Program-made: the position numbers and the translations under genes
The notes under the pieces: generated by a model
Told to the model about the DNA's origin: nothing
What the model saw: only the letters and a program-made list of their open reading frames with translations
Database searches by the model: none
Assembly (NCBI GenBank): GCA_028875055.1
Contig: JAPPGG010000062.1
Span: 1 to 64,000 of the forward strand
Length of the DNA: 64,000 bases
Origin: Chloroflexota bacterium
Lineage (GTDB): Bacteria; Chloroflexota; Dehalococcoidia; Lucifugimonadales; UBA3495
Reading direction: 5' to 3'
Shown: in pieces, positions 1 through 64,000 of the stretch
How positions within the stretch are numbered: position 1 is the first letter of the stretch
How the letters are laid out: the number at the start of each line of letters is the position of its first letter

Positions 1-123
1 CCAAATACGGGCTATGTTCCTTTGGACCAAACTATTTTGACCACACCCCCTAGGGGCGATTGAGCCGGATTCCTCCGGAAAGGTCGGGTCGGATGCTTGA
101 AACGCCTGGAGATAGGTAATAGA

Positions 124-158
124 CTTTGAAACCGGTGGGTTTGCCCCCGGATTCAAGG
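124..158 (+). promoter_or_regulatory. Stem-loop in the cbtB leader
   Basis: The bases from 124 to 139 pair with those from about 144 to 158, with a short loop and two mismatches. The hairpin ends 34 bases before the cbtB start. CbtB genes are often under cobalamin riboswitches, and a weak B12-box-like stretch (gcctggagatagg, about 105-117) lies just upstream, but the rest of the riboswitch consensus is not visible. It could equally be an attenuator or chance folding. Confidence 0.3.
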
Positions 159-191
159 GTTAATACGCCAATAAATCTGAGGGAGGATGAT

Positions 192-395
192 ATGTTGACA
201 GTCTTGAGAAGCGTGTTTGGCGATAGCGCGTCCCCGGTGTGGGCTCCGTGGCTGCTGCTGGGCGCGGCCGTCCTGTACATGGTGGGATACGTAGATTCCA
301 GCGTCCACGGCGTTGCCCTGGGCTCGCCAGCTGTGCTGGGCGCGGTTCACGAATTCTTCCATCACGCGCGCCACGTCGCGCTGATGTGCCACTAG
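192..395 (+). CDS. cbtB: CbtB-like cobalt transporter small subunit
   Basis: This 67-residue protein has one hydrophobic segment (about residues 15-32) and a histidine-rich C-terminus ending HEFFHHARHVALMCH, which is the hallmark of the CbtB family, thought to bind cobalt and work with CbtA. The ATG at 192 is chosen because a GGGAGG ribosome site lies five bases before it; an upstream in-frame ATG at 126 has no such site and would add a non-conserved extension. It is followed by cbtA and a chelatase ATPase, so the three probably serve cobalt supply for cobalamin. The family call is good; the transport role is inferred from the family. Confidence 0.75.
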   Translation: MLTVLRSVFGDSASPVWAPWLLLGAAVLYMVGYVDSSVHGVALGSPAVLGAVHEFFHHARHVALMCH

Positions 396-545
396 GCCGA
401 TAAGTCCGACAATGCCCTCGCTTGCCGGGGGCATTGGCTTTTCCATAAGCTATTCACGCTGCCCGGAGTGGCCCTGCCATTCAGGAGGAGGGTGCGGTGT
501 GTATGCGCAGCTTAACGATACGCAATTTAATTGTAGAGGTTAACC

Positions 546-1346
546 ATGCGTAGCATACTTCCCCTGGCATTAATAATGGGCGCCCTTGCCGGCCTGTTGG
601 TCGGCGGTTTCATGAATGTGTTCAACGTGCCCGTTATGGAGTGGGCCATTGAACTCGAGGGCGCCGCGGCGGCGGCTGAAGCGCCGGCAGGAGAGGCAGA
701 GGAAGAGGCAACAGGCTTCCTGTCCACCCTGGAGACCCTGGGCGCTCAGCGTATTGGGCTGGTACTGGGACTGGCGGTACTGGGCGTAGTTTATGGGGCC
801 ATATTCACTGGCCTGTTCCATTTAGTTCGCAGGGCATTCCCCGGTTGGAATATCTGGGCTTGGGCGTTGATCGGCGGCGTCCTTTGCTTCTGGTCCGTGT
901 CCCTTTTCACCCAGCTAAAGTACCCCCTGAATCCTCCAGGCATCGGTGAGGATGGTTCGCTACTGGCGCGGCAGGGCTTCCAGTTCCTGTTCATCCTTCT
1001 TTCCGTAGTTGCTGTGATCGCCGTCACCCTGGTATTGCGTTTTACACATGAAGCTGGACGGGAAAGTTCGCAACGATTCCTGGCTTACGCCGGCACTGCC
1101 GCGGCTTACGTTGTAGTCGCAGTTGCATTGTTCGCGGCAATACCGGGCAATCCCGACCCCATTCCTGAGTGGGTTCCCGAGGGCCTGATAATAATGTTCC
1201 GCACATTCTCCATCCTGGGCCACCTTTTGCTGTGGATGATTATTGCCCTGGGCGTGAGCAGCTACACAAGGTACCAGGAGCGCGGACTCCGTGCGACGGC
1301 CAGCCCCGCCGCAGGGCAAGAAATGGCATCCGCGTCCCGTCAGTAA
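546..1346 (+). CDS. cbtA: CbtA-like cobalt transporter subunit
   Basis: The 266-residue product is an integral membrane protein with about five or six hydrophobic segments. An acidic Ala/Glu-rich loop lies between the first and second (about residues 38-58). The N-terminus, segment spacing and position after cbtB fit the CbtA family of predicted cobalt transporters. The gene starts at an ATG preceded by GAGG. It ends about 30 bases before the TTG start of the chelatase gene, so the two are probably co-transcribed. Direct evidence of the transported ion is lacking; cobalt is inferred from the family and the neighbours. Confidence 0.7.
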   Translation: MRSILPLALIMGALAGLLVGGFMNVFNVPVMEWAIELEGAAAAAEAPAGEAEEEATGFLSTLETLGAQRIGLVLGLAVLGVVYGAIFTGLFHLVRRAFPGWNIWAWALIGGVLCFWSVSLFTQLKYPLNPPGIGEDGSLLARQGFQFLFILLSVVAVIAVTLVLRFTHEAGRESSQRFLAYAGTAAAYVVVAVALFAAIPGNPDPIPEWVPEGLIIMFRTFSILGHLLLWMIIALGVSSYTRYQERGLRATASPAAGQEMASASRQ

Positions 1347-1365
1347 ACGGCACTTCAGTTTCCCC

Positions 1366-1370
1366 GGAGG
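1366..1370 (+). promoter_or_regulatory. Ribosome binding site fixing a TTG start
   Basis: A GGAGG sits seven bases before the TTG at 1378. It decides the chelatase start, because the longer open frame begins inside cbtA and lacks a comparable site. Confidence 0.7.
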
Positions 1371-1377
1371 AAAGTAT

Positions 1378-3435
1378 TTGACCCAGCCCAATCGAGAACC
1401 GTCTTTTCCCTTCACAGCCATCGTGGGGCAGACGGCCATGAAACGGGCCCTGTTGCTGAACACCGTCAATCCCCGCATTGGCGGTGTTCTCATTCGGGGC
1501 AAGAAGGGTACCGCCAAATCAACCGCCGTACGCTCCCTGGCCGCCCTGCTGCCCGAGGTGACGGTGCTGCAGGGGTGCCCCTTCAGTTGTACTCCCGAGG
1601 CCAGGCAGGGACTGTGCCAGTGGTGCGAGTCGGGCAGCAACGACAATCCCCCGGTAAGCCACCAGGTACGAATCGTGGACCTGCCCGTGGGCGCCAGCGA
1701 AGACCGGCTGGTGGGCTCCCTGGACATTGAACAGGCCATCAAGACGGGTTCCAGAAGTTTCGAGCCCGGGCTGATAGCGTCTGCCCACCGGGGCATCCTT
1801 TACATCGACGAGGTTAACCTCCTGAACGACCACCTGGTGGACGTGCTGCTGGACGCCTCGGCCATGGGCCGGAACTATGTGGAACGCGAGGGTATTTCCG
1901 TCAGCCACGCGGCGGAGTTCATTCTGGTGGGCACCATGAATCCGGAGGAGGGAGACCTGCGCCCCCAGCTCCTAGACCGGTTCGGTTTGGCCGTAGAGGT
2001 GGACGGAATTATGGAGGCGGAGGAGCGGCGGGAGGTGGTCCGCCGCCGCATGGCTTACGAGTCCGATCCCTTCGACTTTATGGACCGGTGGCAGCCGGAG
2101 GAAGGCAGGGAACGGGAACGGCTTATACGCAGCCGGGAGCTGCTTGACCAGGTTTCCGTCAGTGACGAAATGCTGGGCCTGATTACCGATATCTGCGCCG
2201 AATACCAGGTGGACGGACTGCGCGGCGATATAGTGATGTACAAGACCGCCAGCACCATTGCCGCATATGATGGTCGGACGGAAGTTGACGTTGAGGACGT
2301 GCGGGAAGCGGCAGTCCTGGCACTGCTGCACCGCCAGCGCCGCCAGCCGTTCCAGCAGCCCCACCTGGTAACAGAGCAGCTGGACAACATGCTGGAAGAG
2401 TACCAGAACCAGTCCCGCAGCCGGGAGCCCCAGGACAACAGCCAGCCGTCGTCTCAGGACCATAACGAGGAAGACTCGGACCCCCCGGACTTAGGCGACG
2501 AGGAGCAGGAAGACACCGGCGAATCCGGCGCTGGGCCCCAGGACCAGTGGTACGAGACCGGAGACCCCTACGCCGTTCAGTCCATCCTTCTCCCGCCCCC
2601 GGACCGGCGGGAACGCCCCTCTTCCGGGCGGCGCGCCACCACCGTCAGCGGTTCCTCGGCCGGCCGCTACGTCGGCGCCCAGGTACCCCAGGGCACGGTC
2701 AGCGACCTGGCCCTGGACGCCACCCTGAGGGCCGCCGCGCCACACCAGCGGCGGCGGCGTGAAGACGGCGCCGACGCTTCCCTCTTGATTGAGCCCTGGG
2801 ACGTCCGGGAAAAGGTTCGGGAGACCAGGACCGGCAGCTTGATTCTTTTCGTCGTAGATGCCAGCGGCTCCATGGGCGCCCAGCGGCGCATGGTGGCCGT
2901 CAAGGGAGCCGTGCTGTCCCTGTTGCTTGACGCCTACCAACGAAGGGACCGTGTGGCGTTGATCAGCTTCCGGGGGACTGAGGCGGACCTGCTCCTGCCA
3001 CCCACCAACAGCGTTGACCTGGCCCAAATCTATCTGCAGGACATGCCCACGGGTGGCCGTACTCCCCTGTCCAGGGGCCTCTACCTGGCCCTGGAGTGCC
3101 TGGAGACGGAGCGGCTGAAGGACCGGAAGGTATTGCCCCTGGTGGTGGTGCTGTCCGACGGTCGGGCCAATGTAGCCCTGGACGGCAGCGGCGCCAACGC
3201 CGTCGAAGAGGCCAGGGGATATGGGTCCATTTTCGAGGAAAAGCGCATTACCAGCGTTGTCATTGACACTGAACTGGACTTCATCAAGCTGGAAATGGCG
3301 CGTCCCCTGGCTCAGTCCATGGGAGCCCGCTACCTGAAGCTTGAAGACCTCCGGGCCGACAGCCTGGCCGACGCGGTCCGACGGGAACTGCCTGTGGCTG
3401 GCGAGCACACTGCCACTGATGTGAGTCCTCCGTAA
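1378..3435 (+). CDS. Fused ChlI/ChlD-type chelatase subunit (AAA+ and VWA), probably cobaltochelatase
   Basis: This 685-residue protein joins an AAA+ motor to a von Willebrand A domain. The N-terminal half opens with FPFTAIVGQ and carries a Walker A (RGKKGTAKST), a cysteine-bearing insertion (CPFSC...LCQWC) and a Walker B (GILYIDEVNLL). A Pro/Asp/Glu-rich linker follows (about residues 370-470). The C-terminal domain has the MIDAS motif DASGSMG. Such fused proteins energise metal insertion by a large CobN/ChlH-type subunit. That subunit is not in this window. With cbtAB upstream, cobalt insertion into the cobalamin ring is the likely role; magnesium chelation for chlorophyll is the alternative but has no support here. 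Confidence 0.82.
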   Translation: MTQPNREPSFPFTAIVGQTAMKRALLLNTVNPRIGGVLIRGKKGTAKSTAVRSLAALLPEVTVLQGCPFSCTPEARQGLCQWCESGSNDNPPVSHQVRIVDLPVGASEDRLVGSLDIEQAIKTGSRSFEPGLIASAHRGILYIDEVNLLNDHLVDVLLDASAMGRNYVEREGISVSHAAEFILVGTMNPEEGDLRPQLLDRFGLAVEVDGIMEAEERREVVRRRMAYESDPFDFMDRWQPEEGRERERLIRSRELLDQVSVSDEMLGLITDICAEYQVDGLRGDIVMYKTASTIAAYDGRTEVDVEDVREAAVLALLHRQRRQPFQQPHLVTEQLDNMLEEYQNQSRSREPQDNSQPSSQDHNEEDSDPPDLGDEEQEDTGESGAGPQDQWYETGDPYAVQSILLPPPDRRERPSSGRRATTVSGSSAGRYVGAQVPQGTVSDLALDATLRAAAPHQRRRREDGADASLLIEPWDVREKVRETRTGSLILFVVDASGSMGAQRRMVAVKGAVLSLLLDAYQRRDRVALISFRGTEADLLLPPTNSVDLAQIYLQDMPTGGRTPLSRGLYLALECLETERLKDRKVLPLVVVLSDGRANVALDGSGANAVEEARGYGSIFEEKRITSVVIDTELDFIKLEMARPLAQSMGARYLKLEDLRADSLADAVRRELPVAGEHTATDVSPP

Positions 3436-3505
3436 ACTGAAATCATGTGGCGCTGCCACGAAAACCTCCCCGCCAATTGAGCGATACCCGTTACCTTAAT
3501 CACTT

Positions 3506-3615
3506 GCGAAGGGTTCCATTTTAGGTGGTATTGCACGGGGATAACGGTCGAAAATCAGTCAGGGCGGGTTTCAAACCCTCCCCTACCTGCCATAAACCAC
3601 CTGAATCGCAACGCT
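3506..3615 (+). repeat. Dispersed repeat family A, copy 1
   Basis: About 110 bases closely match 43992-44104 in the same orientation, including the stretch around gggtttcaaaccctcccc and the end CCTGAATCGCAACGCT. The ends form an imperfect inverted repeat and the middle holds a short palindrome. It lies in the 385-base gap before glyS. The rest of that gap (3436-3505 and 3616-3820) shows no gene; a possible weak promoter lies near 3725. Confidence 0.8.
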
Positions 3616-3820
3616 GCCTTTTCCCCTAGCCCACAAATTGGCCCGCAAACCGCCCCTGATGAAGGGATGATTCCCGACTCCGCTGCCCGTTCCAGGTTAC
3701 CTGCCAATTACTGCGCCTGTAATTCTTTACATCACATAACGAAATTGGTAACCTTTTTTGAAGGTCTTCGCTTTACAGGTATGGCGAAGGCTGTCCACCC
3801 TTTCTGAATGAGGTTCCCCA

Positions 3821-5140
3821 TTGGTACGTGCGCTCCCTTATGCCGACATGGACAAGATAATGTCTCTCTCCAAGCGAAGGGGGTTTGTCTTCCAAAGCAG
3901 CGAAATTTATGGCGGCCTGGCATCTACCTGGGACTACGGGCCATTGGGAGTCGAACTGAAGCGGCACGTAAAGGAAGCGTGGTGGCAATCGGTGATAGTT
4001 GGCCGCGATGACATGGTGGGCCTTGACGCGGCCATTCTGATGGCTCCCCAGGTCTGGGTGGCCAGCGGCCACGTGGAAAACTTCTCCGACCCGCTGGTGG
4101 AATGCCGCAACTGCCACCTGCGGTTCCGAGCCGACCAACTGGAAACGGATAACTGCCCCCAATGCGGCGGCGAGTTCACCGAGCCGAGAAGGTTCAACCT
4201 GATGTTCCGGACTTTCATGGGGCCGGTTGAAGACTCGGGCCATGAGGTATTCCTGCGGCCGGAAACGGCCCAGGGCATTTTCGTGAACTTCCAGAACGTG
4301 CTCAATTCCTCCCGCAAGAAGCTGCCCTTCGGCATCGGCCAGATAGGCAAAGCCTTCCGCAATGAAATCACCCCCGGCAACTTCACCTTCCGTACCCGCG
4401 AGTTTGAGCAGATGGAGGTAGAGTTCTTCGTGAAGCCGGGCACAGACGAGGAGTGGTTGAACCGGTGGGTGGAGGAACGTTTCAACTGGTACGTGAGCTA
4501 CGGCATTCGAAAGGACAACCTGCGACTGCGCCGGCACGACCCGGACGAACTGGCCCACTATGCCAGGGATACCTACGACATTGAGTACCGGTTTCCCTGG
4601 GGCTGGGGCGAACTGGAGGGCATTGCCGACCGCACGGACTTTGACCTGGCCCGCCACGCCGAGGCCAGCGGCGACAACCTGACCTATTTCGACGAGGAGA
4701 CCAGGGAGCGGTACATTCCCTACGTGATAGAACCGTCCGGGGGCGTTGACCGGGCAACCCTGGCCTTCTGGCTGGACTCCTACGACGAAGAACCCGACGG
4801 CGACGCGGTGAGGGTGGTATCCCATCTTCACCGCAAGCTGGCCCCCATCACCGTGGCGGTCTTGCCGCTGAGCCGAAACGCCCAGCTTGCCCCTACGGCG
4901 CGATACGTTCACGATTTGCTCCGCCGCCACTTCAGCACCCAGTATGACGATGCCCAGGGCGTGGGCCGCCGGTACCGCAGGCAGGACGAGATTGGGACGC
5001 CCTACTGCGTGACGGTGGATTTTGACACCCTGGCTGACCAGCAGGTTACAATCCGGGATCGGGATACCATGCACCAGGTGCGTGTGCCCATCGCGGACCT
5101 GGTTGGTATTCTTCAGGACAAGGTGGAACACGGCTGGTAA
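3821..5140 (+). CDS. glyS: Glycyl-tRNA synthetase (dimeric, single-chain class II)
   Basis: The enzyme charges tRNA-Gly with glycine in the cytoplasm. The 439-residue length and the opening ([18 protein letters not shown]...WDYGPLG) are typical of the single-chain bacterial form. A zinc ribbon (C-x2-C...C-x2-C, about residues 90-111), class II motif 2 ([21 protein letters not shown]), motif 3 ([10 protein letters not shown]) and a C-terminal anticodon-binding domain follow in order. The start is a TTG at 3821 with GAGG nine bases upstream; the next in-frame ATG, at 3848, has no ribosome site. No T-box leader was seen upstream. Confidence 0.93.
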
Positions 5141-5248
5141 ATCGGCCCACCGGCTCCAGGTCCCGGCAACTATCGGTCGGCCCAATAACCGCGCAATGTG
5201 AGGACGGACAGACCAACCCGGCAGAAGTGTGTTTGGGAGGTGGAAGTG

Positions 5249-6151
5249 ATGACGATATTCAACGCCAGCGTTCGCTGGCCGGAAATTATAAACCAGTTAA
5301 CCTCCAGACCTGAAGCAAACGTCGCGTTCAGGAACAGGGAGAATGCAATGCCTGGAAACGTGGTAGCGGAAACCCTGCGCGGTGGCCTGTTCACCCGCAT
5401 TGTCGGGAAACGGCTCCTCTACTTCCAGGAAGTGGGCTCCACCATGGACGAGGCCAGGCTTCGGGCCGAGCGCGGTACCGAAGAGGGCACTGTAGTCGTG
5501 GCGGAAACCCAGACATCCAGCCGGGGCAGGCAGGGGAGGACCTGGGTATCCCGGTCGGGTAACCTCTATCTGTCCGTCGTCCTGTATCCTACGCTGCAAA
5601 CCCTGCCCTTCCTGAACAGCCTGTGCGGCGTTGCCGTGGTGCGGGCCATTTCCAACATCAGTGGTCTCAAACCCCGCATCAAGTGGCCCAACGACATTCT
5701 CCTGGACAACAAGAAGGTGGCTGGCGTCCTGGTGGAGAGCGCCATAGCCGGCGAGCAGGTCCACAACTCGATAGTTGGGATTGGCATCAATGTGGCCCTG
5801 GACGCTGACGAAATCGACGAAATTGCCGGCGGGGCCACCAGCCTCAATCATGCCTCAGCCGGAGACATTCCCCGGGATGAATTGCTCCGCGAGATCCTTG
5901 AGCAGCTTGATAATCTCTACATTCAGCTGAACCATGGAGACACGCCCATTGAAGAGTGGGAGGAGCTGCTGGATACCCTCGGACAGCGGGTGAGGATTAC
6001 CTGGCGGGGCGATGAGTTCGTTGGAGTGGCCGACGGAATTGACGCCCAGGGAAGCCTCCTGTTGCGCCAGGACGATGGCGTCGTTCTTGCATTGGCAGCC
6101 GGGGATGCCGTTTCGCTGAGGCCGCTTAACCAGGAACGGCAGTCCTTCTGA
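5249..6151 (+). CDS. birA: Biotin-[acetyl-CoA-carboxylase] ligase
   Basis: This roughly 300-residue enzyme activates biotin with ATP and attaches it to the carboxyl-carrier protein. The catalytic domain shows SSRGRQGRTW (the biotin and ATP loop), KWPNDI and KVAGVLVES, then the small C-terminal SH3-like domain. There is no N-terminal DNA-binding domain, so it is the monofunctional type. The ATG at 5249 is chosen because GGGAGG lies eight bases upstream; an ATG at 5348 would also leave the catalytic domain intact. The gene overlaps the next SDR gene by one base (TGATG). Confidence 0.92.
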   Translation: MTIFNASVRWPEIINQLTSRPEANVAFRNRENAMPGNVVAETLRGGLFTRIVGKRLLYFQEVGSTMDEARLRAERGTEEGTVVVAETQTSSRGRQGRTWVSRSGNLYLSVVLYPTLQTLPFLNSLCGVAVVRAISNISGLKPRIKWPNDILLDNKKVAGVLVESAIAGEQVHNSIVGIGINVALDADEIDEIAGGATSLNHASAGDIPRDELLREILEQLDNLYIQLNHGDTPIEEWEELLDTLGQRVRITWRGDEFVGVADGIDAQGSLLLRQDDGVVLALAAGDAVSLRPLNQERQSF

Positions 6152-6960
6152 TGCTGGAAGCGCTTAGCTTGGACGATCGCGTCGCGGTAGTCACCGGGGG
6201 CGGGACCGGCCTGGGGCTGGAGATGGTTCGGCACCTGGCCCGGGCGGGGGCGAACGTGGCCATCGCCGGCCGCCGGACGGGACCCATAGAGAGAGCGGCG
6301 GACGAGGTCAAATTGCTGGGCAGGGATGCCATTGCCGTGCCCACTGACGTCAGCGACTCCGCCCAGGCCAACGCCCTCATTGCCGCTACTATTCAGCATT
6401 TCGGCCGCGTGGATGTCCTGATCAATAACGCCGCGCTGGTTTCCGACAGCATTCCCACACCCATCTGGGACATTAGCGACGAAGACTGGCAGGCCGCCCT
6501 TGACGTGAACCTCACCGGGGCCTTTTTCTGCGCCCGCGCCGCCGCCAGGCCCATGGCTGACCAGGCCCGGGGCAAGATAATCAACGTATCTTCCGGATTC
6601 GGCATCAGGGGCGGGCGGGACATCTATATGTACTGCTGTACCAAGGGCGGCATCCTCCAGCTTACCCGGGTGCTTTCCTTCAGCCTGGCCCGGTATGGAG
6701 TCACCGCCAACAGCATTGTTCCCGGTTTTATACCCACGGTTGGTACGGATTCGGAAATCAGGGAAGCTCTGCCCCGTTCCGGCGCCTATTTGCCGACGGG
6801 AAAGCTGGGCGTCCCCGAGGACATTGGGCCCGTGGCAGTGTTCCTGGCATCTTCGGCGTCCGACTACATGACGGGCGAGACGTTTACCCTGGATGGCGGT
6901 GGGCTGGCCGGTGGCCTCGCTCCCACCGGATATGCCCCTGAGATTCCTCTGGAGCCTTAG
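6151..6960 (+). CDS. Short-chain dehydrogenase/reductase
   Basis: The 269-residue protein is a classical SDR that would oxidise or reduce an alcohol/ketone with NAD(P). It has the cofactor motif TGGGTGLG near the N-terminus, NNAA, the catalytic Ser in NVSSGFG and the catalytic pair in YCCTK (YxxxK). The C-terminal MTGETFTLDGGG is typical of the family. It is translationally coupled to birA by a one-base overlap and followed 49 bases later by a second SDR-like gene. The substrate cannot be told from sequence. Confidence 0.87.
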   Translation: MLEALSLDDRVAVVTGGGTGLGLEMVRHLARAGANVAIAGRRTGPIERAADEVKLLGRDAIAVPTDVSDSAQANALIAATIQHFGRVDVLINNAALVSDSIPTPIWDISDEDWQAALDVNLTGAFFCARAAARPMADQARGKIINVSSGFGIRGGRDIYMYCCTKGGILQLTRVLSFSLARYGVTANSIVPGFIPTVGTDSEIREALPRSGAYLPTGKLGVPEDIGPVAVFLASSASDYMTGETFTLDGGGLAGGLAPTGYAPEIPLEP

Positions 6961-7009
6961 CGTTTGTCTTCAGAGCATTTCCTTTCGGCTGACAGCAGGA
7001 GCTACCCTT

Positions 7010-7771
7010 ATGCCCCTTCTTCCCCAATACAGCCTGGCCGGCAAGACCGCGATTCTGCATTCCGCCGGGGGTGACGACGCTCCCTTCCTGGCCCGGGCCC
7101 TGGCAGAAGCCGGGGCTGCGGTGTTCGCCGTTTGCCGCAGGCAGGATACCCTGGACGCGGTTTTGGGGGCCCTGCCCGCTCAATCCCGTGGGTATGGTGG
7201 AATAGTGGCTGCCCTCGATTCGGAGGCGGCGACTGCCGGGGTTATTTCCCAATTCCAGTTCCTTCACGAGCGGGCTGACATCCTCGTGAACGACGGTCGC
7301 AGCATGTTTGCCCGGGCGGCCACGCGCATTGGGCTGGAAGACTGGGATGAGGTCCAGTCAAGAAATGTTCGGGCCACATTCCTGATCAGCCAGGCTGTCG
7401 GCGCCCTGATGATTGCCCAGGAGTACGGCCGAATCGTTAACATAATCTCGGGACTGGCGGAAAGGGGAATGATCAATGGCTCCGCGTTCAGCGTCAGCCA
7501 GGCCGGTCTCCTCGCCCTGACCCGGTCGCTGGCCGTGGAATGGGGCCAGCACAACATCCGCGTCAACGCCATAGGGGTGGGATGGACTACTGCTGACGAT
7601 ATCCCGGTGGAGGAACAGCGCCAGGAGCAACTGGTCCGCTACATACCCTTGCGGCAAAAGGGTCAGCCCAGGGATATCGGGCCCCTGCTGGTTTACCTGT
7701 GCTCGGAGGCTTGCGATTACACCACTGGGCAGCCCGTCTATGTGGACGGGGGACTCAACGCTCATCCCTAG
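7010..7771 (+). CDS. SDR-fold protein lacking the catalytic Tyr and Lys
   Basis: The 253-residue chain follows the SDR fold along its length, including NIISGLAERG, SLAVEWGQHNIRVNAIGVGW and YTTGQPVYVDGG at the end. The YxxxK catalytic motif, however, reads FSVSQ, so both Tyr and Lys are missing. The glycine-rich cofactor loop is also altered (HSAGGDD), and the NNAG motif reads NDGR. The ATG at 7010 has AGGAG nine bases upstream; a longer frame from 6893 would overlap the previous gene. It may be a non-catalytic partner of the SDR encoded just before it, or an enzyme with altered chemistry. Confidence 0.82.
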   Translation: MPLLPQYSLAGKTAILHSAGGDDAPFLARALAEAGAAVFAVCRRQDTLDAVLGALPAQSRGYGGIVAALDSEAATAGVISQFQFLHERADILVNDGRSMFARAATRIGLEDWDEVQSRNVRATFLISQAVGALMIAQEYGRIVNIISGLAERGMINGSAFSVSQAGLLALTRSLAVEWGQHNIRVNAIGVGWTTADDIPVEEQRQEQLVRYIPLRQKGQPRDIGPLLVYLCSEACDYTTGQPVYVDGGLNAHP

Positions 7772-7890
7772 TCTTTATCCCCAGGGGGAGCCAGGAATTT
7801 CGAAGTTTGAGATTGGGCCGGGAATCGCCCCTGGAATGACCTTTCGCCGCTGAAGAGGCCGCACTGGAGTCTGACTGCAGGCTGTCCCCG

Positions 7891-7920
7891 TTGAATGGCC
7901 AAATGGGGCTGGGTTACAAT
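7891..7920 (+). promoter_or_regulatory. Likely promoter of the his cluster
   Basis: TTGAAT at 7891-7896 and TACAAT at 7915-7920 are separated by 18 bases and resemble sigma-70 elements. The predicted transcript start would fall at about 7927, right next to the hisZ ATG at 7929, so the mRNA may be leaderless. Confidence 0.5.
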
Positions 7921-7928
7921 ACTCCACG

Positions 7929-9371
7929 ATGTCTATGCAACCCGTAACCCGCCTCCGGGGAATGTTCGATCTTCCGAGGGAATCCTGGCTCCGCAAGAGC
8001 ACGCTCCAGGACTCCCTGACTGCACTTATTTCTGGCTACGGCTACCAGTTTCTGGAGACCCCCCTGCTGGAGGGCACCGAGCTGTTCCTGCGCCAGTCCG
8101 GTGGGGACCTGGCCTCCCGAATGTACAGTTTCGTGGATGCCGGCAGCCACCAGGTGAGCCTTCGCCCCGAATTTACCTCGCCAATTATGCGCCACTACCT
8201 GGAAAATGCCGGTGACCTGGGTTTGCCGGCGCGCCTGCAATACGCCGGCCCGGTATTCCGGTTTGATGTGGCCCACCCCGAAGGTTCCGGACAGTTTACC
8301 CAGGTGGGCGCCGAGCTGATCGGCTCTGACTCGGTAATCGCCGACGCCGAACTGGTGACTCTGGCGGCGAGGATTCCTTCTCACGCGGGCCTGGAGGGCT
8401 GCTGCATTGAACTGGCGGACCTGGACGTATTCCACAGTGTCCTCAGCGTTTGCAGGATATCCGATCGCGCTCGTGGGTTCATTCTTGCCTCGGTGCCCCA
8501 GCTCCGGGCAGGGCCCGGCGCGGTTGCAGAAGTCAGGGAAAAGGCCTCTCAGCTGTACCTGAGAGACCGCAGTCCCGAGAATCAGGAACTGAGCGCTGCC
8601 CTTTCCGGCCTGAACGATGATCAAGCCAGGCAGGTCGTACAGGGATTTCTCCAGTGGAACAGCACCGACGTCCGGAGGTTTGGCCAGCGGGACCCGGAGC
8701 AGGTCGTTGACCGGTTCCTCCGCAAGCTGAAAGGGAGCGACGACGCCGGACAACTGGAAAGGGCCCTGGAACTGGCTTCGTCGCTGGCCTGCATCAGGGG
8801 CGGACTCTCGGATGCCATACCCGCTGCCCGGCAGGTGGTGCAGGGGGCCGGAGCCAGCGTTGCTCCCCTCGACAGGCTGTCGGAGCTGGTGGATATCCTC
8901 GAAGGGTGCCCGGAAACCAGGGGCAACGCGATCGTGGATTTCGGGTTGGCGCGGGGCCTGGCGTACTATAATGGCATCGTGTTCGAGGTCCGGCACCCCG
9001 GCTGGGATGGCCCGCTGGGCGGCGGAGGCAGGTACGACAGTCTGGCGCGCGCTTTAGGCAGTCCCGCCGACGTTCCTGCGCTGGGGTTCGCATATACCCT
9101 CGAGACCCTGTTGTCCCTGTCTGACTGGCAGGGGGACAATTGCGGCGGCAATGGGTCGGACCGGAGTGTTCTGGTCTCTGCCGAGTCCAGTTCCGTTTGC
9201 AGCCGGGCATTTGAAATCGCCCGGCAGTTAAGGGGCTCCGGGGTAACGGTAAAGGTGCACGTGCAGGTTCAGGGCCTTCAGCAGGCCATGCAATATGCCG
9301 CCGGCGGGGACTTTGGCCGGGTAATTTACGTTGATTCGTCGGGAGAGCAGGCAGCCTACGATGTTGAATAA
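7929..9371 (+). CDS. hisZ: ATP phosphoribosyltransferase regulatory subunit (HisRS-like)
   Basis: This 480-residue protein has the class II synthetase core of histidyl-tRNA synthetase: a degenerate motif 1 region, LRPEFTSPIMRHY, a motif-2-like FRFDVAHPEGSGQFTQVGAE, and ARGLAYYNGIVFEVR with GGGGRYD. Its place directly before hisG and its altered HisRS signatures fit HisZ, the subunit that activates HisG. It is longer than the usual HisZ (about 300-400 residues), with a large insertion at about residues 150-300 and a C-terminal extension. A divergent histidyl-tRNA synthetase is the alternative. No ribosome site precedes the ATG. It overlaps hisG by 11 bases. Confidence 0.8.
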   Translation: MSMQPVTRLRGMFDLPRESWLRKSTLQDSLTALISGYGYQFLETPLLEGTELFLRQSGGDLASRMYSFVDAGSHQVSLRPEFTSPIMRHYLENAGDLGLPARLQYAGPVFRFDVAHPEGSGQFTQVGAELIGSDSVIADAELVTLAARIPSHAGLEGCCIELADLDVFHSVLSVCRISDRARGFILASVPQLRAGPGAVAEVREKASQLYLRDRSPENQELSAALSGLNDDQARQVVQGFLQWNSTDVRRFGQRDPEQVVDRFLRKLKGSDDAGQLERALELASSLACIRGGLSDAIPAARQVVQGAGASVAPLDRLSELVDILEGCPETRGNAIVDFGLARGLAYYNGIVFEVRHPGWDGPLGGGGRYDSLARALGSPADVPALGFAYTLETLLSLSDWQGDNCGGNGSDRSVLVSAESSSVCSRAFEIARQLRGSGVTVKVHVQVQGLQQAMQYAAGGDFGRVIYVDSSGEQAAYDVE

Positions 9372-10443
9372 GGGCGCGAATGTCAGTAACGGGCTTTTCG
9401 CCAACGGGCGGGAAGCTGCCCTGCGTCTCGTCATTCCCAGCGACGGGGAACTGTACGAGCCTACGTTGAATTATCTGGCGGGCTGCGGAATCTCGGTCAG
9501 CCGCCCCAGCGCGCGGCGCTATACCGCCACGATTCCCGCCCTTCCCGGGGCCGAAGTGCTCTTCCAACGCAGCGCCGATGTCACCACCAAGGTGGAGGAA
9601 GGCAGCGCCGAACTTGGCATTACCGGCCTGGACCGCTATCTCGAATACCGCACCGACGATCAGAGAGTGGTAAGCCTGATAGATGACCTGGGCTACGGCC
9701 GGTGCGATTTTGTCCTGGCCGTGCCCGACGCGTGGCTGGATGTTTCATCCATTGACGACCTGGCTGACCTGGCCCTGGACTTCCGGCAGCAGGGAAGGCA
9801 GCTCCGGATAGCCACCAAGTATCCCAGGCTGTTGAGGGAGTATCTCTTCCGGCGAGGCATCAATTACTTCACTTTGGTGGCCGTCAGCGGCGCCCTGGAG
9901 GCCGCTCCGGTGGCCGGTTACGCAGACCTGATCGCCGACCTCACCGCCACCGGAACCACCCTCCGGGACAATCGACTGAAGACTCTTGATGGCGGCACTA
10001 TTCTGACTTCCCAGTCCTGCCTCATCGGAAACACCTCTACCCTGATGCAGTCCAGGGAAGCGTTGCGGTTGGCCAGGGAATTCGTTGAGATGCTGGAGTC
10101 CCACATGCGGGCCGAGCCTTACTACCGCCTGACGGCCAATGTTCGGGGCGCCTCCCCCGAGGAGGTCAGCGCAACCGTACTGAGCCGGCCTGAGGTTGCC
10201 GGCTTGCGCGGCCCCACAATCGCGCGGGTCTATAATGTGGAAGAACAGGACTGGTATGCCGTCACGCTGCTGATACGCAAGGACCGCCTGATGGAAGCGG
10301 TGGACCACCTTCGCGATTGCGGCGGAATCGAAATTTCCGCTTCCCAGGTCAGTTACCTCTTCCGGGAGGAATCGACGGTCTTCAGCAGGCTGTTTGACTC
10401 AGCGGCATCCGCCAGCGTGAAGGCCGAGGAAAGCAGTGCCTAA
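9361..10443 (+). CDS. hisG: ATP phosphoribosyltransferase, long form
   Basis: HisG joins ATP and PRPP in the first step of histidine synthesis. The 360-residue protein has the catalytic periplasmic-binding-like domains (LRLVIPSDGEL, ELGITGLD, RIATKYPRL, and the PRPP-loop region DLIADLTATGTTLRDN). It also has an extra C-terminal domain of about 75 residues (ANVRGASPEEV...) that matches the regulatory domain of long-form HisG. Long HisG normally works without HisZ, yet hisZ lies directly upstream and overlaps it. The ATG at 9361 is preferred over an earlier in-frame codon at 9331. Confidence 0.9.
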   Translation: MLNKGANVSNGLFANGREAALRLVIPSDGELYEPTLNYLAGCGISVSRPSARRYTATIPALPGAEVLFQRSADVTTKVEEGSAELGITGLDRYLEYRTDDQRVVSLIDDLGYGRCDFVLAVPDAWLDVSSIDDLADLALDFRQQGRQLRIATKYPRLLREYLFRRGINYFTLVAVSGALEAAPVAGYADLIADLTATGTTLRDNRLKTLDGGTILTSQSCLIGNTSTLMQSREALRLAREFVEMLESHMRAEPYYRLTANVRGASPEEVSATVLSRPEVAGLRGPTIARVYNVEEQDWYAVTLLIRKDRLMEAVDHLRDCGGIEISASQVSYLFREESTVFSRLFDSAASASVKAEESSA

Positions 10444-11194
10444 TCTTCCAATGCACATATATATTGCCCGCCAGGTTGCCCAGGAATTGGACTGGGGCTT
10501 CGTGCATGACAACCTGGGTAGCTGCTTCCTAGGTTCCACCACTCCCGATATTCGCGCAATGACGAAGTGGGACCGGGAACGCACCCACTTCGCCCCCTTG
10601 TCGCTGGAGTCCGTGGGGACCGGCACCCGGCGTATGTTTGAGCTGTATCCCGAACTGGCCGACCGCAGCAGACTGAATCCGGCTACCCGTTCCTTCGTCC
10701 TGGGCTACGTGAGCCACCTGGCGGCCGATGAGACCTGGATAACTACCATGTTTCGCCCCCACTTTTCCAGCGATAACCGGCTGGCCGGCAGCGACGAAGA
10801 GGCCCAGATGTGGGACCGGGCCCTGCAGTTGGACATGGACCGGCAGGCGCACCTGGAACTGGATGGCTTCGCCAGGGAGGGGGAGGCCATTTGCGGCGGC
10901 GAGCTGGATGTAGCTATCGACTTCATCGGTCAGGATGTGCTGGCCGAGTGGAAGCAGTGGGTGGCCCGTTTCATGTCATGGGAATTCGACTGGCAGCGCC
11001 TCAAGCGCGCCCTGAACCGCATGTACCGCGACAACGGCGACGTTCAGGACATGGTGGACCAGTTCCTGTCCAACATGCCCGATAGCCTGGACGCCGTTTA
11101 CGAGAGAATTCCGCGCCAGAAGGTGGAAGCCTACCGGCAGCAGGCCGTGGAGCAGACCCTGCTCCAGATTAAGGAGTATCTTGGTGAAGCTTAA
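10436..11194 (+). CDS. Zinc-dependent phospholipase C-like protein
   Basis: The 252-residue protein begins MPNLPMHIYIARQVAQELD and carries spaced histidines and aspartates (MHIYIA, STTPDIRAM, THFAP, GYVSHLAADETW) that resemble the metal ligands of the zinc-dependent phospholipase C/S1-P1 nuclease fold. It starts at a GTG overlapping the end of hisG by eight bases, and its end overlaps the start of hisD, so it is embedded in the histidine operon. There is no signal peptide, so a cytoplasmic hydrolase is more likely than a secreted phospholipase. Its link to histidine synthesis is unknown. Confidence 0.6.
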   Translation: MPNLPMHIYIARQVAQELDWGFVHDNLGSCFLGSTTPDIRAMTKWDRERTHFAPLSLESVGTGTRRMFELYPELADRSRLNPATRSFVLGYVSHLAADETWITTMFRPHFSSDNRLAGSDEEAQMWDRALQLDMDRQAHLELDGFAREGEAICGGELDVAIDFIGQDVLAEWKQWVARFMSWEFDWQRLKRALNRMYRDNGDVQDMVDQFLSNMPDSLDAVYERIPRQKVEAYRQQAVEQTLLQIKEYLGEA

Positions 11195-12524
11195 AGTGGC
11201 AAAGGGACTGGCCGAAGCCGAGGGGGTACTGGCCCGCTTCGACCCCCTGGACCTGGATTCCCTTCCCGAATCCGTAGTCCAGCGAACGCAGCAGGCCTTT
11301 GGCCCGGACGTAACTCCCGAACAGTCGGTGGTTACCATGCTTCGCGATGTAAGGCGGGAAGGGGACAATGCCGTTCGCCGCTACGCAAAGCTGCTGGATG
11401 GCGCCGAACTGGACAGCTTCCAGGTTGCCGAAGCCGAACTGGCGCAAGCCCGGGCCAGCATTTCCCCCGAGCTCGAGTCTGCCCTGCGTTTGGCGGCCCA
11501 GAGAATTACCGACTTTCACCAGGCGACACTGCCCCGCAACTGGGTGGACCTGGAGCAGGGCCTTGGAGAAATGGTCCGGCCGCTGGAGAGGGTCGGCCTC
11601 TATGCCCCTGGCGGGACCGCCGCCTATCCTTCCACCGTCCTGATGACCGCCATTCCCGCCCGTGTGGCCGGCGTTAAGGAGGTCATTCTGACCACCCCCA
11701 GGCGCGGGTCCGAACCCCTCAATCCCGCGGTAATGGCGGCGGCCCACATCGCCGGCGTGGATGCCGTTTACCAGATTGGCGGGGTGCCTGCCATCGCTGC
11801 CATGGCTTACGGGACCGAGAGCATTGGCAAGGTTGACAAGATTTGCGGTCCCGGCAACATTTTCGTCGCCTATGCCAAGAAGCTGGTACAGGGTCAGGTG
11901 GATATTGACGGCATATTCGGCCCCACCGAGACCATCGTCATCGCTGACGATACGGCCCAGGCCAGCTTCTGCGCCGCGGATATGATTGCCCAGGCCGAGC
12001 ACGACCCCCTGTCCACGGCAATCCTGGTTACCGACTCCGTCGAATTGATCGCTCAGGTGGAAACGGAACTGGAGCTTCGGCTCTCGACGCTGGAGCGGGG
12101 AGACCTGGCCCGCGATGCCCTGGAAAGACAGGGGCGCATAGTCCTGGTTGATGGTCTGGATGAGGCGGTAGAGCTGGCCAACCGCATCGCTCCCGAGCAC
12201 CTGTGCATGATGGTAGCCGACCCCTGGGCCTGGGCGGGCAAGGTGAAGAACGCCGGCGGTCTTTTCCTCGGCGAGTATTCGCCGGAAGTCATGGGCGACT
12301 ACATCGCCGGACCCAGCCACGTAATGCCCACCGGAGGCACCGCCCGCTTCAACTCGGCCCTGAGCGTACACCACTTTATGCGTACTATGCCCGTCGTGGG
12401 ACTGACGCCTGAGGTGTTCAGGGGCCTGGGCGAGGCTGCAGTGCAAATAGCCCATGCCGAGGGCCTCACGGGCCACTCAGGGGCCGTTGAAGTGCGCCTG
12501 GAGAGCCTGAAGGCCAGGGCCTGA
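11184..12524 (+). CDS. hisD: Histidinol dehydrogenase
   Basis: HisD oxidises histidinol to histidine in two NAD-dependent steps, using a zinc ion. The 446-residue length is normal. The sequence shows YAPGGTAAYPSTVLM, KICGPGNIFVAYAKK, the zinc-ligand region QAEHDPLSTA, the catalytic NRIAPEHL and the signature GPSHVMPTGGTARFNSALS. The GTG at 11184 lies seven bases after AAGGAG; a TTG three bases earlier is also possible. Its start overlaps the phospholipase-like gene, which implies coupled translation. Confidence 0.95.
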   Translation: MKLKVAKGLAEAEGVLARFDPLDLDSLPESVVQRTQQAFGPDVTPEQSVVTMLRDVRREGDNAVRRYAKLLDGAELDSFQVAEAELAQARASISPELESALRLAAQRITDFHQATLPRNWVDLEQGLGEMVRPLERVGLYAPGGTAAYPSTVLMTAIPARVAGVKEVILTTPRRGSEPLNPAVMAAAHIAGVDAVYQIGGVPAIAAMAYGTESIGKVDKICGPGNIFVAYAKKLVQGQVDIDGIFGPTETIVIADDTAQASFCAADMIAQAEHDPLSTAILVTDSVELIAQVETELELRLSTLERGDLARDALERQGRIVLVDGLDEAVELANRIAPEHLCMMVADPWAWAGKVKNAGGLFLGEYSPEVMGDYIAGPSHVMPTGGTARFNSALSVHHFMRTMPVVGLTPEVFRGLGEAAVQIAHAEGLTGHSGAVEVRLESLKARA

Positions 12525-12556
12525 CCAATAAATGCCTCCTCAACCACACTCGGAAG

Positions 12557-13657
12557 ATGGATATGACTGAAGTAAGAGATCTGCTGCTGCCCCACATTCG
12601 CCAGTTGAAGACCTATGACGGCGTTGACCCCATGGAGGTGATGGCGCAGCAGGCCGGCATTCCGCCGGAGAAAGTTATCCGGCTCAACGGCAACGAAAAT
12701 CCCTTTGGGCCATCCCCGGAAGTGGTGAAGGCCTTGGGCAGTTTCCAGCGCTTCAACCATTACCCCGACCCGGACCAGCGCCAGCTGAGAGACGCCTTGT
12801 CTGCCTACCTGAGAGTGCCGGCCGAGCAGATTGTGGCCGGCAACGGCAGCGACGAGCTCATCGATATGGTTTTGCGAATGTTCCTCGGGCCCGGCGAGAA
12901 CATCGTGATTCCAACCCCAACCTTTGGAATGTACGCCTTTTCCGCCGAGGTCTGCGGCGGCAAGGTGAAAGCAGTCCCCCGGAACGAGATATTCGACATA
13001 GACGTTGAGGCGACAGTCTCCGCTCTTGACGAGGAAACCAAGGCCATTTTCCTGGCGTCGCCCAACAACCCCACCGGGAATACCGCTTCCGAGGGCGCCA
13101 TTCGCGCATTGCTGGCCACGGGAAGAATCGTGGTGGTTGACGAGACCTACTATGAGTTCTGCGGCCAGACCATGTTGCCCCTGCTGGACGAGTATTCCAA
13201 CCTGGTGGTACTTCGCACCTTCAGCAAGTGGGCCGGGCTGGCCGGGCTGAGGATCGGCCTCGGGGTTATGGACCCTGACATTGCCCTGACCATGATGAGC
13301 ATGAAATCCCCCTACAACGTCAACCTGGCCGCCGAGGTTGCCCTTATCGCTTCCCTGGACGATCGTACCACTCTGCTCAGCCGGGTTGAGGCCATCGTAA
13401 AGGAACGCAGAAGGATGACCGGCCTGCTGGAACAGATACCCGGAATCCAGGTATGGCCGTCGCAGGCAAATTTCATCCTTTGCCGGCTGCCGGAAGGGCG
13501 GGGGCAGGAAATTTTTGAGGGGTTGTGTCGCCGGGGCATTTTCCTCCGCTACTTCAACACGCCCCAGCTGCGCGACTACGTTCGAGCCAGCGTGGGGTTG
13601 CCCGAGGAGACAGACCAGGTAATAGCGGCGTTGACCGAACTGGTGGGGACCCCATGA
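12557..13657 (+). CDS. hisC: Histidinol-phosphate aminotransferase
   Basis: HisC is a PLP enzyme that transaminates imidazole-acetol phosphate to histidinol phosphate. The 366-residue fold type I chain shows LNGNENPFGPS near the N-terminus, SPNNPTGN, DETYYEF, the PLP lysine in TFSKWAGLAGLRIG and the C-terminal arginine region (YVRASVG). It lies 32 bases after hisD and overlaps hisB by four bases (ATGA). The gene order supports the histidine role over other aromatic aminotransferases. Confidence 0.93.
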   Translation: MDMTEVRDLLLPHIRQLKTYDGVDPMEVMAQQAGIPPEKVIRLNGNENPFGPSPEVVKALGSFQRFNHYPDPDQRQLRDALSAYLRVPAEQIVAGNGSDELIDMVLRMFLGPGENIVIPTPTFGMYAFSAEVCGGKVKAVPRNEIFDIDVEATVSALDEETKAIFLASPNNPTGNTASEGAIRALLATGRIVVVDETYYEFCGQTMLPLLDEYSNLVVLRTFSKWAGLAGLRIGLGVMDPDIALTMMSMKSPYNVNLAAEVALIASLDDRTTLLSRVEAIVKERRRMTGLLEQIPGIQVWPSQANFILCRLPEGRGQEIFEGLCRRGIFLRYFNTPQLRDYVRASVGLPEETDQVIAALTELVGTP

Positions 13658-14295
13658 GCCAGCAGACAGACTTCGGCGCCGGCCGGTTGGCCGTTCCCGA
13701 CGCTCGCACCGCCACATTGAACCGGGAGACCGGCGAGACCAGGATCTCCCTTTCCATCAACCTGGACGGACAGGGAGTGTATGACGTTGACACGGGCAAC
13801 GGGTTCCTGGACCACATGGTAAGCCAGATTGCCCGCCATGGGCTGTTCGACATTTCCCTGCAGGCCAGGGGAGACGTCCATGTTGGTTGGCATCACCTGG
13901 TTGAAGACGTCGGCATCCTCCTGGGGCGGGCATTTCACGACGCCCTGGGGGAGATAAGGGGTATCCGGCGCATGGGACACGCAATAGTGCCCCTGGACGA
14001 GACCCTGGTCATGGTGGCGCTGGACCTGAGCGGCCGGAGCTATGCCGTGATTGAGACCACGCTGGACGATACCATGGTGGAGACGCTGTCCGGCGATCTG
14101 GTGCGCCACTTCTTCGAGTCTTTTGCCCTGGAGGCCCGCATCAACCTCCATGCCAAGGTGTTGACGGGCGTCAGTCCTCACCACAAGGCGGAAGCCCTGT
14201 GCAAGGCCCTGGCCCGCGCTTTGCGTGACGCCGTGGAGTATGATCCGCGGGCCGGAGGGCAGGTGCCTAGTACCAAGGGAACCCTCGAAACTTGA
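13654..14295 (+). CDS. hisB: Imidazoleglycerol-phosphate dehydratase
   Basis: HisB removes water from imidazole glycerol phosphate. The 213-residue protein is the monofunctional form and contains the two metal-binding histidine motifs of the family: DTGNGFLDHMVSQIARHG with HHLVEDVGI in the first half, and SPHHKAEALCKALARAL in the second. The ATG at 13654 overlaps the hisC stop, so the longer open frame starting inside hisC is not used. It closes the histidine cluster and is followed by a strong terminator. hisA, hisF, hisH and hisI are not in this window. Confidence 0.94.
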   Translation: MSQQTDFGAGRLAVPDARTATLNRETGETRISLSINLDGQGVYDVDTGNGFLDHMVSQIARHGLFDISLQARGDVHVGWHHLVEDVGILLGRAFHDALGEIRGIRRMGHAIVPLDETLVMVALDLSGRSYAVIETTLDDTMVETLSGDLVRHFFESFALEARINLHAKVLTGVSPHHKAEALCKALARALRDAVEYDPRAGGQVPSTKGTLET

Positions 14296-14340
14296 CGGGT
14301 AATGCTTTGAAATTTACATAATAATGTAAAAGTGCAAAGG

Positions 14341-14369
14341 AAAAGGGGCGCTACTCCAGCGCCCCTTTT
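14341..14369. terminator. Bidirectional intrinsic terminator between hisB and the enoyl-CoA hydratase gene
   Basis: A perfect 12-base stem (AAAAGGGGCGCT against AGCGCCCCTTTT) with a five-base loop has A and T runs on both sides, so it can stop transcription from both convergent genes. A second small perfect inverted repeat (TTTACAT/ATGTAAA) lies just upstream at 14313-14330. Confidence 0.85.
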
Positions 14370-14409
14370 CACGTTCCGGTCCCGTTCCTCTACAGTTGGG
14401 GCGAGTTTT

Positions 14410-15180
14410 CTAGCGCCCTTTTCTGGCGATGAATTCAGGGAATGCCTGCTCCGCGTTGTAGCCCCGAACCCGGTTGGTCGTAAAGTCCCGCTCGTTGGCC
14501 CACTGCTGTTCCAGGTCGCACCCCATGTGCTGCAACAGCAGTTCCTTGATGCCCATAATGGACTCGCGCCGGTTCTGGGCAATGGTCCTGCCGATTTCCA
14601 GGGTCTTCTCGCGGAGCTGTTCCGCTGGCACCAGGTGATTCAGCAGGCCAATGCGGAACGCCTCTTCGGCTTCGACCACCCGGCCGGTGAACAGCAGTTC
14701 CTTGGCAATGGGCCACCCAACCTGGTTGGGCAGGGTCCAGGTGGAGTTTATGCGCCCGTAGGCCGCCGCCAGGAAACGGAAGCTGGTGCGTTCGCAGCCT
14801 ACCCTCATGTCCAGAGACGAGGACAGAACGGCCGCCCCGCCGTAGGCCAGCCCGTTCATCATGCCGATGACCGGCTTCAGGGATGCGCTGATGTCGTATG
14901 TACCGCGAGACCTGTTCCTGTCCTGTTCTTCCCGAGATTCCTGGTCGGCTTCCTGGTCCCGTTCACGCTGCTCGTGAATGTCGCCGCCGGCGGAAAACGC
15001 CCGTTCGCCGGCTCCGGTAATCACGATGCACCCGACTTCGTCGTCCTGGTTCATGGCGCGCACCGCGTCCTGCAGTTCCCGGTTCAGCTGCCGGTTCATG
15101 GCATTCAGCTTTTCCGGTCGGTTCAGTGTCAGGATGGCAACGCCGTCCTCTTTCTCCTCCAGGATAAATTCGTAGCTCAT
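14410..15180 (-). CDS. Enoyl-CoA hydratase/isomerase family protein
   Basis: The 256-residue crotonase-fold protein shows LNRPEKLNAMN, the oxyanion-hole segment AFSAGGDIHE and GLAYGGAAVL. The usual second catalytic region (PEVxLG...) is replaced by RINSTWTLPNQVG, so it may not be a classical hydratase. A charged insertion of about 20 residues (EQRERDQEADQESREEQ) follows the first oxyanion loop. Its start has AGGAGG upstream. It stands alone between the his-cluster terminator and a long gap. The precise acyl-CoA substrate is unknown. Confidence 0.83.
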   Translation of the reverse strand: MSYEFILEEKEDGVAILTLNRPEKLNAMNRQLNRELQDAVRAMNQDDEVGCIVITGAGERAFSAGGDIHEQRERDQEADQESREEQDRNRSRGTYDISASLKPVIGMMNGLAYGGAAVLSSSLDMRVGCERTSFRFLAAAYGRINSTWTLPNQVGWPIAKELLFTGRVVEAEEAFRIGLLNHLVPAEQLREKTLEIGRTIAQNRRESIMGIKELLLQHMGCDLEQQWANERDFTTNRVRGYNAEQAFPEFIARKGR

Positions 15181-15693
15181 TCATGCCTCCTGGCGTCCGG
15201 CGATTCTGTACCGATCCCGGGCATTTCAGCCACCGGCGCCCCAAATGCTGCCGCTATTTTATGGGCGCCCTACAGGGTAGTCAAACCTGCCCCCGGGGCA
15301 GTCGCGCAACAGATGCGGGCTATAGGCGGCACAAATTCGGTCGGCAAGAATGATGTCAACCTGAACTCGCCGAAGGGCGCAGAGCCCGTGTTCTCAGTCC
15401 GGTTGCGGGTAAGGAGGATGGTTCCAGGGATGATTCTAGATGCTTCGGCGCAGTTTACCCTGAGCCTCCCGAAGGATTCAGCATGGCCTTCAACCAAAGG
15501 GCAATTGCTCTAAACCTGCTCCTGGGTTTGGGCAGCGTTCCGTATGGCGTAGTTAATTTCCCAATCCTGGCATTCAGACCTGTCCTGGCTGCCTTTCTGG
15601 AGTCATCCAGGAACGCCCCGGCCTGATTCGCCCGCTGCCTGGTCCGGTCCGGCGTTTGACATATCAATGGGCGAACCGGATGATTGAAGCAGC
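15181..15693. other. Intergenic gap with a possible nfeD promoter
   Basis: No gene is supported in this 513-base stretch between divergent genes. It includes TTGACA at 15656-15661 with a weak -10 (GATGAT, 15679-15684) placed to drive nfeD, and a fragment around 15450-15480 resembling the CTGAGC...CGAAGG-type dispersed repeats. Confidence 0.4.
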
Positions 15694-17088
15694 ATGACTC
15701 CCAGAATAAGAACTATCAGCCCTGGCAATCCCGCGGAAGCCGGACATCTCCGGCCTCGGCCCCTGCGGGTGCTGACGCTGTTTGTCGCGATGACCCTCAT
15801 CATGTTGGGCCTGGTGGGCAATGCGCTGGCTCAGAGCGAATCCCCCGTGGCGCTAACGCTGGAGATTGATGGAGTTATCAATCCGGTAAAGGTTCGGTAT
15901 CTGGAACGGGCGCTGCAACAGGCGCAGGACTCCAACGCCCGCTTGCTGATCATCCGGTTGAACACGCCGGGCGGACTGCTGGAGTCCACGAGAAAAATGG
16001 TGGAAATGCAGCTGGAGTCAGAGATACCAACCGTGGTTTACGTCGCGCCCCGGGGTTCGCAAGCCGGGTCCGCCGGCACCTTCCTGGTCGCAGCCTCAAA
16101 CGTGGCCGTAATGGCGCCCGGGACCAACATAGGTGCGGCAACCCCGGTCTCCTCCAGCGGACAGGACCTGAACGAGACCCTGGCCAACAAGATAACCAAC
16201 GACGCGGCCGCATTGATCCGCAGCCTCGCAGAAGAACGAGACCGTAACGCCGAGAGCCTGGAGGAAACCGTACGCCAGGGCTCCTCCTTCACCGCCACCG
16301 AAGCCGTCAACCTGGGCATGGTGGACTTCATAGCCGCTGATGAAGAGGAGCTCCTGGCCCGGCTTAACGGCATTGAAGTTACCACCACCCTGGGCGCCGT
16401 GGTCCTGAACACGGACGAGCTCCGGGTCAGTCCCCTGGAAAAGAACCTGCTCGAGCATTTCCTGGAGTTCCTGGCCGACCCCGACGTGGCCTTCCTCCTG
16501 CTGACCATAGGAGGGTTGGCGGTGGTTGTCGAACTGTTCAATCCCGGCATGATAGTCCCGGGGGTTGTGGGGGCCATCCTGCTGATTCTGGCTTTCCTGG
16601 CCCTCGGCAGTCTCCCGGTCAACTGGGCGGGGGCGGCCCTAATCGTGCTGGCAATGGCATTGGGATTTCTGGAGACCCAGGTTTCGGGCTTCGGCGTACT
16701 GGGTGTCGCCGCCATTATCTGCCTGTTGCTGGGGGGATTCCTGCTGTTTGCCCAGTTCGGCGACCCCTCTCCCACCCTCCAGCCCGTTTCGGTAAGCCCC
16801 TGGCTGATAGTGGGAACGGCGGCGCTGCTGGGAAGCGGCCTGCTTTACCTGGTATGGACTGTCCGAAAGTCCCAAAAGGAGGAACACGGCGAGGACTCGG
16901 TTCTTCACCTCGGTAAAATTGGTACCGTAGTGACCGAATTGTCTCCCCGGGGTATAGTAAGGATGGAGGACGGTAACTGGACGGCAGTTTCCGATGACGA
17001 CAGGGTAATCGGAGAAGGCGAAAGGGTCATAGTGGTTGACGTGAATGACCTGATTCTTACCGTGATACCCTTCAGCGAGATGGACTGA
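15694..17088 (+). CDS. NfeD-family membrane serine protease (ClpP-class, long form)
   Basis: The 464-residue protein has an N-terminal hydrophobic signal or anchor (about residues 25-45) and a ClpP/crotonase-like protease domain with RGSQAGSAGTF carrying the putative nucleophile Ser and a Lys in LANKITND. Four to five membrane helices follow (about residues 255-390), then a C-terminal OB-fold NfeD domain (LGKIGTVVTELSPRGIVRMEDGNWTAV). Long NfeD proteins cleave partner SPFH proteins near the membrane. The next gene encodes such a partner, so the two probably act together on membrane quality or lipid domains. Confidence 0.87.
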   Translation: MTPRIRTISPGNPAEAGHLRPRPLRVLTLFVAMTLIMLGLVGNALAQSESPVALTLEIDGVINPVKVRYLERALQQAQDSNARLLIIRLNTPGGLLESTRKMVEMQLESEIPTVVYVAPRGSQAGSAGTFLVAASNVAVMAPGTNIGAATPVSSSGQDLNETLANKITNDAAALIRSLAEERDRNAESLEETVRQGSSFTATEAVNLGMVDFIAADEEELLARLNGIEVTTTLGAVVLNTDELRVSPLEKNLLEHFLEFLADPDVAFLLLTIGGLAVVVELFNPGMIVPGVVGAILLILAFLALGSLPVNWAGAALIVLAMALGFLETQVSGFGVLGVAAIICLLLGGFLLFAQFGDPSPTLQPVSVSPWLIVGTAALLGSGLLYLVWTVRKSQKEEHGEDSVLHLGKIGTVVTELSPRGIVRMEDGNWTAVSDDDRVIGEGERVIVVDVNDLILTVIPFSEMD

Positions 17089-17144
17089 CCCGGTGATTCA
17101 TACTTAACAGGGGAGAATGGGCAACCATTTCCCGGGGAGGCAGA

Positions 17145-18026
17145 ATGTCAACCGGTATTGTAATTGTCCAGCAACAGGAACGCATGGTGGTCCAGCGCTT
17201 TGGTCGGTTCGACCGGGTGGTCGGACCCGGTTTCCGGTTTCTCGTACCGATAATCTTCAATGGAACCAAGGTGGGCATTTGGGAAAGAACTCAAAGGGTG
17301 CCCACCCAGAAGTACATTACCACCGACAACGTGGTGGTTGACATGGATTTTGTCATCTACTACCAGGTTCTGCCTGATGAGGACAACCCTCGCCGGGCGG
17401 TCCTGGACGTGCAGGACTTCGAAATTGCCGTGGTGAATCTGGCCGTAGCGGAACTGAGGTCCATAATTGGAAATATCACCCTGGCCGACGCCCTGGCCGA
17501 AAGGGAGAGGATCCAGAGCCAGCTTCAGATGGCATTGGATGAGAATACGGGCAGGTGGGGCGTAAAGGTGCGAAACGTGGCCATCAACGAGATAGACCCT
17601 CCCCCTGGCGTGAAGCAGGCCATGGAGCGGGAGAAGTCAGCGGCGGCCATCAAGACCGCTGAAATTACCGAGTCCGAAGGCCAGCGACAGGCCCAGATAA
17701 ATCGTGCTGAAGGCGAGAAACAGTCGGCGATCCTACAGGCGGAAGGCAACCGGCAGGCTGCTATCCTGGAAGCGGAGGGCGACCAGCAGGCGACGGTCTT
17801 GCGGGCCCAGGGTTTCAGCACTGCCCTGGAACGAATCTACAATGTGGCCAACAACGTCGATGCCAAGACCATGAGTCTCCAGTATTTTGATACCCTGAAA
17901 TCCCTGGGTTCCAGCCCCTCTACCAAGTTCATTTTTCCCATGGAATTCACCTCCATGCTCTCGCCTTTCCTGGGAATGGGCAACAACCAGCAACCCAGCA
18001 ACGGCGGAGACAACAGTCAAGGCTGA
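17145..18026 (+). CDS. SPFH/Band 7 (slipin/stomatin-like) protein
   Basis: The 293-residue protein has the SPFH core from about residue 5 (VQQQERMVVQRFGRF...GPGFRFLVPI) to 165 and a long heptad-like helix rich in Gln, Glu and Ala (about residues 160-225), typical of oligomerising stomatin/paraslipin proteins. The usual N-terminal membrane helix is short or absent. A GGGGAGG site lies four bases before the ATG. It is paired with the NfeD protease upstream, the arrangement known for slipins. A terminator follows. Confidence 0.88.
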   Translation: MSTGIVIVQQQERMVVQRFGRFDRVVGPGFRFLVPIIFNGTKVGIWERTQRVPTQKYITTDNVVVDMDFVIYYQVLPDEDNPRRAVLDVQDFEIAVVNLAVAELRSIIGNITLADALAERERIQSQLQMALDENTGRWGVKVRNVAINEIDPPPGVKQAMEREKSAAAIKTAEITESEGQRQAQINRAEGEKQSAILQAEGNRQAAILEAEGDQQATVLRAQGFSTALERIYNVANNVDAKTMSLQYFDTLKSLGSSPSTKFIFPMEFTSMLSPFLGMGNNQQPSNGGDNSQG

Positions 18027-18055
18027 CGTCCACTGTCCCGCCCCAGACAGGAAAG

Positions 18056-18079
18056 CCCCCTTGGCCGATGCCAAGGGGG
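18056..18079 (+). terminator. Intrinsic terminator after the SPFH gene
   Basis: A perfect ten-base stem (CCCCCTTGGC against GCCAAGGGGG) with a four-base loop is followed by TTTAGTT. Confidence 0.8.
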
Positions 18080-18123
18080 TTTAGTTATCCTGTAAGTGTC
18101 CTGGCGGGTGTCGACTTCCGGCC

Positions 18124-18780
18124 CTAACCGTCTCCCTGGGTCCTCAGGAGGCTGGGAAGCGCGATCAGTCCCTCGGAGGCGTCGCCAACCACGTCAGTCT
18201 CTCCGCGGTCGTGCAGCAGGGCGATGTGGGCGTTAATCAGCGAGTCGCACGAACTGGCATCCAGGTTGACCAGTCGCTCTTCCAGTCCGTCCACCAGCCC
18301 GGGAAGCCGTTCCCTGAGGAAGACGAGGCTCTCCTTCACGTTTCGCTTGGACGGCAGGTTGTCGCCAAACAGCAGAAGCTTGCTGGCGTGGGGATAAACC
18401 TCTATCAGGCTGTGCCCCCGTTCCGTAAGCCTGTGGTTCAGGCTCACTGCCCGGTAAACCAGCTTGGTAACGATGGACTTCTTGTTGGTGAAGAAGCAAC
18501 TGATTCCCATGCGAGCCAGTTCCAGCTCCGCCTGCCTTCCCTTTTTCTCCGGGGCATCCATCTGGCAGTCGCAGGTGGCTTCCAGGCAGCAAAGGCCGGT
18601 GGGAAGAGTCAGTGGACTGCCTATGGCAATGAGCCGGGGCATAAACGAAGAAGCCGATTCCAGCAGTTCGTCGTCGTCGGAGAAGAAGCTCGCCTCGACG
18701 ATTCTCGAATTTGAATCGATAACCGCCAGGGAACTGCGCTGGCGCGTGGAAGTCTTGAGGTCAACACCCATATAAAGCAT
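18124..18780 (-). CDS. DUF429-like protein (predicted RNase H-fold nuclease)
   Basis: The 218-residue product begins MLYMGVDLKTSTRQRSSLAVID, with the early Asp and following strands seen in DUF429 proteins, and later has FFTNKK, a conserved EVYPHAS and DSLINAHIALL. DUF429 is predicted to have an RNase H-like fold, but its function is not established. A Cys-rich patch (CCLEATCDCQ) lies near residue 90. The start chosen is the ATG at 18780; a longer frame to 18852 adds a non-conserved tail. It follows meaB by 78 bases and may share its transcript. Confidence 0.6.
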   Translation of the reverse strand: MLYMGVDLKTSTRQRSSLAVIDSNSRIVEASFFSDDDELLESASSFMPRLIAIGSPLTLPTGLCCLEATCDCQMDAPEKKGRQAELELARMGISCFFTNKKSIVTKLVYRAVSLNHRLTERGHSLIEVYPHASKLLLFGDNLPSKRNVKESLVFLRERLPGLVDGLEERLVNLDASSCDSLINAHIALLHDRGETDVVGDASEGLIALPSLLRTQGDG

Positions 18781-18858
18781 AGACAAACCCGTTCCCAGAA
18801 GAGTTGGACTAAACGAGAGGGCGGCTGATGTCAGCGGCCCTGGGGTAGGCAAAGAGAT

Positions 18859-19848
18859 TCACTCGTTACTCAGGAAGCTGGACCCCAGCGCTGCCGGATC
18901 TGCCAGCAGTTCCGAAGCCGCGGAGTAGGGTTCAAGCTTCCCATTTCCAATATCTTCAACAATTGATTGCAGTGTCTGTTCGCGCTCTATACGGGCTTTC
19001 AGCCGCTGAAACAGTTCCTCCTGGAGTGTCTCCAGGAACTCGGCGCGCCGCCTTTCGCCGCGCCGTTCCTCCAGGAGTGAACGATAGTCCCCTGCTCCCG
19101 CAGAGGTTGACAGGTAATTTCGGTGTGATTCTATCTCTTCCCAGAGTGCTTCAATGCCTTCGCCCCGGTCTGCCCTAGTCAGGACAACAGGGGGCTCCCA
19201 GTCCTGCGGTTCTGCCGCAATCTGGAGCATGGACCGGAGAGCGGCCGCCATGCGGTCTGCGCCTTCCCTGTCCGCTTTGTTCACCAGGAAGAGGTTGGCA
19301 ATCTCCAGGACCCCCGCCTTAAGGGTTTGAATGGTATCCCCCGATTCCGGCATCAGGGCGACCACTATCGTGTCAGCCACGCCCATGACGCCCAGTTCCG
19401 TTTGGCCGACGCCCACAGTTTCAACTATGATGACGTCTTTGCCGGCGGCATCCAGCACTCTGACTAGGCACTTGACCGTCCTGGGCAGACCGCCCCCCTG
19501 GCCCCGGGTGGATACGCTGCGTATGAACACACCCGAATCCAGGTAGTGGCGCTGCATTCGTATGCGGTCGCCGAGAATTGACCCGCCGCTAAAGGGACTG
19601 TCGGGGTCAACAGCTATAATTCCGACGGTAAGTCCGAGAGCTCGGAGGTGCCCGGTCAGGCGGTCAACCAGTGTGCTCTTGCCTACCCCGGGCGGACCGG
19701 TTAAGCCTATGGTGTAGGCATTACCGGTGTGGTGGTCCAGTTCTTTGATAACAGAGGTCACTGCCGGGAACCGCCGTTCCAGCGAGGTCATAATGCGGGA
19801 TATCACCCGCTGGTCTCCGCCCAACACCCTGGCAACGTCATCATTCAT
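18859..19848 (-). CDS. meaB: MeaB/ArgK-type GTPase for methylmalonyl-CoA mutase
   Basis: The 329-residue G3E GTPase protects and reloads the B12-dependent methylmalonyl-CoA mutase. It shows Walker A GPPGVGKSTLVD, DSPFSGGSILGDRIRM, the switch region IIVETVGVGQTE and the NKAD base motif. The ATG at 19848 gives MNDDVARVLGGD, a normal family start; a TTG upstream at 19914 would add an unlikely Phe-rich tail. No mutase gene is in this window. B12 dependence fits with the cobalt genes at the window start. Confidence 0.9.
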   Translation of the reverse strand: MNDDVARVLGGDQRVISRIMTSLERRFPAVTSVIKELDHHTGNAYTIGLTGPPGVGKSTLVDRLTGHLRALGLTVGIIAVDPDSPFSGGSILGDRIRMQRHYLDSGVFIRSVSTRGQGGGLPRTVKCLVRVLDAAGKDVIIVETVGVGQTELGVMGVADTIVVALMPESGDTIQTLKAGVLEIANLFLVNKADREGADRMAAALRSMLQIAAEPQDWEPPVVLTRADRGEGIEALWEEIESHRNYLSTSAGAGDYRSLLEERRGERRRAEFLETLQEELFQRLKARIEREQTLQSIVEDIGNGKLEPYSAASELLADPAALGSSFLSNE

Positions 19849-20233
19849 CCGGCAGAGACCCCGGCAGTGACCTTTGTTCCATTTACCATAACATTGTGAA
19901 AAAAATAGCGTCAAGGTATCTCAAAGGGGGATACCCACTCTGTCGTTTTTGCATTCCGACACATGCGCTATAAATGACACCCATCATCGTGATTTGCTTT
20001 ACGAAATACTGTCATTGCGAGGCCCAAACGTGTTTTTTTTGAAAATATAAAATTTGTCAAAAACGGGATTCAATAGCCTTACTTCGTGCCGGTCCCAGGG
20101 CGTCGAAGGCGCAGACTCCGGGAAGAGTCCCCCAAAAAGCGCTCCGGCCAGGAGCCTCGCGACACAACCTGCCCGCATGCCAAGGTTGCGTCCGGCCCTG
20201 GCCGGGACTGAGGAAAAAAGAGAAGATGAAAGG
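19849..20233. other. AT-rich intergenic region before meaB
   Basis: This 385-base gap has no supported gene. It contains T and A runs near 20030-20050, TTGACG on the minus strand near 19914 that could be a weak meaB -35 element, and the phrase TGTCATTGCGAGG (about 20010) typical of dispersed non-coding repeats. Confidence 0.35.
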
Positions 20234-22432
20234 TTAGTGGTGGAACCCGGTCTCAAACCCTCGTGCACTCGACGATATCAGCAGGTCGGGGCGGTGGCCC
20301 CAACGGCGCAGGAAGCGCCCGAAATTCTTGCGGCTGAGTTCATCACGCTGGCCGTCGTCCAGCTCGGTCCACTGCCGGTGTTCGTGCCGTACCATGGGCA
20401 GGCTGCTATCTGCCAGGACACGGTATCCCCTTTCTTTGAACTGGAAACAGTAGTCAATGTCCAGGTTACGGTAAAACCGGAATCCCTCGTGCATCAGCCC
20501 CACGTTACGTACCGCTTCACGCCGGAAGGCCATGCAATAGGCCTGCATGGCGTCCGCCTCGCCCTGCTCCACCTCTTCGTGGAAGTGCTGCATGTCATCG
20601 GTGGTAAGGCCGTAGGGTCCGAAGATTCCCACAGATTCGTCCGACAGCTGCTGAGCGATGGTCCCCAGCACGTCTCCGGTAATCTCGGTGGAAGCGTCCA
20701 ATATTACTATGTACTTGCCGCGGCTCAGTTTGACCCCGATGTTCTTGCCGGCAGCGTCCCCGATAACGTGGTCGCAGTGGACCACCCGAAAGTCGGGGTC
20801 GCGCTCCCGGTATCCTTCCAGCCAGTCGGCGGTTTCGTCGGTGGAACCGTTGTCTATGGCGATGATCTCAACGGAGTATGCGCCGGCATGGTCCCGAACT
20901 GCCGTTATGCAGCGTTGGATATCGTCAACATAATTGTAGGCATTTACAATGAAGGTGAAATCGTACCGGTCCGGTGAGTCCAGCCCCGATTCTACCTCTC
21001 TCGAGGACGACACCCAGTCCCAGCGCTCCTCCTGCTGTTCCAGGGGTGTCTTGGGACGGATTCGGGTTGCCTGGGGCGTATCCTGCACTACATACCCACT
21101 GGAAGCCAGCTCCCCCCGTAGGGAGTCCGCCGTGGCGTAGTCCACCTGGTCCCGCATGGCGGTCCGCTGGGTGGCGGCCGTAATTATCGCTTCCGGAAGC
21201 TGATAGGCGCTGGGAACCGTATCCAGGTCCAGCCCGAACACCCGGTCAAAGTCCAGCAGCAGAGACAGCTTGGCCTGGGGCGGCAACTCCGACCGCACCA
21301 TTCCCCAGGTTATGGCGAGGCCCGTGGGCAGGTCCAGGTCATTATTGACCGCTTCCCAGAACCTGGCACGCCATTCCTCCGTCTCCGTTGGCAGCTGGGA
21401 AAGCTCCGGAAGACCCTTCCACTCCCATACCCGGTTTCGGAGGTTGGACAGCGCCTTCTCGCTGGCCTTGAGGGAGTTGAAGGTAAAGTTCATCCGGTGG
21501 CGGTACCGTACCGTCATGCAGAGGTAGCGGAAGGAGAGGGGATCAATCCCCCGGGAAACCAGGTCGTCCAGCAGGAAAACGTTGCCCGACGACTTGGCCA
21601 TCTTGGCGCCGTCGGCCAGCAGGTGCTGGGCGTGGATCCAATAGTTGACGTGGGGGTCGCCGAAAGCGCCTTCACTCTGAGCGATTTCGTCCTCGTGGTG
21701 GGGGAAGACGTTGTCCACCCCGCCGGTGTGGATGTCAAAACGTTCGCCCAGGTACTTGTGGGCCATGGCGGAACATTCAATGTGCCAGCCAGGGAACCCT
21801 TCGCCCCACGGGCTGTCCCACTTGACATCCCGACCTGGTTCGGCCGCCTTCCAGAGAGTAAAATCCCTGGGATCCCGTTTCAACGGATCGGCGTCGGCGC
21901 GTACGCCTTCCAGCAGGTTGCCGCCCACGTTCCGGGAAAGGCCGCCGTACTTGGAAAACTGCGGCACATCGAAATAGACGTTTCCGCCGGTCTCGTAGGC
22001 ATATCCGTTGGCCATTAGCTGCTCCACCATGGCCACCATTTCCGGAATGTGGTCGGTGGCCCAGGGAAAAACATGGGCGGGAAGAATGTTTACCCGTTCC
22101 TCGTCCTGGTAGAAGCTTTCAGCGTAGAACTGGGCGATTTCCTGGATGGTCTTGCCTTCCGCCAGGGCCGCCATGATCATCTTGTCGCCGCCGGCCTCGA
22201 CCAGCTCCTGGCGCATATGGCCCACGTCGGTTATGTTCTTGACGTGGTAAACGTCCAGCCCCTGCACCATCAACGCCCGGCGAATCCAGTCGGCCATCAT
22301 ATAGGTGCGGAGATTGCCAATATGGGCGTACCGGTACACGGTGGGCCCACAGGTGTACATCTTGATTTTTCCAGGTTCGATGGGGTGGATTTCATCCAAC
22401 TGTTTTGTCAGTGTGTTGTAAAGGCGCAGCAA
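20234..22432 (-). CDS. cysS: Cysteinyl-tRNA synthetase fused to a family 2 glycosyltransferase
   Basis: The 732-residue chain has two complete parts. Residues 1-460 are a cysteinyl-tRNA synthetase: zinc ligands Cys28 (YTCGPT), Cys220 (HIECSAM) and the HHEDE at 245-249, HIGN at 37-40, KMAKS at 277-281, and the normal C-terminal end (YATADSLRGELASSGYVVQDTPQATR). After a linker, residues 490-700 are a GT-A glycosyltransferase of family 2 (FTFIVNAYNYVDDIQRCI, AIDNGSTDET, GKNIGVKLSRGKYIVILDAS). No stop or ribosome site lies between them. The TTG start follows a GGAGGT site. The first part should charge tRNA-Cys; the second should transfer a sugar to an unknown acceptor. Confidence 0.9.
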   Translation of the reverse strand: MLRLYNTLTKQLDEIHPIEPGKIKMYTCGPTVYRYAHIGNLRTYMMADWIRRALMVQGLDVYHVKNITDVGHMRQELVEAGGDKMIMAALAEGKTIQEIAQFYAESFYQDEERVNILPAHVFPWATDHIPEMVAMVEQLMANGYAYETGGNVYFDVPQFSKYGGLSRNVGGNLLEGVRADADPLKRDPRDFTLWKAAEPGRDVKWDSPWGEGFPGWHIECSAMAHKYLGERFDIHTGGVDNVFPHHEDEIAQSEGAFGDPHVNYWIHAQHLLADGAKMAKSSGNVFLLDDLVSRGIDPLSFRYLCMTVRYRHRMNFTFNSLKASEKALSNLRNRVWEWKGLPELSQLPTETEEWRARFWEAVNNDLDLPTGLAITWGMVRSELPPQAKLSLLLDFDRVFGLDLDTVPSAYQLPEAIITAATQRTAMRDQVDYATADSLRGELASSGYVVQDTPQATRIRPKTPLEQQEERWDWVSSSREVESGLDSPDRYDFTFIVNAYNYVDDIQRCITAVRDHAGAYSVEIIAIDNGSTDETADWLEGYRERDPDFRVVHCDHVIGDAAGKNIGVKLSRGKYIVILDASTEITGDVLGTIAQQLSDESVGIFGPYGLTTDDMQHFHEEVEQGEADAMQAYCMAFRREAVRNVGLMHEGFRFYRNLDIDYCFQFKERGYRVLADSSLPMVRHEHRQWTELDDGQRDELSRKNFGRFLRRWGHRPDLLISSSARGFETGFHH

Positions 22433-22441
22433 AGCTCCAAT

Positions 22442-22447
22442 ACCTCC
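22442..22447 (-). promoter_or_regulatory. Ribosome binding site fixing the cysS TTG start
   Basis: GGAGGT on the minus strand lies nine bases before the TTG at 22432. No ATG is available in frame near the family's normal N-terminus. Confidence 0.65.
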
Positions 22448-22608
22448 TTCGCACGCCCCGGGCAAACAAGAGCAAAACCGTGAACTGCGGGGCCTGAGGC
22501 GATTTTCAGGGCAGAAAATTGCAAATCCTTGCCGCTTCTACCCGGAAATCGAATATTGCCCCAAGTTTAGCATTATTGATTCAGCTTTGCATCCGACTTG
22601 GAGCGCAG

Positions 22609-22751
22609 GGGTGTCCGTCAAATTTTTGGGGAATGCCTGGTGGGGCCCCGTTGCAGGCCGTCGCTGTAGGGGCGCAGGGCCCTGCGCCCCTACCTTAGCT
22701 TTCGATATCTGCCCCTATCCAGTTGCTCTACCAAAATCTTGACGGACACCC
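22609..22751. mobile_element. MITE-like element with 9-bp target duplication
   Basis: The 143-base element begins GGGTGTCCGTCA and ends with its exact reverse complement TGACGGACACCC; the ends continue to pair imperfectly for several more bases. The nine bases GGAGCGCAG stand directly on both sides (22600-22608 and 22752-22760), as expected for a target-site duplication. Inside is a perfect 28-base palindrome (22666-22693, gtaggggcgcaggg and its complement). It carries no gene, so a transposase elsewhere would have to move it. Confidence 0.75.
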
Positions 22752-22768
22752 GGAGCGCAGGACGGGGC

Positions 22769-22871
22769 AATCTCGTGTTGCATAGAAGCTGATATTTTAA
22801 GCACTGGCAATGTCGCCCTGATCCAGGCCGAAGCGCTCAGAGAGACAGTCAGTTAAGGCGCGATTGCCCTG
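22769..22871 (+). repeat. Dispersed repeat family B, copy 1
   Basis: The stretch aligns with 52539-52663, sharing the blocks AATCKCGT, GCTGAT..TTTAA, AATGTCGC, CAGTCAGTTAAGG and GATTG.CCTG, but lacks that copy's inner hairpin. It sits in the 720-base gap between cysS and the CaiB-type gene. The remainder, 22872-23152, shows no gene. Confidence 0.65.
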
Positions 22872-23152
22872 GAATAAATGGCCTGGCAGTGAGGGAAAGT
22901 CTGACTGGCCCAATTCGTCGGGCTTGTTGGACAGGCCTCTTTGGAATGACAGCTTGGCAGCCTAAAATCCGGGTCTCTCCCGGCAGCCACGGGAGAAAGG
23001 CCCGGATAATTAATGAGGTCAAATGAGATTAAAAGGTGGTGATATGCAACTTTATGCCGTCCAGGTCCAGTTTAACCCTTGCACTTGACCTGGGAGGCAG
23101 GCAAGCGCCTGTTGTGCCTTGCCCCGGGCCAGAAAAAACTAAGCGAGGACCT

Positions 23153-24967
23153 TTACGGAACGGAAACAATGCCCCGGCTCTTGAGGGCGGCGACCCGTTC
23201 TGCCGGAAAGCCGATCTCTTTCAATATTTCATCCCCGTCGGTACCCAGCAGTGGTGTGGGATGCCCCACCCGCATGGGTGTTGCCGTCAGATGCGCAGTA
23301 TTGCCCAGGTGATCGGCCCTTCCCTGCCCGGGGTGTTCCCTGGTCACAATCAACCCGGCCTCCCTGACCTGCGCCAGGTCCCGAAAGTCGCCAATGCCAA
23401 TGTTTGGCGCCGCGTCAATCCCCGCCTCTGCCAGGGTATTCAGCCAGTGGGATACTGGCCGCGCGCAAAATGCGTCTGCCAGTTGGGAGGTCAGCGACGC
23501 ATCCTCCAAAGCAGATGTGGAGCTGGCGGTGGATCCCGCCTGGCCCTTCAGGGCGCTGAATTCCGGCAACTGGAGAAGCCTCTCCCTCGCCTTATCATCA
23601 TTGCAGTGCACATAAATCCAGCCGTCGGCAGCCTGGTACAGCCTGGAAAAAGCCGACATCCCGCGAAGTCCCCGTCCCTCCGGTTCCTCCCGCCGGTGAC
23701 CTTCAAAGTCCAGGAAGTAGGGAGACTGGAGCAGTCCTGCAGTCAGCGCCAGCCCACTGTCAACCGACTGGCCTCTGCCCGTCCGACTTCGCTCGTGCAG
23801 GGCCAGGGCAACGGCATAGGCGCCCATCATCCCAGTCCCGTAGTCATTAACGGGATAGGGCATAAGCATGGGAGCATCGTCCCGCCCGCCACGGCGCACC
23901 TGCATTCCGCTGGTGGCCTGGGCCAGTTGCTCCCAGCCTGGGCGTTCGCTCCAGGGCCCGTCGTAACCGTAAGCGTTAAGGGAGGCGTACACCAGGCCGG
24001 GCTTGCGCTTCTTCAGGCTTTCATAGTCCAGTCCCAGCTTTGCCAGGCTGCCCTTCCGGTAGTTCTCCACTACCACGTCGGCAGTCTCCAGCAATTCAAA
24101 GAAAACCTCTCTGCCCTCTTCCTGTTTCAGGTCCAGCATTATGCTGCGCTTGCCGCGGTTTACATCCATGGAACCCGACTGGTCATAGGGGCGGGATGGG
24201 TCGTCAATCTTGATGACATCGGCCCCGTACTCCGCCAGCGTGCGCCCGCAGGTGGGCCCCGCCAGCACAATGCACAAGTCCAGCACCCGCACGCCCTGCA
24301 GAGCGCTTGTCAGCGCTTCCTTCATGGATCTCTGGGTTTCCGAACTGGCGGGCTTGCTCTGCCCCAGTTCCTCCAGAATCTGGGCGGTGTGTTCACCCAG
24401 GAGGGGCGCGCGGCCCTGTATGGCGCCGGGCGTGCCCCGGAGCCGCACCTGAACGCCGGGTTGCTTCATCCGTCCCAGGTCGGCATCCTCCACCTCCACC
24501 ACCATCCTTGCCTCCACGGGGTGGGGGTGGTCCAGCCACTCTTCGACGGTCTTGCAAACGGTACAGGCGCCGCCGGCTGCGCTGATGGCCTCCTGCCATT
24601 CCACCGAAGTCCGCTGTCTGAAGGTCTCCTCAAACCGCTGGACCCACATGTCCGCGGTCTCCAGGTCCAGGGGCTTGCCGAAGTCCGCCACCGCATCAGG
24701 TCCCCAGGAAGGGTTGCCGGCAGCCTCAAGAAACTGGTGCACAAAGCGTTGGTAGTTGCCGTGATTCTGGACCCAGCGCCCGTCGGCGCACTGGTACTGG
24801 CGCTGCATGGGCAGTCGGGGCTGGTTGCGCGGGTCCGGGTCTTCCTGGTCGTGGAACTTCACGAGGTGCCGACCCATAGCGGTAAACATGGCATCGTACA
24901 GCGGAACTTCAATGCGTTGTCCCTTGCTATTTCGGTCCCGGGCACAGAGCGCCATGGTGACGGCCAC
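23153..24967 (-). CDS. CaiB/BaiF CoA-transferase, C-terminal part of a frameshifted tandem gene
   Basis: This roughly 600-residue open frame holds the second half of one CaiB/BaiF domain (from RIEVPLYDAMFTAMGRHL) and then a whole second domain starting ALQGVRVLDLCIVLAGPTCGRTLAEYGADVIKIDDP, with DVNRGKRSIMLDLK, VVVENYRKGS and GLVYASLNAYGYDGP. Family III CoA-transferases move CoA between carboxylic acids through a catalytic Asp. The first half of domain one lies in another frame just upstream (to 25500). One missing base near 24970 separates them, so the intact gene would encode about 780 residues. The second domain may still be expressed if translation restarts. Confidence 0.8.
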   Translation of the reverse strand: MAVTMALCARDRNSKGQRIEVPLYDAMFTAMGRHLVKFHDQEDPDPRNQPRLPMQRQYQCADGRWVQNHGNYQRFVHQFLEAAGNPSWGPDAVADFGKPLDLETADMWVQRFEETFRQRTSVEWQEAISAAGGACTVCKTVEEWLDHPHPVEARMVVEVEDADLGRMKQPGVQVRLRGTPGAIQGRAPLLGEHTAQILEELGQSKPASSETQRSMKEALTSALQGVRVLDLCIVLAGPTCGRTLAEYGADVIKIDDPSRPYDQSGSMDVNRGKRSIMLDLKQEEGREVFFELLETADVVVENYRKGSLAKLGLDYESLKKRKPGLVYASLNAYGYDGPWSERPGWEQLAQATSGMQVRRGGRDDAPMLMPYPVNDYGTGMMGAYAVALALHERSRTGRGQSVDSGLALTAGLLQSPYFLDFEGHRREEPEGRGLRGMSAFSRLYQAADGWIYVHCNDDKARERLLQLPEFSALKGQAGSTASSTSALEDASLTSQLADAFCARPVSHWLNTLAEAGIDAAPNIGIGDFRDLAQVREAGLIVTREHPGQGRADHLGNTAHLTATPMRVGHPTPLLGTDGDEILKEIGFPAERVAALKSRGIVSVP

Positions 24968-25500
24968 GGCGCTACAATGGCCGAGAAAGTGCTGGCAATG
25001 GGGAGCGGCGAATACAGGGGTTCATCGGACCCTTCTACCTTGGGATAAAGCCCGGTACTTGCCCCGATAATCGGCTCCCAGCCCTGCCGGTTCCTGTCGG
25101 GATGGTGTTCCCCAAACCCGGGAAGCGAACAATAGACCAGCCGGGGATTGGCGGAAGCCAGCTCTTCGTAGCCCAGCCCCAGGCGATCCATGACTCCGGG
25201 GCGAAAGTTTTCGATCAGGACATCTGATTCCAGGGCCAGCTTCCTCGCCGTTTCCCGGCCGGAATCGGTCTTGAGGTCCAGTGAAATGGACCTCTTCCCC
25301 CGGTTCCAGGTGGCAAAGGCCGTTTCTTTTCTAGCCGGGTCCCCCTCCGGCCGCTCCACCTTTATTACCTCGGCGCCCTGGTCCGAAAGAAGCATCCCCA
25401 GGAGCGGTCCGGCTATGTAGTGACCGAAGTCCAGGACTTTCAGGCCCCGCAGAGCGCCACCGGTGGTTTCGCTCCTGGCTGCTGCACTAGTCATTCTCAT
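24859..25500 (-). CDS. CaiB/BaiF CoA-transferase, N-terminal part of the frameshifted tandem gene
   Basis: From the ATG at 25500, overlapping the upstream stop by one base (TAATGA), the frame reads ALRGLKVLDFGHYIAGPLLGMLLSDQGAEVIKVERPEGDPAR...WNRGKRSISLDLK, a clear CaiB/BaiF N-terminal domain, as far as SPLPIASTFSAIVA. It then leaves frame near 24970, and the next 35 or so residues are unrelated. Inserting one G into gcgcc restores the reading SAIVAAVAVTMALCARDRN. Either the gene is recently broken or the assembly has a one-base error. Confidence 0.8.
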   Translation of the reverse strand: MRMTSAAARSETTGGALRGLKVLDFGHYIAGPLLGMLLSDQGAEVIKVERPEGDPARKETAFATWNRGKRSISLDLKTDSGRETARKLALESDVLIENFRPGVMDRLGLGYEELASANPRLVYCSLPGFGEHHPDRNRQGWEPIIGASTGLYPKVEGSDEPLYSPLPIASTFSAIVAPWPSPWRSVPGTEIARDNALKFRCTMPCLPLWVGTS

Positions 25501-25874
25501 TACTCCGAAAGTTCGATGGTGACCTGGGCTCCGGAACTGACCTGCTTGAATACAACCGGGTCGCCCGTAACCCTTCCGATGATGGTTACCGCGCTGGCGG
25601 GCCGAATCTCTTCGCCCCGGCTGGCCGGGGTTGGCCCGAAGAAAATGCAAAAGGCCCGGCCCGGAGGCCAGTAACCCAGGTCTCCCAGGTCAACTACCTC
25701 GCGGCCATCCTCCAGGCTGGCGTCGACGGGGATCCCGAAATAAATCTCGTCACCCCATGTATTGGTCGAAGCGGTAATGGGCAGCGCCGCCGCCACTGCC
25801 CTGGCCGTCACGGACCCGTTCAAGGTGGCTTCAACTTCCAGGCCACCTGCAATTATGCGAATCTCTTGCGCCAT
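25500..25874 (-). CDS. Cyclophilin-like (TM1367-type) protein
   Basis: The 124-residue protein matches the small cyclophilin-like family: ALPITASTNTWGDEIYFGIPV, VVDLGDLGYWPPGRAFCIFFGPTPAS and ITIIGRVTGD. These proteins share the cyclophilin barrel, but prolyl isomerase activity has not been shown for them, and their role is not established. A GGGAG site lies six bases before the ATG. The stop overlaps the start of the CaiB-type gene, so the two are translated together. Confidence 0.78.
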   Translation of the reverse strand: MAQEIRIIAGGLEVEATLNGSVTARAVAAALPITASTNTWGDEIYFGIPVDASLEDGREVVDLGDLGYWPPGRAFCIFFGPTPASRGEEIRPASAVTIIGRVTGDPVVFKQVSSGAQVTIELSE

Positions 25875-26052
25875 GTAGCGCTCCCTTTTCGGAAATTACG
25901 AATGAAATCCAAACCACTATCCGCAGGGCCGTGAACCCCGGGATATTGCCTGATAGCCAATAGTTTGCTGGCCGGCGGCTGCTTCCGGCAAGTACCCGGG
26001 TTCCGCCCCGTCCCTCATTTGTCGGGAAAGAGGCTGCTATCAATATCATGGA

Positions 26053-27201
26053 TCAGTCGTGGCCACTGGCCGGCTGCACCGACGGCGCAAACCTGTCCGG
26101 CTCGCAGTTCTCCAGCGGCACCTCGGTGGCGCCCTCGGTCATCAGGTCAGCCGTCGCCTTCCCCATGGCGGGGCTCAGCAGAATTCCCTTCTTGCCGGCT
26201 CCGGTGGTCAGGAACACATTCTCCCAACCCGGCGCGCGGCCGATTATGGGCATATTGTCCGGCGTGACGGGCCGCAAGCAGGCGGTATGCCGGGCCAGAG
26301 TCGCATGGGCCAGTTCCGGAAAGAGGGAAGTTGCCGCCCCCCATATTTTGTCCCTGGCCGCATCGGTTGGTTCCCGATTGAAGCCTTCGTCCACCTCAGT
26401 GGTGCCGCACCACACCAGGCCATCGCCCCGGGGATACACCGATGCCCCGGCCCCGTTGTAATCGCCGGCCAGCGCCGGGCCGTGGACTTCCAGCCGAAGT
26501 ATTTCACCCTTCAGTGGGTCAACGGGAAGGGAGATATCCAGCCACTGTTCGACTTCTCTCGACCAGGGGCCCAAAGCCATAACCACCTGATCGCAGTTAA
26601 TTTCGCCGTCTTCAAGGATCACTGACAACACCCGACCGTTGTCCAGGCGGACTCCCCTGGCAACACCTGGTCGCACCGTTGAGCCTTCCTTCTGCGCCGC
26701 CTCGGCCAGCGCCTGGGTGAACAGCAGGCTGCTCAAAGTGGCGTTTCCAAACAGCCTGACTCCACCTATCAGGGACGGAGCAAGCCGGGGTTCCAGCCTG
26801 AGCAGTTCGCTGCGGTGGAGCCATTCCCCGGAAAAGCCCTCTTCCCTTGCCGCTTCAAAGAGGCTTATCGATTCCTGCAGGGCGGGCGCTTCCTCCTCGG
26901 AGAAAGCAACCTTGGTCAGCGAAACAATTCTGTCCTGGAAGTCAATTCCGGTTGCGCCCCTCAGCTTCCCCCACAGCTCCTTGTGCAATTTGAAGGACGA
27001 CATCGCCAGCGCCGAAAGAGGGCCGGGAATGCATGAACCCTCCAGAGGATTCAGCCCTCCGGCCGAAAATCCGGAAGCCTGGGAACTTATGCCTTCCCGT
27101 TCGATGATGGTTGGCTTCAGCCCAGCCTGTGCCAGGTAATAGGCGGTAGCGCATCCGGCCACGCCTCCACCTAGAATAACTACGTCACTGGATTCCGGCA
27201 T
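26053..27201 (-). CDS. FAD-dependent oxidoreductase (D-amino acid/glycine oxidase family)
   Basis: The 382-residue flavoprotein begins with a Rossmann motif (VVILGGGVAGCATAYYLAQAG), then IEREGISSQASGFSAGGLNP. It ends with the DAO-family C-terminal region RPVTPDNMPIIGRAPGWENVFLTTGAGKKGILLSPAMGKATADLM. Members oxidise amines such as glycine, sarcosine or D-amino acids and release peroxide. The substrate is not evident. It lies upstream of the cyclophilin-like and CaiB-type genes on the same strand, with a gap of 178 bases that shows nothing else. Confidence 0.85.
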   Translation of the reverse strand: MPESSDVVILGGGVAGCATAYYLAQAGLKPTIIEREGISSQASGFSAGGLNPLEGSCIPGPLSALAMSSFKLHKELWGKLRGATGIDFQDRIVSLTKVAFSEEEAPALQESISLFEAAREEGFSGEWLHRSELLRLEPRLAPSLIGGVRLFGNATLSSLLFTQALAEAAQKEGSTVRPGVARGVRLDNGRVLSVILEDGEINCDQVVMALGPWSREVEQWLDISLPVDPLKGEILRLEVHGPALAGDYNGAGASVYPRGDGLVWCGTTEVDEGFNREPTDAARDKIWGAATSLFPELAHATLARHTACLRPVTPDNMPIIGRAPGWENVFLTTGAGKKGILLSPAMGKATADLMTEGATEVPLENCEPDRFAPSVQPASGHD

Positions 27202-27301
27202 TTCGGGTCACGCTCCTTGAGTTTATGGAGGGTATGGGGTTGGGCCCGGCAGGAGGCATACGATAAAATTGGGGAACAACAATCCACTGCCTGGGGGACG
27301 A

Positions 27302-27529
27302 ATGCCGATATACGAATACTACTGCGCCACCTGTAACGTGGAGTACGAAGCAATCCGACCAGCTTCACGGGCCGACGAACCGGTCCCCTGCAAGACCTGC
27401 GACCGGCCTGGAGAACGCCAGCTTTCCACCTTCTCCTTCAAGTCCAACACCTTTACGGCTCCCAAGTTGAAGCCGGCTGGCCGGCCCAAGAGGTCTTACT
27501 CGGTAGAGGAAGATGAACCTTCCGGCTAG
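27302..27529 (+). CDS. FmdB-family zinc ribbon protein
   Basis: The 75-residue protein starts MPIYEYYCATCNVEYEAIRP and has two CxxC pairs (CATC and CKTC) that form a zinc ribbon, followed by a basic, Pro/Ser-rich tail. FmdB-type proteins are predicted regulators, named after an amidase/formamidase operon. It is a single gene pointing opposite to its neighbours. The ATG at 27302 gives the conserved N-terminus. Confidence 0.85.
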   Translation: MPIYEYYCATCNVEYEAIRPASRADEPVPCKTCDRPGERQLSTFSFKSNTFTAPKLKPAGRPKRSYSVEEDEPSG

Positions 27530-27544
27530 GGCGGCCAGCCTGTC

Positions 27545-27898
27545 TCAGGCGTTTTCCCGCGCCCTTGCTTCGTTGCAGGAAATGCACGCGCATATGGAAC
27601 GCAAGAAGGTGAAAGTGTAAATGCCCGTGTAATGGGCATCGCTCCACAGGAACTGGAGCGCGTAATTCCCTACGGGCATCTGGTCTACCGCCATCACATC
27701 TTCAGGCACGGTCGCCGGATCCAGCCGAGGTCTCCCCGTCATCTCTTCTACGCAACTGGCGCATTGGCAGCGCAGGCGCAGCATTCGGTGCGGATAAACA
27801 CTTTGGTGGCCGTCATCCCAGAGAATGCCAATGGCGGCCCCGTCTATATCAACTTCCTTGGGGTAGATTGTCTTTTCTAATGAGTTGAACCAGGCCAT
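27545..27898 (-). CDS. DUF971 domain protein
   Basis: The 117-residue protein has the DUF971 (gamma-butyrobetaine hydroxylase N-terminal-like) signature: IGILWDDGHQSVYPHRMLRLRCQCASCVEEMTGRP and VGNYALQFLWSDAHYTGIYTFTFLR. In this protein the CQCASC motif and a C-terminal CACISC give two cysteine clusters that could bind metal or an Fe-S centre. DUF971 proteins often sit near Fe-S and MoCo genes, but a function is not assigned here. It is 24 bases upstream of the end of the ThDP-enzyme gene's frame on the same strand. Confidence 0.78.
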   Translation of the reverse strand: MAWFNSLEKTIYPKEVDIDGAAIGILWDDGHQSVYPHRMLRLRCQCASCVEEMTGRPRLDPATVPEDVMAVDQMPVGNYALQFLWSDAHYTGIYTFTFLRSICACISCNEARARENA

Positions 27899-27922
27899 CC
27901 TTCCTCTGCCGTTAGGGAATTA

Positions 27923-29620
27923 TCAGGACCGTGCATCGGGCGCCTGCACCTCGGCCAGCCTGGCCGGCCTGGGCATTTCGTCCGGGTCGGTGGGAATCTC
28001 GATGATGCTGGGTCCATCGGCATTCAGCGCAGCCAGGAATACATCCCCAATATCCTCGGGCCTCTCAACATAAAACCCGTGCCCCCCGAACAGCTCCGCG
28101 TACTGGTCATAGCGGGGGTTGTTGGTATCCGCTCCCACGTAGCGCTCGTCGAAAGCATAGCGCTGATATGCCTTCTCCGACCCCCAGCAGCCGTTGTTCA
28201 TTATCACTGTCACGACCCGCAGGTTGTAGCGGACGGCGGTGGCAAACTCCTGGGCATTGAAGAGGAAGCCGCCATCACCGTTGAAGTTGACGACAGGCCG
28301 GTCGGGTGCAGCGAATTTAGCCCCCAGCGATGCCGGGAAGCTGAATCCTAACCCTCCCAGGTCCAGCGAAGTCATCAGGCTCCGGGGGTTGTAGAAATTA
28401 AGCCGGTCTTGCCCGAAGTTGGGGGCCAGGCCCGCGTCAAGAGCTATGACCGCATCCCGGGGCATCACCCTGCGCAGTTCACCGTAAACCCGCTGGGGCT
28501 TTATGGGGCTTGAACTGTCCCTAGCCTCGGCGTCGAGCCGTTGCGCACGTCGGGCCGCCCAATCGTGAATATCGGAAACCCACCGGACGTTGGGGCGGGG
28601 CTCCCTGTCCCGTACCTGTTCCAGAATTTCCAGCAGAACGGCCCGAGCATCACCTTCGATGCCCACTTCCACCGGATAGTTCCGGCCCAGCTCCTGGGGG
28701 TCAATTTCTATCTGGATGATCCGGGCGTCGGCGGGCACATAGCGGTTGTCATAAAAGGTTGACGACTGGCCCAGGCGGGTACCGGCCGCCAGGATAACAT
28801 CGGCGTGGCGGATGGCCTCGATCCCCTCTTCGGAGCCCAGGCGTCCCAGGTGTCCCAGGAACAACGGATGGTCATTGGGTATGGCGTCGGCCCGGCCGTA
28901 GGACGTTACTACGGCGGCTCCAATCAGGTCGGCCAGGCGGGCAACCTCTTCTCCGGCGTTGCTCCACTGGATGCCGCCACCGGCAACGATGACGGGACGC
29001 TCGGCCGAAAGCAGAGTGCGGGCTGCCCTGTCAATGAGGTCACGGTCGCCGCGGGAGCGAGTCTGGCCGGAGCGGTAGTTCTGGGGTGGAAGCAGGTCCA
29101 GGTCAATTTCCGCGCCGGGCAGCAGGTCGCGGGGGATATCCACCAGCACCGGCCCCATCTTGCCCGAAGTGGCGACACGAAAGGCCTGCCTCAGCGCGTC
29201 GGGTAAGCGCTCAATCTTGTTAATGGGAAAGCTGGCCTTGGTAATAGGCTTGAACAGGGCCACCTGGTCGAATTCCTGGGTGGAGTCGCGATACTGGTGG
29301 TCTCGGGATGCCGACGGAGCCAGCACCACCACCGGAGAGTGGGCGACATACGCCGACCCGATGCCGTAGGTCAGGTTCAGAACTCCCGGCCCGTTGGTGG
29401 CCAGGCAAACCGAGGGGGCGCCGGAAATACGGCTGAACCCGTCGGCCATCAACGCCGCGCCCTGCTCGTGGCGCACACCCACAAACTGCATGGAATCGTC
29501 GTCGTAAAGAGGATCCAGAATATCCAGGAAAGACGAGCCCACAATGCCGAATATATGGGACACCCCTTCCTGGCGGAGCATCTCAATTACAGCCTCGCCG
29601 GCATTTATTCGTGGGGACAA
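27923..29620 (-). CDS. Thiamine diphosphate-dependent enzyme, acetolactate synthase/sulfoacetaldehyde acetyltransferase-like
   Basis: The 565-residue protein has the three-domain layout of the acetolactate synthase family: an N-terminal PYR domain with the catalytic Glu in VRHEQGAALMADGFSR, a central domain (RPVIVAGGGIQWS) and a PP domain with the ThDP motif NGDGGFLFNAQEFATAV...NN. The N-terminus (GVSHIFGIVGSSFLDILDPL) and the end resemble sulfoacetaldehyde acetyltransferase (Xsc) most, from memory of that family, but oxalyl-CoA decarboxylase or another carboligase is possible. It starts at a TTG with GGGAGG eight bases upstream. It precedes the DUF971 gene on the opposite side of nothing else relevant. 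Confidence 0.72.
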   Translation of the reverse strand: MSPRINAGEAVIEMLRQEGVSHIFGIVGSSFLDILDPLYDDDSMQFVGVRHEQGAALMADGFSRISGAPSVCLATNGPGVLNLTYGIGSAYVAHSPVVVLAPSASRDHQYRDSTQEFDQVALFKPITKASFPINKIERLPDALRQAFRVATSGKMGPVLVDIPRDLLPGAEIDLDLLPPQNYRSGQTRSRGDRDLIDRAARTLLSAERPVIVAGGGIQWSNAGEEVARLADLIGAAVVTSYGRADAIPNDHPLFLGHLGRLGSEEGIEAIRHADVILAAGTRLGQSSTFYDNRYVPADARIIQIEIDPQELGRNYPVEVGIEGDARAVLLEILEQVRDREPRPNVRWVSDIHDWAARRAQRLDAEARDSSSPIKPQRVYGELRRVMPRDAVIALDAGLAPNFGQDRLNFYNPRSLMTSLDLGGLGFSFPASLGAKFAAPDRPVVNFNGDGGFLFNAQEFATAVRYNLRVVTVIMNNGCWGSEKAYQRYAFDERYVGADTNNPRYDQYAELFGGHGFYVERPEDIGDVFLAALNADGPSIIEIPTDPDEMPRPARLAEVQAPDARS

Positions 29621-29838
29621 GGTGGGAACCTCCCAAGTGTTTCCAGCTCAATCTGGCCCGGTTCGCCAGTGCCGTGCAAGTTTAGCATAAAAGGCGGAAT
29701 TACTGGCATAACCAATGGGATCAGCAAATGCGGTACCTTGAAAACAGCATACGGGACTTGCCAATTGCTCTACTATAATAAGAGGCGCTGCAGACACTTC
29801 CCCAGCAGACTGCCGCAATAACCCTGGGAGTCCTCGGT

Positions 29839-30567
29839 ATGACCAGCAACAATTATCTTCTGGCGCGTTCCTTTTCTCTTACGGATGCCTTAATGGGCAA
29901 CCGAATTGGAATTCAACATAAGGACCTAGGAGAGCAGTGGCCTGCTGTGGTGGTGTTTCATTTTCTGCGAATACGACAAGCCATCTTGGCCATCAGAATT
30001 ATTCTTGATGAGGATCTTTATGGGCCATCGATTGTGCTTCTTCGATATACGTTCGAGTTGGCTGTGAACCTTAGGTATTTGCAGTTGGACATCGTCGATA
30101 GGCTGCCAAAATATTTGGAACATAGTGGGATTTTGGAGAGTGTAGAAGAATATTCGGATATTGGTCAACAAGTGCAACTGCTTAATGAGCAAGCAGACTA
30201 TGTGGGGCTATCTAAACTGCTAATACCCGGTAGTTCATGGGAAAAACTCAGGAAAATGTGCGAGGAGATAGGTTGTCTCGACCATTATTTTACAATGTAT
30301 AGGAGTTCATCCGAATTGGCCCATTCAGGGGCACATGGATTGGGTGTGGAAATCCTCGAGCTCATGGGACGGCAACCGATGCCGGACTATGAACCGCCAG
30401 GGATCCTTGTCAGTGCCCTCGTGTACTACAGTTGGGTCGTCGAAATCGCTTGTGAAACACTCCCATATCTTTCGAGGGACATAGGGCTAAACGATGATTG
30501 GGAAAGAGAGTTTAATCTATTACAGTCCGATATCTCGAAAGCTGCTCGCCGGCATGAATTCGGTTGA
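29839..30567 (+). CDS. DUF5677-like protein of unknown function
   Basis: The 242-residue protein is mostly helical and resembles DUF5677 (IIL..EDLYGPSIVLLRYTFELAVNLRYL, then SSELAHSGAHG), a family that is common near defence or mobile genes but whose activity is unknown. Its base composition is visibly AT-richer than the neighbours, and its codon use differs, which suggests recent transfer. A TATAAT lies at 29774-29779, but no good -35 element was found at the right distance. It is a single gene upstream of the GntR regulator. Confidence 0.5.
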   Translation: MTSNNYLLARSFSLTDALMGNRIGIQHKDLGEQWPAVVVFHFLRIRQAILAIRIILDEDLYGPSIVLLRYTFELAVNLRYLQLDIVDRLPKYLEHSGILESVEEYSDIGQQVQLLNEQADYVGLSKLLIPGSSWEKLRKMCEEIGCLDHYFTMYRSSSELAHSGAHGLGVEILELMGRQPMPDYEPPGILVSALVYYSWVVEIACETLPYLSRDIGLNDDWEREFNLLQSDISKAARRHEFG

Positions 30568-30645
30568 GCCATTGGATTCGACTGTTGTCATAAGTCTCCA
30601 TCCGTTGTTCCTTCGAGAAATCATCTGTTTTGCCCAGCCAGAATA

Positions 30646-30673
30646 TTGACAACCCCACCTCCGGGAGTATAAT
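30646..30673 (+). promoter_or_regulatory. Consensus sigma-70 promoter of the GntR regulator
   Basis: TTGACA (30646-30651) and TATAAT (30668-30673) are both perfect matches, separated by 16 bases. They would start transcription near 30680, about 40 bases before the regulator's ATG. Confidence 0.8.
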
Positions 30674-30689
30674 ACCCTCAGCCTGGAAT

Positions 30690-30700
30690 TGGTCTGACCA
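30690..30700. promoter_or_regulatory. GntR/FadR-type operator
   Basis: TGGTCTGACCA is a palindrome of the TGGTnnGACCA type bound by FadR-subfamily regulators. It lies just downstream of the predicted transcript start, where a bound repressor would block its own gene. Confidence 0.65.
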
Positions 30701-30719
30701 CCGTAGCTGAAAAGGCAGA

Positions 30720-31451
30720 ATGCAGGAACGTATTCACAGCGTTAAGCGGCGGAGGCTGTACGAGGAAATCGTGCAGCAGTTTCACGCGTTGATTCGCCAG
30801 GGAATGCTGAAGCACGGCGACCGCCTGCCTTCAGAGAGAGAGTTGTCGGAACAGTTCAAAGTCAGCCGCAGTTCGGTGCGGGAAGCCATCCGTTCCCTGG
30901 AACTGCAGGGCCTGGTGGTCAGCAGGCGCGGGTCCGGTACCTTCATCAATACCGAGAACCTGGAAGCTGCCCTGGACCTGGTGGCGGCCAATCTCAACGT
31001 TGGCGAAGCCGCCCTCCAGGACGTCTTCGAGATGCGCCACCTGATGGAGCCTCACATTGCCGCCCTTGCCGCCCAGAGGGCAACCGACGATGAAGTGGCG
31101 GCAATGCGGGAGATTCTCGGGGACCAGCAGCGTCAGATTGACGAGGGAGGCACGGGCGTTGAGTCTGACACCGCTTTCCATTTTGCCCTCGCCTCCGCCA
31201 CCCACAATGCTGCCCTGGTGAAGGTGGTCAGCGCCATCGAGGACATCCTCCAGATGTCTCGCGACCGGTCCCTGCAGGAGCCGGGCCGTCCCCAGCGTTC
31301 CCTCGCGTCCCATTGCCAGATCCTTGACAGAGTGGAGTTGGGCGACGTTGACGGCGCGCGACAGGCCATGGACCATCACCTCACCACCGTTGAACCCTCG
31401 GCCCGGGCGGCGCTGGAGCGGGAAGAGGTGGCCCTGCCGGCTGACGATTAG
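30720..31451 (+). CDS. GntR-family regulator with FCD domain
   Basis: The 243-residue protein has an N-terminal winged helix (LYEEIVQQFHALIRQGMLKHGDRLPSERELSEQFKVSRSSVREAIRSLELQGLV) and a C-terminal all-helical FCD ligand-binding domain with metal-ligand positions (FEMRHLMEPHIA, DTAFHFALASATHN, SHCQILD). FCD regulators usually respond to small carboxylates and repress nearby catabolic genes. It lies 76 bases upstream of the oxidoreductase operon. A palindromic operator lies in its own promoter and another palindrome before the operon. An organic acid such as oxalate, glyoxylate or glycolate would be a fitting ligand, by inference. Confidence 0.88.
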   Translation: MQERIHSVKRRRLYEEIVQQFHALIRQGMLKHGDRLPSERELSEQFKVSRSSVREAIRSLELQGLVVSRRGSGTFINTENLEAALDLVAANLNVGEAALQDVFEMRHLMEPHIAALAAQRATDDEVAAMREILGDQQRQIDEGGTGVESDTAFHFALASATHNAALVKVVSAIEDILQMSRDRSLQEPGRPQRSLASHCQILDRVELGDVDGARQAMDHHLTTVEPSARAALEREEVALPADD

Positions 31452-31490
31452 TGTGATCGGGAAACCCAAAGCGATGCCCAGGCCCTGACG

Positions 31491-31503
31491 GTCTGGATCA
31501 GAC
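31491..31503. promoter_or_regulatory. Palindrome upstream of the oxidoreductase operon
   Basis: GTCTGGATCAGAC is a perfect 5-3-5 inverted repeat 24 bases before the first structural gene, sharing the GTCTG half with the operator in front of the GntR gene. It may be a second binding site for that regulator. Confidence 0.45.
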
Positions 31504-31527
31504 TAAAACATTACAGGAGGAACCCTT

Positions 31528-32679
31528 ATGAGCACAGTTGCTGTGGAGGTGGTGTACCGGGGCATTTTCCAGAAAACCCTGGCTCGGAACATCGTCCGCT
31601 CCATAGTTTTCGCGGCCAGAAAAGAAGGCAAGTACGGAACCGCCTTCGGCCGGTACGGTGACTCTCCCGAACGTAACGGCATCCCGGCAAAACAGTTTGC
31701 CATCGTTGCCGACGATCCCGAGGAACTGGAAGAAAACCTGGCAGTGTACGAAGCCCAGGAAGTGGACGTTACCATCAACGTGGACGACACCATGTGCAAG
31801 GGAATCGAGTCCTGGGCATGGTACGGGCTCCAGCCCATCAACGCCCTGACCAAGACCGGTGGCACCCTCATCGTAACCTCTCGCCAGGATGCCGATGCCC
31901 TCATCGAGGACATCCATCAGAAGGACCAGCCCTACAACCTGTCCATTCTGACCTCCATACCCAGCTTCTCCGGCCTCTGGGTTTACAAGGACGACCACAC
32001 CGATGTCCGCATTCTGGGCGCCCTGGCCAAGGTCTGTCCCCAGCTGGTCAGCCTGGAGTCCATGGTTGAAGCCATCCAGGACCAGGGATGGGACGACCTG
32101 AAGGTCCGCTCGGCCGAACGTTCCTACGACCGGACCACCAGTCGCCCGGTGGAGCCTGGTGAAGGCAACCAGGAAGAGCCCTTCAGCTTTGACCTGCCCG
32201 GCTGGACCACCATGGAAGAGGGAATTATCATCCGCGGCATCGAGCAGGGCGGCGGCTTCCGCGGGGGCGAGGAAGGCTATCAGCCCGTACGCAACTCCGT
32301 ATTCAAGAAGTACAGCACCCGCTCCATGCGCCCCATCGTCAACTTTGACACCTGCATCAAGTGCACCCTCTGCTGGCTCCAGTGCCCCGACACCTGCTTC
32401 GACGTCACTCCGGATGGTTTGTACGACGCCAACCTGGAGTCCTGCTGCGGTTGCGGTGTCTGCGAAGCCGTCTGTCCCGTTGCCGACTGCGTGACCATGA
32501 TTAACGAGGCCGAGTTCAACGACAACGACAGCCAGTACGAAATGTGGCAGAAGGACAAGGACAGCTACACCCAGTGGATGACCTCCTTGATCGAAAAGCA
32601 AAAGCAGGTTGATCGGACCCACGGCTTCCACCACGTCGGTGGCTATGCCGAGGAGATCGCCGAGGTAGCGGAGGACTAA
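31528..32679 (+). CDS. 2-Oxoacid:ferredoxin oxidoreductase, fused gamma-delta subunit (oxalate oxidoreductase-like)
   Basis: The 383-residue protein joins a gamma domain (about residues 1-190, VEVVYRGIFQKTLARNIVRSIVFAARKEGKYGTAFGRYGDSPER) to a ferredoxin-like delta domain with two [4Fe-4S] motifs, CIKCTLCWLQC and CCGCGVCEAVC (about residues 275-330). Electrons from the ThDP centre would pass through these clusters to ferredoxin. A gamma-delta fusion followed by alpha and beta genes is the arrangement of the Moorella oxalate oxidoreductase. The stop overlaps the alpha-subunit start by one base. AGGAGGA precedes the ATG. Confidence 0.85.
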   Translation: MSTVAVEVVYRGIFQKTLARNIVRSIVFAARKEGKYGTAFGRYGDSPERNGIPAKQFAIVADDPEELEENLAVYEAQEVDVTINVDDTMCKGIESWAWYGLQPINALTKTGGTLIVTSRQDADALIEDIHQKDQPYNLSILTSIPSFSGLWVYKDDHTDVRILGALAKVCPQLVSLESMVEAIQDQGWDDLKVRSAERSYDRTTSRPVEPGEGNQEEPFSFDLPGWTTMEEGIIIRGIEQGGGFRGGEEGYQPVRNSVFKKYSTRSMRPIVNFDTCIKCTLCWLQCPDTCFDVTPDGLYDANLESCCGCGVCEAVCPVADCVTMINEAEFNDNDSQYEMWQKDKDSYTQWMTSLIEKQKQVDRTHGFHHVGGYAEEIAEVAED

Positions 32680-33905
32680 TGACAACCGTCGAAGAACAAC
32701 TGTTTATGACCGAAAAAGAGGAGTTGATCAGCGGCAGCGAGGCCGTAGCCATTGCCTGCGCTTTGGCCGACGTTGACGTGATCACCGCCTATCCCATTCG
32801 GCCTTACGACACAGTTATGCAGTATGTGTCCCAGCTAAAGGCCAATGGCGCCTTCGACTGCGACTTCATCGTGGCCGAAAGCGAGCACTCCCAGTTCGAA
32901 ATTGTTAAGCACGCCTCCTCCGTTGGCGCTCGCACCTTCTGCGGCTCCAGCGGCGTGGGCTGGTTCTACGCCTTCGAGGCCATTGCCGTCACCGCCGGTC
33001 TTCGCCTTCCCGTGGTCGCCATGGTCGGCAACCGCGCCCTGGACGACCCCGGCGCCTTCGGCGTAGAGCACAACGACGCCCTGGCCGTCCGCGACCTGGG
33101 CTGGATGCTCTACTGGGTGGCCACCGCCCAGGAAGCCCTGGACATGGCGCTCATGGCCTGGCGCATCGCCGAGGACCCCCGGGCCTTCCTTCCCATGGCG
33201 CTCAGCTGCGACGGCTCCTTCCTGACCCACTCCCAGGCCATCGTGAATGTGCCTACCCAGGAGCAAGTCAACAAGTTCCTCCCCGGCTACCAGCGGGGCC
33301 AGATGCAGCTTCACCCGGACAACCCCATCACTGTTGCTCCCCAGGTAAACGAAGACTGGCTGATGGAAATCCGGCGCCAGTCCAACGAAGCCATGAGCAG
33401 GACTCCTGGCGTCATCAAGGAAGTGTACGAAGAGTTCAAGCAGGTATTCGGCCGGGGCGACCCCAGCCCCTTCCTGGAAGAGTACATGACCGACGACGAC
33501 CCGGATATCATCCTGATGGGTATGGGCACTCTGGCGTTGCCGGTACGGGTGGCCATCCGCCGCATGCGCGAGCAGGGCAAGAAGGTCGGATTCGTCCGCC
33601 TGAAGTTCTTCCGCCCCTTTGCCACCGAAGAAGTACAGGAAGCCCTGAGCGGCGCCAAGGCCGTGGCCGTCATTGATCGCGACTACTCATTCGGTTCCCC
33701 CTCCTCCGGCGGGGTGCTGTTTAACGAAGTCCGAGCCGCCCTGTATCCCCTGGAGAAGCGCCCCCATGTGGTAAACTTCATTGCCGGACTGGGTGGCCGC
33801 GAAGTCCGCGTTCGAGACGTGGAAGAAATGGTGGAAACTACCCAAAAGGCCATCGATACTGGTAAAGTAGAACAGGAATGCAACTGGATCGGAGTGAGGG
33901 AGTAA
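32679..33905 (+). CDS. 2-Oxoacid:ferredoxin oxidoreductase alpha subunit (oxalate oxidoreductase-like)
   Basis: The 408-residue subunit contains the pyrimidine-binding domain (DVDVITAYPIRPYDTVMQYV, FIVAESEHSQFEIVKHASSVGARTFCGSSGVG) and domain II (ILMGMGTLALPVRVAIRRMREQGKKVGFVRLKFFRPF). In pyruvate oxidoreductases the loop reads YPITP; here it is YPIRP, with Arg41 in place of Thr. As I recall, Moorella oxalate oxidoreductase has an Arg at this position to hold the second carboxylate. That makes oxalate a good candidate substrate, split to two CO2 with reduction of ferredoxin. Other dicarboxylic 2-oxoacids cannot be ruled out. Confidence 0.82.
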   Translation: MTTVEEQLFMTEKEELISGSEAVAIACALADVDVITAYPIRPYDTVMQYVSQLKANGAFDCDFIVAESEHSQFEIVKHASSVGARTFCGSSGVGWFYAFEAIAVTAGLRLPVVAMVGNRALDDPGAFGVEHNDALAVRDLGWMLYWVATAQEALDMALMAWRIAEDPRAFLPMALSCDGSFLTHSQAIVNVPTQEQVNKFLPGYQRGQMQLHPDNPITVAPQVNEDWLMEIRRQSNEAMSRTPGVIKEVYEEFKQVFGRGDPSPFLEEYMTDDDPDIILMGMGTLALPVRVAIRRMREQGKKVGFVRLKFFRPFATEEVQEALSGAKAVAVIDRDYSFGSPSSGGVLFNEVRAALYPLEKRPHVVNFIAGLGGREVRVRDVEEMVETTQKAIDTGKVEQECNWIGVRE

Positions 33906-33910
33906 GAATT

Positions 33911-34903
33911 ATGACGCTAGTACGGGATCTCCCCCAGGTTCGGGGTGTAAAGAACATACCCATACAGGAAGGTTTCACTTCCGGCCACCGCACCTGCCAG
34001 GGTTGCGAGTCGGCGTTGACCATGCGGCTGATGATCAAGGCCGCCGGCCCTCGCACCATCGTTGTGGGCAGCACCGGCTGCATGTATGTGGCCAATACCA
34101 CCTACTACAGCACCCCCTGGGTGGTGCCCTGGATGCACACTCAGCTGGGTTCCTCCGGCGCCGCCGCCACCGGTACCGCCGCGGGACTGGCTTCCATGAT
34201 GCGCAAGGGCAAGATGAAGGACGAACCCATCAACGTCATCGCCTTCTGCGGCGATGGTGGCGGTGTGGACATGGGTCTGGCCGGTATTTCCGCGGCCCTG
34301 CAGCACGAAGAGTACAACCTGCTCATCCTTTGCTACGATAACGAGTCCTACGCCAATACCGACATCCAGGTGTCGGGCAGTTCCCCCTGGGGCGCCAACT
34401 CCACCTTCAGCCCTCCGGGCAAGGTTCACCGGATCATGAACCGCCGCTGGAAGAAGAACACGGCTCCCATGCTGGCTGCCGGTCACCCCAGCTGCCGGTA
34501 CGTGGCCACCGCCTGCGCCTCCTACGGCCTGGACTTCACCAACAAGATCCGCCGGGCCCTGACCATCGGCGGTCCCACCTTCATCCACGTCATTGACCCG
34601 TGCCCCAAGGGCTGGGACTACGACCCCAAGTATTCCCACGAGCTGGGCATGCTGGCCGTAGAGACGGGCCTGTGGGTCCAGTACGAGATCGCTGACGGGG
34701 AACTGACCCTCAGCGGCCCGTCCCGGGCCATTCAGAGTGGCGTGCGGGCCCGCAAGCCGGTGCAGGATTACCTGCAGCGCCAGGGCCGCTTTGCTCACCT
34801 CACCGAGGAAGACCTCCAGTTCTTCCAGCAGCGCGTCGACGAAAGCTGGGACGATTGGTGGCTCCCTGGCGTAGTCCCCTTCAAGCGCCCGGAAGAAGAG
34901 TAG
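33911..34903 (+). CDS. 2-Oxoacid:ferredoxin oxidoreductase beta subunit (oxalate oxidoreductase-like)
   Basis: The 330-residue subunit binds ThDP and one [4Fe-4S] cluster. It has the cluster cysteines C29 and C32 (CQGC) and C57 (STGCMY), with a later Cys expected as the fourth ligand. The ThDP/Mg motif GDGGGVD (114-120) is followed by DN (143-144). The ATG at 33911 is preceded by GAGGGAG. It follows the alpha gene by five bases and ends before a strong terminator, so gamma-delta, alpha and beta form one operon. Confidence 0.85.
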   Translation: MTLVRDLPQVRGVKNIPIQEGFTSGHRTCQGCESALTMRLMIKAAGPRTIVVGSTGCMYVANTTYYSTPWVVPWMHTQLGSSGAAATGTAAGLASMMRKGKMKDEPINVIAFCGDGGGVDMGLAGISAALQHEEYNLLILCYDNESYANTDIQVSGSSPWGANSTFSPPGKVHRIMNRRWKKNTAPMLAAGHPSCRYVATACASYGLDFTNKIRRALTIGGPTFIHVIDPCPKGWDYDPKYSHELGMLAVETGLWVQYEIADGELTLSGPSRAIQSGVRARKPVQDYLQRQGRFAHLTEEDLQFFQQRVDESWDDWWLPGVVPFKRPEEE

Positions 34904-34930
34904 CCTCGTAACTCCCTTTGGGTATAAGGT

Positions 34931-34958
34931 TCAGGGCCCCGCGTCAGCGGGGCCCTGA
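34931..34958. terminator. Strong stem-loop after the beta subunit
   Basis: A perfect 12-base stem (TCAGGGCCCCGC against GCGGGGCCCTGA) with a four-base loop lies between convergent genes. The T tract is poor on both strands, but the stem is very stable. Confidence 0.7.
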
Positions 34959-34962
34959 TGTG

Positions 34963-36069
34963 TCATGGGTGGTCTTCTGCCAGGTCCTTTAGCTCCTGCC
35001 AGTGCTTTTGAAGCAGGGTTTTGCCTGGGTGCTGCTGGTTTTTCTCTATTAAGGCTGAGACCATTGCCTGCAATGCAGTGGCATTGGATCGGTGTTGTTC
35101 CTTCCACCACTGGCTGGATACATAAAAATGCCCTCCATACAATGTCCGCCAATACCTGGAGTGACCAGAGATTTCTCTCCCAAGCTCAGCCTCTCGCAGC
35201 AGGGGAAGGTTTCCTATGCTCAGTCCCAAGACAGCATTGCAGTATCTTTCGTCCTGTAGGTTCTCTAAGTCGGTCTGGGTCAACAGTCCAGGATGAGTGT
35301 CCAGGAGGGTGGTCATCAATCTCCTGACGATGCCCTGTAAGCTGCTTGTGTCGCCTGGGTTATTGGGCCTCTCAATCTCTTCTAAGGTGCTTTCTGGGTC
35401 GTTGTTGCCGTTATCGTTCTTTGAGTACATGCCCTCGGGAGGTCTATCGGTTTGGACCTGCTCTCCCAGCTGAAGCAGTTTGTAAGACCTCAAAAAGAGC
35501 TCAGACATATCCGCAACCGAGGTACCCTTATCCAAAGTCGGCAGCAGCAATTCGCTAGCAAATTGCTCATTTGTAAATAGATGCCAGCTAATGTCGAAGT
35601 ATTCCCTGCTCAACCGGTCGAATATGTCGTTCAGAGGCTGCTGGGCGGCTCTATGCACCTTCGGGGAGACGAAATAAATGTGCCGCGGAACGTGCGGGGG
35701 ATGATATGCCATCAAGACAAGGACGGTCCGCAACAGTTTCTTCAAGACTCTATTGCCAACTCCTCCGCTGTAGTTGAGCCCCGCTTCGTGAAAGGCAACG
35801 TCCATGGCATGTATGCTGCCGTCCTGCCCGACGCCCACCACATCAACTTCGGCCTGACGAAGAAATTGACCACTATCCCTGGTTCCCTTGAAAACGCTCC
35901 CACCCAGGTCAAAAGTCTGCCTCATTTTCCTGAACTCGTTCTCCAACTGATCCTCTGAGGCCCGCATTATCCATTGATCTGAAGCCTTCCAGTTAGTCTG
36001 CACCAGCCAGCAGCCTCTAACATGCCGCAGGTATGAATATCCTAGCGACTCCCCCATTTCAATTTTCAT
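34963..36069 (-). CDS. Conserved hypothetical protein, possible PD-(D/E)XK nuclease
   Basis: The 368-residue protein starts MKIEMGESLGYSYLRHVRGCWLVQTNWKAS and has QAEVDVVGVGQDGSIHAMDVAFHEAGLNY near residues 70-100, an E-x-D...D-V-x-F-H-E pattern that resembles a PD-(D/E)XK nuclease core. I recognise it as a widespread but unnamed family, and its activity is unknown. The gene is AT-richer than its surroundings, like the one at 29839, and faces the oxidoreductase operon across a shared terminator. It may be a recent arrival, possibly linked to defence. Confidence 0.5.
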   Translation of the reverse strand: MKIEMGESLGYSYLRHVRGCWLVQTNWKASDQWIMRASEDQLENEFRKMRQTFDLGGSVFKGTRDSGQFLRQAEVDVVGVGQDGSIHAMDVAFHEAGLNYSGGVGNRVLKKLLRTVLVLMAYHPPHVPRHIYFVSPKVHRAAQQPLNDIFDRLSREYFDISWHLFTNEQFASELLLPTLDKGTSVADMSELFLRSYKLLQLGEQVQTDRPPEGMYSKNDNGNNDPESTLEEIERPNNPGDTSSLQGIVRRLMTTLLDTHPGLLTQTDLENLQDERYCNAVLGLSIGNLPLLREAELGREISGHSRYWRTLYGGHFYVSSQWWKEQHRSNATALQAMVSALIEKNQQHPGKTLLQKHWQELKDLAEDHP

Positions 36070-36137
36070 TTAGCAAAATCTCTCCTGTTGCTTCGTTAGA
36101 GTGATTATACGGACAAACGTCGCGGCGTTCTGCCCTT

Positions 36138-36170
36138 GCCTAACTAACTGCCTAACCCTTAAAGTTAGGC
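36138..36170. promoter_or_regulatory. Repeated GCCTAAC boxes upstream of the hydroxy-acid oxidase gene
   Basis: GCCTAAC occurs at 36138-36144 and 36150-36156 in direct orientation. Its exact reverse complement GTTAGGC at 36164-36170 forms a perfect inverted repeat with the second copy. The group ends 37 bases before the start codon and looks like an operator. Confidence 0.5.
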
Positions 36171-36207
36171 TCACTTCCCCAACATTTCAATGAAGGAGTG
36201 TCAATAG

Positions 36208-37299
36208 ATGGATCCCATCAATTTGTACGACTACGAATCGAGGGCCAGGGCAAGCCTCCCCCACAACAACTGGGAGTTTATTGAAGCCGGGGCCATGGAC
36301 GAATTTACCACGGCCCGCAACCGGTCAGCTTTTGAAGACCTGACCATCCGCCCCCGTTTCCTGCGCAATATCGACAATCGCGACCTGAGCACCACCATGC
36401 TGGGCTCGGAACTCAGCTTCCCGGTCTTTGTGTGTCCCGCCGGTGGACATAAGCTGGCCCACCCCGATGGCGAGCTGGCCACGGCGCGGGGCGCGGGTAT
36501 GTCCAACACCCTGATGATGCTCAGTACCTCTTCCCACTACAGCATGGAAGAGGTTTCCGCCGCCGCTTCCGGTCCCCTGATGTTCCAGCTCTACCACCGG
36601 GGCCACGACCTGACCGAAATGCTGGTTCACCGGGCCGAGGAAGCGGGCTACAAGGCCATTGTCCTTACCGTCGATACTCCCGTCCCGTCGCCCAAGGAAC
36701 GCGACATTCGAAACCAGTACGTTAACCCCGCCGAGCTGGCCAACTTCCGCGCTACTCCCGAGCGGCTGGCCGAAGTCAGCGGCACCGACGAGGCTCCCAA
36801 CTGGCAGCCTGCCCAGGTCCCGCCCCTGTCCTGGGAAGAGCTGGACTGGCTCAGGGGGCTCACATCCCTCCCCCTGGTCCTCAAGGGCGTCAGGACAGCT
36901 GAAGACGCCCACATCGCCGCTGAGAGTGGCGTGAACGGCATCCTGGTATCCACGCACGGTGGCAGGCAGATTGACTCCACCATGAGCGCGGTGGAAATGC
37001 TTCCCGAAATCGTTGACGCCGTGAACGACAACTGCGAGGTTTACCTGGATTCCGGGGTCAGGCGGGGCAGCGACGTCCTGAAAGCGTTGGCCCTGGGCGC
37101 CAAGGCCGTGGGCGTGGGCCGACCTCTCTACTGGGGCCTGGCCAACGACGGCGCCGAGGGTGTCCACGGGGTACTGGAAATCCTGCGGCGCGAGTTCGAC
37201 CACGCCATGGCAGTTTGCGGCCAGACCTCCGCCACTAACCTCGAATCCAACTTGATCAACATTCCCCACAACTGGGGCCCGGCCCGCATGGCGCCGTAA
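36208..37299 (+). CDS. FMN-dependent alpha-hydroxy-acid oxidase family protein
   Basis: The 363-residue TIM-barrel flavoprotein aligns along its length with glycolate/lactate oxidases. It keeps the catalytic His and the next Arg in STHGGRQID, the AsP in TVDTP and the FMN-phosphate site DSGVRRGSDVLKALALGAKAVGVGRP. Two residues that bind substrate in plant glycolate oxidase are changed: Tyr24 is Phe (WEFIEAGA) and Tyr129 is Arg (QLYHRGHD). It should oxidise a 2-hydroxy acid, but probably not plain glycolate in the usual way. GGAG lies upstream of the ATG. Its location near an oxalate-type operon is suggestive only. Confidence 0.85.
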   Translation: MDPINLYDYESRARASLPHNNWEFIEAGAMDEFTTARNRSAFEDLTIRPRFLRNIDNRDLSTTMLGSELSFPVFVCPAGGHKLAHPDGELATARGAGMSNTLMMLSTSSHYSMEEVSAAASGPLMFQLYHRGHDLTEMLVHRAEEAGYKAIVLTVDTPVPSPKERDIRNQYVNPAELANFRATPERLAEVSGTDEAPNWQPAQVPPLSWEELDWLRGLTSLPLVLKGVRTAEDAHIAAESGVNGILVSTHGGRQIDSTMSAVEMLPEIVDAVNDNCEVYLDSGVRRGSDVLKALALGAKAVGVGRPLYWGLANDGAEGVHGVLEILRREFDHAMAVCGQTSATNLESNLINIPHNWGPARMAP

Positions 37300-37328
37300 C
37301 GCCTGGCGTTTCAACCGGCGAAAAAGAA

Positions 37329-37354
37329 GGGGGCAGGCCACCAGGTCTGCCCCC
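37329..37354. terminator. Bidirectional terminator between the hydroxy-acid oxidase and TenA genes
   Basis: GGGGGCAG pairs with CTGCCCCC across a ten-base loop, between converging genes. A run of A lies upstream (37320s), which becomes a T tract for the minus-strand transcript. Confidence 0.65.
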
Positions 37355-37387
37355 CCTTGCTGTACCGCAATTCTCCCGGGTGGCGTC

Positions 37388-38041
37388 CTACACGGGCCAC
37401 CGCTCCATCCGGTAGGCCATATCCCAGAACATGTACTCGTAGCGGCTGCTGACCAGGAAAGCCTGGCGCATGGCCTCCAGTTCCTCCGGACTCGCTTCTT
37501 CTGCCATCTGGTCCACAAAACCTCGCCACGCGTTGACGCTGTCTTCAAGGAACCCCGCCACGTAGAAGGATGTCCACTGGCTGTATAGAGGATGTTCCGA
37601 GGCGCCGACTTCGTCCTTAAGCTCGTGATAAGTCCAGGGGCAGGGCAGCAGGGCCGCCGCGGCGGGTCCCAGCCCGTAGAGTGAAGCGGTCGTCAGCATG
37701 TGGTTTACATAAGCGGCGTTCGTTGGAGATCGACCCACTTCGTTGATGTAGTCCATGGACACCTGGGCAGCCTCCAGCAATTTGTGATGCAGGGGCCGCT
37801 CAATAGGCGTCATCACCCGGCGGGAAAGCTCCTCCAGCGTCCTGGAATTGGGGGCCTTGGCCATTGCCATTACTACGGTGCGGCCAAAGCCTTCCAGGTA
37901 CTGGTAGTCCTGGGTCAGGTAGTACTGGAACTTTTCCAGTGGTAGCGTCCCGTCCTTGATTTCCTGCAGGAAAGGGTGCTGGAAAATCGCACGCCAGATT
38001 GGTTGGGCTTCGGCCTTTAGCTGTTCACTGAATGAAGGCAT
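37388..38041 (-). CDS. tenA: TenA/thiaminase II family protein
   Basis: The roughly 217-residue all-helical protein carries the TenA active site: YYLTQDYQYL, ALLPCPWTYHE with the conserved Cys, and the late Glu in SSRYEYMFWDMA. TenA hydrolyses amino-pyrimidine breakdown products of thiamine for salvage. The ATG at 38041 is preferred over a GTG nine bases earlier because AGGGGAAG lies at a proper distance. Several ThDP enzymes are encoded nearby, so thiamine recovery is useful, but there is no operon link to thiamine genes. Confidence 0.85.
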   Translation of the reverse strand: MPSFSEQLKAEAQPIWRAIFQHPFLQEIKDGTLPLEKFQYYLTQDYQYLEGFGRTVVMAMAKAPNSRTLEELSRRVMTPIERPLHHKLLEAAQVSMDYINEVGRSPTNAAYVNHMLTTASLYGLGPAAAALLPCPWTYHELKDEVGASEHPLYSQWTSFYVAGFLEDSVNAWRGFVDQMAEEASPEELEAMRQAFLVSSRYEYMFWDMAYRMERWPV

Positions 38042-38108
38042 TGCTCTCACTTCCCCTCGCTCCGTTTTCGGGCGGGAACCTGTATTTGCGATAATCAGGG
38101 CCGACGGA

Positions 38109-38981
38109 TCACGTCAGCGGGCTGGGCACGGTTACCCTGGCTTCCCCCGTTATTACCATCTCGCCCCGCCCGTTTTCCAGCCACACCTGCAGAAATGAGG
38201 TTGCGCGGGTTCCGTCCGATTCGGTCCTTGCAATTGTTCCCTTTGCCGTCAGGGTGTCCCCGGCGTACATTGGGCGGCGGTAATTTACTTTGAGCCATCC
38301 ACCCTGCCGGAAATCTATTCCGTAACGTCGGTCCAGCAGTTCGTGGAGATATGCCAGGCCCATCTCCTCTGGAGCTACCGTTGAAGCCAGCCCCATGCCG
38401 CTGGCCAGGTCAGCGCTGGCATGCACGTTGCTCCTGAGGTCCCTGGCCAGGTCCGCCTGTTCACCAACCAGGGACCGTCGGGCGGCCTCCAGTTGCTCGA
38501 TGGCCTCTTCGGTGACCCGCTTTACCAGGGATGGCAGGAACGTAGTATTCTCTGCTCCCCTGGTGCTTCCGGGACGGCGGCCCAGTCGCTCTGGAGCCCG
38601 CCCGGCGCCAAGCCGGAAGACGTGCTGGCTGCGCAAAATCTCAGTCCCGATTTCGTCCACCGCAAAGGTTTCCACCGTCAGGGTCTCAACCCCCCGACTT
38701 ATGCGTTGATCCTGGATCCAGCCGGTCACCTGGACCCTGCGACCGGTCACTGGGGGGCGAAAATATCGGTCTTCATGGGTAACACTTTCCAGGACCGGGA
38801 AATTGCGTTTTTGTAATAGGACAAAAAAATGGTCCATGGCTGCTAAATTTGGAAAGTATGATGCCGGATATCCCACTGCTTGTTGGAACATGTGAAGGTT
38901 TTCGTCGGTAACCTGATATTCCAGGAAACCGAGCTGTTCTCCAATGGGTACCCCGCTCGGCGACGGGAGGGAAGAGGTCAT
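38109..38981 (-). CDS. Double-hotdog MaoC-like dehydratase
   Basis: The 290-residue protein has two hotdog-like halves. The first (residues 20-130) includes HEDRYFRPPVTGRRVQVTGWIQD, and the second (about 185-285) includes DRRYGIDFRQGGWLKVNYRRPMYAGDTLTAKGTI. MaoC-type folds hydrate enoyl-CoA or act as acyl-CoA thioesterases. The usual catalytic Asp/His pair of the R-hydratase motif is not clear. Its start overlaps the TPR gene's stop by one base, so the two are translated together. Confidence 0.68.
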   Translation of the reverse strand: MTSSLPSPSGVPIGEQLGFLEYQVTDENLHMFQQAVGYPASYFPNLAAMDHFFVLLQKRNFPVLESVTHEDRYFRPPVTGRRVQVTGWIQDQRISRGVETLTVETFAVDEIGTEILRSQHVFRLGAGRAPERLGRRPGSTRGAENTTFLPSLVKRVTEEAIEQLEAARRSLVGEQADLARDLRSNVHASADLASGMGLASTVAPEEMGLAYLHELLDRRYGIDFRQGGWLKVNYRRPMYAGDTLTAKGTIARTESDGTRATSFLQVWLENGRGEMVITGEARVTVPSPLT

Positions 38982-39913
38982 TATTCGCTCAACCGTTCGA
39001 ATTCCTGGCGGTCGGCCTCTGCCTCGTCGGTGTTTCCCAGGGCTGCGTGGACCCCTGACCTGGCCCGAAAGGCGGCGGCCAGGGTCCCATCCAGCTCCAG
39101 CGCCCGGTCCAGGTCACTCAGCGCCGCCGCGTAGTTCCCGCAGTCAGCGAAAGCAATTCCCCGGTTCATAAAGAGATTGGGAAACTCCGGACCGAACCGG
39201 AAGGCTTCGTTAAAAGAGTCGACCGCCTCTGCGGGCTTGCCCAGGTTCCGCAGGGCAATGCCGCGGTTGTAGAAGGCATTGGCGAACGTGGACACCGCGG
39301 CCAGCGCCCGGTCATAGTCTTCAATGGCCTCCTCGTACTGGTGGAGGTCGTTGTAGAGATTGCCCCGGGCATAGCAGTAGTCCGGTTCATTGGGACGGAG
39401 TTTCAGGGCGGCGGAGTAGTATTCCAGGGCCTGTTGCGGTTTCCCCTGGTCGCGGTGGGCTATTCCCAGGTTGTACCAGGCGTTGGGCATTTCCGGATTA
39501 AGGTCCAGCGCCTCCAGGAAATCACGGATTGCCTCGTCATAGTGTTTCAGCGAAGCGTGGGCCACACCCCGAGCGTAGTAGAAGTCGCCGTCCTCGGGCT
39601 CGAGCTCAATTGCCTGGTCGTAATCGCCAATGGCCGCCTCGTACTCTTCCAGGTGACGGCGTACCACACCTCGCGCGTAAAAGGCCACCGGGTAATCCGG
39701 CTCTATCTCCACGGCAGAAGTATAGTCGGCGATGGCAAGCGAGTAGTTGCCGGAATTGCGCTGGGCGATGCCCCGATAGTAATAAGCGGCGGCGAAGCTG
39801 GGGTTGATGGACAAGGCCTGGGTGAAGTCGGCAATGGCGGCGGGAAGGTTTCCCACCTGGAGGAAGGCCTGCCCTCGGGTCAGGTAGTCATACTCGGATG
39901 CTGAATCAGGCAT
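38981..39913 (-). CDS. Tetratricopeptide repeat protein
   Basis: The 310-residue protein is almost all TPR units, about eight repeats of roughly 34 residues (for example AAAYYYRGIAQRNSGNYSLAIADYTSAVEIEPDYPVAFYARG). It has no signal peptide, so it is probably a cytoplasmic scaffold that binds partner proteins. It precedes and overlaps the double-hotdog gene. Its partner is unknown. The underlying DNA is repetitive because of the TPR units. Confidence 0.87.
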   Translation of the reverse strand: MPDSASEYDYLTRGQAFLQVGNLPAAIADFTQALSINPSFAAAYYYRGIAQRNSGNYSLAIADYTSAVEIEPDYPVAFYARGVVRRHLEEYEAAIGDYDQAIELEPEDGDFYYARGVAHASLKHYDEAIRDFLEALDLNPEMPNAWYNLGIAHRDQGKPQQALEYYSAALKLRPNEPDYCYARGNLYNDLHQYEEAIEDYDRALAAVSTFANAFYNRGIALRNLGKPAEAVDSFNEAFRFGPEFPNLFMNRGIAFADCGNYAAALSDLDRALELDGTLAAAFRARSGVHAALGNTDEAEADRQEFERLSE

Positions 39914-39981
39914 GGTTTGTCATACCAGGCTGCAAGGCTCGCTAGGTAGCCAAAATAAGATAGTCCTTCCATCCGGGGCAG

Positions 39982-40458
39982 TCAATTGCCCGTCTCTCCC
40001 TGGAATTCTACCTCATACATATCGTAGTGGGACAGGGCCATGCCCAAATTGACATAAGCCTGCTGGGCTCGATGATTCGACCGTTCCACGTACAGGCGCA
40101 GGCCACAGACATTGCCGGCATCGCTGGCCAGCTGGCACACCCGATCGTACAGCAGCCTGAAAACCCCTTGCCGCCGAAACTCGGGGACCACGTAGAGGCT
40201 TTGCAGCCACCAGAAATGCGCGTTTCTCCAGTCGCTCCATTCGGTGGTGACCATAAGCTGCCCCACCACTGTTTCGCCGCTTTCGGCCAGCAGGTAAAAC
40301 CCCAGTGAATGATCCTTCAACAGCGACCCCACTCCTTCCCTCAGAGCCTCCAGATCCAGGCCCTTGTCTTCCGTCTCCAGGGCCATGGCGGCATTAAAGT
40401 CAACCATGGTATCCAGATCGTCCAGGGTGGCCTGCCTGATTCCAAATGTAAGGGCCAA
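39982..40458 (-). CDS. GNAT family N-acetyltransferase
   Basis: The 158-residue protein begins FGIRQATLDDLDTMVDFN and has the acetyl-CoA loop in LYVVPEFRRQGVFRLLYDRV, with the C-terminal ERSNHRAQQAYVNLGM typical of GNAT enzymes. The substrate is unknown. The start is a TTG with AAAGGAGG four bases upstream. It lies between the SDR gene and the TPR gene on the same strand. Confidence 0.85.
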   Translation of the reverse strand: MALTFGIRQATLDDLDTMVDFNAAMALETEDKGLDLEALREGVGSLLKDHSLGFYLLAESGETVVGQLMVTTEWSDWRNAHFWWLQSLYVVPEFRRQGVFRLLYDRVCQLASDAGNVCGLRLYVERSNHRAQQAYVNLGMALSHYDMYEVEFQGETGN

Positions 40459-40488
40459 TTTGCCTCCTTTGATGTTCGCCTGAAGCCG

Positions 40489-41265
40489 TCAGATGATGGT
40501 CCATCCCCCGTCCACAATCAGCAATTGGCCCGTAGTGGCTCCGGCGGATGGACTGGCCAGGTAGATCGCCGCCCCCACCAGTTCTTCCGGCGTCATCCGG
40601 CGTCCCAGGGGCATATGGGCCGACAGGTCTGCAGCCAGTTCCTCATCGGTCCTGGAGTCTGCCATCTGCAAGCCAGGCGTCTCGGTTGGACCGGGGCCAA
40701 TGGCGTTCACCGTAATCCCATACCTGAGCCACTCCAGGGCCAGTACGCGGGTCAGGTTTGCCAGGCCCGCCTTGCTGGCGCAATAGGCGGCCCGATTCTC
40801 TCCCGCCACCACCGCCAGCTGGGACGAAATGTTTATGATGCGCCCAAAACCCTGGTCAATCATGGGTTTCGCCGCAGCCTGGGAACAGAAGAAGGGGCCC
40901 TTCAGGTTGGTATCGATCACGGCATCCCAGTTCTCTTCGGTCACCTCCAGGGCCGGCTGGCGACGCCGTATTCCGGCATTGTTTACGAGAATGTCCAGGC
41001 GTCCGAAATCGCCTGCCACCTGGCCAACCGTGTCTTGAATGTTCTTAAGATCCAAAACGTCGAGTTGGTAAGCCCTGCTGGCCACCCCTTCCCGGCGGAT
41101 AGCCTCGGCCGTCTCTTCCGCCCCAATCATCTGCTCGGGTATGTCCGATACGGCTACGTGGGCGCCGGCCTGGGCCAGTCCAATGGCCAGCGCGCTGCCG
41201 ATGCCTCTTCCGGAACCGGTGACCAGCGCCGTCATTCCTTCCAGGCTCAGTGGGGAATATGGCAT
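40489..41265 (-). CDS. Short-chain dehydrogenase/reductase
   Basis: The 258-residue enzyme has all classical SDR features: TGSGRGIG, NNAG, the Ser of NISSQL, YCASK and the C-terminal TTGQLLIVDGGW. It should oxidise or reduce a hydroxyl or keto group with NAD(P). GGAGGG lies eight bases before the ATG. It may form an operon with the GNAT gene 30 bases downstream. The substrate is unknown. Confidence 0.9.
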   Translation of the reverse strand: MPYSPLSLEGMTALVTGSGRGIGSALAIGLAQAGAHVAVSDIPEQMIGAEETAEAIRREGVASRAYQLDVLDLKNIQDTVGQVAGDFGRLDILVNNAGIRRRQPALEVTEENWDAVIDTNLKGPFFCSQAAAKPMIDQGFGRIINISSQLAVVAGENRAAYCASKAGLANLTRVLALEWLRYGITVNAIGPGPTETPGLQMADSRTDEELAADLSAHMPLGRRMTPEELVGAAIYLASPSAGATTGQLLIVDGGWTII

Positions 41266-41417
41266 CGTAATGGCCCTCCAACTGTTGGTCTCTATTGAAT
41301 TATATCAACCCCCGCATTGCCGCCAGGGTTGCGAAACTACCTGCACGAAACTAATATGCCCAGTAGAAGGCGCCGTAAGTCCATGTACTGCCGCGCCAAT
41401 AGGGAGCAGTTAAGTCC

Positions 41418-42797
41418 ATGCCCGATTCCAGCATCAAGATCGAGGGGGCCAAGTTCCTGGTCACCGTTGACCCGGAGCGTCGAATAATACAGGACGGCTC
41501 CGTGCTCATTGAAGGCCAGCGCATCGCCAGGACTGGGAAGTCTGCCGAACTGGCCGATGTGCCCGCCGACCGGGTTATTGACGCCAGCGAGATGGTGGTT
41601 ACGCCCGGTTTCGTCAATGGGCACATGCACATCAGCTATGCCCATGCCACCCGAGGCGTGTTCCCCGACGACCTTGGTCCCGCCTACCTCTCCAACGTCT
41701 TTGCCCTGCAGGGCGCAATGACCGACGAGGAAGAATACCTCACCTCCCTGCTGGCTATTGTCGAGCTTCTCAAGTACGGCACCACCTGCTTTGTGGACCC
41801 GGGCAGTACCAAGGGCCTTGACGCCTGCATGCAGGCCTACGAGGAGTCCGGCTGCCGAATCGTGGTTGGGTGGCAGGTAACCGACCGGCCGAACCCCATT
41901 AACCTGCCCGTTTACGAAACGGCCGAAGCTGTTCGCCTGATGGAGCAGACCATCAGGCAATACGACCATCGGCTGGAAGACAGGGTGCGGGCGTGGGCCA
42001 TGCCATTCTCGCCCTCCTTCTCCTCTGAAGAGTTGCTGCTGGCCGCCGGAGCCCTGGCCGACCAGTACGGTACCCGTATGACCCTGCACTTCAACAACGC
42101 GTCCCGGTACGTGCAGGACTGCCTGCAATCTTACGGCATGCGTCCCACCCAATACCTCGAATCGCTGGGAATTCTGAAGTCCAGCCTCACCCTGGCCCAC
42201 GGCCTGGGGATAGACCAGTCCGAAGTGGAGGCCATCGCCCAGAATGGGTCATCCGTCGTAATGTGTCCCACCGCGGCAATCAAGGGGGGAAGTGGGGTGG
42301 CCCACGATGGAATGCTGCCCGAGTTGCTGGCTGCCGGCGCCATCGTAGGACTGGGTACCGATGCCGGAAACAACTCCAACCTGCTGGAAACTATGCGATC
42401 CATGTATCTGGCGGCGGTCCTTTACAAGGATGCCCGCCGGGACGTAGGCATGATCCCTGCCGAAACAGCGCTGGAGCTGGCTACTATCGGTGGCGCCCAA
42501 GCCCTGGGGCTGGGTGACCAAGTCGGCTCCATCGAAGTCGGAAAGAAGGCTGACCTGGTCCTCTTCGATACCCGCCGCGCGGAATGGCGAACGCTGTTCA
42601 ATCCAGTGAACAACCTGGTTTACAATGCCGATGGCCGCAGCGTGCATACCGTGATTGTGGACGGCAAGATACGCGTGGAAGACCACCGCCCTCTTTTCGT
42701 CGACGAATGGGCCCTGGTCCAGGAGGTCCAGGAGTTGGGGGAAAATCTTCTCCAACGGGTAGGTGTCTCATACCCGTCCCGCTGGCCCATAGTCTAG
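41418..42797 (+). CDS. Amidohydrolase (TRZ/ATZ or 8-oxoguanine deaminase-like) with altered active site
   Basis: The 459-residue protein has the amidohydrolase barrel and composite beta domain. The metal-binding HxH is present (VNGHMHISY), as is a His in LAHGLGID and the Asp in GTDAGNNSN. The usual HxxE of aromatic deaminases reads HFNN, and the HCP motif reads MCP, so the general acid/base Glu is missing. It may hydrolyse a different substrate or have lost activity. It starts a rightward pair with the flavin monooxygenase-like gene. Confidence 0.8.
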   Translation: MPDSSIKIEGAKFLVTVDPERRIIQDGSVLIEGQRIARTGKSAELADVPADRVIDASEMVVTPGFVNGHMHISYAHATRGVFPDDLGPAYLSNVFALQGAMTDEEEYLTSLLAIVELLKYGTTCFVDPGSTKGLDACMQAYEESGCRIVVGWQVTDRPNPINLPVYETAEAVRLMEQTIRQYDHRLEDRVRAWAMPFSPSFSSEELLLAAGALADQYGTRMTLHFNNASRYVQDCLQSYGMRPTQYLESLGILKSSLTLAHGLGIDQSEVEAIAQNGSSVVMCPTAAIKGGSGVAHDGMLPELLAAGAIVGLGTDAGNNSNLLETMRSMYLAAVLYKDARRDVGMIPAETALELATIGGAQALGLGDQVGSIEVGKKADLVLFDTRRAEWRTLFNPVNNLVYNADGRSVHTVIVDGKIRVEDHRPLFVDEWALVQEVQELGENLLQRVGVSYPSRWPIV

Positions 42798-42871
42798 TTT
42801 CCAGGCCGGTTTCGATTAGCGGACCTGATACATCCGGGGCAGGCTGAACGCCGCCTACATGCGAGGCTAGA

Positions 42872-43831
42872 ATGGACTCGATTGATAACTTTGGGGTATT
42901 GCTTCCCACGCGCGGCGTCCTGGTTTATTCCGATGGTGGACGGCCCCGGGTGGAGCTCAATTGGCAGATGGCCGAAACGGTGGAACGGCTGGGTTACGAT
43001 TCGGTCTGGGTGGGTGACAGCATCACCTCCAAGCCCAGGCTGGAGCCTCTTACCATAATGTCGGCCATTGCCGCCCGGACCCAGCGGGTGAAGATTGGTA
43101 CCGCCGTGATGCTGACCGCCCTGCGTCATCCGGTCCACCTGGCCCACTCACTGGCTACCATCGACAACGTGTCTAACGGCAGGGTAATCCTGGGCGCCGG
43201 CGCCGGACGCGGCGACAACCAGATGTATATTGACGAGCACGAGTCCGTGGGCATTCCCGTCAACGAGCGCGCCGACCGCATGGAAGAGGGCATTCGTATC
43301 CTCAGGGCCCTGTGGTCCGAGGAAGACGTGACCTGTGAGGGCGACTACTATCCCCTGAAGAACGTGACGCTGGAACCCCAGCCGATACAGGACCCACTGC
43401 CCATTTGGATTTCCAGCAACTGGGTCAGGCGGGGTCTCCGGCGGGTGGCTGAAATGGGAGACGCCTGGATAACCAATGTGCCCAGCGTTGAACTGTTCGA
43501 ACGTTGCTGGGACCGGGTTCAAGAAAACGCTGCCAATGCCGGAAGGGATGCCGGCACAATGACCCGCGCCCTGTATATTTCGGTCAACCTGAACGAAGAG
43601 GACGAAGCCCTGGCCGAGGGCGACCGCTTCATGCAGGCCTACTACAGCCGCCCATACGAGGCGGTCAGCAAGCAGTTGCTGTGTGTTTTCGGGCCCCCCG
43701 AAAAGTGCGCCGAAGCCATCAGTAACTATCGTGAAGCCGGGGTAACCTACTTCATCGTGCGTTTCGCCTCACCCAATCAGCAGGAACAGTTGGACCGGTT
43801 CACCTCCAAGGTATTGCCCCACGTCATCTGA
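42872..43831 (+). CDS. Luciferase-like (LLM) flavin-dependent oxidoreductase
   Basis: The 319-residue TIM-barrel protein shows the LLM pattern: FGVLLPTRG, ETVERLGYDSVWVGDS, TQRVKIGTAVMLTALRHPVHLAHSLATIDNVSNGRVILGAGAG and a late ISNYREAGVTYFIVRF. Such enzymes use FMN or F420 to oxidise or monooxygenate small molecules. The cofactor cannot be decided here. It follows the amidohydrolase gene by 75 bases on the same strand, so the two may degrade the same compound. Confidence 0.83.
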   Translation: MDSIDNFGVLLPTRGVLVYSDGGRPRVELNWQMAETVERLGYDSVWVGDSITSKPRLEPLTIMSAIAARTQRVKIGTAVMLTALRHPVHLAHSLATIDNVSNGRVILGAGAGRGDNQMYIDEHESVGIPVNERADRMEEGIRILRALWSEEDVTCEGDYYPLKNVTLEPQPIQDPLPIWISSNWVRRGLRRVAEMGDAWITNVPSVELFERCWDRVQENAANAGRDAGTMTRALYISVNLNEEDEALAEGDRFMQAYYSRPYEAVSKQLLCVFGPPEKCAEAISNYREAGVTYFIVRFASPNQQEQLDRFTSKVLPHVI

Positions 43832-43991
43832 ACTGAAACCAGGCTGAAAGCTAAATCTGCGGACAATCACGGGAGGTGGCCGCCTTAACGGCGCAAGCCG
43901 GATTGCCGGGACACCGCCTGTGATTGAGTTGACTCGTTCCTCAACCTCCTGGACTCGGGCCAGCGCTCGAATGAAGGTCAATGCCAAATGC

Positions 43992-44104
43992 GCAGGAAGC
44001 GTTCCATTTTGGCTGGTATGGCAAGGGCAATAGGGTCGAAATGCAGTCCAGGGCAGGTTTCAAACCTGCCCCTACCTGCCATAATCCGCCTGAATCGGAA
44101 CGCT
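43992..44104 (+). repeat. Dispersed repeat family A, copy 2
   Basis: This 113-base stretch matches 3506-3615 over its whole length. Its ends are the exact inverted pair AGCGTTCC and GGAACGCT, and it holds an inner palindrome around ggcaggtttcaaacctgcc. It lies in a 399-base gap that otherwise holds only the terminator at 44174. Confidence 0.8.
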
Positions 44105-44173
44105 ACCGAACGCACCTGCCGCCTTGACCCTTGTCAGGTGGCGCAAACCTGGCCCGGGGAGGGAATGCAAAAT

Positions 44174-44195
44174 GGAGCGGGTGGAATCCCGCTCC
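44174..44195 (-). terminator. Terminator after the acyl-CoA ligase gene
   Basis: GGAGCGGG pairs with CCCGCTCC over a six-base loop. On the minus strand it is followed by ATTTTG. An outer GGAATG/CATTCC pair extends the stem. Confidence 0.65.
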
Positions 44196-44230
44196 ATACA
44201 TTCCTTGCCCACTTGTGGGGGCCCCGACCT

Positions 44231-45862
44231 TCAGGGTGTCGCCTCGTCCCGCATCACTCTCCGCAGAACCTTGCCTGCGGCGCTGACGGGGAGTTCATCC
44301 CTGAAGTCCACTATTCGGGGTATTTTGTAGTTGGCCAGGTGGCGCTGGCAGTGGGCCAGAATGTCCGCCCTCGCCGACTCGTCACCGTCAAACCCGTGCC
44401 CGTCCTTCAGCGCGATTACCGCCCTGACCGTTTCGCCCCGGTAATCGTCCGGCACGCCCAGCACCGCCGCAACCCTTACTGCCGGGTGCTGGAAGAGCAC
44501 CTCTTCCACTTCCCGGGGCCAGACCTTGAAGCCTGCCGCGTTAATCACGTCCTTCTTGCGGTCCACAATAAAGAAATAGCCCCGTTCGTCCATGTAGGCC
44601 AGGTCGCCCGTAAAGAACCAGCCGTCGCGAATGGCCTCGGCCGTCTCCTGCGGTCGCTGCCAATAACCCTTCATTATCTGCGGTCCCCGCAGGGCCAGCT
44701 CTCCGATTTCCCCCTGGGGCATCTCTTCCAGGCCGTCGTCAGGGTCGAATACCCGGGCTTCCGTATCCGGCAGGGGCACGCCTATGGAGCCACCACGGGC
44801 ATCGTCCACCGGGTTGGCGTGGGTCAGCGGCGAAGTCTCAGTGAGGCCATAGCCTTCCACCAGCACCGGGCGGCCGACCAGTCCATCAAAGGCCTCTTTC
44901 ACCGCCGCGGGCAGGGGCGCCGCGCTGGTCCGACTGGGACGCAGGGAAGACAGGTCGTATTCGCCCGCCCTTTCGTGGTTCAGCAGTGCGATATACATTG
45001 TGGGTACGCCCAGAAAGCGGGTTGCCCGGTAGTCCTGAATGGCCCGCAGGACCCGTTCCGCGCTGAAACGGCGGAAAAGGACTATTGTCCCCCCGCAGGA
45101 AATCGGCACGCTCATCACCCCGGCAATCCCGCCGATGTGGAATAGTGGGAGGGTTGCCACGAATACCTCGCCACCCGGTTCATAGCCAAACCAGTCCCGA
45201 AACTGCACGGCGTTGGCCACCATGTTGGCATGGGTCAGCATGGCTCCCTTGGGGACTCCCGTGGTGCCGCCGGTGTAAGGCAGCAGGGCCAGGTCTTGTT
45301 CGACGTCAATTGGCGGCGGGCTCTCCAGGGGTCTGGCGCTGCCCAGCAGTCCTTCCCACGCGAGGGCGTCGCCTTCAACTTCACCCCCGGCAACGATAAC
45401 CGTGGAGACCCCCGTCTCTTGAAGGATTCCCTGTGCTGTGGGATAAAGGTCGGCTTCACAAAGCAGCGTCCGCGCCCCCGAATCGTTCAGGTGGTAGGAG
45501 AGTTCCTCCGCCTGGTACATCACGTTGCAGGGAACAGGCACCGCCCCTGCCTTCAGGATGCCGTAAAAGCCCGCAATTAGCTCAGGGGAGTTCTGGATGT
45601 AGTAGGCAACCCGGTCGCCCTTCTCAACGCCCAGGGAGGTCAATGCGGCGGCAAACCGGCTGGTCTCCTCTTCCAGGTCCCGATACGTCCTGGTTACCGG
45701 CTCAGCGCCCCCTGGGGCGTCCTGGTAGATGATTGCCGGCCGGTCGGGAAACCTGGAGGCGGACTGCTGGAGAAAGTGGAACAGGGGAGCCCGAGGGTAC
45801 TCCAGGCTGGATGGCATTCCGCTGGGATAGGAACTCAACCAGGCTTTCGGCTCGGCAACCAT
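44231..45862 (-). CDS. AMP-dependent acyl-CoA synthetase
   Basis: The 543-residue enzyme activates a carboxylic acid with ATP and CoA. It has the P-loop motif LPYTGGTTGVPKGAM, the A5 motif VEGYGLTETSP, FTGDLAYMDERGYFFIVDRKKDVI and the late catalytic Lys in PVSAAGKVLRRVM. The family resemblance is to medium/long-chain fatty-acid ligases. The gene lies 13 bases after the second oxidoreductase beta gene, so it may belong to that operon and activate a linked acid. Confidence 0.88.
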   Translation of the reverse strand: MVAEPKAWLSSYPSGMPSSLEYPRAPLFHFLQQSASRFPDRPAIIYQDAPGGAEPVTRTYRDLEEETSRFAAALTSLGVEKGDRVAYYIQNSPELIAGFYGILKAGAVPVPCNVMYQAEELSYHLNDSGARTLLCEADLYPTAQGILQETGVSTVIVAGGEVEGDALAWEGLLGSARPLESPPPIDVEQDLALLPYTGGTTGVPKGAMLTHANMVANAVQFRDWFGYEPGGEVFVATLPLFHIGGIAGVMSVPISCGGTIVLFRRFSAERVLRAIQDYRATRFLGVPTMYIALLNHERAGEYDLSSLRPSRTSAAPLPAAVKEAFDGLVGRPVLVEGYGLTETSPLTHANPVDDARGGSIGVPLPDTEARVFDPDDGLEEMPQGEIGELALRGPQIMKGYWQRPQETAEAIRDGWFFTGDLAYMDERGYFFIVDRKKDVINAAGFKVWPREVEEVLFQHPAVRVAAVLGVPDDYRGETVRAVIALKDGHGFDGDESARADILAHCQRHLANYKIPRIVDFRDELPVSAAGKVLRRVMRDEATP

Positions 45863-45875
45863 TGCAGTCTGGGCC

Positions 45876-46739
45876 CTAGCCTGAAAACCCTGTTTCCAAC
45901 TGGACCATCATCTTGTTCAGGTCGTTTACGTACTCTTCCATCTGGCTTATCCCGAACTCATCCAGGTGGGCGTACCGGCGCTGCGATCCAATGTAATCTC
46001 GGACGGTGGACTTGCGCATGATGTTCTGCCTCTGAAACACGCCGTCCTTCCACTCGTAGAGGGGCCAGATGCCGCTTTCCACCGCCAGCCGGGAGACTTC
46101 TATCCCCTTGCTGTCGTCATAGCCCCAGGAGGGGTTGCAGGGAGTCAGAATCTGAATAAAGGCCGGCAATCGGTCGCAGGCCGCCTTGATCTTTCGTTCC
46201 AGGTCCTGGGGGTGGGAAGTCGAAGCCGTGGCCACGTATTCTGCGCCGCTGAACATCAGCATCAGGGCAAAGTGCTTGGGGTGCCGCAGTTTGCCCGAGG
46301 GCCGTACGCTGGTGCGCGCCATCGGCGCGGTGCTGCCCGTGGCGTGACTCCCGCTGGCCGCGTGGGCCTGGTTGTCGCAGACCACGTGAAGATACTTGTA
46401 GCCCTGCTGGAAACTGGTGGCCATGTCCTCCAGCCCCAGGTCAATCTGGCCGTCGCCGTCGATCACCACTATGGGCCGGTCGATATTGCGCACCTTCATC
46501 GCCGTCAGCATACCTGCAATGCCGCTGTCGTGGGTGCCCAGGCCGCTGCGCTGAAGAAAGTCGCGTCCAATACCGCAACCCTGCCCGAAGATTATCGGGT
46601 TCTCTTCCCGCAAATGATCGAACACTATGTGCATCACCAGCCGGGTGGCCAGGTTCTCCGGACATCCCGGGCACTGGTTGGCGGTTACGTTCATAAAAAC
46701 CCGCTGTTCCGGGGTGTCCTGGATCATTTTTATGGGCAT
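45876..46739 (-). CDS. 2-Oxoacid:ferredoxin oxidoreductase beta subunit, second operon
   Basis: The 287-residue subunit has the cluster cysteines in NQCPGC and GQGCGIGRD, and the ThDP motif IDGDGQIDLGLEDMATSFQQGYKYLHVVCDNQ. It is shorter than the beta subunit encoded at 33911, and its active-site loop (DNQAHAASGSHATGSTAPMART) differs strongly. It is the last of three genes in the order gamma-delta, alpha, beta. A GGGGAG site precedes the ATG. The acyl-CoA ligase gene follows closely. Confidence 0.85.
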   Translation of the reverse strand: MPIKMIQDTPEQRVFMNVTANQCPGCPENLATRLVMHIVFDHLREENPIIFGQGCGIGRDFLQRSGLGTHDSGIAGMLTAMKVRNIDRPIVVIDGDGQIDLGLEDMATSFQQGYKYLHVVCDNQAHAASGSHATGSTAPMARTSVRPSGKLRHPKHFALMLMFSGAEYVATASTSHPQDLERKIKAACDRLPAFIQILTPCNPSWGYDDSKGIEVSRLAVESGIWPLYEWKDGVFQRQNIMRKSTVRDYIGSQRRYAHLDEFGISQMEEYVNDLNKMMVQLETGFSG

Positions 46740-46784
46740 GGCAGTAACTCCCCTTTGCGTGGATAAGTAGCCGGGCAGAATGCG

Positions 46785-48041
46785 CTAGCTGTTCAGCATC
46801 CTGGCCAGCATTTCCTCGTCTTCAATTACCTCAAAGTGCCAGTCCAGCGGCTTGGACACGGCGCCGCCACGAGCGGCGGAAAGCGCTTCCTCCGCGGCAT
46901 AAACAATGTTGAAATGGGTAACGTCGCGCCCGCCCAGACCGATTATCCGTCCCAGCACCACCGGCGCGTTGGGCTGACCGAACAATGCGCTGCGCAGGTC
47001 CTGGTACACCGCGGCGACGGTATTCCGGTCCAGCACAACAACGCCCTTCACGTTGCCCAGCGCCTCAACCAGGTCTTCGCTGGGGAAGGGGCGGTAGGTC
47101 CGTATCTTGACCAGTCCAACCTTCTTGCCCTGCTCGCGCAGCAGATGCACGGCCAGCCTGGATGTCGATGAAAGGGAACCCATGGCCACGATGGCTACCT
47201 CGGCGTCCTCCATCTGGTATGTCTCAATCAAGCCACCATAGCCCCGCCCAGTCAGGTTCACATAATCCTGGTGGGCCTGCTTCAGCCTGGCCTTTGAGGT
47301 GACGTTCAGCGCCTCGTCCAGCTGGAACCGGCGCTCCATGTATTCCCGTTCCACATCAATATAGCCGTACCCGCTCATGCGCTGGCCGCCGTAGTAGGCC
47401 GCGAAATCCAGGTTCTTGATGAAGTCCACCTCCGGAGGCAGATCAAACGGAGGCAGGAAGCTGTCCACCGCCTCCTGGCTGGGCGACTGCACCGGATAGC
47501 TGTTGTGGGAGACTTCCCATCCGTCATAGGTAACGAAGGCCGGCAGCAGGACGTCAGGATCCTCACTGACCTTGTAGGCCTGGATGACCGTGTCCATCAC
47601 GTCCTGCGCGTTCTCGCAGTGGTAGTGCATCCAGTGAATGTCCCGGTACATGATGGTGTCCTGGTCGTCGGACCGCACAATGGCCGGCGGTTCCAGCGCC
47701 CGGTGCGCCACCACCACCACCATGGGAATGCGGGCATAGGAAGCAAAAATTAGCTGCTGGGCCGCAATCAGCAGGCCCTCGGAGTTGGTGGCAAAGGAAC
47801 AGCGCGCCCCCGACTGGGTTGCCGTTATCTGGGCGTTCATCACGCTGCGCTCGTGTTCCAGTTCGATGACCTCGGCCGGCAGTTCACCCCGCTGGATCAT
47901 TCGGGAAAGCTCTTCACCGACCTCGTCCGACGGACCGATGGGAAAGTAGCAAAGCACCTGAACTCGGGCCAGTTTCAGCGCATGGGCCGCCGCCTTGTTG
48001 CCGGTTAGTGCTTCACGCCTGGTGGGAGTGGGGGAGGTCAT
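46785..48041 (-). CDS. 2-Oxoacid:ferredoxin oxidoreductase alpha subunit, second operon
   Basis: The 418-residue subunit has the same domain plan as the one at 32679 (ARVQVLCYFPIGPSDEVGEELSRM, VAIVAMGSLSSTSRLAVHLLREQGKKVGLVKIRTYRPFPSEDLVEAL, ending GRIIGLGGRDVTHFN). Its substrate loop reads FPIGP, with Gly36 where the first operon has Arg and pyruvate enzymes have Thr. That implies a different substrate, one that could be bulkier. The exact acid is unknown. GGAG precedes the ATG. It starts 28 bases after the gamma-delta gene. Confidence 0.83.
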   Translation of the reverse strand: MTSPTPTRREALTGNKAAAHALKLARVQVLCYFPIGPSDEVGEELSRMIQRGELPAEVIELEHERSVMNAQITATQSGARCSFATNSEGLLIAAQQLIFASYARIPMVVVVAHRALEPPAIVRSDDQDTIMYRDIHWMHYHCENAQDVMDTVIQAYKVSEDPDVLLPAFVTYDGWEVSHNSYPVQSPSQEAVDSFLPPFDLPPEVDFIKNLDFAAYYGGQRMSGYGYIDVEREYMERRFQLDEALNVTSKARLKQAHQDYVNLTGRGYGGLIETYQMEDAEVAIVAMGSLSSTSRLAVHLLREQGKKVGLVKIRTYRPFPSEDLVEALGNVKGVVVLDRNTVAAVYQDLRSALFGQPNAPVVLGRIIGLGGRDVTHFNIVYAAEEALSAARGGAVSKPLDWHFEVIEDEEMLARMLNS

Positions 48042-48069
48042 CTACGGTCTCCTGCCTTGCCTTAAAGTG

Positions 48070-49092
48070 CTAAATGTCCAGGTGAATTCGCTGGTGGGTG
48101 TCGATCTCCGGCCGGTGTGGGGCCGCAGTAATGTCGGTGTATTCCGGGTTTTCCTTCTTGACCTGGTCTTCGTCAACCATGGTCAAAGCGCTGCCCACGC
48201 AGACCTCCGCGCAAATGCCGCAACCCCGACAGAAGTCCACGTCTATGCGGTACCCCTGGTGCGGCAGGTCCTGGCGGATGATGAAACCGGTCCCGTCGGG
48301 ACACATAACCTCGCTGATGCACACGCCGGGGCAGATGCACTTGTTGTCCTCGCATACGGGCACCTTGTCCCGCCAGACGAAGGGGCTGCCTCCGCTGAAC
48401 CCCGGAAGCTTGTCGTAGCGGTCAAACTGGTAGTACTGGGGCAGACTCTCCACCGCCGCGTGTTCCAGCCTCGCCGGCGTCCGGTCAACCTGGAACTTGA
48501 CACCGCCGATAGCCTGCACCGACTCGTAGGCTTCCGTCGTCGCCTCGGCATTGCGTTCGCCAACGGCGCCAGGGAAGGCCTCCCTGATGATAGACAGCAG
48601 TTCACCCATGTCAATGGCCTGGGTGATTCGCGCATAGGCGCCCAGCAGGGTCAGCCCCACCGGCGGCGGATTGCGGCGCAGCAGCCTGCCGGCAATGCCC
48701 GTAGCGTCCACTGTTGCCACCACTCCCTCCAGGTCAAAGGGCAGGTCAATTTCCTGGGGTTGCTTGGGCGAGTTCACCAGCAGGGTGCCGGTCTTCATCC
48801 GCCCGATTGCGTCGGCAATCAGTTCGTGGGTGTTGTTCCTGGCAGTGAGCAGCAGTTCTTCCTGGAAAACGATCACTTCCGATGGATGGTAGTTGGCGCA
48901 ACTGGCCATCACCTCCGAGTCGGAAATCTTGACATAATTTATGACCGGCCCACTGCGGGCGCGGGTGCCCGGATAGACGTTTACCGAAACAAACCAACCC
49001 TGGTGGGCGTACAGCTTGGCCAGGGCTTCGCCGGCCTGCACCGACCCCTGACCGGACATGCAAAGGAGATTCAATTCTGTGGTTTGAGGCAT
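48070..49092 (-). CDS. 2-Oxoacid:ferredoxin oxidoreductase, fused gamma-delta subunit, second operon
   Basis: The 340-residue protein joins a gamma domain (TELNLLCMSGQGSVQAGEALAKLYAHQGWFVSVNVYPGTRARSGPVINYVKIS) to a ferredoxin-like domain. The second cluster motif is regular (CRGCGICAEVC). The first region reads C-x4-C-x-C-x3-C-x5-C, an unusual spacing. The gamma domain here is closer to standard pyruvate-type gamma subunits than the one at 31528. It is the first gene of the operon; AGGAG precedes the ATG. Confidence 0.83.
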   Translation of the reverse strand: MPQTTELNLLCMSGQGSVQAGEALAKLYAHQGWFVSVNVYPGTRARSGPVINYVKISDSEVMASCANYHPSEVIVFQEELLLTARNNTHELIADAIGRMKTGTLLVNSPKQPQEIDLPFDLEGVVATVDATGIAGRLLRRNPPPVGLTLLGAYARITQAIDMGELLSIIREAFPGAVGERNAEATTEAYESVQAIGGVKFQVDRTPARLEHAAVESLPQYYQFDRYDKLPGFSGGSPFVWRDKVPVCEDNKCICPGVCISEVMCPDGTGFIIRQDLPHQGYRIDVDFCRGCGICAEVCVGSALTMVDEDQVKKENPEYTDITAAPHRPEIDTHQRIHLDI

Positions 49093-49327
49093 GGAAGAAC
49101 TCCTGGAGGGTGCGGCGACCCCAAATGCCCGCCTATTCTACGATACCCATTGAGCTAAATCAAACACGAGGGCGCTTCGTCGGCTGGTGAGTCCCGGCAC
49201 ATTGCCGCAGGAGAATGCAAGTACGGACCGGAGTGTCTGCCAGTCCCTCCTCCTTCGGCAAGAATGCTCATTTGATTGCGGGGAAAGGGGAAGATTCGGC
49301 AGGCAATGGGCCAGCGGAGAAAGGTGG

Positions 49328-50110
49328 CTACGTCACCTCTTCCAGAAACCGGATTATGTGGGGCAGGGCTACCTCACTGCTCTCCCAGGCCTCCATGTGG
49401 CCGAGTCCTGGCAGCGATACAAACTTCAGCCCCTCGTGACCCTCAACGCACTTCCGGGCCAATGGGTACGCGGGGTCCTCCTCGCCCGCGTAAACCAGGC
49501 CCGGCGCCTCAAGGGAGTCCAGGGCTTCCTCAAAACCCTCCGAGTCCCGAATGGCAGTGGTGAGCGAAATCAACGCCTCGACATCATTGTCGGCGAACTG
49601 GGCTTTTACCTGATCGGGAATCAGGTCAGCATGGCGCCCACCCGCGGCGATAGCGTCCCTGGCGCTGGAAAAGCGTTCAATCCTGCGGTTCAACGGATAG
49701 GGGTCTCGGACATAAGGGTGCATTCCTCCCAGCGCCAGGCAGCGCAACCTTTCCGGTGCAAACCTGGCAAACCCGAAGCCCACCCAGGCGCCAAAGGAAT
49801 AGCCGAGGAAGTCCACCGTTTCCTCCCCCAGTTGGTCGAGGACCTTGACCAGGTCCGGGACCAACAGCTCCATCCCGTATTCCGCGGAGTCGTGGGGCTT
49901 GTCGCTCTTGCCGTGCCCCCTGAAGTCCACAAGTATCAGGGGCCTGTACTGTTGCAGGGATTCTACATAACCAGCTTCAGCCCAGTCCTCGCTGGACTGC
50001 ATAAAGCCGTGGGCCAGCAAAAGCGGGGTGGAGGCAGCGCCGGAATCGGGACCGGACCGGGGTTCAGTCCTGTACCAGGTCCTTACGCGGCCGTTCAGCG
50101 AGAAGGGCAT
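49328..50110 (-). CDS. Alpha/beta hydrolase
   Basis: The 260-residue protein has the alpha/beta-hydrolase fold: LLLAHGFMQSSEDW (oxyanion region), DFRGHGKSDKP, the nucleophile elbow GYSFGAWVG, an Asp in YAGEEDPAYP and the His of LPGLGHMEAW. The catalytic triad is therefore complete. The substrate is unknown. It follows the cupin gene by 14 bases on the same strand. Confidence 0.88.
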   Translation of the reverse strand: MPFSLNGRVRTWYRTEPRSGPDSGAASTPLLLAHGFMQSSEDWAEAGYVESLQQYRPLILVDFRGHGKSDKPHDSAEYGMELLVPDLVKVLDQLGEETVDFLGYSFGAWVGFGFARFAPERLRCLALGGMHPYVRDPYPLNRRIERFSSARDAIAAGGRHADLIPDQVKAQFADNDVEALISLTTAIRDSEGFEEALDSLEAPGLVYAGEEDPAYPLARKCVEGHEGLKFVSLPGLGHMEAWESSEVALPHIIRFLEEVT

Positions 50111-50124
50111 ACCGGCCGAACCGG

Positions 50125-50478
50125 CTAGGCGCCGGGGGTCTGGTTGGCCAGCGGTACTGCGATGGTAATCCTCGGGACCTCGCTGGAAACCCTGGTGGTG
50201 TGTCCCTGCCCCGTCAGGTCCTCTACCAGCACCACGGCCCCGGGGCCGAAGCGGTGCAGGGAGCCGTCACCCAGCCCGATTTCTCCCTCTCCGGACAGGG
50301 TGATGATGTAGTTCCTGCGGGACTCCACGTGCCAGTCGGCAAACTGACCTGGTTGTTGCACCCGAAACCTGAGTTCAGATATTTCGGTCAGGGAAGCGGG
50401 GTTGGGGAAGTCGTCGGTCTCAATCTGGTCGATATGGGCCTGACCATCGTCACCGGTGTAAATGCGGTGAATTTTCAT
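50125..50478 (-). CDS. Cupin-domain protein
   Basis: The 117-residue protein is a small single-cupin barrel with the first motif partly visible (FADWHVESRRNYIITLSGEGEIGLGDG) and the second (HRFGPGAVVLVEDLTGQGHTTRV). Its metal ligands are fewer than in classical cupins. The ATG at 50478 gives MKIHRIYTG; a longer frame to 50499 is less likely. It lies between dxs and the hydrolase gene. The function is unknown. Confidence 0.72.
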   Translation of the reverse strand: MKIHRIYTGDDGQAHIDQIETDDFPNPASLTEISELRFRVQQPGQFADWHVESRRNYIITLSGEGEIGLGDGSLHRFGPGAVVLVEDLTGQGHTTRVSSEVPRITIAVPLANQTPGA

Positions 50479-50508
50479 TGCTAAGGGCCTCTTGGGCAAC
50501 CAATCGGG

Positions 50509-52401
50509 CTAGTCGGAAGCGGCGCTCACGGCGGTCCGGTCGGGAAAGAAGGTCTCAAGGATCTGGGCGGCGATACCCTCCGCATCCAGCTGAAGGTCAT
50601 GCCGCTGGTCGCCGGCGGTACCGTGCTCCACGAAGGAATCGGGCATTCCGATCCGGTGAACCGCCACGTCCCCCATTCCGGCCTCCGAAAGGGCTTCCAG
50701 GACCGCCGAACCAAATCCCCCGGCCAGCACATTCTCCTCCACCGTAACAATGCGGCCGGAGGCTCGGGCCGAGTCCACCAGGAGGCTGACGTCCAGGGGT
50801 TTGACGAACAAGGGATTGACCACCCCGCAGGCAATGCCATAGCTGGCCAGCAGCTCCGATGCCTCCAGGGCGGCGGTGGCTGTCTTGCCCAGGCCGAATA
50901 TGACGACGTCGCTGCCTTCCCTGATGACCCTGCCCCGTCCCAGGGGCAATTCCCGGAGTTCCTCATCGAGAGGACAGCCGGTGGCCGTCCCCCGGGCAAT
51001 GCGAATGGCAAAGGGCCCCGGGTGCTTGTATGCGGTATAGACCAGGTGCTGCAGGTCGTTCTCGTCCATAGGGGCTGCAACCACGGCGTTGGGCAGGCAA
51101 CGCATGTAGGAAATGTCCAGGAATCCGTGGTGGGTCTTGCCGTCCTCTCCAACTATCCCCGCCCTGTCCGCAATAACGGTTACGGGCAGATTCTGCAGGC
51201 AGACGTCATGGACCAGCTGGTCAAACGCCCGCTGCAGGAAGGTGGAATAGATGGATACAAAGGGGATCATCCCCGCGGAGGCCATTCCCGCCGCCATGCT
51301 GACGGCGTGTTGCTCCGCAATTCCCACGTCAAATACCCGTTGCGGATATTCCTGGCGTACCTCTTCCAGTCCTGTCCCTTCCAGCATGGCGGCGGATACG
51401 CCGATTACCGCGTCATCCTCCGCCATCAGGCGGCTGACTGTGTCCGCGAACACCTTGGAATAGGTGGGCGCCCCAGAACCGGCCCCCAGGGGGGAACTGG
51501 GCTGGTGAAACTTGATGGGATCATCCTCGGCAGGTTCGTAGCCGTGTCCCTTGTGGGTAACCACGTGGACTATCGGAACCTGACCCGTGGTCAGCCTGGC
51601 CTGTTCCAGGGTTTGTTCCAGTTGCCGGATATCGTGTCCGTCCACCGGACCCAGGTACTGAAATCCCAGTTCGTTCCAGAAGACTGTGGGAAGAATGAAG
51701 GTGTCCAGGCTGTCGTTGAACCGTTTCACCAGGCGGTAGATGACGTCGCCGGTGGGTACCCGCCTTGAAAGGGCCCTCATGCGGGCGATCATTGCCTGGT
51801 ATTCGGGGTGAGTGATGACGCGTTTGCGCCAGTTGGTCAGAAACCCGATATTCTCGGAAATCGACATGCCATTATCGTTGAGAACGACGATCAGCTTGTC
51901 CGGATTGAAGTGAACGATGTTGTTGACGGCTTCAAAGCTGGAGCCTGAAGTCATTGCACCGTCTCCAACCACGGCGATGGTCCAGGAATCCGTTCCCCGG
52001 ATGGCGGTTGATTGGGCTAAGCCCAGGGCGACGGACAGACCGGTGCCCGCGTGTCCGGCGCAAAGGGTGTCGTGGGGGCTCTCCGAAGGTTCTCCGAAGC
52101 CGGAAATGCCGCCGGCCAGCCGAATATCCTTGAATTCATCCCGCCGACCGGTCACCAGCTTGTGGCTGTACATCTGGTTCGTGGTGTCCCAGACTATCCG
52201 GTCTCTCGGGCTGTCGAATGTGCGGTGAATTGCCAGCGTTAATTCCACCACGCCGAGGTTGGAAGCCAGGTGACCGCCCCGTTCGGTTATTACTGAAACA
52301 ATAGTATCGCGGATCTCCTGGGCTACCTGCGCCAGTTCCGCCTGGCTCAAGCCCTTAAGATCTGAAGGGGAATCAATTTTGTCCAGAAGTCGGGAATCCA
52401 T
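50509..52401 (-). CDS. dxs: 1-Deoxy-D-xylulose-5-phosphate synthase
   Basis: DXS joins pyruvate and glyceraldehyde 3-phosphate with ThDP to start the MEP isoprenoid pathway. The 630-residue protein is of normal length and shows HLASNLGVVELTLAIH, VGDGAMTSGSSFEAVNN (ThDP site), FDVGIAEQHAVSMAAGMA (with the catalytic Glu), and DRAGIVGEDGKTHHGFLDI. The ATG at 52401 has AGGAA eight bases upstream; a TTG at 52464 would add an unconserved tail. The cupin gene follows 30 bases later. Confidence 0.95.
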   Translation of the reverse strand: MDSRLLDKIDSPSDLKGLSQAELAQVAQEIRDTIVSVITERGGHLASNLGVVELTLAIHRTFDSPRDRIVWDTTNQMYSHKLVTGRRDEFKDIRLAGGISGFGEPSESPHDTLCAGHAGTGLSVALGLAQSTAIRGTDSWTIAVVGDGAMTSGSSFEAVNNIVHFNPDKLIVVLNDNGMSISENIGFLTNWRKRVITHPEYQAMIARMRALSRRVPTGDVIYRLVKRFNDSLDTFILPTVFWNELGFQYLGPVDGHDIRQLEQTLEQARLTTGQVPIVHVVTHKGHGYEPAEDDPIKFHQPSSPLGAGSGAPTYSKVFADTVSRLMAEDDAVIGVSAAMLEGTGLEEVRQEYPQRVFDVGIAEQHAVSMAAGMASAGMIPFVSIYSTFLQRAFDQLVHDVCLQNLPVTVIADRAGIVGEDGKTHHGFLDISYMRCLPNAVVAAPMDENDLQHLVYTAYKHPGPFAIRIARGTATGCPLDEELRELPLGRGRVIREGSDVVIFGLGKTATAALEASELLASYGIACGVVNPLFVKPLDVSLLVDSARASGRIVTVEENVLAGGFGSAVLEALSEAGMGDVAVHRIGMPDSFVEHGTAGDQRHDLQLDAEGIAAQILETFFPDRTAVSAASD

Positions 52402-52538
52402 AAGCCAATTCCTGGGGTACTGCAGGCTGTCTGGTGGCCGATCGTGGTCTGAAGCTGAAGGCAAGAGTGTATATGACTACTATAAAGCCTAGAATACCTC
52501 CTCCGCTGTGTCAAGAAAGGCTTGGGACGGGTGGGGAA

Positions 52539-52663
52539 AATCGCGTTTTAAATAGAGGCTGATGCTTTAAACAGTGCTAATGTCGCTTTGAGCCCTTCGG
52601 CCTGGCTCAGGGGAACCCTGCCGAAGGGCTCGGGGTGACAGTCAGTTAAGGGGGATTGTCCTG
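52539..52663 (+). repeat. Dispersed repeat family B, copy 2
   Basis: The stretch aligns with 22769-22871 and also carries a perfect 12-base stem, GAGCCCTTCGGC (52590-52601) against GCCGAAGGGCTC (52620-52631), with CTCAGGGGAACCCTG between them. It fills most of the gap between dxs and the GPP34 gene. Confidence 0.7.
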
Positions 52664-52694
52664 CGGGTCCGGACGCGGGGCGGCAGGTTGATCT

Positions 52695-53351
52695 CTAAAT
52701 CATGTGAGACTGGTGGGAAACGGCCACCGAGACCTGGATATCGTGGATGGCCTGGGACATTGTCTGCCCTATCAGGTCAAGCCTGCTGACCTGGGCGATG
52801 CGGTCGGCAGCCCTGGCGTGTTCCTGGCGGGACAGTATCCTGGGGAAGATTCCGCAGGCGTCCGCCAGGCAGATGATCATCTGGTCCCTGGGGTCTGGTA
52901 TCTCATCGGAGAACAGGACGTTCAGGATTCGCAGTTTCACCTCGCGCTCAGCGTCTCCGTCCAGTGTAGGGTATCTCCTGGAGCGAAACACCCACAGGAA
53001 CCGGTCTTCTTCCCTCTCCAGTATTCCTCTTTCCACCAGCCTGTCCAGGGCCTGTTCCCTGATCTCCGCCCCTTTCCTGGATACCTGCTCCACCCAGTAA
53101 CGGGTGTCGTTATTTCCTCCGGCGGCGACTTCGGCCAATATGGGGTCGAGGATGTCGTCGCCCACGGGGCTCGAATCAATGAGGATGAGGTTTTCCAAGT
53201 CGGTATCTATCCGGTTTTCCATTGCCAGGTCCATGAGGGCAGCCCCTGCGATGGCATAGTCCATTGACCAGGTCGGAATCTGGTTGAATCTTCCGTCTTC
53301 ATCCCTGAGCAACAGAAGAATAATCTCTTCGGCAAAAAGCAAATTCTGCAT
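52695..53351 (-). CDS. GPP34 (GOLPH3/VPS74-like) family protein
   Basis: The 218-residue protein starts MQNLLFAEEIILLLLRDEDGRF and has DYAIAGAALMDLAMENRID and LDRLVERGILEREEDRFLWVFRSRRYP, the pattern of bacterial GPP34 proteins, which are related to eukaryotic GOLPH3 phosphoinositide-binding proteins. The role in bacteria is not known. The ATG at 53351 has GGAGG upstream; a longer frame to 53438 adds a non-conserved tail. Confidence 0.8.
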   Translation of the reverse strand: MQNLLFAEEIILLLLRDEDGRFNQIPTWSMDYAIAGAALMDLAMENRIDTDLENLILIDSSPVGDDILDPILAEVAAGGNNDTRYWVEQVSRKGAEIREQALDRLVERGILEREEDRFLWVFRSRRYPTLDGDAEREVKLRILNVLFSDEIPDPRDQMIICLADACGIFPRILSRQEHARAADRIAQVSRLDLIGQTMSQAIHDIQVSVAVSHQSHMI

Positions 53352-53681
53352 ATGACCTCCACCAATGGTGCGCCCTGGATGGCTTTCGTTGGTACGGGAT
53401 GCAATCCTCTGAAAGATCCTGCTCCCGTCTTGCTTCAATACTCTATATGCATTGTATCACGTTGAATGCTAATCCAGAGTCTGAGCTAATATCTGAGGCG
53501 GTCTTCCCAATTGGGCCAATTGCATGGGTAAGAGCCGGTTTCAGGCTCGCAAACCTTGCCTGGCGAAATTTCTTCCGGGAAGAAATCGCCTGAATCGGGG
53601 CGCCGCCGGCAGCCAGGCCAGGCGCTTAAAATGGCGCCGGTGGGGAAGAAAGAAATCATGCCCTGCCGAGAATGTGTCGAT
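53352..53681. other. Gap between the core genome and the mobile region
   Basis: This 330-base gap has no supported gene. It includes a palindrome near 53565-53584 (TTTCTTCC against GGAAGAAA). One end of an integrated element, and an attachment site, may lie here, because the serine recombinase starts the accessory block. A 3' partner site was not found. Confidence 0.35.
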
Positions 53682-55292
53682 TCAGCAGGCTGCTCGCGGG
53701 GAGGGAGGGAAGTTGAATGGTGGGCTGGACTGGACGAAATCAAGAACCGAGGCCGATTCCGACGTAACCCCGTCCTGCGGCATGGGGATAGTATACGTCA
53801 GAACCGCCTCGTCCTCCACGATCTCGATGCCCTGCACGAAGTTGCGGATCAGGGCCTTCCGCTCCGGGAAAGTGCCGTCCTGGAAGAGTGCGCGGAAGTC
53901 CGCCACGTACCCCTTGATCTCCTTCGACGTGGGCAGCTCCGCCCGCCGCTGCTCCAACTGGAACTCGGCTTCCTCCCGCGCCGCCACAAGCTGGTCCTGG
54001 CGGCTCTTCAGGGACAGGATGCGGGGCGACAGGACCTCGATGGGCAACTGCTGGGTCTCCAGGGCCTGGTAGAGGTTCTCCAACCGGGTCTCCACGTCGG
54101 ACAGCTCGCTGTTGATGGCGGTCAGCCTGCCGTTGACCTCGCCGGCCAAAGCATCAATCTCCTCGGCCACCAGGGTCACCAGCTCGGTGATGGTCTCCTC
54201 GGTGAGAATCCGCTCCCTGACCTTCTCGATCACCAGGTCCTCGACTTTCGTGGCGTTCAGGTAGCGGGCGGTGCAGGCTCCGGCTCCCTCCCGGAACAGG
54301 CTGGAGCAGACGTAGTATGCGAACTGTCCGCTCTTGGCTCCCTGGGCGGAGTAGGACCTGCCGCATACCCCGCAACGGAGCAGTCCGCTCAGCAGGTACT
54401 GGCTCCCGACCCGTCCGGGCTGCTGCACCGTGGGCGCTCTCTCATGCAACCCCTGATGCACCGCGTCAAACAGCTCCCTGGACACCAACGCGGGCCAGGC
54501 GTTCTCCACCCGCACCGGCTCCCCCGCCTTCTCGTCCTTGCTCTTGACGCCCCAGACGGCGGTGCCGGTATAGGCTTCGTTGGTCAGGAGGTAGTGGACC
54601 ACGTTCTTCTGCCAGCGCCTGCCCCGGTTGGTGATGCCTCGTCCGTTCAGCTCCTTGCAGATTTCCGCCAGCCCGTTGCCCCGGCGTGAACTCTCGAACA
54701 TCTCCCTGACGATGGGCGCGGCCACCGGGTCCACCTCCAGGGTGGGACGCTCCTTCACCCCGTCGCTGACCTTGATGCGGGTGTAGCCGAAGGGTGCCTT
54801 GGAGCCGAGGAAGAAACCACGGGAAGCGGCTTCCCGCATTCCCCGCACAACCTCTTGCCCAAGATTCTCGCTGTAATATTCGTCCACGCTCTCGATGATG
54901 CCCTCCAGCAGCCGGCCGGTGGCGTTGTCCTCGGCCTGCTCGGTGATGGACACCACGCGGATGCCCTTGCGCCGCAACTGGGCCTTGAAGGCCACGGCGT
55001 GCTCCCGCTTGCGGGTGAATCTCGAAAATTTCCAGACCAGAATCACCTGGAAGGGGGCCTTCGGCCTGCTGCCCTCGTCGATCATCTCCCGGAACTGGGG
55101 CCGGTCGGCGATGCGCCCGCTCTCGGCCTCGTCCACGTACTCGCGGGCGACGGAATAGCCGTTGGCCTTCGCGTAGTCGCGCAATGCCCGAAGCTGGGCG
55201 GCCACGGAGAGGTCCACGTCCTGGCGGTCGCTGGAGACCCGGGCGTAGAGCGCCGCCGGGGTGAGGGGCTGGAACTGTCTGTCCTTTTTCAT
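53682..55292 (-). CDS. Large serine recombinase (site-specific integrase)
   Basis: The 536-residue protein has a resolvase-type catalytic domain with the nucleophile Ser in LYARVSSDRQ (about residue 20), then DEAESGRIADRPQF and WKFSRFTRKREHAVAFKAQL. A recombinase domain follows (GYTRIKVSDGVKERPTLEVDPVAAPIVREMFE), then a zinc ribbon (CGVCGRSY...CSS...C) and a C-terminal coiled coil (about residues 375-440). Such enzymes integrate or excise phages and mobile islands. GGAGG lies five bases before the ATG. Its place at one end of a run of accessory genes fits an integrated element. Confidence 0.92.
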   Translation of the reverse strand: MKKDRQFQPLTPAALYARVSSDRQDVDLSVAAQLRALRDYAKANGYSVAREYVDEAESGRIADRPQFREMIDEGSRPKAPFQVILVWKFSRFTRKREHAVAFKAQLRRKGIRVVSITEQAEDNATGRLLEGIIESVDEYYSENLGQEVVRGMREAASRGFFLGSKAPFGYTRIKVSDGVKERPTLEVDPVAAPIVREMFESSRRGNGLAEICKELNGRGITNRGRRWQKNVVHYLLTNEAYTGTAVWGVKSKDEKAGEPVRVENAWPALVSRELFDAVHQGLHERAPTVQQPGRVGSQYLLSGLLRCGVCGRSYSAQGAKSGQFAYYVCSSLFREGAGACTARYLNATKVEDLVIEKVRERILTEETITELVTLVAEEIDALAGEVNGRLTAINSELSDVETRLENLYQALETQQLPIEVLSPRILSLKSRQDQLVAAREEAEFQLEQRRAELPTSKEIKGYVADFRALFQDGTFPERKALIRNFVQGIEIVEDEAVLTYTIPMPQDGVTSESASVLDFVQSSPPFNFPPSPRAAC

Positions 55293-55376
55293 TCGTCCTC
55301 CTTTGCCTGCCTTTGCGGTGGTTTACAGTATCAGGGAGCGGAGACAAGTACCTTCGGTCATCGCATCGTTCCGTCG

Positions 55377-55817
55377 TTATCGCTCTTCTACCCTTGCCGA
55401 TAGTAGGTCGAGAGACCACTCTGAAACGGCACGGGCGCCGGTATCGATTTCAAGATTGAACGGCGCGGACACCGAGTATTCCCTTTCTCCCAGGAGGGGT
55501 ATGTCGATTTTGAGATCGGCTACGGCGGTAGCGGTAATCGAGTACCTGTCCTCGCTCCCCCCCTTCGGGGCCGAGTAAGTCCAGGAAAGGTTCTGGCGAA
55601 CCTGGTTGGCGATTACTCCTCCCGCCAATTGAGTCAGAGCGGGCTTCTCGCCGACGATAAGCTCCGCCGTGGCTTCGGAAACCAGGCCGATGCTCGCGTT
55701 CACCCATTCCCTTGCCACTTCTGTCGCTATGTCCTCCTTGCTCTCTCCGCCTCCACAGCCTGCCCATAATCCGGCCAGAGCCATTGCCATCAGCAAAAGT
55801 GCGATGTTCTTCGTCAT
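55377..55817 (-). CDS. Small lipoprotein of unknown function
   Basis: The 146-residue protein has a lipoprotein signal peptide with the lipobox LWAGC at about residues 17-21, so it should be lipid-anchored outside the membrane. The rest is a soluble domain with beta character (SITATAVADLKIDIPLLGEREYSVSAPFNLEID). No family is recognised. It lies between the recombinase and the antidote-like gene on the same strand. Confidence 0.6.
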   Translation of the reverse strand: MTKNIALLLMAMALAGLWAGCGGGESKEDIATEVAREWVNASIGLVSEATAELIVGEKPALTQLAGGVIANQVRQNLSWTYSAPKGGSEDRYSITATAVADLKIDIPLLGEREYSVSAPFNLEIDTGARAVSEWSLDLLSARVEER

Positions 55818-55843
55818 GTTCTCCGTATCCCTTCTTTCCTGGT

Positions 55844-56170
55844 CTATTGGCTGTCGTCGCTGCTCAACGGGATGGCCTGCAACCGGAAGCCCAGGGCACG
55901 GGTGACTTTCAGCACGGTGTTGAACTCGGGGCTGGCCCCGGCCCGCATGGACTTGTACAGGCTCTTCTCGCCCAGGCCCGTCTCCCGGGCCACCCGCCGC
56001 ATCCGGTGGGCGCGGGCCATCCGGCCCATGACGCCCATGATGCTGTTCAGGTCGCCCGCTTCCAGGGCGGCGTTCAGGGCAGCCGTCATCTCGCCGGATA
56101 TGGCCGGGTATTCCGGGGGTCCTGCCTTGCTGCCCATCGCCGCTGCCTCGCCGTCGTAATTCTTGACCAT
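55844..56170 (-). CDS. Addiction-module antidote-like HTH protein
   Basis: The 108-residue protein resembles the 'probable addiction module antidote' family: EMTAALNAALEAGDLNSIMGVMGRMARAHRMRRVARETGLGEKSLYKSMRAGASPEFNTVLKVTRALGFRL, an XRE-type helix-turn-helix. These antitoxins normally sit next to a small RelE/HigB-like toxin of about 100 residues. No such partner is visible on either side. It may be an orphan regulator or have lost its toxin. Confidence 0.7.
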   Translation of the reverse strand: MVKNYDGEAAAMGSKAGPPEYPAISGEMTAALNAALEAGDLNSIMGVMGRMARAHRMRRVARETGLGEKSLYKSMRAGASPEFNTVLKVTRALGFRLQAIPLSSDDSQ

Positions 56171-56290
56171 CGCTGCTTATGTTATCCCTTCGGATACCCT
56201 AGCGCAAGGGGAAACCGTAAGTCTGTCCACCCGTTCCAGGAAATTGCCTGCTCCTCTTCACCATCCGTCGGCAACCCGGCGCAGGGGTCC

Positions 56291-56755
56291 CTATCTCAGC
56301 ACGAACCACCACAGGAGCACGACGCCGAGCAGCAGCATCAGCAGCACCACGGCGGTTACCCGGGTCTCGATGAGCGCATTCTTCGTCTCTCTGTGCTTGG
56401 CGACCTCCTTCCGGTACTTCTCCTCAAGCTCGTGGTAGGGCCGGTTGGCAACGGCTGCCGACTCCCGGGCCTCGCCCCGTTCCCGCTCCAACTCCGAGGC
56501 CCTGATCCGCCACTCGGACACGCTCTGCTGCAACTCCCGCACCGTCCGCTGAAGTTCCTCCTCCCGGGCCACGGACCGGCGCAGCAGTTCATCGGCGCTC
56601 AGGTACTCCGGCCCCTGCATCCGCACGTACACCCGGCGGCCCTCCCTGGCAACCTCCACCTCTCCCCTCCGGATCATCCGGTCCAGGGTGGACATGGATA
56701 CCTCAAGTTCCTCCGCCGCCTCCGCCTTGGACACCCAGCGCACTGACTCTTCCAT
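56291..56755 (-). CDS. Excisionase-like HTH protein with coiled coil and C-terminal membrane anchor
   Basis: The 154-residue protein begins with a helix-turn-helix of the MerR/excisionase type (VRWVSKAEAAEELEVSMSTLDRMIRRGEVEVAREGRRVYVRM, residues 5-46). A strongly charged coiled coil follows (about 55-125), and it ends with one hydrophobic helix (VTAVVLLMLLLGVVLLWWFVL). It would therefore hold its DNA-binding domain on the cytoplasmic face of the membrane. GAGGTGA precedes the ATG. The function is unknown; it could tether element DNA to the membrane. Confidence 0.7.
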   Translation of the reverse strand: MEESVRWVSKAEAAEELEVSMSTLDRMIRRGEVEVAREGRRVYVRMQGPEYLSADELLRRSVAREEELQRTVRELQQSVSEWRIRASELERERGEARESAAVANRPYHELEEKYRKEVAKHRETKNALIETRVTAVVLLMLLLGVVLLWWFVLR

Positions 56756-57015
56756 CGCTTTTCACCTCGCCATGGGCTGATACGTCGGGCCTCTGCAAGT
56801 GGTACAATTCCGGTACATTCTACTCCCGGGATTTTAGTCCCGCTTTTCAATTTTCCCTCTGACTTGTCAGGGGATGCGTCAACCCCGTTTTGTACCTGAA
56901 ATCGAGGGTTTTGGGGCCTTTTCACCCTCCCCGGATGACCGGAATCGGGCCTGCCGGGACGGTTTTGGACACCCAGCGGGGATAATGGGGAAATGGGGCC
57001 GCGTCAGTTGCCCCA

Positions 57016-58722
57016 TCACGTCTCCCCCTCTACCGGACGCATCCGGTGCCGCAGCGAGTCCCACCGGTAGGCCCTCAGTCCCGACAGCGCCAGCCGCCTG
57101 GGTCGGGACGCCCACAAGGGACGCCAGGACCGGCCCAGCAGCCCGTTCCTCGTCAGGGTGCCGGCGCAGGATACCAGGATGGGCAGCGTCATCAGGTTCA
57201 TCCTGGAAGCCGTCCTCGCGTAGGTCTCCTCCACCTCCTCGTTGGCCACCACGAACAGGGTCACGGGAAAGGGGGTCATGTCCGTCTCGGGAGCGTTGGA
57301 GTGGTAGTAGTCGGTGTAGGGCCGCAGCCGGGCCAGCACTCCCTTGGGATGGCGGGCGCGCAGTTCGTGCTCCAGGTAGAAGGGGATGTGCAGTCCGTCG
57401 GCGATGAGGTGTCCCACTGCGTCCGGGGCGATGGCCGACTCCCCCCAGTTGAAGGCCCGGTCGGTCTTGGCCGTGGGGACGGACCAGGTCAGCTGGGAGT
57501 CCGCCGTCGCCCGCGCCTCCGCCGCCAGCTCCGACAGGAACCAGGTCACCCCGTCGGCGTGCCTGGTCTGCCTGGCCCAGGTCTCGATGCGGTGGCCCAG
57601 ATGCCGCCGCCTCCCGTGTTTGTCGGTGGTAAGCTCCGCGCTCCATATTCCCCGGGTGGTCGGCAGCTGCGCCCGGTCCCGGTGGGTGACGTAGCGGATG
57701 CCCTCCTCCGTCAGGGTGTAGCGGATGTCGCCCTGCTTGCCGTGGCCTTCGACAAGACCCCAGGTGCGCACCAGATTGCGCAGCATCTGGCTGACCCGGC
57801 CCTCGGTAACCCCCAGCCAGCGTTCCAGATGCTCCCGGGGTATCATCGGATGGTCGGTGATCAGGTCCAGCGTCCGCTTCTCCGATGAAGTCAGGCCGAA
57901 GGTGGGCGCGGCCTGCACCATCCGCTGCGCGTCGGGCAGCGAGGCCCGCTTGCGCTCCGGCGGCTCGGTGAAGGGTCCCCGGTTCGGGCTGCCGCGGGTG
58001 CGGATGAACTCCAATGAATAGGGCAGGCTGCCGAAGAGCCACGAGGCATAGCGCCAGGCGTTGCTGTTCCAGTCCTCCAGGGAATCCCTGGACTCCACGG
58101 CCACGTAGCAGTCGTCGATGTTCAGCCGCTCGCAGAACCTGGTCGCAAACCGCTGTTCCCAGACGCTGGGGGCCAGCACCAGGACCGTGCCGGGGCGGCG
58201 CCGGTACCCGTACTCCGCGATGGCCCGCAGCCGGTCGTAGAGGGAGCGGCGCCGTAGCGCCGGACCCTGCCGCACCACCCCGAAGGTGAGCCCGTCGTGG
58301 AGAGTGATCACCGCGTCGAACCGGCCCCGGCGGTGAAAGTCCACCTGGGAACAGCGCCCGTCCGTTCCGGGAGAAAGGGACGCCGCCAGGCGGTATACCG
58401 TGGCCACCGCGTCCATGCGGCGGACCAGCAGGGCGAGCCACTCCCGGGACACCGGGTAGGCACGCACGTAGTCCGAGGGCGTATCGAAGCCCAGTACTCC
58501 GGCGGCTTCGCCGACGCCCTTCCTCGTCAGGTAGTATCGCCTGCTCGTCGGCAGGTGAGCGGTGCCGTGGCCGACGCGCTCCACGATGCCGTCGGCCATC
58601 ATGCCGGCCAGGCCCCGGTGGATGGCGACGTGGGCCTCCCCGGTGATCATCGCCAGTTCCGCCGTGTCGGTGAAGGGCATGAGGCTGAGATGGTGCAGCA
58701 ATTCCCGGTCGGAGACGCTCAT
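57016..58722 (-). CDS. Replication-relaxation-like protein with two winged helices
   Basis: The 568-residue protein starts MSVSDRELLHHLSLMPFTDTAELAMITGEAH, a winged helix of the replication-relaxation type. A nuclease-like or relaxation domain follows (VDFHRRGRFDAVITLHDGLTFGVVRQGPALRRRSLYDRLRAIAEY), and then a second winged helix (SEKRTLDLITDHPMIPREHLERWLGVTEGRVSQMLRNLV). Family members are found on plasmids and conjugative elements. The start is uncertain: an ATG at 58758 or a longer frame to 58962 is possible. A second long frame in another phase covers the same DNA and was rejected. Confidence 0.65.
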   Translation of the reverse strand: MSVSDRELLHHLSLMPFTDTAELAMITGEAHVAIHRGLAGMMADGIVERVGHGTAHLPTSRRYYLTRKGVGEAAGVLGFDTPSDYVRAYPVSREWLALLVRRMDAVATVYRLAASLSPGTDGRCSQVDFHRRGRFDAVITLHDGLTFGVVRQGPALRRRSLYDRLRAIAEYGYRRRPGTVLVLAPSVWEQRFATRFCERLNIDDCYVAVESRDSLEDWNSNAWRYASWLFGSLPYSLEFIRTRGSPNRGPFTEPPERKRASLPDAQRMVQAAPTFGLTSSEKRTLDLITDHPMIPREHLERWLGVTEGRVSQMLRNLVRTWGLVEGHGKQGDIRYTLTEEGIRYVTHRDRAQLPTTRGIWSAELTTDKHGRRRHLGHRIETWARQTRHADGVTWFLSELAAEARATADSQLTWSVPTAKTDRAFNWGESAIAPDAVGHLIADGLHIPFYLEHELRARHPKGVLARLRPYTDYYHSNAPETDMTPFPVTLFVVANEEVEETYARTASRMNLMTLPILVSCAGTLTRNGLLGRSWRPLWASRPRRLALSGLRAYRWDSLRHRMRPVEGET

Positions 58723-58860
58723 GCGTCGAGCGTAGCAGACCGGGAGCGTGGCGGTCATCAGGCAAGTGTCATTACCAGCCTGGGGAGTGGCGATTCCGTT
58801 GTCCGAGAGGCGCCCGGCAATGTAGAATGACAGCCACGGAAGCAGGCCAGCACGGGGGTG

Positions 58861-59136
58861 ATGACAGTGAACGCGCCAACTCTCCCAACAGCGGAGATCG
58901 CCCGCCTGGGCAAGGAGATTTACGAGCGGGACATTCGCTGGCAGGTTGAAGCCGCTCATCACGGGCAGATGGTCGCCATTGACGTGGCCAGTGGCGACTA
59001 CGCCGTCGCCGGAGCGGCCCTTGCCGCAGCAGACGCCCTGCGGGAGCGGCGTCCTGCCCCTGACGTTTGGGTGGTCCGGGTGGGGTATCCGACGCTGCGC
59101 ACCTTCGGGGGCACCGCCTCTCGGAGGACCGGGTGA
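58861..59136 (+). CDS. Small conserved protein paired with an aspartic protease
   Basis: The 91-residue protein reads LPTAEIARLGKEIYERDIRWQVEAAHHGQMVAIDVASGDYAVAGAALAAADALRERRPAPDVWVVRVGYPTLRTFGG. I recognise it as a conserved small partner often found directly before a clan AA aspartic protease, but its function is unknown. Its stop overlaps the protease GTG start (GTGA), so translation is coupled. A GTG three bases earlier is an alternative start. Confidence 0.72.
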   Translation: MTVNAPTLPTAEIARLGKEIYERDIRWQVEAAHHGQMVAIDVASGDYAVAGAALAAADALRERRPAPDVWVVRVGYPTLRTFGGTASRRTG

Positions 59137-59504
59137 TCGAGGGCTTCGTGAATGCCAATCACGAAGCTGTCGTGTCCCTGGTCCTTCGCGGACCGGAGGG
59201 ACAGACCCGGGAAGTGAATGCGGTGATCGACACTGGCTACAGTGGCTTCCTGACCCTGCCGGCGGCGCTGGTCGCGGACTTGGGGTTGCCCTACGTGTTC
59301 AGCAGCAGCGCGACCCTGGCCGACGACACCGAGGTAGGCTTCTCCGTACACCGTGCGATGGTACTTTGGGACGGCAGTCCGCGAAACGTGGGGGCCGACG
59401 CGGTGGGCAGCACGCCGCTGGTGGGGATGCTGCTTCTGGACGGGCACGACCTGAGCGTCCAGGTCCGGGACGGCGGGCGCGTCCTCATCCAGACCGGAGA
59501 GTAG
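59133..59504 (+). CDS. Clan AA retropepsin-like aspartic protease
   Basis: The 123-residue protein shows the single-domain aspartic protease motif AVIDTGYSGFLTLPAALVADLGLP (the DTG catalytic Asp) and ends TPLVGMLLLDGHDLSVQVRDGGRVLIQ. Such proteins act as dimers, like retropepsins. The GTG at 59133 lies six bases after CGGAGGA and gives VIEGFVNANHEAVV; longer frames start inside the previous gene. It is co-translated with the small protein before it. The substrate is unknown. Confidence 0.82.
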   Translation: MIEGFVNANHEAVVSLVLRGPEGQTREVNAVIDTGYSGFLTLPAALVADLGLPYVFSSSATLADDTEVGFSVHRAMVLWDGSPRNVGADAVGSTPLVGMLLLDGHDLSVQVRDGGRVLIQTGE

Positions 59505-59756
59505 CCGGGCTACCCTCTACCGGAACCCGCCGGGACCGGTTCCAACAGTCTGTCGGCTTGTTCCTCACGGTTCAGCTTACCCCGGGATTGCCCATGCCCC
59601 CGCTCCTGCTGTTGTGCCTCCGCGCGGGTGTGACTGCTGCCGTGGGCGGTTGTACCTCGATGGTGCAGGTCAGCGTCTCCGCAGTGACTCTCGCTTCTGT
59701 GCGGCCTTCTTGCGTTTCTGGCCGGGGAGACAACAGCCGCGGGAAGCTCTGGGCGG

Positions 59757-59999
59757 TTACCTGTCCACCTCCTGGATGAAGAACAGGACGTGAAAGTCCG
59801 CAACGCCCAGGACCTCCTGCAAGCGCCGCCGAACCCTCGGCGACGGACTCCGCTCCTCCCGCATCACCTGGGACATGTAACCCCGGGGAATCCCGCAGCG
59901 GCGGGCCAATTCGTTCTGGGATATGTCCAGCTTGTCCGGCAACTCCCACGCCGCGGTGGTTCTGAGGAGGGCTCGCGACGGAGGCCGCCGGCGTTGCAT
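59757..59999 (-). CDS. XRE-family HTH regulator
   Basis: The 80-residue protein is a lone helix-turn-helix (LDISQNELARRCGIPRGYMSQVMREERSPSPRVRRRLQEVLGV) with short tails. It likely regulates the element's own genes. The ATG at 59999 is preferred over longer frames. The gap before it (59505-59756) shows a possible GGAACC/GGTTCC hairpin near 59522 and no gene. Confidence 0.78.
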   Translation of the reverse strand: MQRRRPPSRALLRTTAAWELPDKLDISQNELARRCGIPRGYMSQVMREERSPSPRVRRRLQEVLGVADFHVLFFIQEVDR

Positions 60000-60124
60000 G
60001 GCGAAGGTCTCCCGTAACGGGTTCTGACTTGGTCGCGACGGGTCCGTTGCCGTAACGGCAGGCCGGTGGCCGAAGCCGGGTCCCATTGCAAACCCACCAC
60101 GAGCTTCCGCTGGGCTAACCCAGC

Positions 60125-61450
60125 TCAGGTCTGGCTGTTCCGGCCGCCTTCTCCAGAGCCTGCCTCGGACCTACCCACCAACTCCGGAAGCCGGTTGTAG
60201 TACAGGGACGCCACTATCAGAACGGCACCCAACGCCACGACCACTGCTGCCATTGGCAGGAAACCTCCGGTGGCCTGCTGGGTGAGAGACCCCGCCAGGT
60301 CTCCCGCCAGGCTGACCGCCGGGGCCGGCACCACCGCCGATGAAGGAACGACGGAGGCAACGGCGCTCCTCGCCATCCCCGGCGCGACGGAATTCAGCAC
60401 CAATCCTGCAACCAAGCAGATGCCGCCGCCCACCAGAAGTGTGATTCCCGGTAAGCGCAGCATTGCGGACGGGTTGGGAAGATGGACCAACGCCATCAGC
60501 AGGATGCCCAGCACCACCATCACAAGCGCGGCCCTCTTCATCGGACCGTTGACCGCGCTCAACGCTTCGCGCAAAGACTCAGCCTGCTGTTCAATATCCT
60601 CCCTGCCCGGCCCTCCGGGCTGGCTGGTCAGCCACCCCAGCAGGTCGATCCTGCCGTCGGGAGGTAGTTGCCGGCGAACGTCAGCCGCCGCATTTTCGAC
60701 CACCGGTTCCACCAGCGGACCGGCGGCGGCCTTGATGAACCCCCTGGTGTCGCCCTCGACGAAGCTCCGGCGCAGGTCCTCAACTTCGCTGCCAAGAATG
60801 TCGGCCGCCTGCTCGCCCATACCGGGGTCGTCCAGCACATACCCGAACCACCGGTCGAACTCCCGTTCCCGGCAGCCCTGGGACAGGATATTCAGCGAAG
60901 GAGCGGACTTCGGCAGCTTGCCCTGGGACAGATCCGCGAAAGGGTTGGCGGACGCTTCAGCCAGCCGTTGCAGGGCTTCCGGGGAGCAGTCCGACGTCTC
61001 CGGCTCCGCTATGTCCAACCCGGCCACGTACCCGTGCACCCTGCCCAGCATTGCCGTCTCCATGCGCTCCAGTGGCTCCTCCAGGATGACGTAGATTTCC
61101 AGTTGGTCCACGTCGTAGCGCAGGTAGGCGGTGAACCGGTCGATGTTGGCTTCGACCTGCTCGCGGAGGTATTCGGGGGGCATGACCTCCCGCAGCACGT
61201 CCACCACCTCATCGTGGGCCGCTATCTCCATGTTTCCCAGCAGTCCGCCGGTCCGCTCCTTCAGGGCTTCGTCCACCAGAACCTCGTCGTAGATGCGGGC
61301 GTAGGCCCCGGTTTCGCTGAAGGCGCCCGCGTAGAGCTCGGAATCATCCAGCCGCTGGGTGAAGTTGAGGCCGACGAGGAGCGCCAGCAGTCCGGCGAAG
61401 ACCACCAGACCCAGCAGGATGCTGGCCGCCGCCCGGAGGAAAGTTCCCAT
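60125..61450 (-). CDS. Conserved membrane protein of unknown function
   Basis: The 441-residue protein has one N-terminal membrane helix (about residues 8-28), a large extracytoplasmic or soluble middle region of roughly 280 residues with no recognised domain (FTQRLDDSELYAGAFSETGAYARIYDEVLVDEALKER...), and three or four helices near the C-terminus (about 310-425). The family is not recognised. It lies between the XRE regulator and the leucine-rich-repeat gene, on the same strand as both. Confidence 0.6.
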   Translation of the reverse strand: MGTFLRAAASILLGLVVFAGLLALLVGLNFTQRLDDSELYAGAFSETGAYARIYDEVLVDEALKERTGGLLGNMEIAAHDEVVDVLREVMPPEYLREQVEANIDRFTAYLRYDVDQLEIYVILEEPLERMETAMLGRVHGYVAGLDIAEPETSDCSPEALQRLAEASANPFADLSQGKLPKSAPSLNILSQGCREREFDRWFGYVLDDPGMGEQAADILGSEVEDLRRSFVEGDTRGFIKAAAGPLVEPVVENAAADVRRQLPPDGRIDLLGWLTSQPGGPGREDIEQQAESLREALSAVNGPMKRAALVMVVLGILLMALVHLPNPSAMLRLPGITLLVGGGICLVAGLVLNSVAPGMARSAVASVVPSSAVVPAPAVSLAGDLAGSLTQQATGGFLPMAAVVVALGAVLIVASLYYNRLPELVGRSEAGSGEGGRNSQT

Positions 61451-61779
61451 GCGTATCAGCTTCTCTCAACTCCAGCCCCAATTGGCAAGCTCGAAGTTGC
61501 CCGGGTAGGGGCGGGAGGAAATGGGCCTGATTCCGGAGTGGCCGACGCCGCGCTCCCACCACTGCTCATCCCGTTCAGCGCACGATTCAGTCGAGCGTCC
61601 TCCACGTTCAGGCCCAAGGGGCTGGCAGTGGCCATCGAGGATGGTTCCCACGTCGAGCGCAAAGCCCGGAGCCAGTTTCCCTTTCGGTGCCAATCCGAGA
61701 TGGCGAACCTGCTGCGTTAAACGGCTCGTGACAATCTCCATTGTCGGACCGTCAACCCGCCAGGGTGGCCCACCTTTTC
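61451..61779. other. Intergenic gap
   Basis: No gene is convincingly supported in these 329 bases. A 91-residue frame on the minus strand (61466-61741) has no recognisable features and no clear ribosome site. Confidence 0.35.
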
Positions 61780-64000
61780 CTACGGCCTATCCTGACAGGT
61801 GTCAGTGGAGAACGATCTTCGCGAGATATACGGCAGGCAGCCCGTCAACTGGTTGCCATCCAAATTCAATCTCTCCAGAGCCGGCATATCTGCGAAGAAC
61901 GCAGGTACGGCCCCGCTCAACTGGTTGTCGCCGAGGTACAGCTGCTCCAAGTTCTTCAAGTTTCCGAATTCCGGAGGAATCGGGCCGGTCAGTTGGTTGT
62001 CAGCGAGATTCAAGTACACCAGGCTGGTCAGGTTGCCCAACTCAGCAGGCAGCGGACCAGTCAATCCGGCGTCAATAAACTGGAGGAGTTCCAGGCTGGA
62101 CAGATTTCCGATCTCGGGCGGCAGAGGGCTGCCAAACTGGTTTTCACCCAACGCCAGAGATTTCAGGCTGGTCAGCTTCCCGAGCTCGGGTGGAAGGGGA
62201 CCAGTCAGATTTGTAGAACTTATGCTCAGGGACTCAAGCTTGGTGAGGTTTCCAATCTCCGCAGGAATCTGCCCAGAGAATTGATAAAGGATATTCAAGC
62301 TCTTCAGTTCCGTGAATTGGCCCACCTCTTTCGGAATCGACACGTTTACATTGGCTGGCGGCTCGACAGCCAACTGCAATTCCACGATGCGGCCTCCCTC
62401 ATTGAAAGTGACGCCGGGCCATTCGGCGACCGGTAGATCCTGCATTGCGATTTGAAGGCCGCCGGGTATGGAGTTGTGGATGGCCAGCAGCAACGCGGCA
62501 TCATCACCCACCGCCAGAGTTGTTTCGGCACACCTCTCGTAGCGCGCCACTCCGTGCAGGGGCAAGTCTCCGGGCAGGCAGCCGGTCAGCTGGGTATCGC
62601 CAATAGACAGCGTTGACAAGTTGGTCAGGCTGGCGAACTCGGACGGTATCTGTCCACTAATGGGATTGCCGCCCAGCATCAAGGACTTGAGGCTCACCAG
62701 TTGGCCCATCTCCGGCGGCAGCGGCCCGGACAACTGGTTGCGGCTCAAATGCAGGAACTCAATGCTGCTCAGGTTGCCAATTTCCGGCGGCAGTGACCCT
62801 GACAGTTGGTTGTCGGACAGGTCCAAGATTCTCAGGTTGACCAGGTTGCCAATTTCCGGCGGCAGTGACCCTGACAGTTGGTTGCCGGACAGGTCCAAGT
62901 TTCTCAGGTTGACCAGGTTGCCTATCTCCGCCGGCAGCGGCCCGGACAGGTTCGCATTCTCGAGGGAAAGACCCCGCAGGCCGGTCAGGTTGCCAATCTC
63001 CGGCGGTAGAGACCCCTGCACACCTTCCACCCCGTAGAGGTGGAACTCACTCACCCTTCCGAAGCCGTCCACCTTGACTCCGTACCAGGATTCCAACGGG
63101 TTGTCCGGATGCCATTGATTTATGGGGTTGGTCGATGGGATTTCCCAGTTGGGCCCGCCCGCGGCGTGATAAACAGCCAGCAACGCTGCCTGGTCGCCGC
63201 CGGTGTCGCCAAGCAGCGGGACGGCGTCTCCACAGGCAGGCAGCCCCAGCGCGGTGAACTCATGCTGGCTCAGCAGGGGCACCAGGCCGCCGGGGACGCA
63301 GCCGGTGAACTGGTTTCCGGCTAGGCTGAAAATCTGCAGCCGGGTAAGATTGGCCAGCTCACCCGGTATTACTCCGGTGAGGGCGTTGTTCCCCAAGGAC
63401 AGATCCCGCAAGCGGGTCAGATTCCCCAGCTCCGCCGGCACCGGACCGGATAGCTGGTTGCCTGACAGCTCCAGGGATTCCAGGCTCGTCAAGTTCCCCA
63501 ACTCCGGCGGAATCGGGCCTGTTATCCGGTTATCGTCCAGATCCAATCTGAACAGATTCCTGAGGTTGCCCAGTTGCGGCGGCAGCGGACCGGAGAGATG
63601 GTTGGAGGAAATGAAGACCCCCTCCAGGTTTTCGAGCCTGCCCATTTCCGGCGGCAGAGGCCCGGCCAACTGGTTTTGAAACATAGTAATGTGCTTCAAG
63701 CCTGCGAGATTGCCCATTTCCGGCGGCAATTGCCCAACCATCCCGTTGGCTAACAGCAACAGGTGGGTGACGGCGCCGCTGCGGTCCTCGCCCTTCCATC
63801 CCTGCACCTGTGTGGGCGTAGCGCCATCTTCGGTACTGACCCCGTGCCAGAGGCCGATAGGGGCTTCGCCCAGCCAGAAGCGCTGCCGTTCCCACCCGGG
63901 ACCTCCGGCAGCGTTGTAAAGGGCAACCAGCGCTCCCCGTTCCCCGGTGGCGGGCGGAGGCTGGTGCACATAACCCAACGGCCGGCCATGATACTGGGCG
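61780..64000 (-). CDS. Leucine-rich repeat protein (plant-type LRR), truncated at the window end
   Basis: The visible 730 or so residues are built of about 23-residue LRR units of the form LxxLxxLxLxxNxLxGxLPPEIGNL. Three modules each begin with a cap like ALLAVYHAAGGPNWE...W...WYGVKVDGFGRVSEFHL (near residues 15, 265 and 495) and end with a cysteine-bearing TGCVPGG/TGCLPGD or CLPYIS segment. The same architecture occurs in plant receptor ectodomains. The frame stays open to the window edge, so the N-terminus and any signal peptide are missing here. It may bind proteins or carbohydrates at the cell surface. Confidence 0.82.
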   Translation of the reverse strand, partial: AQYHGRPLGYVHQPPPATGERGALVALYNAAGGPGWERQRFWLGEAPIGLWHGVSTEDGATPTQVQGWKGEDRSGAVTHLLLLANGMVGQLPPEMGNLAGLKHITMFQNQLAGPLPPEMGRLENLEGVFISSNHLSGPLPPQLGNLRNLFRLDLDDNRITGPIPPELGNLTSLESLELSGNQLSGPVPAELGNLTRLRDLSLGNNALTGVIPGELANLTRLQIFSLAGNQFTGCVPGGLVPLLSQHEFTALGLPACGDAVPLLGDTGGDQAALLAVYHAAGGPNWEIPSTNPINQWHPDNPLESWYGVKVDGFGRVSEFHLYGVEGVQGSLPPEIGNLTGLRGLSLENANLSGPLPAEIGNLVNLRNLDLSGNQLSGSLPPEIGNLVNLRILDLSDNQLSGSLPPEIGNLSSIEFLHLSRNQLSGPLPPEMGQLVSLKSLMLGGNPISGQIPSEFASLTNLSTLSIGDTQLTGCLPGDLPLHGVARYERCAETTLAVGDDAALLLAIHNSIPGGLQIAMQDLPVAEWPGVTFNEGGRIVELQLAVEPPANVNVSIPKEVGQFTELKSLNILYQFSGQIPAEIGNLTKLESLSISSTNLTGPLPPELGKLTSLKSLALGENQFGSPLPPEIGNLSSLELLQFIDAGLTGPLPAELGNLTSLVYLNLADNQLTGPIPPEFGNLKNLEQLYLGDNQLSGAVPAFFADMPALERLNLDGNQLTGCLPYISRRSFSTDTCQDRP
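62771..62914. repeat. 72-bp tandem repeat inside the LRR gene
   Basis: Two nearly identical 72-base units (62771-62842 and 62843-62914) encode three LRRs' worth of LPPEIGNLVNLR-LDLSxNQLSGS. Such a recent duplication could easily change copy number. Confidence 0.75.

Follow-up and report, generated by a model that had tools for sequence, protein, structure and literature searches.

The fused gene and its two halves

The window analysed here, the whole stretch of 64,000 nucleotides from a Chloroflexota bacterium (contig JAPPGG010000062.1), holds a gene on its minus strand that joins a cysteinyl-tRNA synthetase (CysRS) to a family 2 glycosyltransferase (GT2) in one frame of 732 codons followed by TAA (20234..22432). 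A first-pass annotation had claimed such an uninterrupted frame, and the frame exists; the strand was absent from that annotation, and we find that the plus strand of the interval holds stops while the reverse complement is open. Translation starts at a TTG (22432) lying 9 nt downstream of a directly read Shine-Dalgarno sequence, AAGGAGGT (22442..22449, minus strand), and we favour this start because, when relatives were aligned, a close one (in genome G002) had a stop in frame just a few codons before the same TTG. Profile matches divide the chain into CysRS at residues 1–460 (TIGR00435, 412 bits against a cut-off of 340; Pfam PF01406, 329 bits) and GT2 at residues ~490–700 (PF00535, 74 bits against a cut-off of 23.3), the best curated CysRS profile being the PRK14536 model (448 bits). 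In an AF2 model both domains are predicted with confidence (pLDDT 88.9, pTM 0.85).

The CysRS half opens with the class I catalytic domain (residues 15–324, 21461..22390; all coordinates in this and the following paragraph are on the minus strand), in which the Zn ligands C28, C220, H245 and E249, together with H37 and K280, are present in 47/47 fused rows. Alignment places the HIGN signature at residues 37–40 (22313..22324) and the KMAKS signature at residues 277–281 (21590..21604), with K277, M278 and K280 invariant in 66 aligned rows. A helical DALR-like region of the diverged Borrelia type follows (residues 318–400, 21233..21481); Borrelia CysRS 3sp1 is among the best solved-structure matches, and a Pfam profile search gave no DALR_2 match in the fusion protein. 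The half closes with a CysRS-type anticodon-binding hairpin (CysS_C; residues 414–460, 21053..21193), identified by alignment and fold and carrying R423, R427, Y432, D436, R439 and D451. In E. coli CysRS the contacts to G34 are made at positions 423, 427, 432 (W432) and 436 (PMC12684709); the fused proteins have R423 in 42/47, R427 in 44/47, an aromatic residue at 432 in 45/47 and D436 in 46/47, and R439 and D451 are likewise kept. Residues 1–461 of the model overlay the tRNA-bound E. coli enzyme (1u0b) with a Z of 48.6 (443 residues aligned, rmsd 2.7). By profile cut-off, by Zn and signature motifs, and by an anticodon-binding domain with G34 contacts, this half belongs to CysRS (TIGR00435), and it appears to be catalytically active—as the first-pass annotation, which noted zinc ligands, HIGN and KMAKS, had supposed. 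The motifs HxGN and KMxKS are kept.

A linker with a conserved Ser-rich V-x-S motif (residues 461–487, 20972..21052, placed by alignment) leads into the GT-A / GT2 domain (residues 488–720, 20273..20971), whose membership is borne out by both family profile (PF00535) and fold. Modelled alone with the hairpin, the GT half reaches a pLDDT of 92 and matches GalNAc-T, WrtF, PcManGT, SpsA and K4CP at Z 19–22. D658, the last residue of FRFYRNLD (residues 651–658, 20459..20482), is invariant in 77/77 modules and falls, by alignment only, at the position of the GT2 catalytic base (ED motif). The DXD motif is degenerate (D579-A-S581, 20690..20698, from the alignment): its first Asp, D579, is kept in 75/77 modules, and its second is D in 0/77 (S, G, A, N and others occur at position 581), so that nearly all members read D-x-S/G. 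DNGSTD is lost in several lineages. An H683-E-H685 motif was also placed by alignment (20378..20386), and D658, D579, R638, Y654, R655, S700, N703 and H683/H685 show little or no variation among the fused proteins of about 26 families. The description of this half as a complete GT-A glycosyltransferase therefore stands for the fold and the base-like Asp and fails for the second Asp of DXD, which is missing in every member examined. Since position 581 is never D, we read the half as GT-like with a modified metal/nucleotide site, reflecting either a change of substrate or lost activity.

Distribution, descent and genomic setting

A search for the same fusion elsewhere, as the first-pass annotation had proposed, returned many homologues. 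The fusion aligned end to end in 44/59 related genomes, and another collection yielded 36 species-level loci with the full-length form; identity in these two sets goes down to 42–47%. It was again full-length in ~45/400 genomes spread over the phylum Chloroflexota. By a hand count from the 59-relative and 400-genome surveys, about 26 Chloroflexota families hold the unbroken two-domain frame, including the cultured Dictyobacter kobayashii (L033). Chance is excluded because so many genomes align with the complete chain, both domains included, from one end to the other, and an assembly artefact or chimera is ruled out by the same fusion in many independent assemblies, that of the cultured organism among them. 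The proposed counter-evidence—homologues that always encode two genes—fails in view of so widespread a fusion, yet some families do encode two genes (e.g., f70, in which CysRS and GT are separate and usually convergent neighbours), and these are instructive.

The CysRS halves of 47 fused proteins and of one frameshifted copy fall together in a single clade (SH-aLRT 100), for which a single origin of the fusion would be the simplest reading of the tree. Their sister group comprises CysRSs without a GT from families f58, f68 and f70; in f58 this sister-type CysRS is the sole CysRS apart from an MshC-like gene, and the lineage is therefore one of working CysRSs. Mean identity is higher among the fused halves (55.7%) than among the ordinary CysRSs that accompany them in their genomes (47.5%), and the fused halves are the more similar in 95/105 pairs; the lower mean of the ordinary gene may owe something to its transfer. 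Between close species, dN/dS was 0.03–0.12 for the CysRS half and 0.04–0.08 for the GT half where computable, synonymous sites being near saturation in more distant pairs, and these values indicate purifying selection on both halves. A scan of 84,980 species with peptides of the fusion protein matched Chloroflexota only. A phage or plasmid origin is disfavoured: the phage matches listed cover the CysRS half, except for one weak match to the GT part, and plasmid matches are ordinary GT2 proteins at about 22–29% identity.

Some copies depart from the common form. Genome G344 has a second, decayed fusion (L266:1803-3434, minus strand), in which an N-terminal fragment remains, most of the CysRS catalytic core is missing, the Cys28 position is changed and the GT half is retained at about 27% identity. 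In G430 the CysRS and GT parts lie in two overlapping frames (L110:4632-6836 and L110:5936-6802), a frameshift that may be genuine or an assembly error. Long His-rich tails (e.g., HSHEHKHWPDHSHTHTHTHT) end the fused proteins of f67, f84 and f59 (L121, L124, L109, L154, L125, L129) and could possibly serve as a metal store or sensor.

The host genome (3.75 Mb, 98% complete) also answered the suggested search for a second cysS: an ordinary gene adjoins ispF/ispD on contig C14 and is 36% identical to the fusion CysRS, which rules out the fusion as a replacement of the normal enzyme. Among 47 Chloroflexota genomes searched with TIGR00435, most of them with the fusion, a separate CysRS accompanies the fusion in nearly all (as fragments in a few draft genomes), and many fusion genomes outside Dehalococcoidia have an MshC-like third copy. 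The 48 host tRNAs include one tRNA-Cys(GCA), with U73 and A37, and neither a dedicated second tRNA-Cys nor a recoded tRNA was found; nor did any tRNA-Cys gene lie near the fusion in the window and the 59 loci. A tRNA-Sec(UCA) gene occurs on contig C8 (L191:125-213), so the host may use selenocysteine. MiaA is present.

Neighbours of the fusion are conserved only within SAR202-type relatives (CoA-transferases, a MeaB-like GTPase, SPFH and NfeD proteins). In the neighbourhood comparison no fusion neighbour was conserved across families, the stand-alone GT genes described below had no neighbour common to most families, and neither tRNA-modification genes nor, across families, envelope or lipid genes appeared as conserved neighbours of either form. 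The suggestion that the fusion ties translation to envelope glycans thus finds no backing in the neighbourhood, nor in the protein, where no stretch qualifies as a transmembrane segment (19-residue hydropathy means peak at 1.2). Elsewhere in the window, read by eye, a large serine-recombinase-like ORF (53682-55292, minus strand) and a replication-relaxation-like ORF (57016-58962, minus strand) suggest a nearby integrated mobile element, and two gene sets resemble 2-oxoacid:ferredoxin oxidoreductases (31528-34903, plus strand; 46785-49092, minus strand).

Stand-alone hairpin–glycosyltransferase proteins

A profile of the hairpin and GT module also finds the two together in a stand-alone form, mostly unlinked to CysRS, in f58, f67, f68 and f112, and many Ktedonobacteraceae (f67) carry both the fused and the stand-alone form. 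These proteins of ~300–345 aa share the V-x-S linker motif and begin with the CysRS-type anticodon-binding hairpin without any aminoacylation domain. On five of them Pfam CysS_C scored up to 29.9 bits, one passing the cut-off and the other four falling slightly short. All of the 26 stand-alone proteins examined keep R423, R427, an aromatic residue at 432, D436 and D451, with R or K at 439, and the remainder of the hairpin is mostly variable. For a glycosyltransferase incapable of charging tRNA, G34-reading residues would bring no obvious benefit unless it reads tRNA, which is what we suppose; the chief weak point of this argument is that these residues might instead be conserved for folding. 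The earlier suggestion that the second domain could act on tRNA gains support from this retention, seen in aligned sequences, of a CysRS anticodon-binding domain by free glycosyltransferases.

The GT tree puts the stand-alone proteins from f58, f68 and f70 in one group (support 88) and the f67 ones in another (100). Because they fall into two groups, the hairpin–GT module probably came apart more than once, the hairpin being retained each time. The f67 proteins (e.g., L246:4528-5472, plus strand) lack Y654, H685 and W688, yet their hairpin residues are present, and they are candidate pseudo-glycosyltransferases that would still bind tRNA. Some of them (e.g., L248, L250, L251) have acidic C-terminal tails.

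Candidate roles and related systems

The fusion occurs across much of Chloroflexota, and the tRNA-reading domain is found even on the free GT; together these point to an undescribed step involving tRNA-Cys. We tentatively propose, in a reading that we hold just short of probable, that a glycosyltransferase or a protein derived from one acts on tRNA-Cys close to its anticodon, whether docked there by a dedicated CysRS paralogue or acting on its own. The paralogous CysRS would hold tRNA-Cys by its anticodon-binding domain and offer the anticodon arm to the attached GT-A domain. The GT domain would itself bind tRNA-Cys through the hairpin and be placed near the anticodon loop; in the fused form the CysRS body would add a grip on the acceptor end and may charge the tRNA. 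The GT-A domain would then transfer a sugar to tRNA-Cys or recognise a modified nucleotide there—the catalysis, the sugar and the target nucleotide being guesses—and A37 is one candidate target, MiaA being present and i6A37 possible. The narrower proposal, that a tRNA-Cys-specific Chloroflexota glycosyltransferase borrowed the CysRS anticodon-binding domain, is in most cases still fused to a dedicated CysRS paralogue and makes a sugar-modified nucleotide in tRNA-Cys, is possible and somewhat doubtful. We know of no sugar-modified nucleotide in tRNA-Cys and, in any bacterium, of no such modification or enzyme class. The prediction is concrete enough to be tested in the cultured Dictyobacter kobayashii and by expression in E. 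coli.

The active-site losses that qualify the proposal would also fit a GT domain that is catalytically dead and serves a specialised CysRS, one for stress or particular conditions, by binding tRNA or protein or by regulation. DXD is degenerate throughout, DNGSTD is not conserved, the f67 stand-alone proteins have lost further active-site residues and the second fusion of G344 has decayed; however, the near-invariant D658, D579, R638, Y654, R655, S700, N703 and H683/H685 resemble a working active site, and stand-alone GT modules survive without the CysRS catalytic domain, so we judge a dead domain unlikely. Survival of the modules as separate genes also counts against a redundant CysRS carrying a neutral, hitch-hiking GT domain. 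Such redundancy would fit the coexisting ordinary CysRS and the lack of partner genes conserved across families, but the single ancient origin, the long retention and a dN/dS well below 1 in both halves speak against it; with purifying selection on the GT half it is largely refuted and, to us, scarcely credible.

The second CysRS, whose charging residues are complete and which coexists with the ordinary one, could supply Cys-tRNA for a dedicated non-ribosomal use, in the manner of LysX or ErdS, with the transferase joining cysteine or a sugar into a glycoconjugate, and synthetase–transferase fusions of this logic exist (ErdS, PMC9437257). Yet the partner domain is GT-A rather than a transferase that uses aminoacyl-tRNA, the anticodon domain of stand-alone GTs without a synthetase domain is not needed by such a model, and no envelope or lipid neighbours are conserved across families; we consider it quite improbable. 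More improbable by far is that the pair makes a low-molecular-weight thiol of glycoside type that contains cysteine, as could be imagined from MshC, a paralogue of CysRS whose reaction attaches Cys to a glycoside (PMC9437257). The first-pass annotation had already set the CysRS half apart from MshC, and the data agree: TIGR03447 gives 221 bits against a cut-off of 485, the fusion has a full C-terminal anticodon domain with G34 contacts that MshC lacks, and in several fusion genomes an MshC-like gene exists apart from the fusion and falls among the other MshC rows in the tree.

Returning to tRNA-Cys modification as the preferred reading, the fusion can be set beside several known systems. With the Borrelia-type branch of bacterial CysS (TIGR00435) it shares the catalytic core, Zn site, signatures, anticodon-binding hairpin and overall fold, but it differs in its diverged DALR region, in the GT-A domain at its C-terminus and in being a second copy beside an ordinary CysS. 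LysX, like ErdS, is a synthetase fused to a transferase; their transferases use aminoacyl-tRNA, whereas the GT-A fold found here uses nucleotide sugars. In a review of synthetase paralogues, MshC and the UGA-decoding CysRS* are the only ones given for CysRS (PMC9437257). MshC, the mycothiol cysteine ligase, is likewise a CysRS paralogue but has neither an anticodon domain nor a glycosyltransferase, and MshC-like genes occur separately alongside the fusion in several families. CysRS* of Desulfobacterales, which charges SelC*, is also a second, non-canonical CysRS, but it is without the anticodon-binding domain (PMC9437257) that the fusion keeps and conserves. We found no description of a CysRS–glycosyltransferase fusion in the open-access literature, in agreement with the first-pass view of the domain pair as undescribed.

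For the GT half, the nearest solved folds are the GT2 fucosyltransferase WrtF, 6p61 and the GT27 polypeptide GalNAc-transferases (Z 20–22), from which it differs in sequence (about 11–26% identity), in having D-x-S/G for DXD, and in its extra CysS_C domain; GalNAc-T carries DxH at the DXD position. In function the closest parallel would be the queuosine glycosyltransferases QTGAL and QTMAN, animal enzymes acting on queuosine in tRNA-Tyr/Asp (PMC12518689). The likeness, to which the retained anticodon domain points, would be one of function: a sugar added in the anticodon loop of a tRNA, here one with a GCA anticodon, which is not a queuosine tRNA. If true, the Chloroflexota fusion would represent a bacterial counterpart of the animal queuosine sugar modification, aimed at tRNA-Cys and constituting a new modification system.
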